This document shows positions 1 through 64,000 of a stretch of 64,000 nt of DNA, piece after piece. The stretch covers positions 1-64,000 of the forward strand of contig JALHSP010000029.1 in NCBI GenBank assembly GCA_022865305.1, read 5' to 3'. The notes under the pieces were generated by a model. The model made no database searches and was not told the origin of the DNA. It saw only the letters and a list, made by a program, of their open reading frames with translations. Each line of letters begins with the position of its first letter. Position 1 is the stretch's first letter. Origin of the DNA: Bacteroidales bacterium. Lineage in GTDB: Bacteria > Bacteroidota > Bacteroidia > Bacteroidales > VadinHA17. Position numbers and translations under genes: made by a program.

Positions 1-123
1 TGGTTTATGCTAACTAAGAAAAAGCTTGCAAAGAATGATAAAATAAAGCAATGGATCTGGATTACAATTACTTATGCTATGGCTATGGAATTGTATCGCC
101 ACATAACATCAGGCGTATCATAA
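1..123 (+). CDS. C-terminal end of an unidentified protein (cut by window start)
   Basis: The frame is open from the first base and ends with TAA at 121-123, giving 40 residues. The tail is basic (three consecutive lysines early on) followed by a Trp/Ile/Thr-rich, partly hydrophobic stretch and an ending HITSGVS. It could be the tail of a transposase or a small regulatory protein, but the fragment is too short to assign and no catalytic motif is visible. The next gene is on the opposite strand, with only a repeat hairpin between them. Confidence 0.4.
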   Translation, partial: WFMLTKKKLAKNDKIKQWIWITITYAMAMELYRHITSGVS

Positions 124-187
124 TTTATATATGCGCCATTATAATACGTAGATTTTACTAACATAAAACAAAATTAACTTATATTCA

Positions 188-250
188 ATGTATTACACCC
201 CCTTCTTTGCGAAGCAGAGAAGGGGGTAGGGGGGATGAGTACGTGAGATT
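188..250. repeat. Interspersed palindromic repeat, copy 1
   Basis: A C-run/G-run hairpin has arms CCCCCTTCT (198-206) and AGAAGGGGG (218-226), followed by a G-rich stretch and GATGAGTACGTGAGAT. The core CCCCTTCTTTGC plus the AAGCAGAG/GAGCAGAG motif recurs in the larger element at 16020-16163, which also ends in a related GTGAGTTCGTG sequence. I read it as a non-coding dispersed repeat; whether it also terminates transcription between the flanking genes is not clear. Confidence 0.6.
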
Positions 251-273
251 AAGAGAAGGTGGCTAGGGGTTGG

Positions 274-2040
274 CTATCGGTAAAATGCCCAATACCAGAA
301 TGTATTCCCAGCCTGTTTTTTCAGTGCAGGTTCTGCAGCCTGCAGATTTGTTCCGTAAGACTGGAAAATCTGCAGAAATTTATTGAACCGTATTTCGGTA
401 TTGTTATTGATTGCGAGATTTCCGGCAGGAGGCAGGTCCCCGGTGTACAATATCTTTATTGCTATGGCCGCTTCTTCAACATGAACAGGTATACTTGTAA
501 AATCATACCTTCCAAGATTTCCCCATTCTTCAGAAATGCGCTGGTAATCTTTATTTAGAAGAAGATAAGCCAGTTTGTATTCAAATGCTTTTCTGTTCAG
601 AGAATCGGTGGCAATTATTCTCTCGACATTAATAAACGGATCATCTGTGATTGAAAAGAAATCTACAGGGATTTTATTCTTACGCCTGGGTCCTAATTCC
701 GGATGCGAATCAATTGCCAGGTCATTGAACAACAACTTTTCAAATTCTTTGGCTTCATCCATGTAAAACAGGGTTTTCTTCAAAATCAAAATATATTTTT
801 CTGCTGTTTTATAGTTACCGTTTATAAGCTCAGTCTTTATGATCATTTTAAGCCCCTCGGGTGTCAGTCCCTTCATCACCATATATTCATATGCCCACCT
901 GTGAGCCTCATTTACCATACCAATTGTGTAATAAAAATATCCGCCTCTTTTTAAAATTTCCCCGACAATTTCCCATTTAAGAAAAAGAGTGCTGCCATCC
1001 GCACTCTGTGGAAAATGAAAAAGAAGATCGTTAAGCTTCCCCGTTTCGCATAAAGCAATATTATTTAAATAGGCAGTAAGAGTGTTATTTGACGGATTCT
1101 TAATATTGAAATCAATAACCTCCTGGTATTTATTCTCATAAAACAGCTTTTCAACCCAGAAGTATTGCTGAGTCTTTTTATCATATTTAAGGATTGAAAT
1201 TAAAACCATGATAAATACGATGACTATTGATCCGGATAAGGATATTATATTTTCAGATATTTTCTTTCCATACGTATTCTTAATGCATATTTTAGCCAGC
1301 AAGGGTAACAGGGAAAGAACAATAACAACCGCAACAAACAGTCTGATTTGTGAACCGGTTCCGGCCTGTGTATAGGGGAATAGCAGAAGTGTTCCAATGG
1401 TCTGAAAAAACAAATACTCTTTAGATAAGTAAATAATTAATAAATTCAGCAGCCATAGTAAGGTAATTTTAAGCCACCATTTCTCCTGTTTTTTTGACAG
1501 CAGCCAGAGAGAATACATAATGCAAAAGATCCAGGCAAATCCTCCTGTTAAAAAATAAAGTACAGGAGTAAGAATTACCGGAAGCCATCCTTTTAAATAT
1601 TTTATTGCCAGTAAGAAAAAGAGTAACTGGACCAATATCCCGAGATTATTATACAACATGTACTGGTAACTGGTCTGCATGTAAAAGAGGGTAACTCCTT
1701 CCAGCAGAGGAATATATCCGGATTTATTACCAGTTAAAGTTTTGATTATACCTGAAGCTGTTATAACAATGAGCCATATAACAAGTGATGCTATTAAAGC
1801 TCCTGCCAGCGGATAATAATAAAATGTTGAAAGAAATTTTCCGAGATATATTAATAAACCTCCGGGCTGATGCAGATTTTCAACAAGGAAATCGGAAGAG
1901 AAAACAAACAGTGATGATTTCTCCTGGAAGAAAAATATATGGTCGGCAAATAGCCCAAGGAATAAAAACATAAAAAGAAAGAACAGCCTGTATGGCAGGA
2001 AGGCTAGAAACTGATCAGTCCGGTTATTGTTGATTCTCAT
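274..2040 (-). CDS. DUF6057-like polytopic membrane protein with soluble C-terminal half
   Basis: The 588-residue protein has roughly eight hydrophobic helices between residues 12 and 285 (for example 15-33, 78-98, 135-150, 155-180, 233-250, 268-285), then a soluble region to the end. That region has short repeated helical pieces such as YENKYQEVIDFNIKNP near 301, reminiscent of TPR-like repeats. The architecture and the FADHIFFFQEK start resemble Bacteroidota proteins grouped as DUF6057; this assignment is from memory of the family and its function is unknown. The upstream minus-strand lipoprotein gene ends 11 bp before this start, so the two are probably one operon. Expected location: inner membrane. 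Confidence 0.7.
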   Translation of the reverse strand: MRINNNRTDQFLAFLPYRLFFLFMFLFLGLFADHIFFFQEKSSLFVFSSDFLVENLHQPGGLLIYLGKFLSTFYYYPLAGALIASLVIWLIVITASGIIKTLTGNKSGYIPLLEGVTLFYMQTSYQYMLYNNLGILVQLLFFLLAIKYLKGWLPVILTPVLYFLTGGFAWIFCIMYSLWLLSKKQEKWWLKITLLWLLNLLIIYLSKEYLFFQTIGTLLLFPYTQAGTGSQIRLFVAVVIVLSLLPLLAKICIKNTYGKKISENIISLSGSIVIVFIMVLISILKYDKKTQQYFWVEKLFYENKYQEVIDFNIKNPSNNTLTAYLNNIALCETGKLNDLLFHFPQSADGSTLFLKWEIVGEILKRGGYFYYTIGMVNEAHRWAYEYMVMKGLTPEGLKMIIKTELINGNYKTAEKYILILKKTLFYMDEAKEFEKLLFNDLAIDSHPELGPRRKNKIPVDFFSITDDPFINVERIIATDSLNRKAFEYKLAYLLLNKDYQRISEEWGNLGRYDFTSIPVHVEEAAIAIKILYTGDLPPAGNLAINNNTEIRFNKFLQIFQSYGTNLQAAEPALKKQAGNTFWYWAFYR

Positions 2041-2051
2041 TTAAATTAGTG

Positions 2052-3527
2052 TTATTCCCCCGACCATTTAGCCTGGATTGCTCCGGTTTTGGCTGTCTTG
2101 CGTATTTCGCCCGGATTCAGAACGATTTTTACATTTGAAAATTCCGGGATGTTAAAGCTTTTCAGAAAGCGGTCATAAAATTCAGGATCGTCCTGGGGCA
2201 GGATAAATGGTTTGGCTGAATTTCCGTCCTCATCAATATACGAGATATACGGACATGCAGTCAGTCCGTCCCCTCGCTTGCTGCTGAATACCAGCCATCT
2301 GCTGTTAGATGACCACGAATGATAGCTGTCAGTAAAATCGCTGTTCAGATCAAGTCTTACAGCTTCCAGAGATTCCAGGTTGAGTGAATAAAGATCGGTC
2401 TCTTTATGCCAGATAGGGAAGCAACCGAAATCCTGCATGGTCATCACCAGGAATCGGCCATCAGGAGAGATCCTTGGGAATGAGATGCTTTTGTTGATTT
2501 TTGTTGCATCAAAGATCAATTCAGCTACACCGAACTGAAGTTTTTCCTGGTTGAAGAGAACCCTGTAAAGATTATATCTTATCAGTTTGTAGTCGTAGCT
2601 CTCACCGATCTGTGTGGCTCGGCAGAAATATAAATATTTCCCGTCAGGCGTCCATTCGGGGTATGTGTCCATATATTTTTCCTTATCAGGAAACTGGACA
2701 GGAATTATTTCATTGTTTTCAACATCATAAAGAATAAGTGATGATTCAAGATCACTTACCTCAACCTTTTTGTTATCTGCAGAATGAAATTGCTGGACTA
2801 TTTTATTTGATGAAAAAGCGACAAATTTTCCGGAAGGATGCCACCGCGGATAAACAGATCCATTCTTCATTTCCGAAGTCTTAAGATTAGTCTTTTTCAG
2901 TTCCCCCCCTGAATAGAAATAGGTACCGCCCATACTGCCCCTCATGTGAAAAAGAAAATCATCTGACCTGCCGTTATTATAGGAGTGGCAGTTAACGCAA
3001 TTCTCATCTGCTACACTGTTTTCAATAATTGGTCTTTCATGGAAATTTTCAAGGTTACGTTGCTGTATGCTGAGTTCCGCCCAACTCTCATATCCGGGAT
3101 AAAGTAAGCGGTAGGACAAAAAAGGATCAATCGGTTCCAAGGCTATTATGTTTGTGATAGTTTTGAATTTTGTCCAGCCGTTTTTCCTTTGTTTAACAAA
3201 AACATTAATATTAAGGTGCTTAAAAGTTTTTGTCGTCAGCAAATTCTTCCATTTCTTTTGTGGTATCCTGATCTGGCCGTTTTTTGATTTAATTCTGATT
3301 GCCGGTTCGGTTCCGGAAGATAATACCACATAGAATGATGATCCCTCTTCTTTAATAATAAAATTCACTGGGGCAATATTGGAGGGGATTGTGATACCGG
3401 AATAATCAGGATTGATAATGGGTGGTCTGATGATTTCTGAAATATTGCCATCAGGCTTATTGCCACAACCAAAAAGGGCGATAACAACAATAATTAAATA
3501 GGAATTATATTTTAATGATCTTAGCAT
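2052..3527 (-). CDS. PD40/TolB-like propeller lipoprotein with a CxxCH motif
   Basis: The 491-residue protein starts with a lipoprotein signal (lipobox LFGC, Cys21). At residues 177-181 it has CVNCH, the form of a covalent c-type haem site, or alternatively a metal site. From about residue 205 there are PD40-type propeller repeats, recognisable by YPRWHPSGKFVAFSS, YPEWTPDGKYLYF, FPRISPDGRFLVM and a final HSWSSNSRWLVFSS. It is transcribed with the downstream DUF6057-like gene (11 bp apart). A TAAATTTG -7 element lies on the minus strand at 3558-3565, without a good -33 box. Likely periplasm-facing outer-membrane or inner-membrane lipoprotein; substrate unknown. Confidence 0.7.
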   Translation of the reverse strand: MLRSLKYNSYLIIVVIALFGCGNKPDGNISEIIRPPIINPDYSGITIPSNIAPVNFIIKEEGSSFYVVLSSGTEPAIRIKSKNGQIRIPQKKWKNLLTTKTFKHLNINVFVKQRKNGWTKFKTITNIIALEPIDPFLSYRLLYPGYESWAELSIQQRNLENFHERPIIENSVADENCVNCHSYNNGRSDDFLFHMRGSMGGTYFYSGGELKKTNLKTSEMKNGSVYPRWHPSGKFVAFSSNKIVQQFHSADNKKVEVSDLESSLILYDVENNEIIPVQFPDKEKYMDTYPEWTPDGKYLYFCRATQIGESYDYKLIRYNLYRVLFNQEKLQFGVAELIFDATKINKSISFPRISPDGRFLVMTMQDFGCFPIWHKETDLYSLNLESLEAVRLDLNSDFTDSYHSWSSNSRWLVFSSKRGDGLTACPYISYIDEDGNSAKPFILPQDDPEFYDRFLKSFNIPEFSNVKIVLNPGEIRKTAKTGAIQAKWSGE

Positions 3528-3757
3528 AATAATATTATTGTTCAGGCCATACGTTCACAAATTTAATATCTTTTTGGGATTGTGAAGAATCAACGGAATA
3601 AATCGGTTACAGGTCATAATCACTACAATTTTGTCCCTGACGGGACAATGGCCATACTCCAGGGAATCCTTTTTTAAAATATCATATCCCTACCGGACAA
3701 AAACCTTCCATGGATCATTCCTGATTTTCGTTAAAAAAGATTAAAATCTGATTAATG

Positions 3758-3789
3758 TTTGATTTTTAAAAACACTATATTTACATTTG
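3758..3789 (+). promoter_or_regulatory. Bacteroidota-type promoter for the oxidoreductase/isomerase operon
   Basis: TTTG at 3758-3761, a 20-base spacer, then TACATTTG at 3782-3789 match the known Bacteroidota -33 TTTG / -7 TAnnTTTG pattern. Transcription would start near 3796, giving a leader of about 50 bases before the ATG at 3848. The remainder of the gap, 3528-3757, shows no gene; it has a lone GGTTACA half-site at 3605-3611. Confidence 0.65.
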
Positions 3790-3805
3790 GTTACAATCTG
3801 TAACC
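3789..3805. promoter_or_regulatory. Perfect palindromic operator overlapping the transcription start
   Basis: GGTTACA-ATC-TGTAACC is a perfect 7+3+7 inverted repeat starting on the last base of the -7 element and covering the predicted start site. That position suits a repressor site; LacI- or GntR-type regulators use palindromes of this size. No regulator gene is adjacent, so the cognate protein is unknown. Confidence 0.55.
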
Positions 3806-3847
3806 TTGATAGCCAATTATTTTAAGTTCTTATTAATCTAATCTGAT

Positions 3848-5278
3848 ATGAAAAAATCAAGAATTTCAAGACGTAATTTTATGGGCAAAGCTGCAACAGT
3901 TGGTGCAGCGGGTATTATCGCCCCGGCAATTATCACCAGTTGCAGCAGCGACAAGGGTGCTACATTCACACCGGTGCCTGAAGGGACATGGCTCGACCAG
4001 GCTCCGGACGGACCTGTTCTTAAAGCCGGCGTTATTGGTTGCGGTGGCCGCGGATCAGGCGCTGCAATTAATTTCCTCAATGCAGGGCCAAATCTTCAGA
4101 TCACTGCCCTTGGGGACACATTCAGAGATCGGCTCGATCAGTGCAAAGCAGGTATTTTAAAACAAAAGGGACAGGAAGTTCCGGAAGAAAATTGCTTTGT
4201 AGGATTCGATGCGTACCAGAAAGTGATTGACTCGGGTGTTGATATTATAATCACAGCTACTCCTCCGTACTTCCGCCCGGAGATACTTGCAGCTGCGGTT
4301 GCAGCCCGTAAACATGTTTTTGCAGAAAAACCGGTTTGTGTTGATCCGGTTGGAGCAAGGTCAGTTATGGCAACAGCATTAAAAGCTAAAGAGATGGGAT
4401 TAACAATTGTAACCGGGACACAAAGGCGCCACCAGCGTAATTTTGTTCACACTTATCAACAGGTTAAAGCAGGTGCGATCGGCGAAATTGTTGGTGGAAA
4501 TTTTTGGTGGAACGGAGGTAAGTTATGGCATCGTGAGAATACTCCTACCTGGACAGAAATGGAATGGATGATCCGCGACTGGGTTAACTGGATCTGGCTC
4601 TCCGGGGATCATATTGTTGAACAACATGTACATAACCTCGACGTTATGCACTGGTTTTTTGGTACCCATCCTATAGCAGCACGTGGTATGGGATCGAGGC
4701 AAAGACGAGTTACAGGTGACCAGTTCGATAATTTTGCAGTAGAGTATGTATTTGAAAACGGTACGCATGTTCACAGTCAGTGCCGTCAGATAGATGGGTG
4801 CTGGAATATGGAGGCAAACCGGGTGCAGGGCACAAAAGGCTCCTCAAACTGCCAGGATTCAATTCTCGACCTTTCAGGTACCGAAATATGGAAGTATGCA
4901 TATCCTAAAGATGAGCAAGGTCAGGAATCAAGAAGGTTAATGAAGCCTGCTATGGATCAGGAGCATGTCGATTTTGTAACTTCCATACGCAACAACCAGG
5001 CTTTCAATGAACTTGAAAACACAGCAATATCAACAATGATCGCAATTATGGGACGTGTTTCAGCTTATACAGGTAAAGAGACTACGTGGGATGAAATGAT
5101 GAATTCAGATATGAAACTTGGTCCGAAAGTGTTTGCTCTTGGTCCGGTTGATGTTCCAAAAGAGGTTCCAATTCCAGGGGAGGCTTATAACCCGATAGCA
5201 GAACAACAGAGAGCTGCTGAAAGAGCTGCCGCAAGAGCTAAACAACAGCAAAGCGGAACTCCGAGACCTAACAATTAA
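3848..5278 (+). CDS. Tat-exported Gfo/Idh/MocA-family oxidoreductase
   Basis: The 476-residue protein begins with a twin-arginine signal (SRRNFMGKAAT, residues 8-18) and a hydrophobic stretch ending IITSC, so it may be a Tat-exported lipoprotein anchored at Cys32. A Rossmann nucleotide-binding motif follows (AGVIGCGGRGSG), then the AEKPVCVD segment with the catalytic-type lysine of the family, and the C-terminal Gfo/Idh/MocA domain. The last ~40 residues are a low-complexity Ala/Arg/Gln tail. Members oxidise or reduce sugars, cyclitols or glycosides with bound NAD(P); the substrate cannot be read from sequence. It is cotranscribed with a TIM-barrel isomerase 33 bp downstream, a common pairing in sugar catabolism. 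ATG 3848 gives the intact Tat signal. Confidence 0.9.
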   Translation: MKKSRISRRNFMGKAATVGAAGIIAPAIITSCSSDKGATFTPVPEGTWLDQAPDGPVLKAGVIGCGGRGSGAAINFLNAGPNLQITALGDTFRDRLDQCKAGILKQKGQEVPEENCFVGFDAYQKVIDSGVDIIITATPPYFRPEILAAAVAARKHVFAEKPVCVDPVGARSVMATALKAKEMGLTIVTGTQRRHQRNFVHTYQQVKAGAIGEIVGGNFWWNGGKLWHRENTPTWTEMEWMIRDWVNWIWLSGDHIVEQHVHNLDVMHWFFGTHPIAARGMGSRQRRVTGDQFDNFAVEYVFENGTHVHSQCRQIDGCWNMEANRVQGTKGSSNCQDSILDLSGTEIWKYAYPKDEQGQESRRLMKPAMDQEHVDFVTSIRNNQAFNELENTAISTMIAIMGRVSAYTGKETTWDEMMNSDMKLGPKVFALGPVDVPKEVPIPGEAYNPIAEQQRAAERAAARAKQQQSGTPRPNN

Positions 5279-5311
5279 GGATTAAATAAATATTATTTGA
5301 AACAAATAATT

Positions 5312-6259
5312 ATGAAAAACTCAAGAAGAGATTTCATAAGAAGAGCATCAACTACAGGAGCCGCCATTTTGGCTGCTCCTGCAGTTTTTGGGTCATCTGC
5401 AGCTTCAAGGCAACAGAAGGCAGCAGATGCTGTAACACCGTTCAAGCTTAAATACGCCCCGGGACTGGGCATGTTCCGCCAGAATGCCGGCCAGGATCTT
5501 GTGGATAATATCAAATTCTGTCATGACCAGGGATTTCCTGCAGTATTTGATAACGGGCTGATGAGGCGAACTCCTGAAGACCAGGATAAAATCGTAAATG
5601 AGCTGAAACGCCTGGGCATGGATATCGGACCCTATGTCCTTATGGCAGATTCAGGGAAGCAGGATTTTGTCCTGAACAGCCAGGAGATCCGCGATTCACT
5701 GATTGCCAGGATGAAGGAAGGGGTTGAAGTATCAAAAAGGACAGGTGCAAAACAGGCGCTTGTGGTCCCCGGGAGGTATGATATGAAACTTCACATGGAT
5801 TACCAGACAGCCAATGTAATTGATAACCTCAGATTTTGCTGCGATATAATGGAACCGGAAGGAATAACAATTGTTCTTGAACCGTTAAATCATTATATCA
5901 ACCACCCGGGATTGTTCCTGACCGGCATTCCTCAGGCATACGCGATCTGCAGGGCAGTAAACAGGCCTTCTTGCAAGATCCTTAACGACATTTACCACCA
6001 GCAGATATCCGAGGGTAATCTTATCCCTAACATAGAGGCTGCCTGGAATGAGATCGGTGCTTTCCACCTCGGTGACAGCCCCGGCAGGAATGAGCCCACC
6101 ACAGGTGAGATAAACTACAAGAATATCTTCAAGTACCTCTATAAGAAGAACTATGACAGGACTCTTTGTATGGAGCATGGTATAAGCAACAGAGGCACCA
6201 AGGAAGGTGAACTGAGAGTAATACAGGCATACCGCGAATGTGATAGCTTTGAAGTATAA
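5312..6259 (+). CDS. Tat-exported sugar isomerase/epimerase-like TIM-barrel protein
   Basis: The 315-residue protein opens with a twin-arginine signal (NSRRDFIRRAS) and an Ala-rich hydrophobic segment. The body is an AP-endonuclease-2-type TIM barrel like hydroxypyruvate isomerases and sugar epimerases: likely metal ligands lie in VLEPLNHY, ILNDIYHQQ, FHLGDSPGR and CMEHG. A TTG five codons upstream (5297) is possible, but ATG 5312 places the Tat motif at the usual distance from the start. It lies between the oxidoreductase and a strong terminator, so the two form a two-gene operon. Role inferred: periplasmic keto-sugar or hydroxyacid isomerisation linked to the oxidoreductase; substrate unknown. 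Confidence 0.85.
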   Translation: MKNSRRDFIRRASTTGAAILAAPAVFGSSAASRQQKAADAVTPFKLKYAPGLGMFRQNAGQDLVDNIKFCHDQGFPAVFDNGLMRRTPEDQDKIVNELKRLGMDIGPYVLMADSGKQDFVLNSQEIRDSLIARMKEGVEVSKRTGAKQALVVPGRYDMKLHMDYQTANVIDNLRFCCDIMEPEGITIVLEPLNHYINHPGLFLTGIPQAYAICRAVNRPSCKILNDIYHQQISEGNLIPNIEAAWNEIGAFHLGDSPGRNEPTTGEINYKNIFKYLYKKNYDRTLCMEHGISNRGTKEGELRVIQAYRECDSFEV

Positions 6260-6268
6260 AAAATGGTA

Positions 6269-6300
6269 AAAGAGGCTGAGAAATCAGCCTCTTTCTTTTT
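6269..6300 (+). terminator. Intrinsic terminator after the isomerase gene
   Basis: An 11-bp perfect stem AAAGAGGCTGA / TCAGCCTCTTT (6269-6279 and 6284-6294) with a GAAA tetraloop is followed by CTTTTT. It lies 9 bp after the stop codon at 6259. Confidence 0.9.
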
Positions 6301-6316
6301 AAAATCCTGAATATCA

Positions 6317-7195
6317 ATGAAAAAGGTTATTCATTTGCTGTTGTTTTTTCTTACTTTATTTACTTATTCCCAGGTCAAAATCACCAAACCTTATCTGCGA
6401 ATTCCCATTGTTGACCTCGATAAAGAATCATTCCGTCAGGTTGTTGTTGACCGTGAAGATGGGCAGTATCTGGGCCATACTACAACTGTCCTTCTTGAAG
6501 ACGGCAGGACAATATTAACTGTATATCCAAAAGGCCATGGCCGGGGTGCAATTATCTATAAGAAAAGTACCGACGGAGGGCTGACATGGAGCGACCGGAT
6601 CCCGGTGCCAGAAAGCTGGGAGACTTCAATGGAAGTACCAACCATTTACAGAGTAATTGATGCAAACGGGGAAAAGAGACTCATCGTGTTTTCCGGCCTC
6701 TATCCGGCAAGAATGGCTCATTCAGAAGATGATGGCAATACATGGAGCGATCCGAAACCGCTTCCGAATGAACTTACAGGTGACAGGCATGTGCTCAAAT
6801 ATACACCCGACGGGCGTCTGCTAGTTGTCTTCAGAGATATTAGTCCTTTGAGTACCAGGCCTGATCTGCAAAAAATTGCAAAGGAGAGAAACGAGGTCAA
6901 CATGAGTGCAATAGCGGCTGAAACGGGTCAGGGAAGCCCCACCGAAGGTGACTGGGTTGGATGGGTCGGCACCTGGAAAGACCTGGTGAAAGGTAAAAAG
7001 GGACAATACAGGATAAGGTTTAAAGATAATATGCACAGATGGGATTGCTGTTATCCGGGTGTTGAATTGCTGCCGGATGAAACATTTGTTGTGACCACAT
7101 ACGGGCATTGGGAAAAGTATAAGCAGCCATATATTTTATGTGTCAGATTCAAAATGAAAGAACTTGATGACAGTCTGCAGAAAAACAAATTATAA
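6317..7195 (+). CDS. Secreted sialidase-fold (BNR/Asp-box) protein
   Basis: The 292-residue protein has an N-terminal signal peptide (hydrophobic residues 4-17, then YSQ). Two Asp boxes, STDGGLTWS near residue 84 and SEDDGNTWS near 136, define the sialidase-type beta-propeller. DGRTILTVYPKGHGRGA and the late GVELLPDETFVVTTYGHW also fit this fold. At 292 residues it is shorter than typical GH33 sialidases and I cannot identify the full arginine triad, so enzymatic activity is uncertain. It sits 57 bp after the preceding gene, beyond its terminator, and 21 bp before a lactonase-type gene, so these two may share a transcript. Confidence 0.8.
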   Translation: MKKVIHLLLFFLTLFTYSQVKITKPYLRIPIVDLDKESFRQVVVDREDGQYLGHTTTVLLEDGRTILTVYPKGHGRGAIIYKKSTDGGLTWSDRIPVPESWETSMEVPTIYRVIDANGEKRLIVFSGLYPARMAHSEDDGNTWSDPKPLPNELTGDRHVLKYTPDGRLLVVFRDISPLSTRPDLQKIAKERNEVNMSAIAAETGQGSPTEGDWVGWVGTWKDLVKGKKGQYRIRFKDNMHRWDCCYPGVELLPDETFVVTTYGHWEKYKQPYILCVRFKMKELDDSLQKNKL

Positions 7196-7216
7196 ATCAA
7201 AATATCATATATCAAT

Positions 7217-8335
7217 ATGAAGAGAAATCATATAATCTGTTATTCGCTTGTTGTGATTTTCGGATTAATAAGTTCAGGATGCAGGGAAAATCCAAAACTT
7301 TTTGCCGGAGGATTCACAAAAGGTGACGAAAAAGGGATGTATGTCTTTGAGTTTAATAGCAGGGACGGAGGTCTGGAACTTATTTCACAACCGGATGTAG
7401 GTCCCAGTCCGTCATATTTTTGTTTTTCGGATAAACACAGTTTGATCTATGCTTTAAATGAGGTGATGGAGTTCAAAGGAAGTTTTGGCGGAGGTCTTAC
7501 TACATTAAAATATGACATAAAAAACGGACAGTTTGAAAAGCTGAATGAGATGCTGATCCCTTATGCGGGACCCTGTTATATTTCAATGTCACCGGACAGC
7601 GGCTTTATATTTATAGCAAATTATTCGAATGGTTCAGTCGTTGTTGTCAAGCTTGATGAAGCCGGCATACCGGAAAGCATTACGGATACTATTCTATATG
7701 TCAAAGAAGAACCTGACAGATCCCATGCTCATATGATCCTTAACGATCCTGGAGGAAAGCATATCTATCTGACTGATCTGGGTCTTGATCGGATATTAAG
7801 ATATAATTTTGACAGGCAATCAGGTAAACTGCATCTGACTGAAAATGGTATAACCACTCTGCCAGTACGCTCAGGTCCGCGACATTTTGTTTTCAATTCT
7901 GATGGCTCGAAATTGTACATTATCAATGAGCTTGGTTCAACTATAATGGTCTTCGATGTTGATGAAACAATGGGATTAAAGTTGATTCAGACATTACCGA
8001 CTGTCAGAAAAGGATTTGAAGGGAATAATTATTGTGCTGACATACATATCGGTAATAACGGAAAATTTCTTTACGGATCGAACAGGGGTGAAAATACGAT
8101 TGTAATTTTTAATATAGCTGAAGATGGTATATTAAACCTTGCAGGGCACATTACATGCGGAGGTGACTGGCCAAGAAATTTTGTGATTGATCCTTCAGGG
8201 AAATTTCTTCTTGTAGGGAATCAGAAATCGGATCAGATTTCAGTTTTTAAAATCAATAGAAAAACAGGGATCCCAGAAGGCCCTGTCAATAGTGCAAGCA
8301 TGAAAATGCCTGCCTGTCTGAAATTCCGGAACTAG
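7217..8335 (+). CDS. Lactonase-family seven-bladed propeller lipoprotein
   Basis: The 372-residue protein has a lipoprotein signal (ISSGC, Cys22). The mature part matches the 6-phosphogluconolactonase/YbhE-type propeller: KLFAGGFTKGDEKGMYVFEF at the start, then PGGKHIYLTDLGLDRILRY, SGPRHFVFNSDGSKLYIINE, GKFLYGSNRGENTIVIF and GGDWPRNFVIDPSGKFLLVG in successive blades. Family enzymes hydrolyse sugar lactones, which would fit the oxidoreductase and isomerase upstream (lactone product, then opening); that link is inference. Lipidation suggests periplasmic or surface location rather than the cytoplasmic pentose-phosphate role of E. coli Pgl. It converges on the hydrolase gene, with stop codons one base apart. 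Confidence 0.82.
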   Translation: MKRNHIICYSLVVIFGLISSGCRENPKLFAGGFTKGDEKGMYVFEFNSRDGGLELISQPDVGPSPSYFCFSDKHSLIYALNEVMEFKGSFGGGLTTLKYDIKNGQFEKLNEMLIPYAGPCYISMSPDSGFIFIANYSNGSVVVVKLDEAGIPESITDTILYVKEEPDRSHAHMILNDPGGKHIYLTDLGLDRILRYNFDRQSGKLHLTENGITTLPVRSGPRHFVFNSDGSKLYIINELGSTIMVFDVDETMGLKLIQTLPTVRKGFEGNNYCADIHIGNNGKFLYGSNRGENTIVIFNIAEDGILNLAGHITCGGDWPRNFVIDPSGKFLLVGNQKSDQISVFKINRKTGIPEGPVNSASMKMPACLKFRN

Positions 8336-8336
8336 A

Positions 8337-8918
8337 TTATTTTTTCTTCAGGAATTCCTCAGTACTCATAATTGTTGCATATGAACGAAGCGTGCTTAAT
8401 GTTGAATAATGCACATCCTCCGATCTGATAACCATATCTCCGAATTTAAGATCTTTTGTTGCACATGCATCATGAATAAGGGTGCATTTATAACCAAGAT
8501 CGCTTGCTGCCCTGGTTGCTGCTTCCACACACATATGGGTCTGCATGCCGCAAATTACCAGGGTATCAATTCCCTGGGACTTTAAATATTCGGACAGGAA
8601 GGTTCCTTTAAAGCTGTTTACCTCACTTTTAGAGATAATCTTTTCATCAGGCAAAGGTCTGACAATATCATTTATTTTTCCGCCAGGTTCAGAGTCGTGA
8701 CGCACATGGACAACAAGCAGTTTTCTGTTTCTGAATAGTTCTATCAACCTTGCAGCATTTATAGCTGCTTTCTCCGGTTCAACAAGCGTCGATTTTCCCC
8801 CCGGGAAGTAGAAATCCTGGATATCAATAAGCAACAACGCTGATTTACTTCCCTGTGCTGAAATGCATGACAGGATGACCACAGGGATAACTAAAGTCAA
8901 AAATATTTTTTTTATCAT
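8337..8918 (-). CDS. Exported isochorismatase-family cysteine hydrolase
   Basis: The 193-residue protein contains the isochorismatase-fold triad segments: LLLIDIQDFYFPGG (Asp), a lysine region before FKGTFLSEYLKS, and VICGMQTHMCVEAATRAA with the nucleophilic cysteine. I chose the ATG at 8918 because it yields a clean signal peptide with lipobox-like LSC; an earlier in-frame start at 9005 would run through the palindrome at 8993-9016. A TACATTTG -7 element lies on the minus strand at 8960-8967. Family members hydrolyse amides such as nicotinamide or N-carbamoyl compounds; the substrate here is unknown. Export is unusual for the fold but recurs in Bacteroidota. Confidence 0.8.
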   Translation of the reverse strand: MIKKIFLTLVIPVVILSCISAQGSKSALLLIDIQDFYFPGGKSTLVEPEKAAINAARLIELFRNRKLLVVHVRHDSEPGGKINDIVRPLPDEKIISKSEVNSFKGTFLSEYLKSQGIDTLVICGMQTHMCVEAATRAASDLGYKCTLIHDACATKDLKFGDMVIRSEDVHYSTLSTLRSYATIMSTEEFLKKK

Positions 8919-8992
8919 ATATAATGTCTGATGGAAATTCTTATTTTGATACCGGGATACAAATGTAGATAAATCTTTTATATACAATTCAG

Positions 8993-9016
8993 GTAGACGT
9001 TGCATGCAACGTCTAC
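8993..9016. repeat. 24-bp perfect palindrome
   Basis: GTAGACGTTGCA is followed directly by its reverse complement TGCAACGTCTAC. It lies between divergent genes (hydrolase on minus, glpD on plus). Similar palindromes containing ACGTTGCATGCAACGT occur as dispersed repeats in Bacteroidota genomes as I recall; it could instead be an operator. Confidence 0.6.
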
Positions 9017-9113
9017 GATATGGATGAATTTTACCCGATTTCCAGACTGTTTTTATTGCATTGTCGTATTTTTATTGTATTATTAATAAACATTTTTCAC
9101 TACAGGTAACCTT

Positions 9114-10673
9114 ATGAATCGCCAGCAGCAAATTATTGAATTACAGCGAAATAAAGAAAAAATCTGGGATATAATTGTTATTGGTGGCGGAGCAACGGGA
9201 CTTGGGATTGCCCTTGATGCCGTTACCCGTGGTTATAAAACGCTTCTGCTTGAACAATCAGATTTTGCTAAAGGAACATCCTCAAGAAGTACAAAGCTTG
9301 TTCATGGAGGAGTACGTTATCTTGCCCGGGGAGATATCCTGCTGGTAACAGAAGCTTTACATGAACGCGGACGAATGCTGAAGAATGCTCCCAATCTTAC
9401 AGCAAATCAGGAATTTGTTATACCGGTTTACACTCTGTGGGATGTTATTCTATATACTGTCGGATTAAAGTTTTATGACCTGCTTGCAGGCAGACTGAGT
9501 CTTGGGAAATCTTATTTTATCAGCCGGTCAAAAGCTATTGAACGTTTACCTCTCCTGAAAACGGAAGGACTGAAAGGCGGAATAGTTTACCATGACGGTC
9601 AGTTTGATGATTCAAGAATGGCTATTGCCCTTGCAGTGGCATGTATAGATAAGGGAGGGACTATTCTGAATTATTTCAAAGTCGTAAGTCTTTTGAAAAA
9701 TGAAAAAGGCAGGATAAGAGGTGTCAGAGCCAGAGACCTGGAGACGGGAAATGAATTCAGTATAAATGCAAAACTCGTAATTAATGCCACCGGCGTATTT
9801 ACCGACGAAATACATCGTATGGATAATCCGTCCTCGAAGCCAACCATCCGTCCCAGCCAGGGAGTCCACATAGTACTTGATAGCTCATTTCTTAACAGCA
9901 AATCGGCCATAATGATACCGAAGACTGATGATGGCCGGGTTCTTTTTGCAATTCCGTGGTATGGAAAGGTTGTAGTCGGGACAACCGACACACCTCTCGA
10001 TACAATTTCAATGGAACCCAGAGCTCTTGATGAGGAAATCAGCTTTATTCTTAAAACTGCAGGCAAATATCTGGTCAGACCACCATCCAGGGAAGATGTT
10101 CTTTGTATTTTTGCAGGGTTGCGGCCACTGGCAGCCAACCCTGACAATCCTTCAGCAACCAGGGAAGTCTCACGCCGGCATAAAATTACCCTTTCTTCAT
10201 CAGGGCTTCTTTCAATAATCGGCGGTAAATGGACTTCCTATCGCAGGATGGCGGAAGAAACCATTGACAAAGGGATAAAAGCGGGAATTCTTGATAAAAG
10301 GAAATGTATCACAAAAAACTTCAGGTTTTATTCAAATAACACAAAATTAAGATCAGAACGCCTCAAAATTTACGGGGACAAGGCAGGCGAAATCGAAAAA
10401 ATGATAAGTGAAGAACCCGGCACTGCAGAGCTGCTTAATTCTGTATTGCCTTATACAAAAGCCGAAATAACCTGGATTTGCAGAAATGAAATGCCGGTCA
10501 CTCTCGAGGACATTCTGGCAAGGAGGACACGGTCTTTATTCCTTGATGTCCGGACAAGCCTGAAGATAGCACCACAGGTAGCAGGTATTATAGCCAGTGA
10601 ACTAAATCGTGATAAGAAATGGGAAGAGGAGCAAATTAATGCATTTACTCTTTTATCAAAAAACTACCTGTAA
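9114..10673 (+). CDS. glpD: Aerobic-type glycerol-3-phosphate dehydrogenase
   Basis: The 519-residue FAD enzyme oxidises glycerol 3-phosphate to dihydroxyacetone phosphate and passes electrons to quinone at the inner membrane. The FAD-binding motif [17 protein letters not shown] (about residues 20-36) is followed by the family signature [15 protein letters not shown]; a second signature is [11 protein letters not shown], and [17 protein letters not shown] marks the C-terminal FAD contact. Length is normal for the GlpD family. It heads glpD-glpK-glpF, all on plus; the glpK start lies 31 bp after this stop. No consensus promoter is obvious in 9017-9113. Menaquinone would be the likely electron acceptor given mqnC in this window (inference). 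Confidence 0.95.
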
Positions 10674-10704
10674 GATTTCAGATAACCCCAAAAATAATAT
10701 AAAT

Positions 10705-12198
10705 ATGAACAGGTATATATTAGCTCTGGACCAGGGGACAACAAGTTCAAGGGCTATTGTTTTCAACAAAAAGGGGCTGCCGGTGGCGACAGCACAGAAA
10801 GAATTTACACAGTTATATCCTCAACCAGGCTGGGTGGAACACAATCCTGATGAGATATGGTCCACTCAGGCAGGTGTTGCAGTTGAGGCTATCACCAAAG
10901 CAGATGTTGGAAGTGAAGATATTGCAGCTATCGGAATCACCAACCAGCGCGAGACCACTGTTGTCTGGAACAGGAAAACGGGGAAACCTGTCTATAATGC
11001 TATTGTGTGGCAGGACAGGCGTACTGCCGGATTCTGTGACAAATTGAAAAATGAAGGACACAGCCGTAAAATTTTGGAAAAAACAGGTCTTATAATTGAT
11101 GCCTATTTTTCAGCAACAAAAGTCAGGTGGATCCTTGATAATGTAAAAGGTGCGCGGAAACAGGCAGAAAAAGGAGAACTGGCATTTGGTACGGTCGATT
11201 CATGGCTGGTATGGAATCTGACAAAGGGAGAATTACATATCACTGATGTATCGAATGCTTCAAGAACTATGCTCTTTAATATCCACTCTCTTAAATGGGA
11301 TGATGAACTTCTTAAAATCTTCGGAATTCCTGCATCAATGTTACCGGATGTAAAGCCCTCCAGTGAGGTTTATGGTCAAACTTCAGGACACTTTTCATCT
11401 TCTGTTCCGATTGCGGGTATTGCCGGTGATCAGCAGGCTGCCCTTTTCGGTCAGATGTGCACTGAACCCGGAATGGTGAAGAACACTTATGGTACAGGCT
11501 GTTTTATGATGATGAATATCGGCAATAAGCCGATTGAATCAAAAAGTAAACTGCTGACCACTGTGGGATGGAAAATAGGGAAGGAGACTCAATACGCACT
11601 TGAGGGGAGCATTTTCATTGGCGGAGCAGTAGTGCAATGGCTTCGTGACGGACTTGGAATAATAAAAAAATCCGGAGATATAGAAAAGCTTGCAGGTAAG
11701 GTACAGGATAGCGGTGGTGTCTTTTTTGTTCCTGCATTTGCCGGGCTTGGAGCACCACACTGGAACCAGCATGCCAGGGGAACTATGGTTGGCATTACAC
11801 GGGGCACTTCAGCATCTCATATTGCACGTGCTGCACTCGATAGTATTGCATTTCAGACATTTGAAGTATTACAGGCTATGCAGAAGGATTCGGGGATTGA
11901 GATCTGCGAACTGAGAGTTGACGGAGGGGCTACAGTAAATAATCTCCTGATGCAGTTTCAGGCCGATCTACTTCAGGCAAAAGTGATCAGGCCTAAAATA
12001 ACTGAGACAACAGCCCTTGGTGCTGCTTACCTGGCCGGTCTGGCAGTAAAATACTGGAGTAACATGGATGAAATTAAAAAGCAATGGCAGCTCGACAGAA
12101 CCTTTTCTCCGCAATTAAAAGCAGAAGAGACTCATTCACTCATTAATGACTGGCATCGGGCGGTAAATGCTGCCAAAGCATGGGCAGATGCTAAATAA
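10705..12198 (+). CDS. glpK: Glycerol kinase
   Basis: The 497-residue FGGY-family kinase phosphorylates glycerol with ATP to glycerol 3-phosphate, the GlpD substrate. Visible signatures: [15 protein letters not shown] at the N terminus (phosphate loop), [14 protein letters not shown], the substrate region [11 protein letters not shown], and [13 protein letters not shown] in the second domain; [11 protein letters not shown]-type sequence appears as [12 protein letters not shown]. The reading frame is open back to 10609 inside glpD, but ATG 10705 starts the canonical N terminus ([14 protein letters not shown]) and gives the usual length. It is followed 86 bp later by glpF. Confidence 0.96.
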
Positions 12199-12284
12199 TA
12201 CCGGCATCCGGCACCATGCACACGGAATATGTAAGAAAACGCTAAACGCTAAACTATAAACACTTAACTATTAAAATTTTACCT

Positions 12285-12998
12285 ATGAATGCATTTTTTG
12301 CTGAATTTTTTGGAACTGCAATGATTATTGTATTCGGAGGAGGTGTCGTATCCAACGTCCTACTGAATAAAACCAAAGGCAACAACAGCGGATGGATTGT
12401 AATAACCTTCGGCTGGGCAGTTGGCGTATTTACCGGTGTATTGATTGCAGCTCCTGTAAGCGGAGCTCATCTTAATCCTGCTGTTACCCTGGCATTGGTT
12501 ATGGCACATAAATTTTCAATTGCGTTATTACCATTATACATCTGTGCTCAGTTGCTTGGTGCAATGTTTGGAGCTTTACTGGTATGGCTTGCTTATAAAA
12601 AGCATTTCGATGCGACAGAAAATGGCGATGCAAAACTGGCAGTGTTCTGCACAATACCCAATATACGGAGCTACTGGTATAATGTTATAACTGAGATTAT
12701 AGGAACTTATATTCTTTGCCTGGCGGTTCTTTATATGGCTGAACCGGAAGTCGGACTTGGTGCGTTAAATGCTCTGCCTGTTGCTCTTGTTGTTCTCGGT
12801 ATAGGGTTATCTCTGGGGGGTCCGACAGGCTATGCAATTAATCCGGCACGTGATCTTGGTCCGCGTATAATGCATTTTTTTCTACCAATACCGAATAAAC
12901 GTGACAGTGACTGGAAATACTCATGGGTACCGATACTGGGACCAATGGTCGGAGCAGCACTGGCAGCTGTTATGTTTTTGTTGTTTGGAGGAGCATGA
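12285..12998 (+). CDS. glpF: Glycerol facilitator (MIP-family channel)
   Basis: The 237-residue protein has six hydrophobic helices and the two half-helix signatures, GAHLNPAVT and GYAINPARDLGPR. The aspartate after the second NPA (NPARD) is typical of glycerol-permeable channels rather than water-only aquaporins. It would admit glycerol for GlpK, completing an uptake-phosphorylation-oxidation module. The 86-bp gap from glpK carries short direct repeats (ACGCTAAACGCTAAAC) and no evident promoter. It converges on the small secreted protein gene 21 bp away; no hairpin terminator is visible there. Confidence 0.94.
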   Translation: MNAFFAEFFGTAMIIVFGGGVVSNVLLNKTKGNNSGWIVITFGWAVGVFTGVLIAAPVSGAHLNPAVTLALVMAHKFSIALLPLYICAQLLGAMFGALLVWLAYKKHFDATENGDAKLAVFCTIPNIRSYWYNVITEIIGTYILCLAVLYMAEPEVGLGALNALPVALVVLGIGLSLGGPTGYAINPARDLGPRIMHFFLPIPNKRDSDWKYSWVPILGPMVGAALAAVMFLLFGGA

Positions 12999-13018
12999 AC
13001 AACTCACAGCGGAAGGAT

Positions 13019-13504
13019 TCAGAAATTTAATCTGAATCCGATACTGTTCCCGGTTATAGCAAATTTTAACTTTGCAGGTGGCAATTCTGAACTTGTTCTC
13101 AATCCGGAATTATATATATTAACTGCTTTTTTAGCCTGGTTAATACACTTTATGTTTATCGGTATTGCAATTAATACCAATCCGGCACCGACTCCGGCCA
13201 GAACCCAGTTTGGATCACCACCCCCAATTGCAGTACCAATGGGATAACCAATAAGGAATCCTCCGGCTCCGCCGAATATGGATACAAATACATTTGTTGA
13301 CTGGGCTGCTTTTATCTCCTTATAGGCCTGGTCATTGGATTGCATTATTTGATTCAGTTGTGAATAATTCAATTTGTTGTCATTTTGGTAGAAATTATAT
13401 CCCCCAAAAACTTTTTTCATTATTATTGAGTCATTTGATGCCTGACCTGATATTAAGGTCATACTTACAATTAATAATAATCCTGATAATGCAACTTTCT
13501 TCAT
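13019..13504 (-). CDS. Small exported protein with glycine-rich hydrophobic segment
   Basis: The 161-residue product starts with a signal peptide (MKKVALSGLLLIVSMTLISG). ATG 13504 was chosen because the earlier in-frame start at 13585 would put 27 polar residues ahead of the signal. The mature part has a Gly-rich membrane-like region (GGAGGFLIGYPIGTAIGGG, then VLAGVGAGLVLIAIPI), a conserved-looking basic segment NIKCINQAKKAVNIYNSG and a C-terminal strand ending FRLNF, which resembles an outer-membrane-associated end. I do not recognise a named family. No partner gene is evident; it faces glpF. Confidence 0.65.
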   Translation of the reverse strand: MKKVALSGLLLIVSMTLISGQASNDSIIMKKVFGGYNFYQNDNKLNYSQLNQIMQSNDQAYKEIKAAQSTNVFVSIFGGAGGFLIGYPIGTAIGGGDPNWVLAGVGAGLVLIAIPINIKCINQAKKAVNIYNSGLRTSSELPPAKLKFAITGNSIGFRLNF

Positions 13505-13932
13505 GGTAATTAATTTTAATAATTCATAATATTTAAATCCTGCAACCCGCAGAAAGGATTTGTTCACATTCGGCGTCTTCCTCACATAATTTTTTTGCCA
13601 TTATCCTGGTAAAATCAATATAATTAAATGAAGTCTTTAATAATTTGAATAAATAATAAATAAGATACAGGCTATATCAAATATCAGAAGAATTTCTTTC
13701 ATAAACACTATAAAAAGCTGATAAAAAGTAACTCAAATGCATCAGGATTAGCAGCCTTAATTAATTTATAAAGACGGTTTTCGGGTGTTGAACAAAAAGT
13801 AAAGTCCTTCGTAAATTAAGTTTACTGATTTAGGAAAGTAAAATCTGCCTGTTAGCGAAATTTATATCCCCCAAAACATATTTATTTTCCTTTAAAGTGG
13901 TATTTTTATTAAACGTCTCCGGTGGACATTAA
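13505..13932. other. AT-rich intergenic region without a recognisable gene
   Basis: The 428-bp gap between divergent genes contains no credible reading frame, no RNA fold I could recognise and no complete promoter match. It is strongly AT-rich and presumably holds both promoters. Confidence 0.5.
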
Positions 13933-14466
13933 ATGAGATTAAAGAAAGCAGATATTGTACGACTTGTAATATCAGGTTTACTGGTGATAACAGCTATTAC
14001 CATTGCCTCGTTGACCATTGGCCGGGATATTTATTACGGATCAAGCAATGAAGGATTGCTTTCATTTGCCATTGTAAATTTCTCCGGATACCTGTTTTTC
14101 TTATTTATGCCTGTAGAACTGGCCTTTATCTATTACCTGATAGGGGATTTAAATATCTGGTCGCTTAATGCGGTAGCATTGGGTACGGCAATGGTTTCGC
14201 AGACTATCGATTACCTGATAGGGTATATGTTCAGCACAAAAATCATCGACCATCTGATCGGGCGGCACCGATACGAAAAAGCTGAACAAAAAATAAGAAA
14301 ATATGGTAACATTGTCATTTTTCTTTTCAATGTGACACCTCTTTCATCACCTGTAATATCGCTGGCTGCCGGCATGCTGAAACATCGTGTTAAAGATGCC
14401 ATTATCTTTACTTTTTTCGGTCTCTTATTAAAATATATAATACTCACACTGATTTTCGGGAGGTGA
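13933..14466 (+). CDS. VTT-domain (DedA/YqaA-like) membrane protein
   Basis: The 177-residue protein has four to five hydrophobic helices (about 9-30, 42-70, 78-100, 128-146, 155-175). The region FSGYLFFLFMPVELAFIYYL followed by the YLIGYMFSTKIIDHLIGRHR turn and NIVIFLFNVTPLSSPVISLAAGM matches the VTT/SNARE-associated fold of YqaA and DedA proteins, where a Pro-containing re-entrant loop is typical. Such proteins act as lipid scramblases or flippases for undecaprenyl phosphate and other lipids in several bacteria; the substrate here is inferred only by family. It stands alone, followed by a hairpin-rich convergent gap. Confidence 0.75.
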   Translation: MRLKKADIVRLVISGLLVITAITIASLTIGRDIYYGSSNEGLLSFAIVNFSGYLFFLFMPVELAFIYYLIGDLNIWSLNAVALGTAMVSQTIDYLIGYMFSTKIIDHLIGRHRYEKAEQKIRKYGNIVIFLFNVTPLSSPVISLAAGMLKHRVKDAIIFTFFGLLLKYIILTLIFGR

Positions 14467-14542
14467 ATTCAGGAAGTTAATCTATTCTGACCTCACATCG
14501 ATTTCTCTCCTTTTAACCTCACCCAAATCCCTCTTTTTATTT

Positions 14543-14575
14543 ACCTCACCCCAACCCTCTCCCAGGGGAGAGGGG
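14543..14575. repeat. CCCTCTCCC hairpin repeat
   Basis: CCCTCTCCC (14555-14563) and GGGAGAGGG (14566-14574) form a tight palindrome preceded by ACCTCACCCCAAC. This is a common dispersed-repeat sequence and resembles parts of the element at 16020-16163. Confidence 0.55.
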
Positions 14576-14643
14576 CTAAGACATTAAGAATTTTATTAAA
14601 AAATTAGTATTTATAATTATAGTCACGAATGTGGCGATATATG

Positions 14644-14668
14644 AAAAACCCCCGGCGCAAACCGGGGG
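14644..14668 (-). terminator. Intrinsic terminator on the minus strand
   Basis: Read on the minus strand, CCCCCGG and CCGGGGG (14649-14655 and 14662-14668) form a 7-bp GC stem with a TTTGCG loop followed directly by TTTTT. It is the best terminator candidate for the coiled-coil gene whose stop is at 14854, leaving a roughly 185-base 3' leader-like stretch. Confidence 0.65.
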
Positions 14669-14705
14669 AGACAGATATTGAGCTTGATGACGTAGTAGAG
14701 TGAAA

Positions 14706-14826
14706 CATCCCTTGAGTCAACCGGGATGGATAATTCTCCTGAATTAAGGAGTAAAAACAAAAAGAAGTGCCCGGAGCCTAAAAAAATATGGTGGATAACA
14801 TTGACTTTGCTTTTAGCCCCGGGTAC
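14706..14826. other. Three further consecutive hairpins in the convergent gap
   Basis: CATCCC/GGGATG (14706-14728), CTCCT/AGGAG (14736-14751) and a longer imperfect stem with arms 14767-14783 and 14811-14826 (GTGCCCGG...CTAAAA against TTTTAGCCCCGGGTAC) follow one another. Together with the terminator hairpin this makes four stems in about 180 bp. It could be a structured 3' UTR, a small RNA, or a decayed repeat cluster. No protein-coding frame here is convincing. Confidence 0.4.
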
Positions 14827-14853
14827 TGAACCTGAACTTATTCTCAGACGATG

Positions 14854-15837
14854 CTACTTAATGAGTTCAATTACAGCATATTTTGAAATTTTCCAGAACT
14901 GTCCCGGATCTTTTATCTCAATATAAGCAATTCTGTTATCGGTTTCATGAATCAGCTCATAAGAGCTTGTCGGGTGATCTGTAATAAGTTTTACATCTCT
15001 GGAGTTTACAGGAATAGTCCTGGTTTCGGTAACGTCAATTTCGGCGAAAATACTATCTGCAAAATCTCCGACCAGAAATTCCTTCCTGCCCAATCCCAGG
15101 AAACCTCCTTCTTTTGATACAAGTCCCTTTTCTTTCAGGTCTTTGAACGTTCCTGAAGCGAGAAATGCCTGGTTCAGCTTTCCGGTCTGGTTATTTATCT
15201 TTACACCCTGCCATGTGATAGTATCCTTGAGAGCGTACACCCGGTTATTGAGCTGTCCAATCTCGAAATCTTTATCAACAAGCGTCTGCTTCAGATCAGC
15301 TATATCATTCTCATACTGCTGCACTGAAGCTTCAAGACTGGCGATCCTGGTTTTCAAACCCTCAATAGCTCCACCGGATGATTTTAACTGGGCACTTAAT
15401 GAGGCAATTTTCTTTTTGTTCGCTTCAAGCAGTGTATTTATATACCGAATATCCTCCAGTATCTGATCCTTTCTGTCCTTTGAGAGTTCTGAATCAGATG
15501 ATTCCAGCGTGATTATTTTTTCCTTTTGTTTTATCGTGCTCAGATCTTTTTCAATCTGATCGAAGGTATTTAGCCAGTCGTTGATTGTTGAATCACGTAC
15601 GGTAATTTGTTCCGTAAATGAGTTTTTCTGCTGTTCCATCAGGGAGAGCTGCTTATTATGTTCGTGCCTATAGAGGGTATAAACCAGAACACCCAGTGCC
15701 ACCAGCAAGATAAAACTGATTATCCCGGTTGTCAGACTGCCTCTTGTCATCCCTTCTTTCCTAGCATCTTTTAAAATGTTTTTGACGGCCGCATTCTCAT
15801 TCGTAAAATTGCGGTCACTCTTTTCTTTGTTCTCCAT
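14854..15837 (-). CDS. Single-pass membrane protein with long coiled coil
   Basis: The 327-residue protein has a short cytoplasmic, charged N terminus, one transmembrane helix (about residues 38-57, SFILLVALGVLVYTLY) and a long heptad-rich coiled coil (about 65-215), then a compact C-terminal domain containing GFLGLGRKEFLVGDF. ATG 15837 is chosen because a strong AAGGAGG lies just upstream, a rare clear Shine-Dalgarno in this phylum; an earlier ATG at 15870 lacks it. It resembles Bacteroidota proteins annotated as Cbp1-family adhesins, but I hold that loosely. Upstream are a -24-like TGGCA motif and a TTCTCA-N3-TGAGAA palindrome matching those before the signalling operon, so control by the NtrC-type activator next door is plausible. 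Confidence 0.75.
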   Translation of the reverse strand: MENKEKSDRNFTNENAAVKNILKDARKEGMTRGSLTTGIISFILLVALGVLVYTLYRHEHNKQLSLMEQQKNSFTEQITVRDSTINDWLNTFDQIEKDLSTIKQKEKIITLESSDSELSKDRKDQILEDIRYINTLLEANKKKIASLSAQLKSSGGAIEGLKTRIASLEASVQQYENDIADLKQTLVDKDFEIGQLNNRVYALKDTITWQGVKINNQTGKLNQAFLASGTFKDLKEKGLVSKEGGFLGLGRKEFLVGDFADSIFAEIDVTETRTIPVNSRDVKLITDHPTSSYELIHETDNRIAYIEIKDPGQFWKISKYAVIELIK

Positions 15838-15881
15838 TTCAAATCCTCCTTGATTAAATTTAATAGACATTAATTTTCTAG

Positions 15882-15898
15882 AAGATAAACAAATGCCA
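15882..15898 (-). promoter_or_regulatory. Weak sigma-54-like promoter before the coiled-coil gene
   Basis: On the minus strand CTGGCATTTGTTTATC has a good -24 half (TGGCA) but a poor -12 half (TATC instead of TTGC). It is about 50 bases before the start codon, and no TAnnTTTG promoter is visible in this gap. Confidence 0.3.
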
Positions 15899-15989
15899 GG
15901 CCGGCATTAAAGAATACTCATAGTATCCTCACTATGAACAGATTATTAATTGCACAGAAAATATTGAATTGTTCATTTTGAAAAAATAA

Positions 15990-16004
15990 TTCTCATTTTG
16001 AGAA
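15990..16004. promoter_or_regulatory. Palindrome TTCTCA-N3-TGAGAA (candidate activator site 1)
   Basis: A perfect 6+3+6 inverted repeat lies about 100 bp upstream of the -24-like motif. A shorter related TTCA-TTT-TGAA palindrome is beside it at 15972-15982. The same motif with the same spacing occurs at 20624-20638. Confidence 0.5.
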
Positions 16005-16019
16005 AAAGATGGATTCTCA

Positions 16020-16163
16020 TGAACTCACCCCCCAAGCCCCCTCTCTGTTTCACAAAGAGGGGGAGCTAATACATTGTATACTAACTACTTCCCCTTCTTT
16101 GCAGAGCAGAGAGAGCCTCTCCCGGCCGAAGGACGGGAGAGAATAAAAGGAGGTGAGTTCGTG
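16020..16163. repeat. MITE-like palindromic repeat element, copy 2
   Basis: The element is bounded by GAACTCACC (16021-16029) and its inverse GGTGAGTTC. Inside are a CCCCCTCTCT/AGAGGGGG hairpin, the CCCCTTCTTTGC core shared with copy 1 near position 200, and CTCTCCCG/CGGGAGAG. It has no coding capacity. It separates the coiled-coil gene from the sigma-54 activator gene and was probably inserted as a unit. Confidence 0.55.
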
Positions 16164-16203
16164 TGATATAGTCTGGAAAGGGGGAAGGATACATAGTCAG
16201 TTT

Positions 16204-17556
16204 TCAGTTCCCCTTTTCCTCTTTTAACATCCGGTATATGGTAGAAATACCAATATTAAGTTTTTTAGCTGTCAGGCTGATATCGTTGTTGTTCTTCCTC
16301 AGGGTTGCTTTAAGGATTTTCAATTCATATTCCCTCATGGTCAGATCGTCCCCGGTAATTGCAGACAGGGGGTCACCCTCATCGAGTACAAAGTCGGAGG
16401 GTTCAATCTCTTCCCTCACGGATAAGGTAACTGCCAGTTCAATCAGGGATTTCAATTCCCGTACATTTCCGGGAAAAGAATAGTTCATCAATTTTTTTTG
16501 CGCCTGTACTGACAACCTCTTTAATGGAATATTGTTTTCGTAACAGAAATTCTCGATAAAATGCCTGGCCAGAATCAAAATATCATTTGCCCGGTCACGC
16601 AACGGAGGTAACTCTATGGGTAAGCCCTGAAGCCTGTAATACAGATCCTCCCTGAAATTTCCTTTTTTCACTTCCTCTTTCAGGTTTTTATTAGTTGCTG
16701 CTATAATCCGGCAGTCGGTTTTCACAGGTTTATTGCTGCCTATCCGCACAATTTCCTTCTCCTGTAAAACCCGTAATAATTTTGTCTGTAAATTCTGTTC
16801 CATTTCTCCTATCTCATCAAGGAACAGAGTACCGCCATTTGCTTCCTCAAACCGGCCAATACGCCGGAAAGAAGCTCCTGTAAAAGCTCCTTTTTCATGA
16901 CCAAATAATTCACTCTCGATCAGCTCGGAAGGGATTGCCGGTACATTTATCGGAACAAACGATTTGTCTTTACGTTTTGAGTTATAATGAATAGCTTTTG
17001 CTACCAGCTCTTTTCCGGTTCCGGTTTCACCTGATATTACTACTGTAATATTTGTATCCACAGCTTTCTCTATCAGCTCGTATACGTTTTTTATAGCCGG
17101 ACTTTCACCAAGTATACTCTGATGGAAACTATATTTTTTTTGTATTTCTCTTCGCAGGGTTGAAATCTCCCTTTTCAGGCTGATGTCTTTCCTTAAATTC
17201 TGAATTGTGTTGAGGAGGCGATCCTTGATATCTTCGGATTTGGTTATATAGTCATAAGCCCCCAACTTTAACAAGGTAACTACCATGTTAATATCTTCCT
17301 GTTCGGAAATCAGAATAACCTGGATATCACTATTTTCCTGCCGGATCCTTTTAAGAACCTCAAGCCCGGAAATATCTGGCAGTCTGTAATCAAGTGTAAC
17401 AATATCGGGCGATTCATAAAGACAATTCAGAAAATCTCTGGCGTTGAAAAAACTCTTCACTTCATAATCCTGGTTTAAAGACAGAGTGTATACTAAAAGT
17501 TTATTATACCATTCATTGTCTTCAACCACAAAAATCTTTAAAGGCCTTTCAATCAT
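16204..17556 (-). CDS. NtrC-family sigma-54-dependent response regulator
   Basis: The 450-residue protein has three domains. Residues 1-125 are a receiver with the phospho-acceptor Asp56 ([11 protein letters not shown]). Residues ~145-370 are the AAA+ sigma-54 activator with Walker A GETGTGKE, the sigma-54 contact loop GAFTGA, and Walker [10 protein letters not shown]. The C terminus (~405-448) is a Fis-type helix-turn-helix ([20 protein letters not shown]). It is the last gene of a three-gene operon after a receiver protein and a hybrid kinase and is presumably phosphorylated via that kinase's Hpt domain. Likely targets are the palindromes at 15990-16004 and 20623-20639 (inference). Confidence 0.95.
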
Positions 17557-17611
17557 AGATGAATGATTACCGGATTATTGGAAATTCCGACAAATTGCAA
17601 AATAATCAATA

Positions 17612-20047
17612 TTACCCGGATTTGCCAGATTCTGAATTCATTTTCGCAATATGATCATTTAAAAGTTCACGTATAATCTCAAATTCGCTGAAGCATTTTC
17701 CGGTCAATGCTTCAACAGACCCGGTCATAATATTATTTCGGATACTTTTTTCAATTTTACCAAGGAGATCATACAGATCCATTGCACCAATATGCCTGCA
17801 TGGTGACATCAATTTATGAGCCAGATTTGCTACAGATTCCCATTGCCCCGATATTACAGCCTCCTGTATATCTTTCAGCCCTTTTTCAGTAGTACTATTA
17901 AAAGATACCAGCATCTGTTTTACAAACTTGTCATCGCCTCCCGATATATGGTATAGATTGTCTAAGTTGATTTTACCGGTGCGGACCGGTTTATTAATTT
18001 CATTATTGCTGTTAAATGAGATAGGGATTTGTGTATTATTATCCATCACTGCAATAATAGTAGTCAGTAACATTTCTTCTGTAAAAGGCTTTTGAATGAA
18101 TGCGTTCATTCCTGCCTTTCTGTATTTCTGCCAGTTTTCATTCATAGGAGCAGCTGAGATAAAAACTATCGGCATAGCAGACTCCGGTATTTTCATTTCA
18201 TCACGAATAAACCGGGTAGTCTTTATTCCGTCGATCCCGGGCATGCGTATATCCATAAACAGTAGATCAAATCGTTCCTCTTTTAACACTTCCAGTGCTT
18301 CCATGCCATTTTCCGCTTCCTGGCATTTTATTTTCCACCTGTCAAGTATCTTCCTGAAAAGCAGTCGGTTGTATTCTTCATCATCAACTATCAGAATTTT
18401 CAGACCTGATAATTCTTCAGGAATTGATACAGGAGGAACGAAATCCTTTTTAATTTGTTTTTCGTCGCCTTTCATATATGGTATCCGGCAGACAATTTCA
18501 GTACCCTGGTTTTTTCTGCTTTTGATGTCTATAGTGCCATGATGTAATTCTATAAGTTTTTTGACTATTGATAGTCCTAACCCTGTCCCGCCGTATTTAC
18601 GAGTGGTGCTCATCTCGGCCTGTGTAAAGTCTTCAAAAATTACTTTCAATTTGGATTCGTCAATTCCGATACCGGTATCACTGAATCCCAGGACCAGATC
18701 AATTTCTCCCGATTGCTTTTTAATACTGCTTACAGCGAAATGAACAGTGCCGTTTTTTGTGAATTTGACTGAATTGCCTACCAGATTAATCATTATCTGC
18801 TTCAGGCGGTATGGATCACCCAAAAGTGCTGAAGGTGTATCCGGACTTAATGAATAACTTAAGAGGGTGTTATTTTGCTGAGCCGGTTTTTCAAACAATG
18901 CATAGACATCCTCAAGAATACGACTTATGCTGAAGTGTACCTTCTCCAGTACCAGTTTATTATTCTGTAATTTGGAAAAATCGAGGATATCATCAATCAT
19001 TTTTACCAGATGATCGGAAGATGATTTAATAATCTTGAGTGACCGGGTCACGTTTTCATCAAATGATTCATGCAGGAGCTGGTCTGTAAATCCCGATATG
19101 GCCGTCACAGGTGTACGGATCTCATGGCTCATATTTGCCATAAAAAGTTCTTTTGTCCTTGCTAACTTTTCAACTTCATCTTTTGACTGCTCCAATGCAA
19201 CCTGGTAAGAATGGGCTTTTCTGACATACCTTATAATTATAAATAAAACCAATATGGCAAGCAATCCGCCTGATATTGAAAACATGATCAGCCACCTGTA
19301 TGTCTTTTCAGCAATCTGGCTGGCTGATAAAGCTTTTGCTTTCATGAGCTCAGTAACTTCATTTTCCATTTTGGATATCAGGTCATAAGATTTCTCTTTG
19401 ATTTCATTGCTGTTACTGGCCAGCTGAGACTCCTGTGTTATTAGTTCATCTTTTACCATTCGATCCTGCTGGACTATCTTATTAAGGTCACTAATAATCT
19501 CCTGGTCATCAAAAAGGGTTTTTTGATTGCGACTGAATACGCGTTTCAGGATCCCTTTTTTCTGGTTATTTGCTGAAGCACTGTCGAGTTGGTCTGATAA
19601 CTGCCTCAAATATTCAACAACCTTGTCGTCGTGGTTAAGAACAAGCAATTCATTCCAGATAAAAATATTTTCTTCAATAAGTTTGCTGATATTATCAGTC
19701 TGTTCCAGCAATACCGAATCATTTTTGCATTCCGAACGTAATTTGTTTACTTTTTCATCGATATTGGAGATAATGGTATAATAGGGTTTAATATCCGACA
19801 GATCCCTGGTAATCGTATAAATCCGGACACTGTTTTCTGCCTGTTCAAGGTCCATTGAAATTTCCCGGATACTCAATAAGCTGAGTTCTGGTTTGACATC
19901 GATCTGGATGGAAGAAACAATTGAAGAAAGATTCCGGTATGATAAATAGCAGGTTGCTGTAAGCAGTATGACTGCAAGTATCATCAATAATCCAATCTTA
20001 AACTGGATCGGATTTTTTTTCACGGATTTATTGTTTGGATCAATCAT
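17612..20047 (-). CDS. Hybrid sensor histidine kinase with receiver and Hpt domains
   Basis: The 811-residue protein has TM1 at ~17-36, a helical periplasmic sensor (37-250, four-helix-bundle/CHASE3-like length), TM2 at ~252-273, HisKA with His308 (ANMSHEIRTP), HATPase (N box near NLVGNSVKFT, G box GGTGLGLSIVKK), a receiver with Asp599 (LLFMDIRMPGIDG) and a C-terminal Hpt with His744 (AHKLMSPCRHIGA). This is a complete His-Asp-His phosphorelay in one chain, needing only a final receiver, which both neighbours supply. Its ATG overlaps the upstream gene's stop by one base (TAATG), and the NtrC-type gene follows after 55 bp, so expression is coupled. The signal sensed is unknown; the relatives are often stress or envelope sensors. 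Confidence 0.95.
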   Translation of the reverse strand: MIDPNNKSVKKNPIQFKIGLLMILAVILLTATCYLSYRNLSSIVSSIQIDVKPELSLLSIREISMDLEQAENSVRIYTITRDLSDIKPYYTIISNIDEKVNKLRSECKNDSVLLEQTDNISKLIEENIFIWNELLVLNHDDKVVEYLRQLSDQLDSASANNQKKGILKRVFSRNQKTLFDDQEIISDLNKIVQQDRMVKDELITQESQLASNSNEIKEKSYDLISKMENEVTELMKAKALSASQIAEKTYRWLIMFSISGGLLAILVLFIIIRYVRKAHSYQVALEQSKDEVEKLARTKELFMANMSHEIRTPVTAISGFTDQLLHESFDENVTRSLKIIKSSSDHLVKMIDDILDFSKLQNNKLVLEKVHFSISRILEDVYALFEKPAQQNNTLLSYSLSPDTPSALLGDPYRLKQIMINLVGNSVKFTKNGTVHFAVSSIKKQSGEIDLVLGFSDTGIGIDESKLKVIFEDFTQAEMSTTRKYGGTGLGLSIVKKLIELHHGTIDIKSRKNQGTEIVCRIPYMKGDEKQIKKDFVPPVSIPEELSGLKILIVDDEEYNRLLFRKILDRWKIKCQEAENGMEALEVLKEERFDLLFMDIRMPGIDGIKTTRFIRDEMKIPESAMPIVFISAAPMNENWQKYRKAGMNAFIQKPFTEEMLLTTIIAVMDNNTQIPISFNSNNEINKPVRTGKINLDNLYHISGGDDKFVKQMLVSFNSTTEKGLKDIQEAVISGQWESVANLAHKLMSPCRHIGAMDLYDLLGKIEKSIRNNIMTGSVEALTGKCFSEFEIIRELLNDHIAKMNSESGKSG

Positions 20048-20478
20048 TAATCCAAAGTTACAGAAAATTTATTTTCAATAAATTGCCGGAGATAGAGACA
20101 GCAAAGTGCCGGTGCCAGATTGTCTTTCACAACAAAATAATCGTAATGGAGGAGGTTGTTTTTTTCTTTAATAGTTTTGGATTGGGAAAGAAGTACCACC
20201 ATGGTATCAAAGCTATATTCTTTCAGCAGCTTGATTATATGAGCGGCGTTAATGCCATTTCCAAGGTAATAATCTAAAAAAACTATACTGTCTGTAAACT
20301 TAAGTTCCTGTGATTTGATTTTCCTGATACACTCACTGGCATCGGTAAATGAACGCAGGATCAGCTGGTACTCCCCTTTAAGTAAAATGGAATTGATACT
20401 TTGCTGTATGGCATTGGACAGAAGGTTATTGTAAAACTCATTGTCCTCAATCACAATCACATTTATTGGTTTTTTCAT
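20047..20478 (-). CDS. Stand-alone receiver-domain protein
   Basis: The 143-residue protein is a single CheY-like receiver: acidic pair in VIEDNEFYNN (residues 9-18), phospho-acceptor Asp69 in IVFLDYYLGNG, and a C-terminal lysine candidate in FVVKDN. No output domain follows. ATG 20478 starts the canonical MKKPINVIVIEDNE; an upstream in-frame ATG at 20565 would add a non-homologous stretch. As first gene of the operon, it may act as a phosphate shuttle or sink for the kinase, or a competitor of the NtrC-type receiver whose N terminus ([12 protein letters not shown]) is clearly related. It is translationally coupled to the kinase gene. Confidence 0.88.
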   Translation of the reverse strand: MKKPINVIVIEDNEFYNNLLSNAIQQSINSILLKGEYQLILRSFTDASECIRKIKSQELKFTDSIVFLDYYLGNGINAAHIIKLLKEYSFDTMVVLLSQSKTIKEKNNLLHYDYFVVKDNLAPALCCLYLRQFIENKFSVTLD

Positions 20479-20507
20479 TAGGCTGTTGGTTTTTATTCTG
20501 ACAATAT

Positions 20508-20525
20508 CATTCCAACAATGTGCCA
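20508..20525 (-). promoter_or_regulatory. Sigma-54-like promoter before the signalling operon
   Basis: On the minus strand CTGGCACATTGTTGGAA has a perfect -24 core TGGCAC. The -12 element reads TTGG instead of TTGC and the spacing is one base short. It lies about 30 bases before ATG 20478, and no TAnnTTTG promoter is visible in the gap. Confidence 0.4.
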
Positions 20526-20622
20526 GCCTTATACTTTCCTTATATAAAATTTGTATCTGATTCAATATTAATAAATTAAGTTACATAATAAGTTCATCTA
20601 TAAAATTTTAAGATCATGATTA

Positions 20623-20639
20623 TTTCTCAAATTGAGAAA
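20623..20639. promoter_or_regulatory. Palindrome TTTCTCA-N3-TGAGAAA (candidate activator site 2)
   Basis: A perfect 7+3+7 inverted repeat is centred about 109 bp upstream of the -24-like motif, a normal distance for a sigma-54 activator site. Its inner 6+3+6 form equals the site at 15990-16004. The rest of this gap (20640-20870) holds nothing recognisable. Confidence 0.5.
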
Positions 20640-20870
20640 CAGTTTGAGCAGAGTGAAGAGAGTTCGCAGGCTAATTAGAGAGAAGCTAAACGCCGAAAGT
20701 TATATCACGTAAACTAAACAGTTTGTGTGCAAAAGACGTTTTGTCGGATTTTTGCTCAATATTATGAACTATCTGGAAATAATTGTTTTGTGCATCTATT
20801 TAATTAAATTGTTTGTAACAATTAAAGTTTATCTTATGACATAATGCTTAAATAAAAATCTTTAAATATT

Positions 20871-22343
20871 TCAATATGTAGGCCTAAAACCGAGCCTAGT
20901 CGTTTTCATTCTTACAAGGTGCTTGATAAGTTTCATTTTCAATTTGAAACCAGGAAACTCAACTAAACCTATTGACTCTTTACTCATAGCATCCGTTTTT
21001 CGAACTATATCAGCAACAGCACCGGCTACTTTTGAAAGCCTCTCGGGCATAACCCATTCTAAATCATCCTCTTCATTAAGGAGGTATACAGGGTTTGATA
21101 TAATATTTACCAATGGCACGCCAGCTTCATACCAATCACCGCCATCAGTAGGCGGATAATTTCCTAACGGCCCTTCAGGCGGTAGTAAAAATACACGATC
21201 CACAGAATTCATCTTAACGCTTTCTAATACAGTATTAACCATCCCCTTATTAAAAGGGACAAATATCCCTGTTCCTTCAGGTTGTCCACTAAAAACAAGT
21301 TCTCCTTTATCGTTTTCTACAGCTTCTTTTGCTATGTGCTCAATTGTTATTTCAAGAGCAACTTTTGGTACAATATCCTTTATATGACTTTGGATAAATG
21401 TGCGAGTTCCAAGTGAACCATAAAAGTGACCTGCAGTGAAAAGAATTATTATTTTTCTCTTATTGTCTCTCTCTTCTGCAAAATGTTTTGCTAAAGCTAA
21501 AATGACAGCACACCCCGAGGCATCTTCTACCGGAGATTTGAAAGGTGAATCATGATGGCTATGGAGGATTACTATTTCATCATTTTGGCCAGCTATTTCC
21601 CCGACTATGTTATTGGTAATTTTTGGCTTATGTTCTCCGGTATGTATCATTCTTACCCGAGTGTCTCCTTTTTTAGCCAACTCACGGAGTTTTGGACCAT
21701 CATTTCTGCTTACCCAGAAACCTGGCAGCGGCTTGTCCAGAATATTCTTTTCTTTGAAACCGTATGGCGCATACATCCGGTAAGACCCGCCAGGCTGATC
21801 TTTTAGAATTCCAATAAAACCAATAGCTCCTTTTTTATATGCCTGTTTGTAAAAATGCCAGTTTATTCTTACCCAGGTAGCCGGGTGCTTAATATCAGGC
21901 GTTGTGCCTTCAGGATCGTACTGTCCTAATGAAAATTTTGCTAATAGCTTAACGTCAAGTACCGGGAAAGAAATATCTGTTAAAACAATCTTTCCTTTCC
22001 AATCACCGCCCTGAAGGATTTTTTTGGGATCTGCATAAACCAGATTACCTTCAATTCCCTGCCCGGGAGTATAAGCGCTGTAGGGGATCCATTGTGCCTT
22101 TAATGGTTTGAATCCTTCCCCTTCATCAATCTCAAGAATGGCTTTCTGAGTTTCCCGGTAGACTACAGGGACAGGTTCTTTATGAACAGCTTCAAGACCG
22201 AAATTCGTTAATTGTCCCATTAAAAAGTCTTCGTTCTTATGTCCGGCAGGACTTCCTGCCCGTCTTGGACCAAAACTCGAAATATCTTTAACCCATTCCA
22301 TCATCAAAGATGTGTCAAAAGAATTACCTTTTATATTTTCCAT
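20871..22343 (-). CDS. M28-like peptidase with PA domain and altered metal site
   Basis: The 490-residue protein has no evident signal peptide. Residues ~95-235 form a PA-type insert (GNLVYADPKK, GKIVLTDISF, GAIGFIGIL), and from ~245 an M28 zinc-peptidase fold: NNIVGEIAGQNDEIVILHSHHDSPF with metal-type His/Asp at 263-265 and EDASGCAV (Asp274) afterwards. The usual catalytic Glu-Glu segment (aEEeGllGS) is replaced by TAGHFYGSLGT with His306. So the fold is M28, but the metal site or activity may differ. A consensus promoter lies at 22391-22422. Possible roles: aminopeptidase or amidohydrolase of unusual specificity. It is a single-gene unit with no clear partner. Confidence 0.75.
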   Translation of the reverse strand: MENIKGNSFDTSLMMEWVKDISSFGPRRAGSPAGHKNEDFLMGQLTNFGLEAVHKEPVPVVYRETQKAILEIDEGEGFKPLKAQWIPYSAYTPGQGIEGNLVYADPKKILQGGDWKGKIVLTDISFPVLDVKLLAKFSLGQYDPEGTTPDIKHPATWVRINWHFYKQAYKKGAIGFIGILKDQPGGSYRMYAPYGFKEKNILDKPLPGFWVSRNDGPKLRELAKKGDTRVRMIHTGEHKPKITNNIVGEIAGQNDEIVILHSHHDSPFKSPVEDASGCAVILALAKHFAEERDNKRKIIILFTAGHFYGSLGTRTFIQSHIKDIVPKVALEITIEHIAKEAVENDKGELVFSGQPEGTGIFVPFNKGMVNTVLESVKMNSVDRVFLLPPEGPLGNYPPTDGGDWYEAGVPLVNIISNPVYLLNEEDDLEWVMPERLSKVAGAVADIVRKTDAMSKESIGLVEFPGFKLKMKLIKHLVRMKTTRLGFRPTY

Positions 22344-22390
22344 GATTACCTCTATTACTTATCTGATTAACAGAATATTTTGTTGCTTAT

Positions 22391-22422
22391 CAAATTTACA
22401 TCATAGAAATTGTGAAAGCAAA
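22391..22422 (-). promoter_or_regulatory. Bacteroidota-type promoter for the M28-like gene
   Basis: On the minus strand TTTG (22419-22422), a 20-base spacer and TAAATTTG (22391-22398) match the consensus. Transcription would start near 22384, about 40 bases before the ATG at 22343. Confidence 0.65.
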
Positions 22423-22469
22423 TATTATTACGGATCAGGATTCAATCAGCTTTAATTTCCTTATCATTT

Positions 22470-22503
22470 TCAACGTATTAAAAAACGTTTTTTAATACGT
22501 TGA
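22470..22503. repeat. 34-bp perfect palindrome
   Basis: Each 17-base arm reads TCAACGTATTAAAAAAC on its own strand, with no loop. It lies between the divergent M28-like gene and the TIR region. It could be an operator, a cruciform-forming site or a mobile-element end. Downstream, 22504-22703 holds only an imperfect CTACCCTTTAA/TTAAAGGTAG hairpin (22545-22574). Confidence 0.7.
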
Positions 22504-22703
22504 TTTAATATCAGGCGAATTAATCTATAATTATGCACAGGAGCTACCCTTTAAAAGATGCGTATTAAAGGTAGTACCTTAGAAGAAGAGCCCGTCCCGT
22601 GCTTACTGATTTAATCCATTTGGTCTGAAAAGATATTTGTGGATGGATTTTTATTTGACTTGCGTTATTGTGTTTCGTAACTTTATCACACTGAACGGCT
22701 AAG

Positions 22704-22775
22704 ATGGCAAGCTTAATACCCGGTTACGAATACGACATCTTCATCAGCTAACGACAGAAAGACAATAAGTACGAT
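22704..22775 (+). pseudogene. Decayed N terminus of a TIR-domain protein
   Basis: ATG 22704 opens MASLIPGYEYDIFIS, then an in-frame TAA, then RQKDNKYD. This matches, from memory, a recurrent N terminus of Bacteroidota TIR-domain proteins in which the stop position is a tyrosine (FISYRQKDNK). After about 24 codons similarity ends and a further stop follows at the end of the region. It is therefore a truncated and nonsense-mutated gene start, about 110 bp upstream of an intact TIR gene. The order suggests loss of a larger TIR gene by deletion or replacement. Confidence 0.6.
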
Positions 22776-22885
22776 ATGTTCATCAACTGCAGTCATAATT
22801 TATCGAACCACATTTCATGGAATTGAAAAACAAGGAGTTAAAACAAGATAGTTAAGTGATCTTCTCACAAATTACAGATACGGAT

Positions 22886-25468
22886 ATGGCTCACGATGTA
22901 TTTATAAGTTATTCCAATAAGGATAAAAATGCTGCTGATGCCGTTTGTTCGATAATGGAAAAAAACGGGATCCGTTGCTGGATTGCACCCCGTAATATTA
23001 CTCCCGGAGCGCCCTTTGCGGAGGCCATCATCGATGGCATAAAAGGATCTAAAGTATTTATCCTGGTTTATTCCTCGAATTCAAACCAGTCTAATCAGGT
23101 TGTTAAAGAGGTAGACAGGGCAGTCCATCATAGACTGGCGATTATTCCACTTCGCCTGGAGGATGTTCCTATGTCAAAACAGCTCGAGTATTATGTCAGC
23201 GATGTCCACTGGCTGGATGCTTTAACTCCTCCGCTTGAGAAACACATTGACAAATTGTGCAAGGTGGTTCAGATGCTGTTAACGATGGATAAAGTTGACA
23301 GTGATGTTATAGAAGAAGCATTCAGGACCGAAATAATAAAGCAGCAAGAGCCAGGTAAAGCTGGCAGGAGGTTTAAACTATCCCGTATTCTTATCCCGGC
23401 AGTCGCTGTACTCTTTATTGTTATTATCCTTGGTGCTGTATGGTTTTTCAAACAGCAGGCAAAGATCCACTGGGCCAGGGAGGTGGCGCTTCCTGAAATC
23501 AAGAGGCTGATCGGGGAAAACGATGTTTGGCGAAACCTTGTGAAGCCATACCAGCTGGCGGTTAAGGCGGAAGCCATCCTGGGGAAGGATACCACCGTTG
23601 CAGCACTTATCCACAAGTGTTCCAGAAATATTGATGTCCTCACAGAGCCATCCGGGGCGAGCGTTTATGTGAAGGAATACGTAGATCCCGAAGCTGAATG
23701 GTCCTTTCTTGGAATAACACCGCTGAAGGGTGTCCGTGTACCTATCGGAATCTTCCGTTGGAAGCTGGAGAAGGAAGGTTATGATACTTTATTTGCAGCC
23801 GCATCCACATGGGATGTAGGAGGCGAAGATGATATGATAAGCGGTTACAATTTCGTGCGAACTATGGACATGAAGGATAGCCTTCCTGCAGGGTTGGTAC
23901 GGGTACCAGCCACGGAGACTGAGATCGGATCGCTGGTAGATTTCTTTATCGGCCGCTATGAGGTCACAAACAAGGAGTACAAGGCATTCATGGACGCCGG
24001 CGGGTATCGTAACCGGGAGTTCTGGAAACATCCTTTCATGAAGGACGGACGAAAACTCACCTGGGAGGAAGCCATGGGGATGTTCAAAGATCAGACAGGG
24101 AGGCCTGGCCCTGAAACATGGGTTGGAGGTGACTATCCGGAAGGTCAGGGCAGCTACCCTGTGTCAGGGGTTAGCTGGTACGAGGCGGCAGCTTATGCAG
24201 AATGGGCAGGGATGAGTCTTCCCACTTCCGTCCACTGGAATGTGGCGAGAGGAGCTCTAACACCTATGATAATATGGCCTCAGCTCGGAGGATTTGGCAT
24301 CTTCGCACCCTTCACAAACTTTGGAGGTAGGGGACCGGTTCCGGTAGGCAGTCTTCCAGGGATCACAACCTACGGAGCTTATGATATGGCAGGTAACGTC
24401 AGGGAGTGGTGCTGGAACGAAACTTTGGCGGGAAGGGTCATCCGCGGAGGGAGCTGGGAGGACAACACTTATGAATTCGGGTATGAACGGCAGGCTCCGC
24501 CCATGGATCGTTCCCCAAGGAACGGATTTCGCCTGGCACTATATCCGGATACCGGGTTGGTTACTGAAGCGGCCTTCGGATTCCGGACCGCCTTCTTTGA
24601 ATCAGATTACCGTTCCCAGCCACCGGTTTCTGATGCCATCTTCAAAATCTACAGGGAACAGTTCTCCTATGATAAAAGGGAGCTGAATCCCACAGTCGAG
24701 TCACGAACAGAAAATCCTGAGGGGTGGATACACGAACGTGTCTCTTTCGACGCAGCATATGGAAAGGAGAGGGTACTGGCTCATCTCTTCCTTCCATCCA
24801 GCACACCACCTCCGTATCAGATAGTGATTTACTTCCCCGGGGATGCCTCAGCCTGGATGCCTTCCAGCGAGGGGCTGGAAAGCTATTACGAGTTCACTAT
24901 GTTCCTCTCCTACCTGTTGAGGAACGGCAGGGCAGTACTCTATCCTGTTTACAAAGGGACTTTCGAACGGGGAGGACCTGATTATATAACCACTTTACAG
25001 GTTCCAGCGAACATGCAAACCTATGCCTTCACTGAACTTTTGGTTCATGAGGTAAAAGACTTTCGCAGGAGCATCGACTATATCCAGACCCGTCAGGATA
25101 TCGACAGTCAGAAGATCGCCTATTTAGGGATGAGCTGGGGAGCATACATGGGTTCCATAATTCCGGCAGTGGAAAATCGAATTCAGACAAGCGTTCTCAT
25201 TGCAGGGGGTCTGCTGGGTTTGGCACGTCCGGAGGCCAGCGATGTAAGCTACGTAAGTCGCGTACGGACACCAACCCTCATGCTGAACGGTAAGTACGAC
25301 GTCTTTTTTCCTCCCAAGACCTCATCCCAACCAATGTTTGACCTTCTTGGGACACCACCTGAACACAAACGCCAAATCCTTTATGAGACCGACCACATCC
25401 CTCCAAGGTCCGAATTCATAAAGGAAACCCTGACCTGGCTTGACAAGTATCTGGGACCGGTGAAATAA
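22886..25468 (+). CDS. TIR - TM - PEGA - FGE-fold - alpha/beta-hydrolase fusion protein
   Basis: The 860-residue protein has five parts. Residues 1-135: TIR domain (MAHDVFISYSNKDK; RCWIAPRNITPG; candidate NADase Glu75 in VVKEVDRAV). 168-188: one transmembrane helix. ~248-305: PEGA-type repeat (VLTEPSGASVYV). ~335-555: formylglycine-generating-enzyme/SUMF1 fold (IGRYEVTNKEYKAFM, PVSGVSWYEAAAYAEW, DMAGNVREWCW, RGGSW, RNGFRLAL) lacking the catalytic cysteines. ~610-860: alpha/beta hydrolase with Ser750 (GMSWGAYMG), Asp805 (NGKYDVFF) and His837 (ETDHIPP). A GTG at 22856 follows a Shine-Dalgarno-like AAGGAG, but ATG 22886 gives the family-typical start. In better-known relatives a Ser/Thr kinase replaces the TIR. 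Cytoplasmic TIR with exported hydrolase is inferred; function unknown. Confidence 0.88.
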   Translation: MAHDVFISYSNKDKNAADAVCSIMEKNGIRCWIAPRNITPGAPFAEAIIDGIKGSKVFILVYSSNSNQSNQVVKEVDRAVHHRLAIIPLRLEDVPMSKQLEYYVSDVHWLDALTPPLEKHIDKLCKVVQMLLTMDKVDSDVIEEAFRTEIIKQQEPGKAGRRFKLSRILIPAVAVLFIVIILGAVWFFKQQAKIHWAREVALPEIKRLIGENDVWRNLVKPYQLAVKAEAILGKDTTVAALIHKCSRNIDVLTEPSGASVYVKEYVDPEAEWSFLGITPLKGVRVPIGIFRWKLEKEGYDTLFAAASTWDVGGEDDMISGYNFVRTMDMKDSLPAGLVRVPATETEIGSLVDFFIGRYEVTNKEYKAFMDAGGYRNREFWKHPFMKDGRKLTWEEAMGMFKDQTGRPGPETWVGGDYPEGQGSYPVSGVSWYEAAAYAEWAGMSLPTSVHWNVARGALTPMIIWPQLGGFGIFAPFTNFGGRGPVPVGSLPGITTYGAYDMAGNVREWCWNETLAGRVIRGGSWEDNTYEFGYERQAPPMDRSPRNGFRLALYPDTGLVTEAAFGFRTAFFESDYRSQPPVSDAIFKIYREQFSYDKRELNPTVESRTENPEGWIHERVSFDAAYGKERVLAHLFLPSSTPPPYQIVIYFPGDASAWMPSSEGLESYYEFTMFLSYLLRNGRAVLYPVYKGTFERGGPDYITTLQVPANMQTYAFTELLVHEVKDFRRSIDYIQTRQDIDSQKIAYLGMSWGAYMGSIIPAVENRIQTSVLIAGGLLGLARPEASDVSYVSRVRTPTLMLNGKYDVFFPPKTSSQPMFDLLGTPPEHKRQILYETDHIPPRSEFIKETLTWLDKYLGPVK

Positions 25469-25569
25469 AAAAGATATCTTATTCCTGAGAGGAATACATT
25501 TCTGGATTGTCTATTTATAATTTATATATGAAGAACCAACCTTGTATAATCTAACCTCAATTAGCCAAA

Positions 25570-28221
25570 ATGAAAAGGCAAAAATTTCTTTTTACCGCGC
25601 TTGTTTTAAGTGCATTCCTTGGGCTGTCGGCACCAATCTTTCTTTGCCTCACTTCATGCAGCAACCAGCCTGAAACTGTTGCTAATGCCAGAACAACATC
25701 ATTTGATGAGGGTTGGCATTTTCTGAAAGATAGTCTTTCAGGTGCTGAGTACCCCGACTTTAATGATTCCAACTGGAGAGTTCTCGATGTGCCTCATGAC
25801 TGGAGTATTGAAAATCTTCCCGGACAGAACGGTGAAGATATTATCGGACCGTTTGATAAATCTGCCGTTGACAGAATGAGCTCCGGCTACCTTGTTGGAG
25901 GGATCGGCTGGTACAGGAAAAACTTTACCATCAAAGAGGAGGATAAGTATAAAATCGCCTACCTGCAGTTTGACGGTGTATATATGAATGCTGATGTTTG
26001 GCTGAACGGGAAGCATCTGGGATTTCATCCTTACGGGTATACTCCGTTCTCCTATGATATTACATCTTTCCTGAATCCTGCGGGGCAGTCTAATGTTGTT
26101 GCAGTCCGGATTAAAAATGAAGGATTGAATTCACGCTGGTATTCAGGCTCAGGAATAAACAGGCATGTATGGCTTACGCTAGTAAATCCTGTTCACATCG
26201 ATGTATCAGGTGGAATATATATTACAACACCTGTGGCAAATGAGAATTCTGCTGATGTGAAAGTTGTAACTACCTTGATAAATTCAGGAGATAACGATGA
26301 AAATATTGTTCTGAGTACTGAGTTATTAGATCCTTCAGGCAAGGTAGCTGCAACTGCCACCAGCAATTCAAAGGTGACAACAGGTCAAACAATGGAGGTA
26401 ACGCAGGAAATCCCGGTTAAAAAGCCATCTCTATGGTCAATCGATGACCCGAACCTTTATCGTGCAAAAGTATCTGTACTGATAAATGAAAAAGTAGTTG
26501 ATGATCAGGTAACTCCTTTTGGAGTCCGCAGCATAAAAATTGATGCACAGAACGGTTTAACTATCAATGGTAAAGCACTTGATCTGATAGGTGGCTGCTA
26601 CCACCATGATAATGGTCCGCTGGGTGCTGCTTCTATCGACCGTGCTGAGGAACGCAAGATCGAGGTACTGAAAAATAATGGATTCAATGCAATAAGGACC
26701 AGCCATAACCCTCCGTCACCTGCATTGCTTGAAGCCTGTGACCGTTTAGGAATGGTTGTTATTGATGAGATTTTTGATATGTGGGAAAATCCTAAAAAGG
26801 AGCAGGACTATCATCTCTACTTCAGGGCATGGTGGCAGAGAGATGTGGAGTCATGGATCAAGCGCGACCGCAATCACCCGTCTGTTATTATGTGGAGCAT
26901 TGGGAATGAGATCCGTGAAGCTGCGGATACATCAGGTTACAGAATAGCTAAAAACCTCACAACAGAAATTCGCCGGCTTGATCCGACCAGGGCCATAACC
27001 GAAGCCATGCTTGGAATGGGTGCTGGCAGTGCACCAGGCAGAAGCAGGTGGGATGATTTTGAAACACATCTGGAATTACTGGATGTTGTCGGATATAATT
27101 ATGCCTATTCAAGGTATGAGTCTGATCATGTTAAATATCCAAACAGGATCATGGCTGGAACAGAAACAAATCCTCCCTTTGCTTTGGAGAATTATCAGCT
27201 GGTTGAGAAACTTCCTTATGTTATCGGATATTTTGTATGGACTGCCACGGATAACATTGGTGAAGCTGGTGTAGGCATGCCACAGCTGAGAGATATTGTT
27301 GAGACTAATAATCAGGCACCATTTAATGCCCCTGCCGGACCAGGAGCTCCTCGACAGCGAGGTTCTCCGGCTCCAAACTTTACTGGTCCGCCTGCAGATA
27401 TGCCTGGAATGCCGGGTGCCAACGCAGCTGGTCCTCCGGCAAACATACCGGGAGGAGGATTTTTCAGGCGAGAGACATGGCCTGTATATACAAATTACCA
27501 GGGTGATATTGACCTTATTGGCAACAGAAAAGTGCCTTCATATTTTCAGTATGTTGTCTGGCGCAAAAGCAAAGTTGAAATGTTTGTGCACCGTCCGATT
27601 CCCGAAGGTAAAAGAGAGGTTACGAGTCGCTGGGGTTTCCCGGATGAGCTTAAAAGCTGGAATTGGTCCGGTCATGAGGGTGAGAAATTTCAGGTACATG
27701 TTTACACCCGCAGCCAGCAGGTTAAACTTGAGTTAAATGGTAAAATCGTTGGTGAGCAGAATGTGGATCAGGAAAAATCTATTACAGCTACATTCGAGGT
27801 TCCTTATGAGCCAGGCAAGCTGGTTGCCCATTGCTATGACAATGGCAAGGAAACTGCATCACAAACTCTTGAAACTACCAGTAAGCCGGCGGCTGTCAGA
27901 CTTATCGCTGACCGAACCAAAATCAAAGCAGACCGGAATGACCTATCTTATGTAAGGGCAGAAATAATAGATTCTAAAGGCAACATAGTTCCTGATGCAG
28001 ATGATATAATCGTAAACTTTGAGGTAACCGGCAATGGGAAGGTTGCAGGTGTTGGAAGTGGTAACCCAAGAGACATGTCAAGTTTTCAGCAGCCAAAGAA
28101 AAAAGCCTACCAGGGAATATGTCTGGCAATAATACGACCGGAAACAACTCCCGGAAAAATAAGCGTAAGGGCTACAGCTGAAGGATTAAAGGAGGCTTCA
28201 CTTGTAATAACGGCTAAATAA
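25570..28221 (+). CDS. Exported GH2-family glycosidase (beta-galactosidase type)
   Basis: The 883-residue protein has a signal ending in lipobox LTSC (Cys30). Domains: sugar-binding jelly roll (~44-210), immunoglobulin-like (~215-325), TIM barrel (~328-640) and C-terminal Ig/DUF4982-like domains (~650-883). The acid/base is Glu447 in WSIGNEI; the likely nucleophile is Glu532 in MAGTETNPP. Between residues ~581 and 635 the barrel carries an unusual Pro/Gly/Ala-rich insert (27310-27474). Family members remove beta-galactosyl, beta-glucuronyl or related terminal sugars; substrate not resolvable. It stands 101 bp after the TIR fusion with no clear terminator between, so cotranscription is possible. 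Lipidation places it at the outer membrane or periplasm, fitting the polysaccharide-related genes at 3.8-8.3 kb. Confidence 0.9.
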   Translation: MKRQKFLFTALVLSAFLGLSAPIFLCLTSCSNQPETVANARTTSFDEGWHFLKDSLSGAEYPDFNDSNWRVLDVPHDWSIENLPGQNGEDIIGPFDKSAVDRMSSGYLVGGIGWYRKNFTIKEEDKYKIAYLQFDGVYMNADVWLNGKHLGFHPYGYTPFSYDITSFLNPAGQSNVVAVRIKNEGLNSRWYSGSGINRHVWLTLVNPVHIDVSGGIYITTPVANENSADVKVVTTLINSGDNDENIVLSTELLDPSGKVAATATSNSKVTTGQTMEVTQEIPVKKPSLWSIDDPNLYRAKVSVLINEKVVDDQVTPFGVRSIKIDAQNGLTINGKALDLIGGCYHHDNGPLGAASIDRAEERKIEVLKNNGFNAIRTSHNPPSPALLEACDRLGMVVIDEIFDMWENPKKEQDYHLYFRAWWQRDVESWIKRDRNHPSVIMWSIGNEIREAADTSGYRIAKNLTTEIRRLDPTRAITEAMLGMGAGSAPGRSRWDDFETHLELLDVVGYNYAYSRYESDHVKYPNRIMAGTETNPPFALENYQLVEKLPYVIGYFVWTATDNIGEAGVGMPQLRDIVETNNQAPFNAPAGPGAPRQRGSPAPNFTGPPADMPGMPGANAAGPPANIPGGGFFRRETWPVYTNYQGDIDLIGNRKVPSYFQYVVWRKSKVEMFVHRPIPEGKREVTSRWGFPDELKSWNWSGHEGEKFQVHVYTRSQQVKLELNGKIVGEQNVDQEKSITATFEVPYEPGKLVAHCYDNGKETASQTLETTSKPAAVRLIADRTKIKADRNDLSYVRAEIIDSKGNIVPDADDIIVNFEVTGNGKVAGVGSGNPRDMSSFQQPKKKAYQGICLAIIRPETTPGKISVRATAEGLKEASLVITAK

Positions 28222-28258
28222 CCGGACCTGCCAGAGAAGTTTAGAGGAGCCTAACAAC

Positions 28259-28375
28259 GAAAAAGCCAGCCCTGCTGGTGCAGGGCAACCGGTTTTTTTG
28301 TTTACATTCCTCCGCCTCGCTAGCGGGCGTCGGCCTGAAAACAAAAAAACCGGGCACTTCGTGCCTGGCTTTTTC
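28259..28375. repeat. Long imperfect inverted repeat between GH2 gene and tRNA
   Basis: Arms 28259-28303 and 28338-28375 pair over AAAAAGCCAG/CTGGCTTTTT and CCGGTTTTTTTGTTT/AAACAAAAAAACCGG, each arm also holding an internal hairpin (CCCTGC/GCAGGG; GGCACTTCGTGCC). Because of A- and T-runs on both sides it can terminate both the GH2 gene and the minus-strand tRNA. Confidence 0.7.
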
Positions 28376-28379
28376 TTTG

Positions 28380-28451
<72 letters not shown>

Positions 28452-28466
28452 GTATTATAGTGGGTG

Positions 28467-28497
28467 CAAATTTAATATTAATGAGGCAATTACCAAA
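28467..28497 (-). promoter_or_regulatory. Bacteroidota-type promoter for the initiator tRNA
   Basis: On the minus strand TTTG (28494-28497), a 19-base spacer and TAAATTTG (28467-28474) match the consensus; start near 28460, about 9 bases before the tRNA. Confidence 0.65.
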
Positions 28498-28607
28498 GGA
28501 ATTATTCATTTTTTTAATGTTTAAATTATTATGTTTGCCTATGAAAATATATGTAGCCACTGCTGTTATCATATACTGTGTATATTATTAATTTAAAATA
28601 AGTTACC

Positions 28608-28991
28608 ATGCCAAGAGTATTTAAAGCTACCGAAATAGAAAAAGAGGAAAAAGAGATAAAACGTGACTATCTCGACAGGCACATGCCGCATTTATTCTGC
28701 CCCGACCAGGTTAAGAGAGGTGAAAAATTTGCAGTTAAAGTAAAGATGGGGGAAGAATACCCTCATCCTGATGAACATGAACATTTCATAAGTGTTATAC
28801 AGCTCTGGAACAGGGAAACTCTCCTTGCTGAAGCCCGCTATACTGCTGGAGTCTATGGTAATATGCCATCGCATGCCGAGATCGATTTTTATATTGTGGC
28901 TCCTGAAGTATCAATGAACCTTTCGGCTATGTCGGTCTGTACCAAACATGGATTATGGCAGAGCGAAGACAAGCCTGTCAAAGTGATATAA
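28608..28991 (+). CDS. Superoxide reductase/desulfoferrodoxin-like protein
   Basis: The 127-residue protein has the single-domain (neelaredoxin-type) iron-site ligands: His25 (DRHMPH), His53 and His59 (HPDEHEH), Cys111 and His114 (CTKHGLW). Such enzymes reduce superoxide to peroxide at a His4-Cys iron centre. The residues just before the first His are Asp23-Arg24 where characterised enzymes have Glu-Lys; the lysine aids superoxide attraction, so Arg may substitute conservatively. No N-terminal desulforedoxin domain is present. The gene follows the tRNA divergently; TATGTTTG at 28530-28537 is a possible -7 element. Cytoplasmic; suggests an anaerobic or microaerophilic lifestyle (inference). 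Confidence 0.82.
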   Translation: MPRVFKATEIEKEEKEIKRDYLDRHMPHLFCPDQVKRGEKFAVKVKMGEEYPHPDEHEHFISVIQLWNRETLLAEARYTAGVYGNMPSHAEIDFYIVAPEVSMNLSAMSVCTKHGLWQSEDKPVKVI

Positions 28992-29073
28992 CAGGTAAAA
29001 TTCCTGATTTTACAAAGGTTCCATGATTTGATCCGACAGGTTTATTATCTTTGCTGGCTGATTTTTCTTGATT

Positions 29074-29937
29074 ATGGCTAAGAACGATAAGAAAAAAAGT
29101 AACTGGCGCGATAAGTACAGGTTTTCTGTAATTAACGACACAACATTTGAAGAGGTATGGAGAGTACGGCTTACCCAGTACAATGCTTTCCTTCTCATAA
29201 CTTCTCTTGTACTGTTTATTATCGGTGCCACAACATCACTGATTGCATTCACTAACCTCAGGGAATTCATCCCGGGGTACCCCGATGTGACAATGAGGCG
29301 TAATATACTTATGAGTGCAATACGCCTGGATTCTCTCGACCGTGAACTTGCCCTGCGCGATAAATACTTTGCAAACCTCAATGCAATAGTATCGGGAAAT
29401 GAACCTGTTGATCTCTTTTCCGTTCAGGATACCTCAAGAAATTATAAAGGGATAACATTCAGGAACACTCCGGAAGACTCAGCTTTAAGAGCCAGGGTGG
29501 AAAAGGAGGAAAGGTACAACCTTACCCTTGGTCCTACATCTCTAGAATCTGTTACAAGTCTGGCAGGACTCCATTTTTTCCCACCGGTGAAGGGAATTGT
29601 ATCAGGTAAATATGATGTTCGCACAAAACATTTTGGTACCGATATTGTAACAAAGCCAAAATCACCTGTCTCCGCAACTCTTGACGGAACTGTGATATTT
29701 ACCGGCTGGACAATGGAAACCGGATTTGTTATCGAATTACAGCACCCGAATAATATTGTATCAGTTTACAAACATAATGCAAGTCTTCTGAAAGAGACAG
29801 GCGATCTTGTTCGGGCCGGGGAAGCTATTTCAATCGTCGGTGACTCGGGTGAATTATATACATCAGGACCCCATCTCCATTTTGAGATTTGGTATAAGGG
29901 GAGTCCGCTTGATCCTGAGAAACATATATTTTTCTAA
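29074..29937 (+). CDS. M23-family (LytM-like) metallopeptidase, membrane-anchored
   Basis: The 287-residue protein has a basic cytoplasmic N terminus, one helix at ~38-58 (AFLLITSLVLFIIGATTSL), a helical spacer and a LytM domain from ~175. Zinc-site residues are His186 and Asp190 (KHFGTDIV) and His267-x-His269 (GPHLHFEIW), so the site looks complete. It probably acts on, or regulates hydrolysis of, periplasmic peptidoglycan crosslinks. ATG 29074 was taken over the TTG at 29068. TATCTTTG at 29046-29053 is a possible -7 element with no good -33. It lies 16 bp before dxr and may start that operon. Confidence 0.9.
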   Translation: MAKNDKKKSNWRDKYRFSVINDTTFEEVWRVRLTQYNAFLLITSLVLFIIGATTSLIAFTNLREFIPGYPDVTMRRNILMSAIRLDSLDRELALRDKYFANLNAIVSGNEPVDLFSVQDTSRNYKGITFRNTPEDSALRARVEKEERYNLTLGPTSLESVTSLAGLHFFPPVKGIVSGKYDVRTKHFGTDIVTKPKSPVSATLDGTVIFTGWTMETGFVIELQHPNNIVSVYKHNASLLKETGDLVRAGEAISIVGDSGELYTSGPHLHFEIWYKGSPLDPEKHIFF

Positions 29938-29953
29938 TAATCAAAATCCTTGT

Positions 29954-31123
29954 ATGCCTGAAAGAATTGCATTGTTGGGATCAACCGGATCAATTGGCAA
30001 ACAGGCTCTGGATGTTATATCAAGATATCCTGATAAATTTAAGGTGGAGGCTCTGACTGCAGGAGATAATATTGACCTTCTTACCAGTCAGGCAAGAAAA
30101 ATTCTTCCGCATTCGGTTGTGATAGGTAACAGCAAACATTACAGGCAGCTTAAGGAAAACCTAAGGGATACAAAGATCAGTGTTTATGCTGGTAATGGAG
30201 CAATGGAACAGGTTGTTGCAGGTTCAGATATTGATGTAGTTATTGCAGCAATTGTCGGATATTCCGGCTTGAAACCCACGATATCAGCAGTGAAAGCTGG
30301 AAAGAAAATTGCACTCGCAAACAAAGAAACACTGGTTGTTGCCGGAGAAATAATCAGTAAAATGGTACGGCAATCAGGAAGCAGGATCATCCCTGTCGAT
30401 TCAGAACACTCGGCAATTTTTCAGTGCCTTTCCGGTGAAGAAAACAATCCTGTTGAAAGAATAACTCTGACAGCTTCAGGCGGGCCGTTTCTGAATATGT
30501 CAGTCAGGAAGCTTCAAAATGTCAGTCCTGATGATGCTCTAAGACATCCTAACTGGAATATGGGTGACAAGGTTACTGTTGATTCAGCATCGATGATGAA
30601 TAAAGGCCTGGAGGTAATTGAAGCAAAATGGCTTTTTGATCTTAAACCTGAACAAATCAGGGTTATCATTCATCCTCAGTCAATAATTCATTCATTTGTC
30701 CACTTTGCTGATGGTTCAGTGAAAGCACAACTGGGTATTCCTGATATGAGAATCCCCATCCTGTATGCACTTAGCTATCCGAAAAGGTTTGCATCAGATC
30801 TTCCCCGTCTTGATCTCACAGATTATCCTGCATTCACATTTTCAGAACCTGATCTCAGAAAATTCAGGAACCTTTCCCTGGCTTATTATGCCTTAAGGGA
30901 GGGAGGTAATATGCCATGCATTCTGAATGCGGCAAATGAAATAGCAGTCAAGGCATTTCTTTCAGAAAAAATTGGGTTTATGCAAATGCCTGACATTGTA
31001 GAATATACTATGTCTAATATACAATATCATCCTTCTCCCGATCTTGAAGTTCTCGAAACATCTGATAAAAATGCCAGGGAAACAACAATAAATTATATTA
31101 ACAAACATTATAAAAAAAGATGA
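29954..31123 (+). CDS. dxr: 1-deoxy-D-xylulose 5-phosphate reductoisomerase
   Basis: The 389-residue NADPH-dependent enzyme makes 2-C-methyl-D-erythritol 4-phosphate, the committed step of the MEP isoprenoid pathway. Signatures: nucleotide-binding IALLGSTGSIGKQALDV at residues 5-21, ALANKETLVVAGE, metal and substrate region IPVDSEHSAIFQCL, and VDSASMMNKGLEVIEA. Length is normal. The frame runs further upstream, but ATG 29954 gives the family start MPERIALLGSTGS. The stop overlaps the rseP start by four bases (ATGA), so the two are translationally coupled; dxr-rseP adjacency is common in Bacteroidota and other bacteria. Confidence 0.97.
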   Translation: MPERIALLGSTGSIGKQALDVISRYPDKFKVEALTAGDNIDLLTSQARKILPHSVVIGNSKHYRQLKENLRDTKISVYAGNGAMEQVVAGSDIDVVIAAIVGYSGLKPTISAVKAGKKIALANKETLVVAGEIISKMVRQSGSRIIPVDSEHSAIFQCLSGEENNPVERITLTASGGPFLNMSVRKLQNVSPDDALRHPNWNMGDKVTVDSASMMNKGLEVIEAKWLFDLKPEQIRVIIHPQSIIHSFVHFADGSVKAQLGIPDMRIPILYALSYPKRFASDLPRLDLTDYPAFTFSEPDLRKFRNLSLAYYALREGGNMPCILNAANEIAVKAFLSEKIGFMQMPDIVEYTMSNIQYHPSPDLEVLETSDKNARETTINYINKHYKKR

Positions 31124-32451
31124 CAATACTGATAAGGATACTGCAATTTATAATGAGCCTTTCAATTCTTGTCTTAATACACGAATTGGGACACTTTGTT
31201 TTTGCCAGGTACTTTAAAACGAGAGTTGAAAAATTTTACCTTTTCTTCGATCCATGGTTTTCATTGTTTAAATTTAAAAAAGGAGACACGGAATATGGTG
31301 TTGGATGGTTACCTCTAGGGGGATATTGTAAGATTTCCGGAATGATCGATGAATCACTCGACAGGGAACAGATGAAACAACCTCCGCAACCATGGGAATT
31401 CAGATCAAAGCCTGCATGGCAAAGACTTCTTATAATGACAGGGGGAGTGGTCTTTAATTTTCTCTTAGCCATACTAATCTATGTTTTTGTGCTTTATGCA
31501 TGGGGCGAAACGTACCTTCCGACCTCCAATGTTAAATATGGAATTGAAACTGATTCAACAGGGCATGCAATAGGATTGATGAATGGTGATAAGATCCTTT
31601 CTGTTGATAATAAGTATATAGATAATTTCATGCAGATCACGGCTGATATTATTCTTAACGACCGTAAAACCATACAGGTTGAACGTGACAGGCAGAAACT
31701 TAACATTCCGATTCCGACAGATTATATAGCGAAGCTCCTTAAGAATAAAGGTCAGATTGATCCACGAACTCCTTTCAATCCTTATGTAATTTCAAAACAT
31801 GCAAAGGAGTCACCGGCCAAAGATGCCGGAGTTCAGGTTGGCGATGAGCTTATCAGCCTCGATGATATCAGGTTCACTTATTTTGATGAGTTCCAGAAAT
31901 ATTTGCAGGAGAATAGAAACAGACCAGTTGTTCTGAATATTTTACGCGATGGGAAAGGCTTGAATATACCTGTGATACCTACTGCTGCCGGTCTTCTTGG
32001 TGTTTACTGTAACAGATCGATTACCATGTTTTTTGACCTTAAAACAATCAGGTACGGATTCTTTCAATCGATACCGGCAGGGATCAGTAAAGGCTTCAGA
32101 ACCATTGTTGATTATCTGAAACAGTTTAAGCTTATTTTTTCAAAGGATACCAAAGCATATGAATCCCTCGGCGGTTTTATTACAATCGGAAGCATATTCC
32201 CCGGTGAATGGGACTGGCAGGTATTCTGGAATCTGACTGCATTCCTTTCAATAATTCTTGCGGTAATAAATATTTTGCCAATTCCTGCACTTGATGGTGG
32301 TTATGTGATGTTTCTTCTGTATGAAGTTGTTACAGGCAGAAAGCCAAGCGATAAATTCCTTGAGTATGCCCAGATTACAGGAATGATATTACTCCTGGCA
32401 CTTTTGATTTTCGCAAATGGCAATGATATCCTGCGGCTGCTCAGGAAATAG
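31120..32451 (+). CDS. rseP: RIP site-2 metalloprotease
   Basis: The 443-residue polytopic membrane protease has the zinc motif HELGH at residues 21-25 in the first helix, a PDZ-like region (~200-295; KDAGVQVGDELISLDDI) and the third metal-ligand motif NILPIPALDGG in the penultimate helix segment. The family cleaves single-pass anti-sigma factors or signal peptides within the membrane. It overlaps dxr by four bases. The tatA gene follows after 69 bp with its own promoter. Confidence 0.95.
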   Translation: MTILIRILQFIMSLSILVLIHELGHFVFARYFKTRVEKFYLFFDPWFSLFKFKKGDTEYGVGWLPLGGYCKISGMIDESLDREQMKQPPQPWEFRSKPAWQRLLIMTGGVVFNFLLAILIYVFVLYAWGETYLPTSNVKYGIETDSTGHAIGLMNGDKILSVDNKYIDNFMQITADIILNDRKTIQVERDRQKLNIPIPTDYIAKLLKNKGQIDPRTPFNPYVISKHAKESPAKDAGVQVGDELISLDDIRFTYFDEFQKYLQENRNRPVVLNILRDGKGLNIPVIPTAAGLLGVYCNRSITMFFDLKTIRYGFFQSIPAGISKGFRTIVDYLKQFKLIFSKDTKAYESLGGFITIGSIFPGEWDWQVFWNLTAFLSIILAVINILPIPALDGGYVMFLLYEVVTGRKPSDKFLEYAQITGMILLLALLIFANGNDILRLLRK

Positions 32452-32467
32452 AATATTATTACTTTAG

Positions 32468-32498
32468 TTTGTTAATGATTAAAGTATTTGTAACTTTG
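32468..32498 (+). promoter_or_regulatory. Bacteroidota-type promoter for tatA
   Basis: TTTG (32468-32471), a 19-base spacer and TAACTTTG (32491-32498) match the consensus; start near 32505, giving a short leader before ATG 32521. Confidence 0.7.
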
Positions 32499-32520
32499 TA
32501 AAAATTCAAAAATTAAAGAA

Positions 32521-32694
32521 ATGGGAAAGATTGGTTTAACAGAGATAATACTGATATTGCTGGTGGTAGTCCTTCTGTTTGGCGGCCGTAAAATTCCTGA
32601 ATTAATGAAAGGCATCGGCCAGGGTATGAAAGAATTCAAAAGAGCTTCAAAGTTTAATCCTGAAGAAGAAAAGGAAAAGGAAAAATTTCAATAA
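32521..32694 (+). CDS. tatA: Twin-arginine translocase subunit TatA
   Basis: The 57-residue protein begins [20 protein letters not shown], a single N-terminal membrane helix, followed by the hinge [20 protein letters not shown] and a charged Glu/Lys tail. This is the standard TatA/E layout (short helix, FG hinge, amphipathic helix). TatA oligomers form the export path for folded twin-arginine substrates; three apparent Tat substrates lie in this window (3848, 5312 and 58570). It has its own promoter and a terminator 18 bp after the stop. tatC is not seen here. Confidence 0.93.
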
Positions 32695-32711
32695 TATTTC
32701 TGACTGTAAAG

Positions 32712-32739
32712 AAGGGGTTGTATCAAAGCCCCTTTTTTT
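32712..32739 (+). terminator. Intrinsic terminator after tatA
   Basis: AAGGGG (32712-32717) pairs with CCCCTT (32729-32734) over an 11-base loop and is followed by a run of T to 32739. It lies between convergent tatA and mqnC. Confidence 0.8.
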
Positions 32740-32742
32740 GTC

Positions 32743-33831
32743 TTAGCTCACAGGTTCGTATTTCTGGTTTCTTCTCACAGGGATAAAACCAGCTTCCTTA
32801 ATGATGGACTGGATCTCTTCAGCATCAAACCGGTTTTTTGCACCGGCTGCACTTACAACATTCTCCTCAATCATTATTGATCCCAGATCATCAGCACCGG
32901 CATGCAGCGACAGCATCGCAATATCCTTCCCGACAGTCAGCAGTGATGCCTGGATATGCCTGATATTGTTCAGGATTATCCGGCTTACCGCAATAATCCT
33001 GATATAATCGGGTCCGGTAAACCTGCTTTTTATCCCGTACTTTTCTCTTAGTACAGTACCTTCATCCTGGAACGGCCATGGGATAAATGAAATAAATCCG
33101 TAGTGATCCTTCAGTTTTTCATCCTGGAGATCTCTTAACCTGATAAGATGTCCGATCCTTTCCTCCGTTGTCTCAATATGACCATACATCATGGTAGCAG
33201 AAGTGGGCAGGTTAAGCTTATGTGCCGTTCTCATAACCTCAATCCACTCTTCTGTTGTAGCTTTAGCAGGTGAAACTATTTTCCTGACACGGTCAGAGAG
33301 AATTTCTGCTCCGGCACCAGGCAGGCTGTCAAGCCCTGCTTCAATGAGCCGGGAAAGAACATCAGAGTATGACAGCCTTTCCTTTTTTGCAAGATATACT
33401 ACCTCAGGTGGTCCGAGAGCATGGAGTTTAACTGATGGATATAGTGTCTTAAGTTTAGTAAAAAGATCGAAATAATAACTTAATCCGAGTTCAGGATTCA
33501 TTCCTCCCTGCAGCAGAAGCTGATCACCTCCAAGGGAATAAAGCTCATCAATTTTATTTATGTAATCCTCAGTGGTTGTGATATATGCATCTGGTGCTCC
33601 CTTCTTCCTGCAAAAGTTACAGAAAGTACATTGTGAGAAACAAATATTAGTAATATTCACATTCCTGTCGATCATCCAACCGGCAACATTACCGGGATTA
33701 TGCAAATGCCTGAGCTTATCGGCCATGAATATAAGTTCCTCAAGGGGAGCATGCTTGTAAAGGGCAGCACCTTCCTCAGCATTAAGAGGAATTAATTTCA
33801 GCGCTTTGCCATATATTTGATTCAGTATCAT
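32743..33831 (-). CDS. mqnC: Cyclic dehypoxanthinyl futalosine synthase (radical SAM)
   Basis: The 362-residue radical SAM enzyme carries the CxxxCxxC cluster ligands at Cys64, Cys68 and Cys71 (NITNICFSQCTFCNF), and MqnC/CofH-type blocks LLLQGGMNPELGLSYY, HALGPPEV and GLDSLPGAGAEI. MqnC cyclises dehypoxanthine futalosine in the futalosine route to menaquinone. The close relatives MqnE and CofH share the fold; HALGPPEV and the GAGAEIL block favour MqnC. It is transcribed alone, converging with tatA. A CAAAGGTA-type -7 match exists upstream (33897-33910 region) but without a good -33. Confidence 0.88.
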   Translation of the reverse strand: MILNQIYGKALKLIPLNAEEGAALYKHAPLEELIFMADKLRHLHNPGNVAGWMIDRNVNITNICFSQCTFCNFCRKKGAPDAYITTTEDYINKIDELYSLGGDQLLLQGGMNPELGLSYYFDLFTKLKTLYPSVKLHALGPPEVVYLAKKERLSYSDVLSRLIEAGLDSLPGAGAEILSDRVRKIVSPAKATTEEWIEVMRTAHKLNLPTSATMMYGHIETTEERIGHLIRLRDLQDEKLKDHYGFISFIPWPFQDEGTVLREKYGIKSRFTGPDYIRIIAVSRIILNNIRHIQASLLTVGKDIAMLSLHAGADDLGSIMIEENVVSAAGAKNRFDAEEIQSIIKEAGFIPVRRNQKYEPVS

Positions 33832-33980
33832 TTAAATAAAAATATTTTTACCCTGCTCAAAATACAAACAAATGGACGCAAAGGGAAGCCGGTATTAACC
33901 ATTGCAAAGGTAACGCTTTGGAAACGAAACAATCAATAATTTAATTAACTTTACACCTTCAAAAATCCTGGCATACAATT

Positions 33981-35438
33981 ATGAAACCTGAAATAAAAAA
34001 AATATCCCAAATATCTCCTGATCAGTCTGTTGTATGTATTCTTGGAAAAAACGAAATCCCCGATAATCTGAGGCTCAGCAAGACAGAAAAGGAATATGCT
34101 CTCAAACGGTTGACCGCGAAAGAAGAGTACGTTTTTATAAACTCATATTTTAAGTGTACCTATCTCGTGAAATTAAAAGATGAGACAGGTGATTACAGAA
34201 AAAAGGAAGAATTACGCAAAACGGCTTTCAATCTCCGTAAACTCATAAAGTCTAATAATCATTCTGAACTGGTAATTACTTCCAGTCAGGCATATAAAGG
34301 AGCGATTGAAGATTTTACGGAAGGTCTTCTGCTTAGCTTCTATTCATTTGATAAATATAAAACGAAAAAGGAAGAAGGGGGAAAGAAAAGCTATCCTGCC
34401 AGATTACTTTTATACGGCGATGCAGATAAATCAGATATCAACTGGCTTGATTACCTGACTGATGCTGTTTATTTTGTTCGTAATCTTATCAACGAACCTG
34501 TAAATCACCTCAACGCAACTGCTCTTGCAGCTGAAATTCTAAAAATTGGGAAGTCGGCAGGATTTAAGGTTGAAGTTTTAAACAAGGGCAAAATTGAAGC
34601 ACTTAAAATGGGTGGGCTTCTGGCTGTCAATAAAGGGAGTGTTGATCCACCTGTGTTCTGTATTCTAGAGTGGCATCCGGAAAAATGCCTTAACAGTCAA
34701 CCTGTTGTCCTGGTTGGGAAAGGAGTGGTATATGACACTGGAGGACTCAATATTAAAACCGGTGAATATATGGCCATTATGAAAGGCGATATGGCTGGAG
34801 CAGCCGCAGTGACCGGTGTTCTGTATACTGCAGCAAAATCCCGGATTCCACTTCATATTATAGGTTTAATTCCGGCTACAGATAATCGTCCTGGAGGAAA
34901 CGCATATACACAGGGAGATATAATTACGATGTATAATAAATTAACAGTGGAAGTTGGTAACACAGATGCAGAAGGGCGACTTATTCTTGCTGATGCTATC
35001 AGCTATGCGTCAAAGTATAAACCTGAAATGATTATTAACATAGCAACACTTACCGGTTCAGCAGCAGCAACTTTTGGGAATCAGGCTATTGCATTAATGT
35101 CAAATGCCGGGAGGAAGTATGTATCTCTGCTTGAAGAATGCGGTCATGAGGTACACGAAAGAGTCTCCGAATTACCTTTCTGGGAGGAGTATGGAGAGAT
35201 GATCAAGTCGGATATCGCTGACGTTAAAAATATTGGCGGACGTGAAGCCGGAGCTATAACTGCAGGAAAATTTCTTGAGAATTTTACTAAATTCCCGTTG
35301 ATCCACCTTGATATTGCTGGCACGGGTTTGCTGAAAAAAGATGATTTTTACAGGTTGAAAGAGGGACCTGGTTCAGGTGTAAGGCTGCTGTCGGTATTTC
35401 TGAAAAGATTTGCAGCAAATTATAAAAAAATGAAGTAA
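33981..35438 (+). CDS. pepA: M17 leucyl aminopeptidase
   Basis: The 485-residue protein has the M17 C-terminal catalytic domain from ~165. Di-metal site residues lie in VLVGKGVVYDTGGLNIK, MKGDMAGAAAV and NTDAEGRLILADA, the family signature; Asp/Glu/Lys ligands are all present. The N-terminal domain (1-160) is divergent, as usual. Members release N-terminal residues from peptides as hexamers in the cytoplasm. It starts a tight operon: pdxA begins 5 bp after its stop. The promoter upstream was not found in consensus form. Confidence 0.92.
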   Translation: MKPEIKKISQISPDQSVVCILGKNEIPDNLRLSKTEKEYALKRLTAKEEYVFINSYFKCTYLVKLKDETGDYRKKEELRKTAFNLRKLIKSNNHSELVITSSQAYKGAIEDFTEGLLLSFYSFDKYKTKKEEGGKKSYPARLLLYGDADKSDINWLDYLTDAVYFVRNLINEPVNHLNATALAAEILKIGKSAGFKVEVLNKGKIEALKMGGLLAVNKGSVDPPVFCILEWHPEKCLNSQPVVLVGKGVVYDTGGLNIKTGEYMAIMKGDMAGAAAVTGVLYTAAKSRIPLHIIGLIPATDNRPGGNAYTQGDIITMYNKLTVEVGNTDAEGRLILADAISYASKYKPEMIINIATLTGSAAATFGNQAIALMSNAGRKYVSLLEECGHEVHERVSELPFWEEYGEMIKSDIADVKNIGGREAGAITAGKFLENFTKFPLIHLDIAGTGLLKKDDFYRLKEGPGSGVRLLSVFLKRFAANYKKMK

Positions 35439-35443
35439 AGATT

Positions 35444-36550
35444 ATGGAAGGAAAACCAATAATTGCAGGAATATCACATGGAGATATTAATGGTATCGGT
35501 TACGAGGTTATCATTAAAACTCTTATGGAAAGCATGATAAATGATATATGCGTACCGGTTGTTTACGGATCTCCCAAGGTGGCAGCTTACCATCGTAAGG
35601 CATTAAATATCAATAATTTCAGTTTTAATAACATAAGATCCGCCGATGAAGCCAACCATAAAAAGGCGAATATGATTAATTGCCTCGATGATAATATCAG
35701 GGTTGAGCTTGGCAAATCAACACAGCAGGGAGGTGAAGCGGCACTGGTATCTCTCGAAAAAGCGGTTGATGATTTAATAAGCGGGAAAATAGATGTTCTG
35801 ATTACAGCCCCGATAGATAAAAAAAATATCCAGTCTGAAAAATTTAATTTCAACGGCCATACAGATTACCTGAAATCCAAATCAGGAGCAGAGGAAGTAT
35901 TGATGTTCATGATCAGTGAGAATATGAAAATTGGAATTGTAACCGGACATATTCCTCTCAGCAAAGTACCGGAGATGATAACTGTTGAATCGCTTTTACG
36001 TAAGATCAGATTAATGAATAGTTCTCTTATTCGCGACTTCGGGATAAGGAAGCCACAGATTGCGGTTCTTGGACTGAATCCTCATGCAGGAGATAACAAG
36101 TTACTTGGTAGTGAAGAGGTCGAAATTATAATTCCTGCAATCCAGCAGGCAGAAAAAGAGGGGATTATGACATTTGGACCTTTTCCCGCAGACGGCTTTT
36201 TCGGAGCCGGGTCATTTGCAAAATTTGACGGAATACTGGCTATGTATCATGATCAGGGTCTTACACCATTCAAAGCGTTATCTTTTGATTCCGGAGTCAA
36301 TTTCACTGCCGGACTACCATTTGTCAGGACCTCACCGGTACACGGTACAGCATTTGCTATTGCAGGGAAAGGTGAAGCCTCTGAAAACTCATTCCGGCAG
36401 GCTCTCTATCTTGCCTGCACAATTTTCAAAAACAGGCAGATGCATGCTGAAATATCACAAAATCCGTTAAAAAACCAGAATATAGAAATGCATACTGACC
36501 GGGTTGATGAACTCCCTCCGGAAATTTATACTGCTGAACAACCATTATGA
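35444..36550 (+). CDS. pdxA: 4-hydroxythreonine-4-phosphate dehydrogenase
   Basis: The 368-residue NAD enzyme oxidises 4-phosphohydroxy-L-threonine in the DXP-dependent pyridoxal phosphate pathway. Signatures: GISHGDINGIGYEV at the N terminus, NGHTDYL, LNPHAGDN and MYHDQGLTPFKAL, containing the metal-binding histidines. The C-terminal ~25 residues form a polar tail beyond the usual end. It follows pepA by 5 bp and its stop overlaps the ruvA ATG by four bases, so expression is coupled. Confidence 0.95.
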   Translation: MEGKPIIAGISHGDINGIGYEVIIKTLMESMINDICVPVVYGSPKVAAYHRKALNINNFSFNNIRSADEANHKKANMINCLDDNIRVELGKSTQQGGEAALVSLEKAVDDLISGKIDVLITAPIDKKNIQSEKFNFNGHTDYLKSKSGAEEVLMFMISENMKIGIVTGHIPLSKVPEMITVESLLRKIRLMNSSLIRDFGIRKPQIAVLGLNPHAGDNKLLGSEEVEIIIPAIQQAEKEGIMTFGPFPADGFFGAGSFAKFDGILAMYHDQGLTPFKALSFDSGVNFTAGLPFVRTSPVHGTAFAIAGKGEASENSFRQALYLACTIFKNRQMHAEISQNPLKNQNIEMHTDRVDELPPEIYTAEQPL

Positions 36551-37128
36551 TAGACTATATTAAGGGGACAATAACCCAGATTACACCCACATTCCTTACA
36601 ATTGAAACAGGAGGAACGGGTTATTTTATCAATATTTCTCTGACAGCCTACGCAAAGCTCGAAGGGAAAAGCGATTTTAAAATCCTTGTTCATGAAGTAA
36701 TCAGAGAAGATGCCTATCAGCTTTTTGGATTTGCTGACAAGGAGGAACGTGATATTTTCAGGTACCTGATTTCTGTTTCAGGGGTGGGTGCAGGTACTGC
36801 CAGAATGATGCTTTCATCCCTGAGTCCCGGTGAAATTGAAAAAGCAATTATCGGATCAGATGTAAATATTCTGAAAAGTGTTAAAGGTATCGGATTAAAA
36901 ACTGCCCAGAGGATTATAGTAGACCTGAAAGACAAACTTGGCAAACAAGCCGGAAGCGGTGAAATATTTGCGTTTGCAGACAATACAAAACGTGAAGAGG
37001 CGTTATCTGCATTAGTGATGCTCGGGTTTGCCAAAAGCGCTGTCACAAAAGTCCTGGATAAGATAATCAGGGAGGAAAAAAACCTGACTGTTGAGGATAT
37101 GATAAAGAGAGCGCTTAAGAATTTGTAA
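36547..37128 (+). CDS. ruvA: Holliday junction DNA helicase subunit RuvA
   Basis: The 193-residue protein has the N-terminal OB fold (MIDYIKGTI...), two helix-hairpin-helix motifs (ISVSGVGAGTARMML and LKSVKGIGLKTAQRII) and the C-terminal three-helix domain for RuvB contact (REEALSALVMLGFAKSAVTKVL). It binds four-way junctions and loads RuvB for branch migration. ATGA overlap with pdxA and an 18-bp gap to sprA place it mid-operon; ruvA next to sprA is a familiar Bacteroidota arrangement. Confidence 0.96.
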   Translation: MIDYIKGTITQITPTFLTIETGGTGYFINISLTAYAKLEGKSDFKILVHEVIREDAYQLFGFADKEERDIFRYLISVSGVGAGTARMMLSSLSPGEIEKAIIGSDVNILKSVKGIGLKTAQRIIVDLKDKLGKQAGSGEIFAFADNTKREEALSALVMLGFAKSAVTKVLDKIIREEKNLTVEDMIKRALKNL

Positions 37129-37146
37129 TTCAACATATAAGCCGGA

Positions 37147-40100
37147 TTGGGATCAGGGAAATTATATAAAAATCTTCTGGTATTTTTATATCTTGCACTG
37201 TTCGCTTCATTTATTATAAATTCCACAGAAGCAGAGTGTCAGGTCAATATTCAGCAAGCCCGTGCAGCCGACACCACCCGTAAATCATACCTGAAAATGG
37301 AAGATGTTTCAGGTATACCATGGGAATCCAGACAAAAATCTCCTCTTTTTCTTGATAATCCGTCAAATATTAAATCGACTGTATTTTATGATCCTGAAAA
37401 GAACGAATATATTATATACCAGAAAGTCGGGACATTTGATTACCGGACTCCGGTTCATATGAGCCCTGAAGAATTTCGGAAATACGAATATGCAAGGGCT
37501 ATGCGTGACTACTGGCAGTCGAGAATTTCAGGAGCAGAATCAGGCTTCAGATCGACCCTGATCCCGCAGATTGAAATAGGAGGAGCCGCTTTCGATAAGA
37601 TATTCGGAAGCAATACAATAAACATTATCCCGCAGGGATCTGCTGAACTCATCTTTGGCATCAACATATCCAGGACTCAAAATCCCACTCTTTCAGAAAA
37701 GCTCAGGACTATACCCACATTCGACTTTAAGGAAAAGATACAGATGAATATCACCGGGACTATTGGTGATAAAATGCAGCTAGGTGTCAATTATAATACT
37801 GATGCCATGTTTGAATTTGAAAACAGGACCAAGCTTCAGTATGCCGGAAAAGAAGATGAAATACTGAAAAAGGTTGAGGCAGGTGATGTTACACTTCCAC
37901 TGGCAGGTACTTTGATTACCGGTAGTTACAGTCTGTTTGGACTGAAAACCGAAATGCAGTTCGGAAAATTGACTCTAACAACAGTGCTTTCACAGCAAAA
38001 AGGTGAATCCTCGGTGATAGAGGTAAAAGGGGGGGCACAGCTAAGCAACTTTGAAGTATATGCAGATGAATATGAGGCAAACAGGCATTTCTTCCTTTCA
38101 CAATATTTCAGGAATATTTATGATGCAGCCCTGAAGAATATGCCTGTTGTCAGTTCAGGGATTAACATCGAACGGATTGAGGTGTGGGTTACAAATAAAA
38201 CAAGCAGCTTTGAAGAAGCCAATAACAGGAACATTGTGGCATTTATGGACCTGGCTGAGAACGACACTATCTTCAATAATGTACCTGAATTTCAGGCATT
38301 ACCAGGAGCAAATATATATCCTGACAATAATGCCAATCAATTATACGAACAACTGAATTCAGCATATGCATCTGTCAGGGATGTTGATCAGGTCACAAAT
38401 GCTTTTGATCCATTGTACCCGGGTTTTCAGATAGGGCGCGATTTTGAAAAAATCGAAAATGCAAGAAAACTTAACGAACGGCAATTCACCTTCAATAAAC
38501 AGCTGGGATATGTCTCTCTTAATTCAGCTCTGAACACTGATGAAGTACTTGCAGTAGCATATGAATATACACTTAACGGGCAGGTATTTAAAGTCGGAGA
38601 ATTTTCCACCGACGGGATTACTGCACCGCAGACATTGATACTTAAACTCCTGAAAGGTACTACCCTGAGCCCCAGGCTGCCGACATGGCTTCTGATGATG
38701 AAAAACATCTATTCACTTGGCTCAGGGAAAATTGATAAGAATGATTTTGAACTGAATGTTCTTTACCAGGACGACAAAACAGGAAATTCTATTAACTATC
38801 TGCCTGAAGGAAAGCTTGAGAAGGAGATACTTCTGCAGGTAATGGGACTGGACAACCTTAATTCCCAGCTTGACAGGGAATCTGACGGATATTTTGACTT
38901 CATTGAAGATATAACAGTTATGGTTGACAGGGGGAAGATAATATTCCCTGTTATCGAACCCTTCGGAAGCCATCTCAGGAATAAAATCGGCGATCCTAAA
39001 GTGGCAGATAAATATGTTTTTCAGGAGCTATATGATTCGACCCAGACTGTAGCACGTCAGATAGCTGAAAAAAACAAATTCAAACTGGCCGGTCAATATT
39101 CATCAGAGTCGGGTTCTGAGATCAGGCTTAATGCCTCAAACATCCCCCAGGGAGCAGTGAAAGTCACAGCAGGAGGGGTACCACTGACTGAAAACACCGA
39201 TTATACTGTTGATTACAATATGGGGACGGTAAGAATTATCAATTCTGCACTTATTGAATCACAAACCCCGATCCAGGTATCTTTGGAAAGCAACCAGTTT
39301 TTTGGATTTCAGACAAAAACCCTTGTGGGAACGCATCTCGATTACCGCTTATCCGATAATTTTGATATCGGAGCTACAATACTGCATCTGACCGAGCGAC
39401 CTTATACCCAGAAGGTCAACTTTGGGGAAGAACCGATCTCAAATACTATATGGGGACTGAATACATCATATAAGACGCAATCGCAGATACTTACCAATAT
39501 CATTGACAAGGTTCCCTTCCTTGAAACAAAAACACCTTCATCACTATCTTTCTTTGGTGAGTTCGCTCACCTTATCCCGGGCCATTCAAGAGCTATTACC
39601 ACTGCTGGTAATTCATATATCGACGATTTTGAAGCCAGCGAAATACCTCTCGATCTGAAGTCATTTAATGCATGGACGATTGCAAGTATCCCGCAGGGAC
39701 AGGATCAGGTTTTCCCTGAAGCCAGATTTAATGATAACCTTACCAGCGGCTTCAACAGGGCTAAACTGGCATGGTATGTAATTGATCCGCTTTTCCTGCG
39801 AAACGGGGCATCAACTCCCGACCATATAAAGCAAAATCCTGATATGCAATCAAGCCATTTTGTGAGAGAGATCTATGAAAATGAAATTTTCCCGAATAAG
39901 GAAAGCCCAAGCGGGATTCCAACAAATATCACTGTTCTCAATGTTGGCTATTATCCGCAGGAAAAAGGTCCGTATAACTTTGATACTGATCCCGGTCCCT
40001 ATTCTGAAGGCATAAATTCAGATGGCAGGCTTAATGATCCGAAATCGCGCTGGGGAGGAATAATGAGAGAGGTTCTGACAAGCGATTTTGAAACAGCAAA

Positions 40101-43100
40101 TATCCAATATATTAAATTCTGGCTGATGGATCCTTTTGTGGAAGATCCATCACACGAAGGTGGTGAACTGTATATAAACCTCGGGAATATTTCTGAAGAT
40201 ATCCTGCGTGATTCAAGAAAAAGTTTTGAAAACGGATTGCCCGGTTCAGCTATTCTCAAGAATATTGATACAACAGCATGGGGGAGAGTGCCAACCGTTC
40301 AGGCTGTCGTTCATGCTTTTGATAATGACCCGGAATCAAGATTATACCAGGATGTCGGGTTTGATGGACTCAGGAACCAGGACGAACAAACATTTTTTTC
40401 TGATTATCTTCAGAAATCAATGCTTATAGCTTCTGCTGACGCCTACCAGGAAATACTGAAAGATCCGTCAGGTGATGATTTCTATTATTTCAGAGGATCA
40501 AATTATGATTTTCAGCAATTAAGCATACTTGACAGGTATAAAAAATATAACGGACAGGAAGGAAACTCGCCAACCTCCGAAATGTCATCGGAATCCTACC
40601 CCACAAGCGGTTCAACATTACCCGACATGGAAGATATAAACCGCGATAATACCTTAAGTGAAACAGAAAGCTATTATCAGTACAGGGTGAGTATCAGACC
40701 GGGAGATATTAAAGTCGGATCAAATTATGTTGTGGATGAGATAGAATACGAGGCGACGATGGCGAACGGTACCAAATCGAGGGTAAAGTGGTATCAGTTT
40801 AAAATTCCCATTACCGATTACCAGAAGGTTGTAGGCACTATCAGTGACTTCAAATCAATACGCTTTATGAGAATGTTCCTCCGGAATTTTGATAAACCTG
40901 TCATTATGCGTTTTGCAAAGCTGGACATGGTAAGAGCTGAATGGAGAAAATATAATATATCTTTTATGGAAGGAGGGGAAAGAGTCACAATTCCTGAATC
41001 CACCGATGGCACCTTTGAAATCAGCTCCGTAAGCATTGAAGAAAACGCCGGGAAAGAACCGGTTAACTATGTTCTGCCACCTGGCTTTGACAGGATAACG
41101 GATCCTTCGAATCCCCAGCTCAGGCAGCTTAATGAACAATCGATGGTTCTCAGGGTGCTGAACCTGGAAGACGGTGATGCGCGTGCTGCCTTCAGAAATG
41201 TCAGTCTGGACATCCGGCAATACCGTAGTCTCCGCATGGAGGTTCATGCTGAAGCAATGATAGGGCAACCTCTCCGTAATGATGAACTGACTGCCTTCAT
41301 CAGAATAGGTTCCGACTATAAGAGTAATTTCTATGAATATGAAATTCCTTTAAAACTGACCCTGCCCGGACGCTATGACAATAAGCTGGATGAATCAAGA
41401 GCGCTGGTATGGCCTGAAGAAAACAGCTTTAACATTGAATTATCGTTGCTGCAGGAAGCCAAACAGGAGCGAAACAGACAAATGCAGCTGCCGGGATCAT
41501 CTTTAAGCATTTCAGATGTTTTTGTCTATATGAAGGATGGCCACAGGATTTCTGTTTCGGGTAATCCTAACATGAGCAATGTAAAAGTTATTATGGTAGG
41601 TGTCAGAAACCCTATTAAAACCAGAAATTCTGCAGTTGATGATGGTAATCCCAAGTGGGGAGAGGTATGGGTTAATGAATTACGCCTCAGCGATTTTATT
41701 GAGAATGGAGGATGGGCAGCAAATGCACATCTACAGGCCCGCCTTGCTGATCTGGGTACTGTTGACCTGGTTGGGCAGACAAGTACTCCGGGATGGGGAA
41801 GCATTGAAAAAAAGGTGAATGAACGCAGCAAGGAACAGGTAATGAAATATGACCTCTCTTCGACACTGGAGCTTGGTAAGTTCTTTCCTGAAAAGATTGG
41901 CGTAAGACTTCCGGTTTACGTTGGTTATTCTGAAACAAGGATCAAACCTCAGTATAATCCCCTTGATCCTGATATACTTCTCACTGATGCACTCAGGATG
42001 ACAACGGATGAGAATGCAAGAGATTCAATAAAAACTATTTCGGAAGATCTTGCCAGAAGAAAGACCATCACTGTCAGTAACGCCGGAATAACAATGCGTG
42101 GTAAAAAACCTCATGCATGGGATCTGGCAAACCTGAGTGTCAATTATACATACAACGAAGTCTACAGGAGCAATACCAAGACTGAAATAGACCTTGAAAA
42201 GAATTACAGGGGAGGTCTGACCTATAATTATGAAGGACAGCCAGCCAATGTAATGCCTTTTAAAAATGTAAATTTTCTGAATGCACCTGTATTCAGAATA
42301 ATAAAAGACATTAATTTCTATGTGTTCCCCAAAAGCCTTTCGTTCCGGACGGATCTGAATCGCAATTATAATGAGCAGAAAGCCAGGAATATAAATAATC
42401 CGTACCTTCGTATTAAGCCCACCTTCAGGAAAGATTTTGAATGGAGCCGTATCTTCGATTTTAAATATGATGTCACGCGCCAGCTCAAAGTCGACTTTAC
42501 ATCCACAAACCTGGCAAGAATTGATGAGCCTGCCGGAGGTGTTGACAGGAAGAGATACAGCAACGAATATGAATTTTGGCGTGATTCCGTATGGACTAAT
42601 CTAAGAAATCTCGGAAGGACAACAACATATAATCATTTTATAGATGTAACATATACACTTCCTGTTAATAAACTCCCGTTGCTTTCATGGGTTAATGCCA
42701 ACGCCCGGTACGGAGCCGATTATACATGGCTGGCCGGACCACTTTTCCCCGACAGCATGAATATCAACCTGGGAAACTCAATTAAAAATCATAATGAATT
42801 GACGTTCTCTGCAATGGCTAACCTATCGGCACTTTATAACAAGTCGAAATTCCTTAAAAATATTGAGAATAATACACGTCCGGATGCAGCCCAGAGGATG
42901 AAGCCAGAATATAAAACAGTCACCTATAAAAAAGACAATGTAAGCTTCAGGCCAAAAGTTGTCAGAACAATAGTTCATAATCTGAATACACGTGATGTAA
43001 CAGTAAAGGTTTTGAGTAAAAGCGGGGCTGCCGTCGCCGGTAAAATGGAAATTGTAAATGAAAACAGGATAAGCTTTACTGCCACAGAGCAGGCTGAAGG

Positions 43101-44583
43101 AGCACAGGTGGTTGTTGAAGGTAAAGTCAGGCAGAAACGCAATCCCCTTACCGTTACAAGTGAATATCTGGTAAGGGCGTTGCTTGGTATAAGGACAGTA
43201 AGCCTGAGTTATACATCAGCTCAGGGACAATTCCTTCCAGGTTACCTGCCCGGAACAAAGTACCTTGGTATGTCAGAATATAATGATGTAATGGCACCGG
43301 GCTGGCCTTTCATACTCGGGTTTAGCGACAAAAACTTCTTTGACAAGGCTGTTACAAACAACTGGCTGTCGACGGATACATTACTCAATACACCGGCATC
43401 GTATAACAATAAATTCGACCTTTCGGTACGCAGCACTGTTGAACCTTTCCCTGGCATGAGAATAGATGTCAGTGCCGACAGGAGATTTCTTGAAGGCATA
43501 ACATCGTATTACATTGCCGATTATAATGGTAATTTCCCTGACAGTACGCGAAACAGGATTATTTCCGGAAGCTTTTCAATATCAGTTATTTCATGGGGAA
43601 CAGCTTTCGAAAAGATATCAAAGGATAATGATTATGTTTCTCCTACCTTCGAAGCTTTCAAGGAAAACAGAATCATAATCTCTGAAAGAAGAGCTGCTGA
43701 AAGGGGGAAAATCGATCCGGGCTATGATCCTGATATTGATCCGCTGACAGGAGATCCGGTATCAGGCCCCTTTAAGAGTGGTTATGGAAGCACCTCCCGT
43801 GAGGTATTGATACCAGCATTCATTGCAGCATACACCAGGACCAGTGCCAGGAAAGTAGGGCTTGAGACTTTTCCGGCAGCATTAAGAATGATGCCGAACT
43901 GGAGAATTAATTTTGATGGACTGTCAAAGTTTGCTTTTATTCAGAAAGCATTCCGATCAGTCAGTATTTCGCATCAGTACAGAAGCACATACCAGATCGG
44001 TACTTACACTACTAACCTGAAGTATGAAGCAGGGGCAAACGGTATCAACTCTGTCAGGGATATGCAGAATAATTTTATACAGCGGTATGAAATCAATGTC
44101 GTAACCATCAATGAACAATTCAGTCCCCTGATAAATATCGACCTTAACTGGAAGAGCAGCCTCACAACAAGATTTGAATGGAGAAAATCCAGGACAATTT
44201 CTCTTAACCTGACAAGCAACCAGATTGCTGATGCCCGTATTAATGAATTGATATTTGGTGCAGGATACAGGTTTGACGATGTTCAGATAGCCATTAAGAC
44301 AGGCGGAGCCCAGAAAGTGCTGAAAAGTGATCTGAATGTCCGGTTTGACCTGTCAATACGTGATAATAAGACACTTGCTAGGAAGCTTGTGGAAAATGTC
44401 AACCAGCCTGTAGTCGGACAAAAAGTATTCACCGCAGGGATCAGTGCCGATTATGTTCTGAGCGACAGGTTCAACCTTCAGATCTTTGCTGATCATAGTA
44501 TGAACAATCCGTTTGTCGCCAATACTTTCCCCACCTCGAATACTAATTTCGGATTCAGCCTTAAGTTTACACTTGTACAATAG
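37147..44583 (+). CDS. sprA: Cell-surface protein SprA, type IX secretion outer-membrane channel
   Basis: The 2478-residue protein matches SprA in length and layout: a signal peptide (LLVFLYLALFASFIINS), N-terminal repeats starting with FYDPEKNEYIIYQKVG, a long alternating beta-strand body, and a C-terminal strand ending FGFSLKFTLVQ. Known SprA proteins form a very large single-chain beta-barrel through which T9SS cargo crosses the outer membrane and are needed for gliding in some species. There is no ATG before the signal peptide; TTG 37147 is the likely start, as the first ATG lies beyond the signal. It is last in pepA-pdxA-ruvA-sprA. Other T9SS genes are not in this window. Confidence 0.94.
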   Translation: MGSGKLYKNLLVFLYLALFASFIINSTEAECQVNIQQARAADTTRKSYLKMEDVSGIPWESRQKSPLFLDNPSNIKSTVFYDPEKNEYIIYQKVGTFDYRTPVHMSPEEFRKYEYARAMRDYWQSRISGAESGFRSTLIPQIEIGGAAFDKIFGSNTINIIPQGSAELIFGINISRTQNPTLSEKLRTIPTFDFKEKIQMNITGTIGDKMQLGVNYNTDAMFEFENRTKLQYAGKEDEILKKVEAGDVTLPLAGTLITGSYSLFGLKTEMQFGKLTLTTVLSQQKGESSVIEVKGGAQLSNFEVYADEYEANRHFFLSQYFRNIYDAALKNMPVVSSGINIERIEVWVTNKTSSFEEANNRNIVAFMDLAENDTIFNNVPEFQALPGANIYPDNNANQLYEQLNSAYASVRDVDQVTNAFDPLYPGFQIGRDFEKIENARKLNERQFTFNKQLGYVSLNSALNTDEVLAVAYEYTLNGQVFKVGEFSTDGITAPQTLILKLLKGTTLSPRLPTWLLMMKNIYSLGSGKIDKNDFELNVLYQDDKTGNSINYLPEGKLEKEILLQVMGLDNLNSQLDRESDGYFDFIEDITVMVDRGKIIFPVIEPFGSHLRNKIGDPKVADKYVFQELYDSTQTVARQIAEKNKFKLAGQYSSESGSEIRLNASNIPQGAVKVTAGGVPLTENTDYTVDYNMGTVRIINSALIESQTPIQVSLESNQFFGFQTKTLVGTHLDYRLSDNFDIGATILHLTERPYTQKVNFGEEPISNTIWGLNTSYKTQSQILTNIIDKVPFLETKTPSSLSFFGEFAHLIPGHSRAITTAGNSYIDDFEASEIPLDLKSFNAWTIASIPQGQDQVFPEARFNDNLTSGFNRAKLAWYVIDPLFLRNGASTPDHIKQNPDMQSSHFVREIYENEIFPNKESPSGIPTNITVLNVGYYPQEKGPYNFDTDPGPYSEGINSDGRLNDPKSRWGGIMREVLTSDFETANIQYIKFWLMDPFVEDPSHEGGELYINLGNISEDILRDSRKSFENGLPGSAILKNIDTTAWGRVPTVQAVVHAFDNDPESRLYQDVGFDGLRNQDEQTFFSDYLQKSMLIASADAYQEILKDPSGDDFYYFRGSNYDFQQLSILDRYKKYNGQEGNSPTSEMSSESYPTSGSTLPDMEDINRDNTLSETESYYQYRVSIRPGDIKVGSNYVVDEIEYEATMANGTKSRVKWYQFKIPITDYQKVVGTISDFKSIRFMRMFLRNFDKPVIMRFAKLDMVRAEWRKYNISFMEGGERVTIPESTDGTFEISSVSIEENAGKEPVNYVLPPGFDRITDPSNPQLRQLNEQSMVLRVLNLEDGDARAAFRNVSLDIRQYRSLRMEVHAEAMIGQPLRNDELTAFIRIGSDYKSNFYEYEIPLKLTLPGRYDNKLDESRALVWPEENSFNIELSLLQEAKQERNRQMQLPGSSLSISDVFVYMKDGHRISVSGNPNMSNVKVIMVGVRNPIKTRNSAVDDGNPKWGEVWVNELRLSDFIENGGWAANAHLQARLADLGTVDLVGQTSTPGWGSIEKKVNERSKEQVMKYDLSSTLELGKFFPEKIGVRLPVYVGYSETRIKPQYNPLDPDILLTDALRMTTDENARDSIKTISEDLARRKTITVSNAGITMRGKKPHAWDLANLSVNYTYNEVYRSNTKTEIDLEKNYRGGLTYNYEGQPANVMPFKNVNFLNAPVFRIIKDINFYVFPKSLSFRTDLNRNYNEQKARNINNPYLRIKPTFRKDFEWSRIFDFKYDVTRQLKVDFTSTNLARIDEPAGGVDRKRYSNEYEFWRDSVWTNLRNLGRTTTYNHFIDVTYTLPVNKLPLLSWVNANARYGADYTWLAGPLFPDSMNINLGNSIKNHNELTFSAMANLSALYNKSKFLKNIENNTRPDAAQRMKPEYKTVTYKKDNVSFRPKVVRTIVHNLNTRDVTVKVLSKSGAAVAGKMEIVNENRISFTATEQAEGAQVVVEGKVRQKRNPLTVTSEYLVRALLGIRTVSLSYTSAQGQFLPGYLPGTKYLGMSEYNDVMAPGWPFILGFSDKNFFDKAVTNNWLSTDTLLNTPASYNNKFDLSVRSTVEPFPGMRIDVSADRRFLEGITSYYIADYNGNFPDSTRNRIISGSFSISVISWGTAFEKISKDNDYVSPTFEAFKENRIIISERRAAERGKIDPGYDPDIDPLTGDPVSGPFKSGYGSTSREVLIPAFIAAYTRTSARKVGLETFPAALRMMPNWRINFDGLSKFAFIQKAFRSVSISHQYRSTYQIGTYTTNLKYEAGANGINSVRDMQNNFIQRYEINVVTINEQFSPLINIDLNWKSSLTTRFEWRKSRTISLNLTSNQIADARINELIFGAGYRFDDVQIAIKTGGAQKVLKSDLNVRFDLSIRDNKTLARKLVENVNQPVVGQKVFTAGISADYVLSDRFNLQIFADHSMNNPFVANTFPTSNTNFGFSLKFTLVQ

Positions 44584-44706
44584 TCAGGGAGAGAAATTCA
44601 TTTGCCAAAAATTATTATTAATCAACTTTAGTAAATAAAAAATCTTTATTTTTGGTATCAATCAGCCATCTGAAAATACTGTTTAATAAATTAAATTTTC
44701 ACAGAT

Positions 44707-45087
44707 ATGAATGTACCGGAAACCTTGAAGTACACCAAAGACCATGAATGGCTCCGCGTTGAGGGAGAAATTGGTTATGTTGGAATAACTGATTTTGCCC
44801 AGGGCGAATTGGGAGATATTGTTTTCGTTGAGATTGAAACAGCAGGAGAGACCCTGAAAAAAGAAGAGGTCTTTGGCACCATTGAAGCAGTAAAAACCGT
44901 ATCCGACATGTTTATGCCGGTGGGAGGGGAAGTGCTTGAAGTAAATCCGGCACTGGAAGAATCACCTGATGTCGTTAATAAGGATCCTTACGGGAAGGGA
45001 TGGATGGTAAAGATAAGAATTACCGATCCTTCAGAGATTGAATTGCTTCTTACGACAGAAAAATACAAGGCTCTTATCGGAGCATAG
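44707..45087 (+). CDS. gcvH: Glycine cleavage system H protein
   Basis: The 126-residue lipoyl carrier shuttles the aminomethyl group between the P, T and L proteins. The lipoylation lysine is Lys63 in [13 protein letters not shown]; the start [16 protein letters not shown] and the block [17 protein letters not shown] are characteristic. Length is normal. It follows sprA after 123 bp, with a TATTTTTG -7-like element at 44647-44654, and is followed 42 bp later by a membrane protein gene that may share its transcript. Confidence 0.96.
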
Positions 45088-45129
45088 TTTTTCGAGATAA
45101 TTTCCGGAAACCGGAAGAATCCTGAATAA

Positions 45130-46614
45130 ATGTCTTCCAGGAATTACTTATCATGGATAATTCTTATTCTGTTTCTGTTCCTGTATTTGTTTTTTCCTTC
45201 AGGTTCATCAACTACTGATGCCTGGTATTCCGCTGCAAGCATAAAGTACAATGGGGAAATTTTTCATCCTCATCATCTTTTATATAATGCACTTGGATAT
45301 GTTTTCTGTTATTTACCGGAAAAAGCCGGATTTGATGTTCTTACATCACTTAAAGTGCTTAATGCGCTTTTAGCCGTATCAGTGCTTTTTATAATTCAAA
45401 GGTTGCTCAGGCTGCTGAATTTTAAAGAAATCCTGGTTGTTGTTATTACAAGTCTCATCGGATTATCTTTTTCAGTCATGCGCTATGCTACCGAAAATGA
45501 AACTTATATCGTTCCTCTTTTCTTTGCCCTGGTTGCGTCATATACATTCCTGAAATACATCACCACAGGGGAAAACAGATTTGTTTTGTTTACAGGGATA
45601 TGGATGACAATAGCAGTTCTATTTCATCAGGTTTATTTTTTTTGGTGGCTTGGTTACCTGATCAGTTTTATTTCAGCAGGAAGAAAAACACACCTGCTGA
45701 CTTATATACTTATTTCTCTGTCCGGACCACTGATTTATATGCTTGTAATTTTTATCATTTCGGGTAATCTCCGGCAGGAAACAGTTGTCAGTTTCATTCT
45801 TGGCGACATGAAAGAAGGTGCACGGCTGGGTTTATCAGGCAGGGGATTGTTATTTTCATTTGTTAATCTTCTCAGGAGTTTTGTTCAGGTACATGGATAT
45901 ATGTTCAATATGATCAGATCGAATATTCTCTTTGTTTTACCTGGCATTATTTCTGTTTTCGTTGCTGCATTATCTTTATTAAGGTTCCCGGAAAAGAACA
46001 AAAACATTAAAAATCCCCGTTTTGCATACACTCATCTGATGATAATTATAATGCAGTTTATTTTTGCAATGTTTGCAGCCGGCAATGCTGAATTTATGGT
46101 AATGATACCGGTTCTGGTTTTTATTCTTGTCCCGATATTCACTGTAAATTGCGAAAAATTCCTGTCGATGATTTTAGTATGTGTTGCATTCTGGAATATA
46201 TCGTATGGATTATTGCCACTCCATTTTAAATCGTCTGCACCGGAGCAATTCCTGTGTGATGTATCCTTTCAAAAGCAGGATGTCGTTGTAATTGCATCTG
46301 ACGATCAGTTATTAAAAAGCATGCTTTATTACCGGACAGGGAATAACGATATCAGGAATATTTACAAGTCTCCTGCAACGCTTGAAATTAAAGGTTTGGA
46401 GATAAAGACCCTTGAGTTTGTTATTGATGATGCTCTGAAGGCAGGAAGCACAATCTATACTGACTGTACCGGATCTAACGCTGTTTCACGCGCTTCAATA
46501 ATTGAGGGGGATCTGAATGCAGATTTTTTCAGAAAATATGAAACCCGTCCTGTCAAAACATGGGAATCAACTCTGGGGGTAAGATCGGTTTATAAGATAA
46601 CGAAGAAACTGTAA
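45130..46614 (+). CDS. GT-C-like polytopic membrane protein
   Basis: The 494-residue protein has about ten hydrophobic helices over residues 8-375 and a soluble ~115-residue C-terminal domain. The first periplasmic loop holds STTDAWYSAASIKYNGEIF followed by HPHHLLYNALGY, with the acidic and histidine residues typical of lipid-phosphate-sugar glycosyltransferases (GT-C). Later LFHQVYFFWWLGY resembles membrane-embedded loops in that fold. I cannot name a family or substrate; glycosylation of surface proteins or polysaccharides is a reasonable guess. It lies 42 bp after gcvH and converges on infB with a 9-bp gap. Confidence 0.6.
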   Translation: MSSRNYLSWIILILFLFLYLFFPSGSSTTDAWYSAASIKYNGEIFHPHHLLYNALGYVFCYLPEKAGFDVLTSLKVLNALLAVSVLFIIQRLLRLLNFKEILVVVITSLIGLSFSVMRYATENETYIVPLFFALVASYTFLKYITTGENRFVLFTGIWMTIAVLFHQVYFFWWLGYLISFISAGRKTHLLTYILISLSGPLIYMLVIFIISGNLRQETVVSFILGDMKEGARLGLSGRGLLFSFVNLLRSFVQVHGYMFNMIRSNILFVLPGIISVFVAALSLLRFPEKNKNIKNPRFAYTHLMIIIMQFIFAMFAAGNAEFMVMIPVLVFILVPIFTVNCEKFLSMILVCVAFWNISYGLLPLHFKSSAPEQFLCDVSFQKQDVVVIASDDQLLKSMLYYRTGNNDIRNIYKSPATLEIKGLEIKTLEFVIDDALKAGSTIYTDCTGSNAVSRASIIEGDLNADFFRKYETRPVKTWESTLGVRSVYKITKKL

Positions 46615-46623
46615 GTAACTGTA

Positions 46624-49560
46624 TCAGAGTGTTTTCTTGACCTCAAATTCCTGATAGCCCTCTACAACATCACCTGCTTTTATATCGTTGAAGTTCTGAA
46701 TATTGAGCCCGCATTCGTATCCGCCAACCACCTCTTTTACATCATCCTTGAACCGTTTGAGCGATCCGAGTTCTCCTGTGTAAATAACAATTCCATCACG
46801 TATTACCCGGACTTTGGTATTCCTGGTAATTTTGCCCTCTTTGACATAGCAACCGGCTACCGTCCCAACTTTTGTGACTTTGAAAATCTCCCTTATCTCA
46901 AGAGTTGCTACTATCTCCTCTTTTACTTCAGGTGAGAGCATCCCTTCCATAGCAGCTTTTATCTCCTCAATTGCATCGTAAATAATAGAATAGAGGCGTA
47001 TATCAATTTCCTCTTTTTCAGCAAGCTTTCTTGCACTCATTGAGGGACGAACCTGGAATCCGACAATGATCGCATTGGATGCAGCAGCCAGGAGAATATC
47101 CGATTCGGAAATCTGTCCGACAGCTTTATGAATGATATTCAACTGTATTTCAGGAGTTGACAGCTTGATAAGCGAATCGCTGAGTGCTTCAACTGAACCA
47201 TCCACATCACCCTTTACGATAATATTAAGTTCCTGGAAATTGCCTATTGCAATCCTTCGTCCGATCTCATCAAGTGTAATATGTTTCTGGGTACGCAATC
47301 CTTGTTCCCTCTGAAGTTGTGCCCTTTTGGTGGCGATATCTTTTGCATCTCTGTCGCTATCCATAATATTGAACTTGTCGCCTGCCTGGGGCGCACCGTT
47401 CAGACCAAGGATCAGCGCGGGTGTTGCCGGACCTACTTCATCAACCTTATGGCCTCTTTCGTTATGCATTGCTTTGATATGTCCGAAACAACTGCCAGCA
47501 AGCATAATATCGCCAACTCTCAGTGTTCCGGCTTTTACCAGCACAGTTGCAGTAAATCCTCTTCCCTTGTCGAGCGATGATTCAATAACTGTTCCGATAG
47601 CCGGTTTTTCAGGATTAGCTTTAAGATCGAGCATTTCAGCTTCAAGAAGGACCTTATCAAGAAGGATGTCTATATTGAGTCCTGATTTGGCTGAAATTTC
47701 CTGTGACTGGTATTTCCCTCCCCAATCTTCAACCAGGTAATTCATATTGGCAAGCGCCTCTTTAATCTTATCGGGATTGGCAGTAGGCTTGTCAATTTTA
47801 TTAATTGCAAAAACCATAGGTACTCCGGCTGCAGAGGCATGATTGATAGCTTCTACAGTCTGAGGCATAACACCGTCATCTGCAGCAACCACAATTATTG
47901 CAATATCTGTTATCTGGGCTCCGCGGGCACGCATTGCGGTAAAAGCTTCATGACCCGGGGTATCAAGGAAGGTTATCTGACGACCGTCATCCAGACGCAC
48001 CGCGTAAGCTCCTATATGCTGGGTAATACCTCCGGCTTCACCTGCAATAACATTGGTTCTCCGGATATAATCAAGCAATTTTGTTTTTCCGTGATCGACA
48101 TGGCCCATCACAGTAACAATCGGAGGGCGGGGTTTAAGATCTTCCTGAATATCTTCTTCTTCTTTAACTGCCTCCTGCAGCTCAGCGCTGACAAATTCAA
48201 CCTTATATCCAAACTCATCGGCGAGAAGCGCCATGGTCTCGGCATCGAGCCGTTGGTTGATTGAAACAAAAAGCCCGAGATTCATACAAGTGGAAATAAT
48301 ATCGGTTACAGGCGTATTCATCATGATTGCAAGTTCATTTACCGATACGAATTCCGTAACTTTCAGGATATTCTTATCCTGTTCAATTTTATCCTCTACC
48401 TCACGGTGTTTCTGGCTGATAGCTTCTCTTTTTTCTCTCCGGTACCTTGATCCCTTCGATTTCCCTTTGGTTGTAAGCCTTGCAAGAGTTTCTTTTATCT
48501 GCTTCTGCACTTCCTCTTCATCAACCTCAACCCTGACAGGTCTTTTTTTGATAATCTTTTTCCCAGGTTTTTCTTTTTTATCGGTCGTAAAAGGCTTTGC
48601 AACAGGAATTACCTCTTTTTCTTTGGTAATTCTCTTTCTTCTTTTCTTCCTTCTTTGATCAGGTCCTCCACCCGGACTTACAGGCTGGTATGGAGTTGGT
48701 TTTCTTTTTTCTTCGACAGGTAAATCGATTTTTCCTACGACAGTCGGCCCTGATAGTTTTTTGAAATCGGGCCTGAAGAGCTCAATAATATCTTCTTCCT
48801 GCTCAAGAACAGTCTCATCATCAATTATCTCTTCAATTAACTTGTCATCTTCCTGTAACCCGGAGACAGGTTCTTCAACTACTTCTTTGACCTTTTTGAC
48901 GGGAGCTTTCTTCTCTTCTTCCGGTTTATCTTCTTTTACTTTTTCTTTTACCTTCTCTTTCAGTTCATCTTTCTTTGAAGGTTTGGTCTCTTTGGTGACT
49001 GTCTCAAGATCGATTTTGCCAACAACATGAATATCAATTTCTGGTTTACCCTTCTTATCATCAGCGGCAGCAGTTTTATCCTTTTCGGCGGGTATTTTCG
49101 GTGCCTTTTGATCAGGGGCTTTTGCAGGTACTGCTGGTTTCTCAGGTTTTGTTTTTAATGTCTTTTCAAGGTCAATCTTCCCGACAAGCTTGATATCAGG
49201 TTTTTTAACTTCTGTTTTAATGTCAACACTTTTCTTAACGCCTGAAGAATCCTTAACAAGTATTGCTTCCTCCGCTTCAGATTCCTCAGTCTGACTTTTC
49301 TCTGAAAAGTCATCAATTGAAACGGATTCTTTTTTCCTGTGAAGATCTTTAAGAATAAGTCTTTCAGATTCTTTCTTTGCACTTAGATCTGTGCTGTATT
49401 CTTTCACCAGCAACAGGTATGCCTCATGAGGAAGCTTTGTGTTTGGGTTGGGATCAAGTTCAATTCCTTTTTTATGAAGAAACTCCACAATGGTAGCGAT
49501 CCCCACATTGAATTCACGTGCAGCTTTACTTAATCTTGTAGCCTTAATATCATCTGTCAT
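46624..49560 (-). CDS. infB: Translation initiation factor IF-2
   Basis: The 978-residue GTPase guides initiator tRNA-fMet to the ribosome; the matching tRNA gene is at 28380. The N-terminal helix-turn-helix-like region ([20 protein letters not shown]) is followed by a long Lys/Glu-rich linker (~60-390). A GxIDLE motif (VGKIDLE) recurs in the linker. The G domain starts near residue 480 with GHVDHGKT, then DTPGHEAF and NKIDKP; domains II-IV follow to the end. The long linker is variable in the family. It is the last gene of rimP-nusA-infB, 59 bp after nusA. Confidence 0.97.
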
Positions 49561-49619
49561 ATATATACCTGTCTTTATTTTAAAATCGGGAAACGAAACT
49601 GTTTAAGATATAAGGTATA

Positions 49620-50858
49620 TTATTCAAATTCAGCTCTTAATATATTTACAACTTCTTTAACTTGTTCTTCCTCAAGATCAGTTCTCTTGACCAGATCGCT
49701 TATTGAAAGGTTCAGAACACTCCTGGCGGTATCACAGCCAATCGCCTTCAGCTCCTCAATTATCCAGTCTTCAATTTCGTCACCGAACTCCTCAAGATTA
49801 ACATCTTCCTCATCTTCTCCTCCCGGCTCACGATAAACATCAATTTCGTAACCGGTGAGCTGGCTGGCAAGCTTTATGTTCAGGCCTCCTTTTCCGATTG
49901 CCAGGGATACTTCATTCGGCTTAAGATATATCTCGGCTCTTTTTGTCTCTTCAATCAGCTTTATTGTGGTAATTTTTGCAGGACTAAGAGCCCTTTGTAT
50001 GAAAAGCTGATTATTTGCAGTATAGTTGATAACATCAATATTTTCGTTTCTCAACTCCCTGACAATACCATGTATTCTCGATCCTTTCATTCCAACACAT
50101 GCTCCGACAGGATCAATTCTTTCATCATATGATTCAACTGCGACTTTGGCACGTTCTCCAGGGACCCTGACAATCTTTTTAATAGTTATAAGTCCATCAA
50201 AAATTTCAGGTACTTCCAGCTCAAAAAGCCTTTCAAGGAATACCGGTGATGTGCGGCTGAGAATAATAAACGGAGTATTGTTTCTCATTTCGACCTTTAT
50301 AACGACCGCCCTTATTGAATCACCTTTGCGGAAATGGTCAGACGGTATCTGCTCGCTTTTCGGCAAAATAAGCTCATTACCATCATCATCGAGAACAAGG
50401 ATCTCTCTCTTCCAGACCTGATAAACCTCCCCTGTAACGATTTCACCGATCCTGTCCTTATATTTCATGTAAATATTGTTCTTTTCAAGATCCAGGATGC
50501 GTGCTGTAAGGTTCTGTCTCAATGATAAAATAGCTCTTCTTCCAAAGTCCAGAAATTTAACTTCATCAGAGACCTCTTCTCCTACTTCATAATCTTCGTC
50601 AATCTCTTTTGCCTGCGAAAGAGGTATCTGGGTTATCGGATCAGTCAGTTCTTCATCATTGACAACCACCCTGTTTCTCCAAATTTCGAAGTCACCTTTA
50701 TCGATATTTACAATAATGTCAAAATTATCAGCCGATCCGTACTTTTTGGCAAGCATGCTCCTGAATACATCCTCCAGAACGCTCATCATTGTGGGACGGT
50801 CAATATTCTTCAGTTCTTTAAATTCCGAAAAGGTGTCGATCAAATTAACATTTTCCAT
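49620..50858 (-). CDS. nusA: Transcription elongation/termination factor NusA
   Basis: The 412-residue protein has the N-terminal RNAP-binding domain (1-~125), an S1 domain (~130-200; IGEVVTG-type GEIVTGEVYQVW), then KH domains with VGACVGMKGSRIHGIVREL and SLAIGKGGLNIKLASQLTGY, and a short C-terminal acidic repeat-like domain ending in a helical NusA C-terminal region. NusA modulates pausing, termination and antitermination. It sits between rimP (20 bp) and infB in the classic operon order. Confidence 0.96.
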   Translation of the reverse strand: MENVNLIDTFSEFKELKNIDRPTMMSVLEDVFRSMLAKKYGSADNFDIIVNIDKGDFEIWRNRVVVNDEELTDPITQIPLSQAKEIDEDYEVGEEVSDEVKFLDFGRRAILSLRQNLTARILDLEKNNIYMKYKDRIGEIVTGEVYQVWKREILVLDDDGNELILPKSEQIPSDHFRKGDSIRAVVIKVEMRNNTPFIILSRTSPVFLERLFELEVPEIFDGLITIKKIVRVPGERAKVAVESYDERIDPVGACVGMKGSRIHGIVRELRNENIDVINYTANNQLFIQRALSPAKITTIKLIEETKRAEIYLKPNEVSLAIGKGGLNIKLASQLTGYEIDVYREPGGEDEEDVNLEEFGDEIEDWIIEELKAIGCDTARSVLNLSISDLVKRTDLEEEQVKEVVNILRAEFE

Positions 50859-50878
50859 CTGGTGTAAACCTCTAATAA

Positions 50879-51331
50879 TTATTTTATTGTTAAAACTATT
50901 TTTGCCGATTTTACATCGTCATAATTGAAGGAAATTTCCTTCAGTTCTTTTGGTTTTCCTTTAATTTTAATTTCAGTCTCTAGCTCAAATCCTCCTGCAG
51001 TCACATTTTTAAGTTTTCCGTTGAAGCGTGTGCCCTCTATGTCAACCACTTCTATCTGTTCTCCTTCATTCTTATAATATTGTTCTATCACCCCGAATGG
51101 CACGTCAAGGCCGGGGGAAGAAACCTGTAACTCAAAATCCTCCTTGTTGCGATCAAGGTTCTTTTCAATATAACGGTGAATGGAGACACATTCATCTATT
51201 GTAATGCCTTTCTTTGAATCTGCCAGTACCGTTATCCTGTTCGAACTGCTCACTTTTACAGCTACCAGAAAAAGTTCAGTTCCCTTAATGAAATCATTAA
51301 CAACCTTCTCTATTTTGGCTTTTTCAATCAT
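50879..51331 (-). CDS. rimP: Ribosome maturation factor RimP
   Basis: The 150-residue protein assists 30S maturation. The N-terminal alpha/beta domain contains DECVSIHRYIEKNLDR and the FELQVSSPGLDVPF block, which is the family signature (usually EVSSPGLDRP). ATG 51331 gives the usual length and start; an earlier ATG at 51379 would run through the leader hairpin. It heads rimP-nusA-infB, with the hairpin at 51353-51372 in its leader and a promoter at 51399-51429. Confidence 0.93.
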   Translation of the reverse strand: MIEKAKIEKVVNDFIKGTELFLVAVKVSSSNRITVLADSKKGITIDECVSIHRYIEKNLDRNKEDFELQVSSPGLDVPFGVIEQYYKNEGEQIEVVDIEGTRFNGKLKNVTAGGFELETEIKIKGKPKELKEISFNYDDVKSAKIVLTIK

Positions 51332-51352
51332 ACTCTGCAAACGATAATAAAA

Positions 51353-51372
51353 TAGGGGACTCCGGTCCCCTA
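51353..51372 (-). promoter_or_regulatory. Hairpin in the rimP-nusA-infB leader
   Basis: TAGGGGAC and GTCCCCTA pair in a perfect 8-bp stem around a tetraloop (CGGA on the minus strand). It starts about 20 bases after the predicted transcription start and ends about 22 bases before the rimP start; no T-run follows, so it is not a simple terminator. It could stabilise the mRNA or bind a regulator. Confidence 0.5.
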
Positions 51373-51398
51373 AGCTCAAATACCCCTCATTTCGGTAG

Positions 51399-51429
51399 CA
51401 AAGTTAATTAATGTTTCGGAATTGGCAAA
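51399..51429 (-). promoter_or_regulatory. Bacteroidota-type promoter for rimP-nusA-infB
   Basis: On the minus strand TTTG (51426-51429), a 19-base spacer and TAACTTTG (51399-51406) fit the consensus exactly; start near 51392. Confidence 0.75.
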
Positions 51430-51453
51430 TTTTGAAGGAAATCTTTTTATTTT

Positions 51454-51586
51454 ACCACAAAGTAACACAAAGGTAATCACGAAGTAACACGAAGACTTAG
51501 GTTATTTAATGCTCCTTTATGTACCTTTGTGACGTACTTTGCGCCGACGCTTAAGCTATGGCGCAAGCGTTGTGAGCCTTTGTGGC
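51454..51586. repeat. Degenerate CACAAAG/CACGAAG repeat region
   Basis: ACCACAAAG at the left is mirrored by CTTTGTGGC at the right; in between are several copies of CACAAAGTAA/CACGAAGTAA-like units and a GCGCC/GGCGC stem. I read it as non-coding dispersed repeat, which argues against extending the radical SAM gene upstream into it. Confidence 0.5.
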
Positions 51587-51606
51587 AAAATAATTTCATT
51601 ATCGAA

Positions 51607-52551
51607 TTGACAGCAGAGGATCTATATAATAAGGAAGAGCAGGAACTGCTTTCCCTTTGCACCTTATGCCCTCGCGGATGTGGAGTAAACAGGTTTGAGG
51701 GAGGGAGTGGATACTGTGGAGCGGATGCCGGAATGAATATTGCCTCCATATGTATTCACAGGGGAGAGGAGCCTCAGATAAACGGGCCTGACGGAATCTG
51801 CAACATATTTTTTGCCGGATGCAATATGCGCTGTATTTATTGCCAGAATCATGATATAAGCCGTCCGGAAGCGGCATCCCGGAATCCGTCGATGATGTTG
51901 TCTAATGTCATTGATACTGTTGTACAGATGCTTTCAAAAGGAATTAAATCTGTCGGATTTGTATCACCATCTCATGTAGTTCCGCAGGTAAAGGCTATAA
52001 TAAACGGTTTGAATTCACGGGGGTTAAAACCAGTAACAGTTTATAACACAAACAGCTATGATAAACCGGAAACACTCCGGAGTCTGGCTGACCTGATAGA
52101 TGTTTATTTGCCGGATTATAAATATATTACTCCAGCAATTGCTGAAGAATATTCTGATGCATCTGATTACCCCGTTGTGGCACTTTGGGCTATGAAGGAG
52201 ATGTACTATCAGAAGGGATCAGTTTTGCATATTGATAATATGGGGCGTGCTGAAAACGGTATTCTTATCAGGCATCTGGTACTGCCGGGCAGGGTGGAGG
52301 AAAGCAAAAAAGTCCTGAAAACAATTGCTGAAGAGCTATCACCGGGAATTCATGTTTCTCTGATGTCGCAATACCATCCGACACCATTCGTCAGGGATCA
52401 TCCGGTTATTAACCGGAGGCTGTATAAAGAAGAATACAGTGCTGTTGTCAGGGCTATGGAAGAGCTGGGATTCAGAAACGGCTGGATACAGGATATGGAC
52501 AGCTATCGGAACTACCGGCCAGATTTCAGGAAAGAGCATCCATTTGAGTAA
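51607..52551 (+). CDS. Radical SAM protein, pyruvate-formate-lyase-activase-like
   Basis: About 314 residues. The CxxxCxxC motif is Cys72, Cys76 and Cys79 (GCNMRCIYCQNHDIS). Ahead of it is a second Cys group (CTLCPRGCGV...GYCGA; Cys18, 21, 25, 37), typical of a group of PflA-like radical SAM proteins with an extra iron-sulfur or zinc site. The rest forms a partial TIM barrel (VGFVSPSHVVPQ, VDVYLPDYKY-type IDVYLPDYKY). No partner glycyl-radical enzyme is next to it, so the substrate is unknown. No ATG precedes the domain; TTG 51607 is taken as start, while GTG 51529 would lie in repeat DNA. Confidence 0.82.
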   Translation: MTAEDLYNKEEQELLSLCTLCPRGCGVNRFEGGSGYCGADAGMNIASICIHRGEEPQINGPDGICNIFFAGCNMRCIYCQNHDISRPEAASRNPSMMLSNVIDTVVQMLSKGIKSVGFVSPSHVVPQVKAIINGLNSRGLKPVTVYNTNSYDKPETLRSLADLIDVYLPDYKYITPAIAEEYSDASDYPVVALWAMKEMYYQKGSVLHIDNMGRAENGILIRHLVLPGRVEESKKVLKTIAEELSPGIHVSLMSQYHPTPFVRDHPVINRRLYKEEYSAVVRAMEELGFRNGWIQDMDSYRNYRPDFRKEHPFE

Positions 52552-52651
52552 CGGTGCAATACCAAAGACATCACGGCCACAAGAAAATGTGTTATATTTT
52601 ATAATCGGCAGGCATTGGGTTTTAATTAAATTTGTAAACAACTGAAAAGAT

Positions 52652-53887
52652 ATGAGAATACTGCTTAAGCTGGTTTTGCTGGGTGTTGTTGTTTTTCTTT
52701 TTCTGTTTTGTTCCGGAAATCCGGGTAAAAGGATGAAAGGTATATCTGCGCCTTTTTCCTCGGAAATGAAGAATTCCCACAAAGATGTGAACATCACGAA
52801 CACCCGGACATATAAGGATAGAAGTGATGATCCTGTAGTAACTGTTGAAACGATGGTAAGGGAGATGAGGAACAATAATCCGCCTCCCGATCCGGAAGAG
52901 ATCCGCCGGCAAAGAAACCTTGCCCGTTCTGCAAATGTTGAGTGGATCAAAGAATCGACAAGGGAGTATTCACCCGACTCATGGTATCTTTTTATGCAGT
53001 ACGAAAACCTTCCCTTAATGACCGAGGCCTCCACAGATGATGATGGTACAATCACAACACAAAAGGCGGTTGAGACTTTTCACTACCTCCGGGGGCGCAC
53101 AAGACTTGACTTGCTTGCCAGCATGGAGACAAATGTCCACGAGATAGCACATGCTTATTTCGATCAGAATGTATTCAGGTATGTGCGCGAAAATAACCTT
53201 ATTATGGATTGGGACAATGTGCATGGATATATTTATATCTCTCCCTCGAAGGGATTCTATATCACCTATCCGCTGAAATCCATGTTCCCGTCACGTGAGC
53301 TTGTGGAAGTGATCTCCGCGGATCTCCGGACATATCGCTTCGAAACATATATCGATGGTACTACATCGACACAGAGCGAGGGTGTGATAGGGCTTCTGAA
53401 TGAATTATATGCTTATTATACCGGTTCAAGATATTGCTTCGATATGCTGGACCCATATAAAACTGCGGCAGGCTCAGAAGCTGCAGGATTATTTGAATGG
53501 GTAACGCGCACCCAGAGCACGATGAGCGCTTTTTATGAGTTCGATTTTTTCATCAGTGAATACCTTCTTTATATGAAAAAGAACTACGCAGCAAATTATG
53601 AGAAGTTAAAATTGTATCGGCCTTTCACCGAAGCATATAAGACTATTTATACCTTATATAAAGAGTTGATAAACAATTATCAGGAGCGTATCAGGGATGA
53701 GGTGAAGCTTTTGAATTCATCTGGGAATGCAGAGGCAAAGACCGAGAAGGGATGGCTCTGGGTGAGGGTGGAGAACAGCAACGTGTCGAGCGGTGCACCT
53801 ATCTTTTCTGAATACAGGGAAACACTGTCGACGGTGCTCGAAAGCAGGAGATACTGGGAGATTGACGGCGATTTCATAACAAGATAG
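52652..53887 (+). CDS. Putative gluzincin-type metallopeptidase lipoprotein
   Basis: The 411-residue protein has a lipoprotein signal with Cys20 (FLFLFC). At residues 163-167 it has HEIAH within ETNVHEIAHAYFD, an HExxH zinc motif, and 84 residues later GLLNELYAYYTG (Glu251), the position and context of the third ligand in gluzincins. The C-terminal third is helical with many aromatic residues. I know no name for this family; peptidase activity is inferred from the motif alone. A TAAATTTG -7 element lies at 52627-52634 without a good -33. It stands between the radical SAM gene and a pseudouridine synthase gene (47 bp downstream). Confidence 0.72.
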   Translation: MRILLKLVLLGVVVFLFLFCSGNPGKRMKGISAPFSSEMKNSHKDVNITNTRTYKDRSDDPVVTVETMVREMRNNNPPPDPEEIRRQRNLARSANVEWIKESTREYSPDSWYLFMQYENLPLMTEASTDDDGTITTQKAVETFHYLRGRTRLDLLASMETNVHEIAHAYFDQNVFRYVRENNLIMDWDNVHGYIYISPSKGFYITYPLKSMFPSRELVEVISADLRTYRFETYIDGTTSTQSEGVIGLLNELYAYYTGSRYCFDMLDPYKTAAGSEAAGLFEWVTRTQSTMSAFYEFDFFISEYLLYMKKNYAANYEKLKLYRPFTEAYKTIYTLYKELINNYQERIRDEVKLLNSSGNAEAKTEKGWLWVRVENSNVSSGAPIFSEYRETLSTVLESRRYWEIDGDFITR

Positions 53888-53934
53888 GCACAGCAGCATA
53901 ACAATGAAGGTAATATTAAGATACCTCTGACTAA

Positions 53935-54804
53935 TTGAGAACTAAAGTAAACAAATCATTTACCCTGATAGAATTCCTTACAGAACAGTATCCCGATTCA
54001 CCACGGACCAGGGTGAAGAAGCTTCTGCAAAGCGGTACCATACGGGTAAACGATAAACCGGTCACACTGCATTCATATCCTTTGAAGCCGGGAGATATTG
54101 TTGAGATAAACAAGCAGGCTGGCAATGCGGCAAAAGCAGGTCTCCCTTTTCCTCTTTTATATGAAGATCAGGATGTGATAGTTGTTGATAAGCCAGCCGG
54201 TATACCGACATCAAGCACCGACGGTAGCCTCAGCGTCCAGGATATCCTTTCAGAGTTCCTGAAAAGGCAGAGTAAAGGCAGGATAAGGGCGCATGTTGTG
54301 CACCGGCTGGATAAAGAGGCGTCAGGAGTGCTGCTGTTTGCAAAGTCACATGAAGCAATGGATTCTATTAAAATAAAATGGCAGGAGACTGAAAAACATT
54401 ATTATGCACTTGTTGAAGGAATCCCTGAGAAAGCTCAGGGTACAATAAAAAGCTGGCTCATTGAGGATAAGTCACAGAAGGTTCATTCTGCCCACGAAAT
54501 GCCAAATGCAAAATTTTCAATTACAAACTACAGGACAATAAAACAGGTAAATAAAAACACACTCCTTGATATCAGAACAGATACAGGCCGAAAGAACCAG
54601 ATAAGGGTTCATCTTTCAGATATCGGCTGTCCGATTGTGGGTGACAGGAAATACGGCGCGTCAGATGAATTCAGACGCCGCGTAAGGCTGCATGCATATT
54701 CATTATCATTTCCCCATCCCATTGATGACAAAATCATAACTGTCAAATCTCCGATGCCGGATGGATTCCTGTCGCTAAAACCGAAGGACGAGCATTATAA
54801 GTAA
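53935..54804 (+). CDS. RluA-family rRNA pseudouridine synthase
   Basis: The 289-residue protein has an N-terminal S4 RNA-binding domain (TLIEFLTEQY...VKKLLQSGTIRVNDKPV, residues ~8-45) and the catalytic domain with VHRLDKEASGVLLFAK, in which Asp is the catalytic residue, followed by RTDTGRKNQIRVHL and IVGDRKYGA. It isomerises specific uridines in 23S rRNA; which member (RluC/RluD-type) cannot be fixed. The only start with a full S4 domain is TTG 53935, because the preceding ATG at 53904 soon meets a stop. Confidence 0.9.
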   Translation: MRTKVNKSFTLIEFLTEQYPDSPRTRVKKLLQSGTIRVNDKPVTLHSYPLKPGDIVEINKQAGNAAKAGLPFPLLYEDQDVIVVDKPAGIPTSSTDGSLSVQDILSEFLKRQSKGRIRAHVVHRLDKEASGVLLFAKSHEAMDSIKIKWQETEKHYYALVEGIPEKAQGTIKSWLIEDKSQKVHSAHEMPNAKFSITNYRTIKQVNKNTLLDIRTDTGRKNQIRVHLSDIGCPIVGDRKYGASDEFRRRVRLHAYSLSFPHPIDDKIITVKSPMPDGFLSLKPKDEHYK

Positions 54805-54837
54805 AGGCTCAAAGGCAGAATGGGAGAGGGGAGATTT

Positions 54838-54908
54838 GAGACTGAGGGACTGAGAGACGAAGAGACTGAGAGACTAAGAGACTGAGAGACTAAGAGCCTT
54901 AGAGACTT
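54838..54908. repeat. Short tandem repeat of about 10 bp
   Basis: Roughly seven imperfect copies of AGAGACTGAG / AGAGACTAAG lie between the pseudouridine synthase gene and the macroglobulin-like pseudogene. No coding role is seen; slippage there could vary copy number. Confidence 0.7.
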
Positions 54909-55001
54909 TTTCATTTATCGGTATTTAAAATTCTATATGTTTTACACTGAATTATTTTGTGGAATTTAAGAGTCTCCAGCATCTTATAAAAAAACAGGAC
55001 C

Positions 55002-58000
55002 ATGATCAAGACCTCGACCATTTTAAGGATCCGGACTCTTATTGTCCTCAGTTTAATCAGCCTGACGGATAGTCAATATTCAGGTAAACTGCCTGCCGGC
55101 CATTACCTGAAAACATATTCGGAAAAGAACATACAAAAACTATTTATTACTACTGTCCCGGGTTTTGATGTTAAAATATTGAACAACAATACCGACTTAT
55201 GTATCCAGGTATATGATCTGAAAGGTAATATAATATCAGATGCCGATGTGCAGATCAGACAGAAAAAGCTGCAATTCGACTATAAAACCCAATTATATGT
55301 TGATAAGAAATCAAACAGGAGAGGTCTGCTTAAAGTAAGTCATAACGGGTACACAGGATTCTATAATCTTTCAAGGCAGTATAATAACTCAGCGGTTAAA
55401 AGAGGAAGCCGAATCCTGCTTTACGGAACTCCTCTGAAGTATATCTGGATGCCGGTAAATTTCGTAATCCATTTGCCGATTGATGCTACCAGATCAGTTA
55501 TACAAGGATGGCCTCAGGGAACAATTTCAAGAACAGCTCGTTTTTTTACGAAAGCCTTTTACTCTGTTGCCAGCATCTTCGACAGTTATTACTATGATTA
55601 TTATGGTGAAAATAAATTCGGCAGTAAGCATAAAGGATATATGGTTTTCAATAAACCTAAATATCTTCCTGGAGATACGGTAAAATTCAAGGCTTTCCTG
55701 GTTTCTGAAAACGGGAAACCGGTCACCAGGACAGTCAATATAGTTCTGCATACAGGTAAAAAATCCATTGAATTAACAAAGCTTAAGCCTTACAGTGATG
55801 GAGCATTTGAATACCAGTTCTTCCTGCACGATTCACTTGATTTGCAGCTTGACAGGGATTATTATGTTTCGCTGGAGATGAATGAATACAAGGAATACAT
55901 AAGCGAATCATTTAAATATGAAGATTATGAGTTATCAAAAAGCAAGCTTGTATACGCACAAATAACCAGATACAATACAGGGGGACGCCTTTTCTGATAT
56001 ATGCTAAAGGAACAGATGAAAACGATCTTAACCTGTTGGATGCCAGGCTGGAAATATTAGTGAAACCAAAGGAGGTAAAAGAATTTTTCAGTAAAAATGT
56101 TTTTATCCCCGACACACTTTTCTTCTCTGAAGAAAAACTGGATCCGGCAGGTGAAACAACCATCGAAATACCTGATTCTCTATTTCCTGCTGCAAATTTC
56201 AGCTGTGTGATCATAATCAGACTGCTTACATCTGACAATGAGGCAATAACAGAGACTGAGGAGACAGAATACTATCATCATAAGAAAGAAATTGATATTA
56301 CCCTGTTAAGAGATTCAATATTATTCACCTATAAGGAAAATGGTAAAGCTGAGGCGAAAGAGGTAAAGATATTTGCATCGGATAATTTCGGGAACGATAC
56401 CGAACTGCACACATCATTAACTCCTTGCAGGTTATTGCTTAATCCTTATTTCAGAGAATATACTGTGAAATCGGACAGTGCTGTTCAAAGTCTCGATATT
56501 GCATCACAACCATCACAGCTATCCTGTCTTTCAGAAAGAACGAAAGACTCGATTTATATATTTGTTGAGAACGAGAGAAAAATTCCATTTACTTATACTA
56601 TATACAGGAGAAACATAGAGCAGGAAAGAGGGTATGGCGATTCATTAACTGTGAATAAGAAAAAACCGGGGATACAAAACTATTTTGTCTCTGTACGCTA
56701 TTTATGGGGTGGAAAAATCAAGGAGGAGAATTACAGAATCCCATTTATCGATAAGAAATTAAATGTCAGTGTTACACAGTCGAAAATTGTTTATCCTGGT
56801 CACAGACAGCGAAGGTAAACCGGTGCCTGATGTTGATCTGACTGCTTATTCCATTACAAAAAAATTCGGCTATTCTGCCCCCGAATTACCATATCTTGGT
56901 AAAGAGAGGAAGGATAAAGTGGTAATAAATAATTTCAGTTTCAGGGATCTTAAACCGGAAACGCATCCAGGGCTTAATCTGGATTATAAGGAATGGGAAC
57001 TGCTGGCCGGACTGGATTCCATAGAATATTACAGGTTTTTATATCCCGGGAATAAGCTTTACAGGTTTGAATATGTACCGGAAGATAAATTGACCCAATT
57101 CTCCCCTTTTGTTGTCAGGGATGGTGCAATTCAACAGATTCATGTTATCTATACCGACAGCAGGCCGGTTTATTTCAGCTGGTCTTCCAATTCACAACCT
57201 TATTCTTTCAGGATTGATTCTGGCTATCACAATATAAAACTGCGTATGACTGACCGGATAATTACGATCGACAGTCTTTACTTTAATCCATGTGAAAAGC
57301 TGGTTTTCAGCCTGAATTATGATCTTGAACAAAAGAATATCAGGATTGAAAAAGCTGAACCAAAGCTGAGCATATATGAAAAAAGTGCTCTTTACAGATA
57401 TATATTCCCATACAGGGACACATTCGGAGAAAGATATGCCTTCATACAGCAGAATGATGAAATATAGTTTCTGAAACCTTCCGGGAACGATTATTTTACC
57501 GAATATTTAGCAGGTCCAGTTGCAGGCAACCTTACATTCAACATGCTGGAAAGTTATTCAATGAACTTCACTCATGAACCCTTTTTCGAATATGAATTTA
57601 ATCAGGGTTTGCTTAAAATGAGATCGATAGATGCAGATAAGAGATATCCGGAATATCTCTCCTATATAGAAAAAGATCATGGATTAAATGACCTCGTAAT
57701 TACCAGGGAAAAGCTTAACAGGCAATGGGAGAATTATCTCGACGATAAAAGATTTTCAACAGCACGTTACAGATTTCAGACTGCTACCTCGGCCGGAGCA
57801 GGCACCCTTCAGGCAGAAATAATCAGCAATAAAAATAGTGAACCGGCTATCCCGATAAACATACTGGTATTCAGAATACGATCCTTGTCTACAGGATATT
57901 TAATAATTGTACTCCGAAAGACACTGCAATGCTTGAAAAAATGAGAAGCTATTTTATGGAAGCCAGGCGGAACGGTTGCTGGATGAACACCTTTGAATCA

Positions 58001-58403
58001 TCACAGATAATTGAAACAATACTTCCGGATTTGTTAGGCAATAAAACGCAGCTTCAAAAGGCAAAACTTACTTTTTCGGGGGATGTGAACAAAACGGTTG
58101 AAAAATTCCCCTTTGAAATGAAATTAAATCCGGAACAAATGATAACTGTTTCAAAAACAGGCGATTTCCCGATATATTTTACTTCGTACCAGCACTATTG
58201 GAATCCTAATCTGCGGGAAAAGAAAAACGACCTGATAATAACTTCTGCTTTTGAAAACGAAAAGACACCGTACCTCGAAGGCGGTAAGGAAACAAAGCTT
58301 GTGGTTAACCTGGAAGTATACTTTAAATCCTGCAAAAGCTGAACTGATGTATTTCCCGACATTTAATGCAAATAATGAAGTAAAAAGAGTGTTTATTAAA
58401 TGA
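55002..58403 (+). pseudogene. Alpha-2-macroglobulin-like (MG2 domain) protein, multiply frameshifted
   Basis: One gene of ~1130 codons is broken into pieces. Piece 1 (55002-~55990) contains an MG2 domain: MVFNKPKYLPGDTVKFKAFL, then GAFEYQFFLHDSLDLQL. The frame shifts near 55990 (next piece GRPFLIYAKGTDENDLNL), again near 56770-56800 with apparent loss of bases (resuming ILVTDSEGKPVPDVDLTAYS), meets an in-frame TAG at 57465, shifts near 57870 (resuming NTILVYRIFNNCTPKD) and near 58320, and ends EVKRVFIK with TGA at 58401-58403. Each junction restores a homologous-looking frame, which supports decay, though sequencing errors could cause some. Intact relatives are secreted or lipoprotein protease-trapping or envelope proteins of Bacteroidota. 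Confidence 0.85.
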
Positions 58404-58502
58404 TTATCTAACATTTAAGCAGACAATATTTAAGGGAGAATCCACCTGTACCCTGCACCGAGTACCGAGCACCCTTTCTTCGAACTGTTTTCCCGGTATT
58501 TG

Positions 58503-58533
58503 TTTGAAAATTAGATTATTCAATTTAAATTTG
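58503..58533 (+). promoter_or_regulatory. Bacteroidota-type promoter for the DUF3795-like gene
   Basis: TTTG (58503-58506), a 19-base spacer and TAAATTTG (58526-58533) match the consensus; start near 58540, about 30 bases before ATG 58570. Confidence 0.65.
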
Positions 58534-58569
58534 ATATTATATCTGATGGTTACCTCAAAAAATTAACTT

Positions 58570-59058
58570 ATGAAAACTGAACTTAAACGCCGCGATTTCA
58601 TTTCAACATGCTTCAAGGCTGGAGTTACTTGCTGTGCACTCACTTATGGAACCAAACTGACAGGGCAGGATCCTGTAAAAAAGCAGGATGTAAAACCCGA
58701 CCCGAAAAATCTGGAATATTGTGGTTATAAATGCCCTCCCGATTGTCCTCTTAAAAAAGCTACGGTAGAGAATAATGCAGAGCTGAAAAAGAAAGCTTAT
58801 ACCGAATTTAAGTTTAAGGAAAAATTTGGTGTTGATTTTAATCCCGATAAAGTTTTCTGTTATGGCTGTAAAATAAATGAAAAGCCATTAAGCATACCCG
58901 TCAAGTCATGTACAGTCCGTAAATGTGTAACAGATAAAGGCTATGAATGTTGTATTCAGTGTGAAGGTTTAGCCAAATGTGATAAAGAATTATGGGCATC
59001 CTTTCCAAAGTTTAAACAAACTGTGATAGAGATGCAGAAGAAGTATATGGCAGTCTAA
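58570..59058 (+). CDS. Tat-exported Cys-rich DUF3795-like protein
   Basis: The 162-residue protein begins with a twin-arginine signal (LKRRDFISTCFKAG) and then a Cys-rich body: YCGYKCPPDCPL, FCYGCK, SCTVRKCVTDKGYECCIQC and GLAKCDK. The spacing of CGxxC, CxGC and a late CxxC resembles DUF3795, whose function is unknown; metal or cluster binding is likely given 14 or more cysteines. Tat export of a probable metalloprotein fits folding in the cytoplasm before transport, and tatA is present at 32521. It has its own promoter and converges on the 59142 gene across a terminator hairpin. Confidence 0.8.
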   Translation: MKTELKRRDFISTCFKAGVTCCALTYGTKLTGQDPVKKQDVKPDPKNLEYCGYKCPPDCPLKKATVENNAELKKKAYTEFKFKEKFGVDFNPDKVFCYGCKINEKPLSIPVKSCTVRKCVTDKGYECCIQCEGLAKCDKELWASFPKFKQTVIEMQKKYMAV

Positions 59059-59110
59059 ATGGAAATAATGCTCAGTGGCCTAATTGCGCACCGAGCATCT
59101 TGTATGGCAT

Positions 59111-59137
59111 ACCGGTCACCGGTTACGGGTGACCGGT
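59111..59137. terminator. Strong hairpin between convergent genes
   Basis: ACCGGTCACC (59111-59120) and GGTGACCGGT (59128-59137) form a perfect 10-bp GC-rich stem with a 7-base loop; CGTTTTAT follows on the plus strand. Probably a terminator for the DUF3795-like gene and perhaps the opposing gene. Confidence 0.6.
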
Positions 59138-59141
59138 CGTT

Positions 59142-60524
59142 TTATCTACTGCGTGATGATTTTTCGTTTGCAGATCCTTTTGCGTTTTCGCGTTTTCTGG
59201 TATCAGTTCCTGCTTTACTCTCTCTGCTGCTCCTCTGGCCTGATGAACTGGCTCTGGGTGTTGAAGGCCTGGATGTCCTGGCAGTTTCGCTCCTTTGAAC
59301 CGGTTCAGGTCTGGAAGCGGTTCTGTTAGAAACTGCAGGAGTTGACCTCCGCGAAGCATCAGCATTCTGACCTGAAGAAGCCTGTGAGACAGGCCTGTTA
59401 GTAGCAGTTGCAGACGACCTGCGTGAGGCATCGGTATTCTGCCCAGCAGAGGACTTTGTTACAGGTCTGTTGTTAACAGTTGTTGTTGACCTGCGTGAGG
59501 CATTGGTATTCTGCCCAGCAGAGGACTTTGTTACAGGTCTGTCGTTAACAGTTGTTGTCGACCGTCGTGGAGTGCCGGAGCTGGTACCTGCAGAAGTCTG
59601 TTCCCGCGTTGGTTGAGAGACGGATCTTCTTCCCTGGCTGTTAATTGCAGTATTATCCTGTGCTCTTGTGTTTTGACCCGGATTCAGCTTGGTGTAAAGA
59701 GCTTCACCATCACGTCTCTGTTCGGGGCGTGAATATGTGTTTCTGTAGCCACCTTCCTTTATTCTGTTGCTTACCATTGGAGAATGAGCACGTATGCCGC
59801 TGTAATAAAAGTCATTATATCGCGTGTAGCGGTGATGCTGCCAGTGGTGGTAATGGCTGTAATAATGAGGGTACCAGTTATAATGATAACCATAATAGTA
59901 ATGCCAGTAGTATGGGCGCCACGGATGCCAGTAGGAAGGGTAATAACCCCAGTACCATGAAGAGTGCCACATAACATAGTTTGGAAGAAAAATGAATCTG
60001 ATCAGAGGCCAGGCAGCGACTTCGTAATATGTGGTTCTGACCACGGTTATATTCTCCCTGTTCACCGGTCTGCCGGTGTATCCGGGATTTTGGGTCTCAT
60101 CATATATTGGTTCAACTATATAATTTCTGCCGTATAAAGCTTCATCGCCAATAAGCTGTATCTGAACGGATCCGTTGCGAAACCGCTGAACTGTAAAAAC
60201 AGCCACATCCTGGGTTTCGTTACGGTTTAGCTCTACCCGTAATACTATGGTATGGACATCGCCGTCAACATAGTCCTGGACCATTATATAATCAATAAGG
60301 TTATCGCCATTCAGGTCGAGGTTATTGATCCTGGAATTTTCGTCATTCAGGCTTCTTTCAAAACCTTCAAGTGTTTCGGATTCCTGGAACAGTTTCATTA
60401 CTGCATACAGGTTAAGATTATCTCCCGGCAAGCCCAGATATTCATCAGGATAATCCTGTGCCATAACTGTGGTCCCTAAGGCGACCAGGGCTGCGAGAAT
60501 CGATGTGATTATGAACTTTTTCAT
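59142..60524 (-). CDS. Secreted aromatic/His-rich protein with 24-residue C-terminal repeats
   Basis: The 460-residue protein has a signal peptide (IITSILAALVALGTTVMAQ). Residues 24-175 form a compact domain with an EF-hand-like DLNGDNLIDY (70-79). Residues ~184-245 are extraordinarily rich in Trp, Tyr and His. The C-terminal ~200 residues are Ser/Thr/Arg-rich with 3.5 copies of a 24-residue unit, RRSTTTVNNRPVTKSSAGQN plus four residues (320-404). Repeats match at the DNA level. I know no function; an envelope or matrix protein with metal- or polymer-binding aromatic region is a guess. It converges with the DUF3795-like gene. Confidence 0.75.
   Translation of the reverse strand: MKKFIITSILAALVALGTTVMAQDYPDEYLGLPGDNLNLYAVMKLFQESETLEGFERSLNDENSRINNLDLNGDNLIDYIMVQDYVDGDVHTIVLRVELNRNETQDVAVFTVQRFRNGSVQIQLIGDEALYGRNYIVEPIYDETQNPGYTGRPVNRENITVVRTTYYEVAAWPLIRFIFLPNYVMWHSSWYWGYYPSYWHPWRPYYWHYYYGYHYNWYPHYYSHYHHWQHHRYTRYNDFYYSGIRAHSPMVSNRIKEGGYRNTYSRPEQRRDGEALYTKLNPGQNTRAQDNTAINSQGRRSVSQPTREQTSAGTSSGTPRRSTTTVNDRPVTKSSAGQNTNASRRSTTTVNNRPVTKSSAGQNTDASRRSSATATNRPVSQASSGQNADASRRSTPAVSNRTASRPEPVQRSETARTSRPSTPRASSSGQRSSRESKAGTDTRKRENAKGSANEKSSRSR
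59313..59567. repeat. 72-bp tandem repeats inside the secreted protein gene
   Basis: About 3.5 in-frame copies; the first two are nearly identical in DNA (for example TTCTGCCCAGCAGAGGACTT recurs), later ones diverged. Copy number can change without loss of reading frame. It is a coding repeat, not a CRISPR array. Confidence 0.8.
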
Positions 60525-60678
60525 TTTCTTAAGTGTTAGAAGAATTATCTCTTCATAATATCAATATCAAAAGCTGTACCAAATTTTAACAGATCTTCTG
60601 GAATGAAGGCGTAGTGGCACAACAACACAATGGTATAAAAACATAAAGATATAAAGCGGGGGTAGGTGAACGGGGACC

Positions 60679-60705
60679 AGTGGACTGAGATACTCAGTGA
60701 CCACT
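60679..60705. other. Imperfect hairpin after the DUF6483-like gene
   Basis: AGTGG-ACTGAG (60679-60689) pairs with CTCAGT-GA-CCACT (60693-60705) around an ATA loop with a 2-base bulge. It lies just past the stop at 60728 on the minus strand, with no T-run, so termination is uncertain. Confidence 0.35.
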
Positions 60706-60727
60706 CTGTAAAACACAGTCTCCTATG

Positions 60728-61156
60728 TTATTTAATGGTTGATGATAATTCTTTTATTCTCATTCTGATATCCTCCATTTTCCTGATCCTTTCCTCTGAA
60801 AAGGTTTTGTATTCCTTGTCAACAAACTCAAAGAGGATCAGCGACTTTTCAGAAAATTCAAGACTTCCGTGTTTGTCGTCCCTAGCCAGTCTTAACCCGG
60901 CTTCAGCATTAAACAGCTCTGCAAGTATCTCCAGGTGACCATTAGTGTAATTATGCTCCTGAATAAGCTTCTGAGTCAGCTTATCTGCGGGGATATTATG
61001 AAAAAATGAAGCATCTTCCCTGAGAAATGTATTATAGCCTTCTTCCAGCTTATCGGCAGCTTCCTTCAGCTCGCCCTTCTTTATGAGTCCAAGGACTTCG
61101 CCCAGAAACTTAATAAGCATCGCAATCATTCGGAGGATGTAGTCTTTCTGGTACAC
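60728..61156 (-). CDS. DUF6483-like helical protein
   Basis: The 142-residue protein starts MYQKDYILRMIAMLIKFLGE, and YILRMI-type starts are typical of DUF6483 proteins (recalled, not searched). It is almost wholly helical, with TPR-like pieces: EVLGLIKKGELKEAADKLEEG, NGHLEILAELFNAEAGLRL and SLEFSEKSLILFEFV. This argues for the start at 61156. Function is unknown; a small scaffold or regulatory role is possible. It is transcribed on its own, with a gap of 92 bp from the phosphatase gene upstream on the same strand. Confidence 0.65.
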   Translation of the reverse strand: MYQKDYILRMIAMLIKFLGEVLGLIKKGELKEAADKLEEGYNTFLREDASFFHNIPADKLTQKLIQEHNYTNGHLEILAELFNAEAGLRLARDDKHGSLEFSEKSLILFEFVDKEYKTFSEERIRKMEDIRMRIKELSSTIK

Positions 61157-61248
61157 TGTTTATGGAATTTACCTCTATAAAGATAAGAAAAATGGCATAG
61201 CGGAGAAACGGCACACTGTGTCTATCGAAGCTTTGGCAAGAAGAGCTG

Positions 61249-62346
61249 TTATAATTTAATTCTTTTACCTGTAATGAAAACTTTATAAAAGGATCCATTT
61301 TTGTACATAAGCATTTCCTCAGGTTCCTTATACATTATACCTGCATCTGTTCCAAAGATTTTATTATTAAAAAGTGATTTAATTCCTTCATTAGGGGTAT
61401 GTCCAATTACGATATGGTCTTTGTCATAGAAATCAAGGATAGAATCTATTCTACTTTCACAGAAACTTGTATCTCTAAAATATCCTCTGTACCAGATCGG
61501 ACCTTTGTCTTTATTCAAAAAAGTGAGCTCTTCATTATTAGAAACAAATTCAGGGTCTTTCCCAACGATTTTATTGGAAAATTTCCGGTTTATTTGATCA
61601 ATCGTTAGATTTCTTTGAACGATTTCAATTGAAAGTCCTGCGTGAACAAATATTATGTTGTTTATAGTAATCACGACTGGTTTGGAACGTAACCATTTGC
61701 CCAATACAGAGCTATCGGAATATAAATCATAGTATTTAGTATTAGAAATTGTTTCAACTTTTTCATATTTTTCATTTATGAAGCTCAGGTCTTTACTTAG
61801 AACCATAAATTCATGATTTCCCAGTAACACATGAACCATCCCACCAGCTTTTGCAGCTTGTTTTTCTAAGCCAAACAGATGCCAGAGTACTTCTGTAACC
61901 ATATCCCCTCTGTCGAATGTGTCACCAAGAACAACTAAATGTCCCTTGCCGAATTTCCAATTCAGGTTTTTATCAATAATACCCATTGCTTTTAAAAGAT
62001 CGATGTAAGTATGGTATTCTCCATGAATATCGGTTATAATACCTATACTATCTGCCATGTTGTAAATTTGTCCATATTCCGGTTTTTCCAGATAAGTGCG
62101 CTTCAGATCATCATAATTAAACAACAGTTTAAATTTTTTCTTTATTCCAGTAAAGTTATCCGGCATAATAAAATCTTCCCGGAGTACATTATTTTCAATC
62201 CACTTTACTTTAAGTTCATTATTCATAATAAAAATATACGGACCATCATTAATTAAATTATTATCGCTTATTTCTGAACGGTAAATTGCAGAAGCATTAA
62301 GATTAAAGAATAAGCCAATTATCAGGTAAAGAAGTTGTTTCTTCAT
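61249..62346 (-). CDS. Exported Shewanella-like protein phosphatase (PPP family)
   Basis: The 365-residue protein has a signal peptide (LLYLIIGLFFNLNASA). The PPP-family metal and phosphate motifs are complete: Asp106-x-His108 (TDIHGEY), Asp142/Asp145 (GDTFDRGD), Asn177-His178 (GNHEF), then VFVHAGLS and VIGHTPNEG. GDTFDRG with this spacing is characteristic of Shewanella-like phosphatases, which hydrolyse phosphotyrosine or phosphoserine/threonine. The signal implies a periplasmic or extracellular role. No kinase lies near. It is divergent from the 62627 gene; the 280-bp gap shows no consensus promoter. Confidence 0.85.
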   Translation of the reverse strand: MKKQLLYLIIGLFFNLNASAIYRSEISDNNLINDGPYIFIMNNELKVKWIENNVLREDFIMPDNFTGIKKKFKLLFNYDDLKRTYLEKPEYGQIYNMADSIGIITDIHGEYHTYIDLLKAMGIIDKNLNWKFGKGHLVVLGDTFDRGDMVTEVLWHLFGLEKQAAKAGGMVHVLLGNHEFMVLSKDLSFINEKYEKVETISNTKYYDLYSDSSVLGKWLRSKPVVITINNIIFVHAGLSIEIVQRNLTIDQINRKFSNKIVGKDPEFVSNNEELTFLNKDKGPIWYRGYFRDTSFCESRIDSILDFYDKDHIVIGHTPNEGIKSLFNNKIFGTDAGIMYKEPEEMLMYKNGSFYKVFITGKRIKL

Positions 62347-62626
62347 GCTTCGATTTATTAAATAACTATCGCCAAGGATTTATAATTGTATATTTTCCTT
62401 AGAATTCTATTGAAAAACAATTCAATTTACAAAGTTGTTCATAAAACTGCAATTATTGCAGTACATTATCTCCTCCGGGTAATTTAATGTTCAATTCTAT
62501 TCCTCTGTCCCGATATTTCATTCTCCGAACAAAATATCAAACTCATTTGTTTAACCTCATGAAATAAACGTTGAATAAAATTTTAACATCTGAATTCAAA
62601 ATAATAACCTGGAAATTACAGCCATT

Positions 62627-63721
62627 ATGAATCTTAATTGCACTATAAAATTCAGTCTCCTGAAGATCTCAGTTTGTACCCTGTCGTTTATTTATGTAAC
62701 AAATTCAGTAAAGGCAGCTAAGGTCGACAGCCTGTTCAAATCTGATGAAATAATCAGGATGGAATTGAGATCTGATTTTTCGGCGATCCAGAAAGATCGG
62801 GCCGAAAATCCTGAATATCATGATGGTGAATTGATTTATTATTCTTCAGATGGTGAACCTGTAAAGTTATCTGTTAAGGTAATGGCAAGAGGAAATTTTC
62901 GTCGCAATCCGGTAAATTGTAATTTCCCGCCTTTGTATTTGAATTTTAAGAAAAATGAAGTTAAGAATACAATATTCGATAACCAGGACAAATTGAAGTT
63001 AGTTACACCGTGTCATTTTGAAGAAGATCTGATTGATGAATACACTATTTATAAAATGTATAATCAGGTTACGGATTTAAGTATGAAAGTAAGACTTGTA
63101 AAGATCCTGTACTTTGATACAGGCCTTAATAAAAAAGTTTTTGAGAAACACAGTTTTTTTATTGAAGATAAAAAACACGTTGCTGAACGAAATAATGCTA
63201 TTCCAAAGGACAGGGTTTTAACGCCCTTTGATTTGAACAAGGAAAACTTTGAAAAATTATCAGTTTTCCAATATTTAATAGGGAATAAAGATTGGTTTAT
63301 CACGTCAAGAAAAAATATTGTGATTATGCAGCCTAAGGATACCTCAGTCGGACTTTATGCAGTTCCTTATGATTTTGACTTTTCAGGTTTTGTTAATGCT
63401 GAATATACCAGACCCAAAGGAGTACCTGAGAATTTACTCACTGACAGAAGGCAATATAAGGGATTATGCTTTACAGACGATGAGTTTAAAGAAATCTTTG
63501 AATTTTACCGGGAACTAAGGCCGGTATTTGATTCCATCATAAATAATCAGAAGCTCATTCCTAATTACAATAAAAAGCAGATACTCAGATATATAGACAA
63601 TTTTTATATACTCACTGAGAGCAGCGATCTGATCAAGCAGGAATTCCTGGTTGGGTGTGAAACCAAGAAAGACTACAATATAGTTGATAAAGAGGGATAT
63701 CAAAGAATATCATCCCGGTAG
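62627..63721 (+). CDS. Secreted protein with possible CotH-like kinase fold
   Basis: The 364-residue protein has a signal peptide (residues ~8-30, ending VKAAK). It shows LSVKVMARGNFRRNP followed by FPPLYLNFKK (compare the RGN.S...KK pattern of CotH kinases), a helical middle part LIDEYTIYKMYNQ, then VFQYLIGNKDWFITSRKNIV and VPYDFDFSGFVNAEY, resembling the catalytic-loop N.D and D.D acidic motifs of that fold. The match is distant and made by eye. CotH proteins phosphorylate secreted proteins; the neighbouring exported phosphatase (divergent) would be a tempting counterpart. Otherwise it is an uncharacterised Bacteroidota secreted protein. Confidence 0.5.
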   Translation: MNLNCTIKFSLLKISVCTLSFIYVTNSVKAAKVDSLFKSDEIIRMELRSDFSAIQKDRAENPEYHDGELIYYSSDGEPVKLSVKVMARGNFRRNPVNCNFPPLYLNFKKNEVKNTIFDNQDKLKLVTPCHFEEDLIDEYTIYKMYNQVTDLSMKVRLVKILYFDTGLNKKVFEKHSFFIEDKKHVAERNNAIPKDRVLTPFDLNKENFEKLSVFQYLIGNKDWFITSRKNIVIMQPKDTSVGLYAVPYDFDFSGFVNAEYTRPKGVPENLLTDRRQYKGLCFTDDEFKEIFEFYRELRPVFDSIINNQKLIPNYNKKQILRYIDNFYILTESSDLIKQEFLVGCETKKDYNIVDKEGYQRISSR

Positions 63722-63735
63722 CTGCCGGAACTGCC

Positions 63736-63996
63736 CTACATGAACTTCTCTCTCTTCTGAAGGTTATAAAGAGCTGCCAGCAGACAAATAATAGTGCCTG
63801 TTATCAAAATTATTCTGTTCTTGAGAGTAATTATTGCCCAGGTAGTCTCATTTACGTCGTAAGCAGGATTAAAAGGATTCAGAAATACATTCCACTGGCT
63901 TTTCCGCAGAGGTTCCATCAGTATCATGAAAAAGAGGCCGAAGATTATCATAACTACTGCTGTCCCGCTTCCATTTCTTATAACCGTCGATAACAT
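63736..63996 (-). CDS. Small two-helix membrane protein at the window edge
   Basis: The 86-residue product has hydrophobic helices at ~12-29 (GTAVVMIIFGLFFMILM) and ~57-76 (RIILITGTIICLLAALYNL) and a short basic end, QKREKFM. ATG 63996 may be the true start or the frame may continue beyond the window. I do not recognise a family. Confidence 0.5.
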   Translation of the reverse strand: MLSTVIRNGSGTAVVMIIFGLFFMILMEPLRKSQWNVFLNPFNPAYDVNETTWAIITLKNRIILITGTIICLLAALYNLQKREKFM

Positions 63997-64000
63997 AAAA

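Follow-up and report, generated by a model that had tools for sequence, protein, structure and literature searches.

The gene at 22886..25468 of the 64,000-nucleotide stretch of DNA analysed here (the window) encodes a protein in which, as judged from sequence comparison, a Bacteroidales TIR head is joined at a transmembrane (TM) helix to a tail whose commonest output in our sample is a Ser/Thr kinase. We suggest, with a probability of roughly 0.6, that this window protein is a one-component transmembrane receptor-enzyme of chimeric make-up, with a tail that resembles esterases and an output that can be exchanged, in this case a TIR domain. To the domains described in an earlier note on this DNA, the analysis adds BTAD-type heads, tails that carry only TM helices, a second TIR-like family, and repeated exchange of heads and tails. 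Labels beginning with L denote loci, and those beginning with G denote genomes.

Gene and domain architecture

The longest reading of the open reading frame (ORF) runs from a GTG at 22856 to a stop at 25468, and the ATG at 22886 gives a protein of 860 aa. The start MAHDVF is common to the window protein, L013 and L100; full-length relatives are 66% (L013/L019) and 77% (L100) identical to it. The features of the locus are as follows.

22704..22787, + strand: decayed start of a type-B TIR-like gene (tblastn E 5.5e-08; one internal stop)
22886..25468, + strand: whole gene, TIR-TM-PEGA-like-FGE-like-hydrolase (860 aa, one ORF)
22886..23290, + strand: TIR domain, type A, residues 1-135 (TIR_2 E 2e-22; 85-90% identity to the L013, L100 and L101 heads)
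23108..23110, + strand: Glu75 codon, candidate NADase residue (13/13 heads; position in model)
23369..23461, + strand: TM segment, residues 162-192 (hydropathy; head/tail junction at its end, marked by an identity step)
23621..23860, + strand: PEGA-like beta domain, residues 246-325 (sub-cut-off Pfam PEGA; model)
23888..24550, + strand: FGE/EgtB-fold domain without the FGE cysteines, residues 335-555 (Pfam; VIA)
24686..25465, + strand: alpha/beta-hydrolase, residues 601-860 (VIA match to 5fdf; triad conservation)
25133, 25298 and 25394, + strand: triad codons of the hydrolase, Ser750, Asp805 and His837, respectively

In the AlphaFold2 model (mean pLDDT 86.6, below 50 at residues 94-115, 141-167 and 314-319) the TIR is followed by a long helix with the TM segment, the beta domain, the FGE/EgtB fold and the alpha/beta-hydrolase. 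The only hydrophobic segment above the Kyte-Doolittle threshold is residues 162-192, which bears out the single TM helix counted in the earlier note. In Pfam, TIR_2 and FGE-sulfatase lie far above their cut-offs and PEGA just below (residues 248-304, E 0.0011, 19.3 bits vs 20.8). Together with the beta domain of the model, this agrees with the PEGA-like repeat that the note had described, and "PEGA-like" is the correct wording for a domain below the cut-off.

The TIR head

TIR_2 covers residues 5-124 with 80.4 bits (Pfam, cut-off 28). The TIR fold of the window protein rests on sequence, namely on Pfam and on profile matches to TLRs, SARM1/tir-1, SPARTA TIR-APAZ, AbTir and Cat1; the VIA fold search of the window model covered residues 335-858. 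A SEFIR domain gave the best rows of the profile search, which may be due to inclusion of the distant L162 sequence.

The glutamate that is essential for NADase activity in TIR domains has been placed between strands betaC and betaD (PMC7075850). Glu75, which had been proposed as the candidate NADase residue, sits in the model in a helix between the predicted strands betaC (57-62) and betaD (85-90), and is invariant in 13/13 aligned heads, one of them the distant ORF L162 of the window's own genome; the proposal is thus sustained. In phmmer alignments it stands opposite Glu in TIR-STING, Cat1 and TLR6, and opposite Thr in Hydra TRR-2. TLR6 is not known to cleave NAD. Because the Glu of TLR6 and the Thr of Hydra TRR-2 align there, a Glu at position 75 proves nothing by itself. 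All in all, the head is a probable NAD-cleaving TIR.

Purifying selection acts on the TIR, with dN/dS values of about 0.04-0.12 in those pairs (five of six) that have a finite dS; the values are rough because dS is high. Given the full-length relatives and these low values, the gene is not a chance product.

The FGE-fold and hydrolase tail

The FGE-sulfatase match spans residues 351-551 (E 5.7e-28), and the structure nearest to this part is EgtB 4x8b (VIA Z 22.9, 205 residues, rmsd 2.3). At 66.6 bits the window protein stays below the EgtB equivalog cut-off of 360. Two alignment columns, which we take to be the positions of the FGE catalytic cysteines, are occupied by Asp526 and Phe531, and Cys is absent from both columns in 47/47 non-TIR tails. 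On this mapping the fold has lost its catalytic cysteines, as the earlier note had it.

Pfam matches of the hydrolase are all sub-threshold (BD-FAE, Peptidase_S9, DLH, PETase and others). Its structural match is clear: among solved structures acetyl esterases come closest, with VIA Z 25.4 over 264 residues to 5fdf (rmsd 2.8, 15% identity) and many other rows no more than 1 Z away. Fold and Ser-Asp-His triad are like those of acetyl xylan esterase/cephalosporin C deacetylase (CE7; Z 25), but identity is just 15-18%. The nucleophile motif of CE7 enzymes is GxSQG, and that of the window hydrolase is GMSWG. The Ser750-Asp805-His837 triad, reported earlier as intact, is present at exactly these positions, and all three residues are kept in 48/49 tails. 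Only L018, a kinase relative, departs from this; its hydrolase has no nucleophile serine, and the protein might be a sensor-only form.

Heads on related tails

The window tail is 67-68% identical over about 670 residues to those of the kinase proteins L014, L030 and L031, from three genomes, all in the phylum of the Longimicrobiales MAG G589. The L014 head matches Pkinase at E 2.5e-53, and the window protein has no Pkinase match at E 1 (Pfam). Compared with the three kinase proteins, the window protein is 19-23% identical in the TIR region. The figure climbs to 40-50% for residues 181-200 and to 70-90% for residues 191-220, which puts the step where the TM helix ends. That the TIR stands in the place of the kinase on a homologous tail, as claimed in the earlier note, is well supported by these alignments.

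In the phylum of G589, the MAG that carries L014 (Gemmatimonadota by NCBI ranks), 59/298 genomes of the sample have a tail match; in the window's phylum 3/296 do, its own genome counted. In the G588 family, 12/116 genomes have a tail match and 14 match overall, G916 and G920 through the TIR head only. In the order sample at 1e-30, 5/295 genomes match: one is the own genome, two match through a tail piece and two through a head.

From the G589 set, 64 stretches (L030-L093) and L014 were read, a subset of all matches. With one duplicate removed, 71 tail rows were classified: 43 kinase, 2 TIR-A, 16 other heads, 4 short N-termini, 4 truncated and 2 partial. The kinase heads, which agree with the earlier statement that such tails occur on Ser/Thr kinases, come from the G589 set (41) and from the window's phylum (L017 and L018). 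The 16 other heads were read as 4 of BTAD type (L061 by Pfam, E 9.4e-14; L053, L054 and L086 by eye) and 12 consisting of TM helices only. Among the rows of the G589 set, neither TIR-A nor TIR-B heads turned up. The 12 tails of the G588 family carry TIR-A (3), TIR-B (6) or TM helices only (3), and none a kinase.

Type-B heads are called TIR-like because of their predicted fold and because NCBIfam FxsC matches them weakly (E 0.0011). Four of these proteins (L103, L104, L105 and L107) were scanned and have no Pfam family at E 0.01. The head model (mean pLDDT 79.2, 18 sequences) lies nearest to TIR domains, with 4c6t as best match (VIA Z 12.3, 143 residues, rmsd 3.1; Foldseek best E 1.5e-04), and Glu96 is invariant in 18/18 heads. 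A profile comparison of TIR-A with TIR-B aligned just 21 columns at 36.8% probability, and no TIR was among the matches of a phmmer-type search of the PDB with the TIR-B profile. Type B has many copies in some Bacteroidales genomes and would amount to a TIR-like group of some size that has so far escaped counting. In the window's own genome, fourteen ORFs (L147-L160) combine type-B TIR-like heads and TM segments with TolB-like/TPR tails; heads of this kind occur in none of two sampled congeners and in 7/295 genomes of the order sample.

These data also allow a wider reading, which we offer only tentatively: an extracytoplasmic sensor-esterase wired interchangeably to Hanks-type kinases, BTAD-type transcriptional regulators and two separate TIR families, its heads being exchanged naturally at the TM junction, in which the TIR would be a general second-messenger output of surface receptors in bacteria, outside immunity. 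It seems rather unlikely that the protein is a membrane-anchored extracytoplasmic esterase with a head that is mainly anchor or scaffold, the TIR assembling without NAD cleavage. The triad is kept on every head type, and TM-only tails (12/71 classified rows, 3/12 in the G588 family) demonstrate that the tail can go without a known output domain. Against this, kinase heads retain their HRD and DFG motifs in 42/72 rows, and the TIR is the best conserved part of the protein, at 85-90% vs 61-75% in the hydrolase (L013 and L100).

Exchange of heads and tails

In the tail tree (42 rows), one group (support 98/94) holds the tails of the window protein and L100 beside those of L014 and L030, and another (100/98) comprises L013, L113 and the fragment L009. 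The TIR-A tails thus lie in two places with kinase tails between them. A constraint joining the window, L013 and L100 tails was rejected (AU p 0.009), in a tree that has several rows of odd composition and one long branch. TIR-A heads that sit on this tail share 85-90% identity. They stand together in the head tree, weakly by themselves (71/73) and firmly when one TPR-tailed head is included (98/97), and look like one lineage. As type-A heads cluster while the tails behind them are split between two positions among the kinase tails, the trees show heads and tails to have recombined, in more than one exchange.

Up to residue 230, L101 and the window protein are 85-90% identical; identity is then about 40-55% in the PEGA-like part and 70% in the part of the FGE domain that L101 reaches, which suggests a mosaic. 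L101 (head) and L113 (tail), on two contigs of G962, are probably a single gene.

Base composition also changes along the gene. GC3 of the window tail is 54.7, compared with a mean of 38.5 (sd 4.6, maximum 49.5) in 45 other window genes, and that of the head is 43.3, below their maximum. There is a similar step from head to tail in L100 (39.3 to 48.9) and L101 (38.7 to 46.9), and a reversed one in L013 (head 58.7, tail 49.1); in the genes of the three kinase proteins GC3 is 72.4-82.1. Such values are in keeping with a GC-richer origin of the tail, although they are no proof of it.

Genomic neighbourhood

The neighbours encode a hybrid histidine kinase, an M28 peptidase, a GH2 enzyme, desulfoferrodoxin and housekeeping functions. 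No defence system was found among those scanned (ten by Pfam, ten by PADLOC, seven in both); PADLOC matches were confined to generic kinase, sigma-54 and GH2 parts, and ThsA was absent from the PADLOC-scanned neighbours. A STALD search gave no match, and its controls likewise gave none. The viral_contigs scan contained no relative. Searches of plasmid and phage records returned partial domain matches in two plasmids and one unannotated contig labelled as phage, and carriage by a mobile element was rejected, as no match covers 80% of the query.

The earlier note had raised a role in defence, and this did not hold up among the scanned neighbours. An anti-phage or stress suicide receptor, in which the tail senses envelope damage or surface phage and the TIR depletes NAD, is a doubtful reading. 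It draws on weak matches of the TIR to the PADLOC models SAVED-TIR, PDC-S66 and ThsB (best 29.2 bits, E 1.2e-07), on L100 passing the Pfam ThsB_TIR cut-off of 21.2 bits (22.2, vs 19.1 in the window protein), and on the wealth of type-A and type-B TIR genes in some related genomes. The ordinary neighbours, the lack of full plasmid or phage matches, and a tail family wired mostly to kinases and regulators weigh on the other side, and a receptor-enzyme that signals through its TIR seems to us likelier than a defence gene. A chance or decaying fusion devoid of function is very improbable: a decayed scrap lies just upstream and the gene is rare, found whole in the own genome only among the five matching genomes of the order, but the full-length relatives, the dN/dS values and the conserved surroundings of the G962 tail piece all tell against it.

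These surroundings are the genes for desulfoferrodoxin, an M23 peptidase and Dxr, which lie after the gene, at window 28608-31123, and also after the G962 tail piece (L166), at identities of 91%, 89% and 74%. GH2 enzymes that are 69% identical are encoded near the TIR gene in two genomes (window 25570-28221; L013 5857-8370). The GH2 enzyme was considered as a partner of the TIR protein: its homologue is three genes from the L013 gene, but the short contigs L164, L165 and L166 have none.

Proposed mechanism and comparison with known systems

We infer a cytoplasmic TIR and an outer tail mainly by analogy with the kinase relatives, for which net charge favours N-in; net charge on the two sides of the TM helix is equal in the window protein, L013 and L100. 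On what we infer of ligand, esterase and NADase activities and coupling, the receptor-enzyme probably works as follows. Outside the membrane, the FGE fold would bind an acylated glycan or another ester of the envelope, on which the hydrolase would also act. This would alter the association between tails, and the TM helix would bring the TIR heads together. The assembled TIRs would then cleave NAD+ through Glu75, yielding a signal, or NAD loss when strongly driven.

In Chlamydia, for example, there are Ser/Thr kinases that carry an FGE-fold (NirV/DUF323) domain at the C-terminus (PMC1262709). The window protein is like them in joining an output domain to an FGE-fold tail, and unlike them in having a TIR in place of the kinase; for the Chlamydia proteins the cited passage names no PEGA-like or hydrolase part. 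The kinase relatives L014, L030 and L031 share the whole tail with the window protein. Conflict systems that are diversified by DGRs or linked to STAND proteins combine TIR with FGE/C-type-lectin domains, and count TIRs and kinases among their alternative effectors (PMC10907252, PMC8195603, PMC7159879). Unlike these, the window protein has a single TM helix and an active-looking hydrolase, and no STAND, MoxR-vWA or reverse transcriptase was seen here. Animal Toll-like receptors are likewise single-span receptors with a TIR, a comparison of how they work only, as the order of domains is reversed and the outer part unrelated; no LRR family was found in the window protein at E 1 (Pfam). Among openly licensed PMC papers, none was found that describes the architecture.

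The protein suggests that bacterial surface receptors can use TIR domains as plug-in outputs. Natural pairs, in which one outer part is joined to either a kinase or a TIR, make it testable whether TIR enzymes are regulated signalling outputs or only suicide effectors, and the related proteins are a ready-made set of receptor chimeras.

Type-B remnant upstream of the gene

The decayed type-B start just upstream of the gene has a homologous scrap upstream of L100, which shows that both loci once adjoined a type-B gene. The scrap was considered as a "fossil" of a head swap, but we do not take this as established: the window tail groups close to tails of kinases rather than of TIR-B proteins, and type-B genes, intact or as scraps, also occur next to related genes in other places. 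Upstream of the scrap, at window 22470-22503, is a perfectly self-complementary, A+T-rich stretch of 34 bases.
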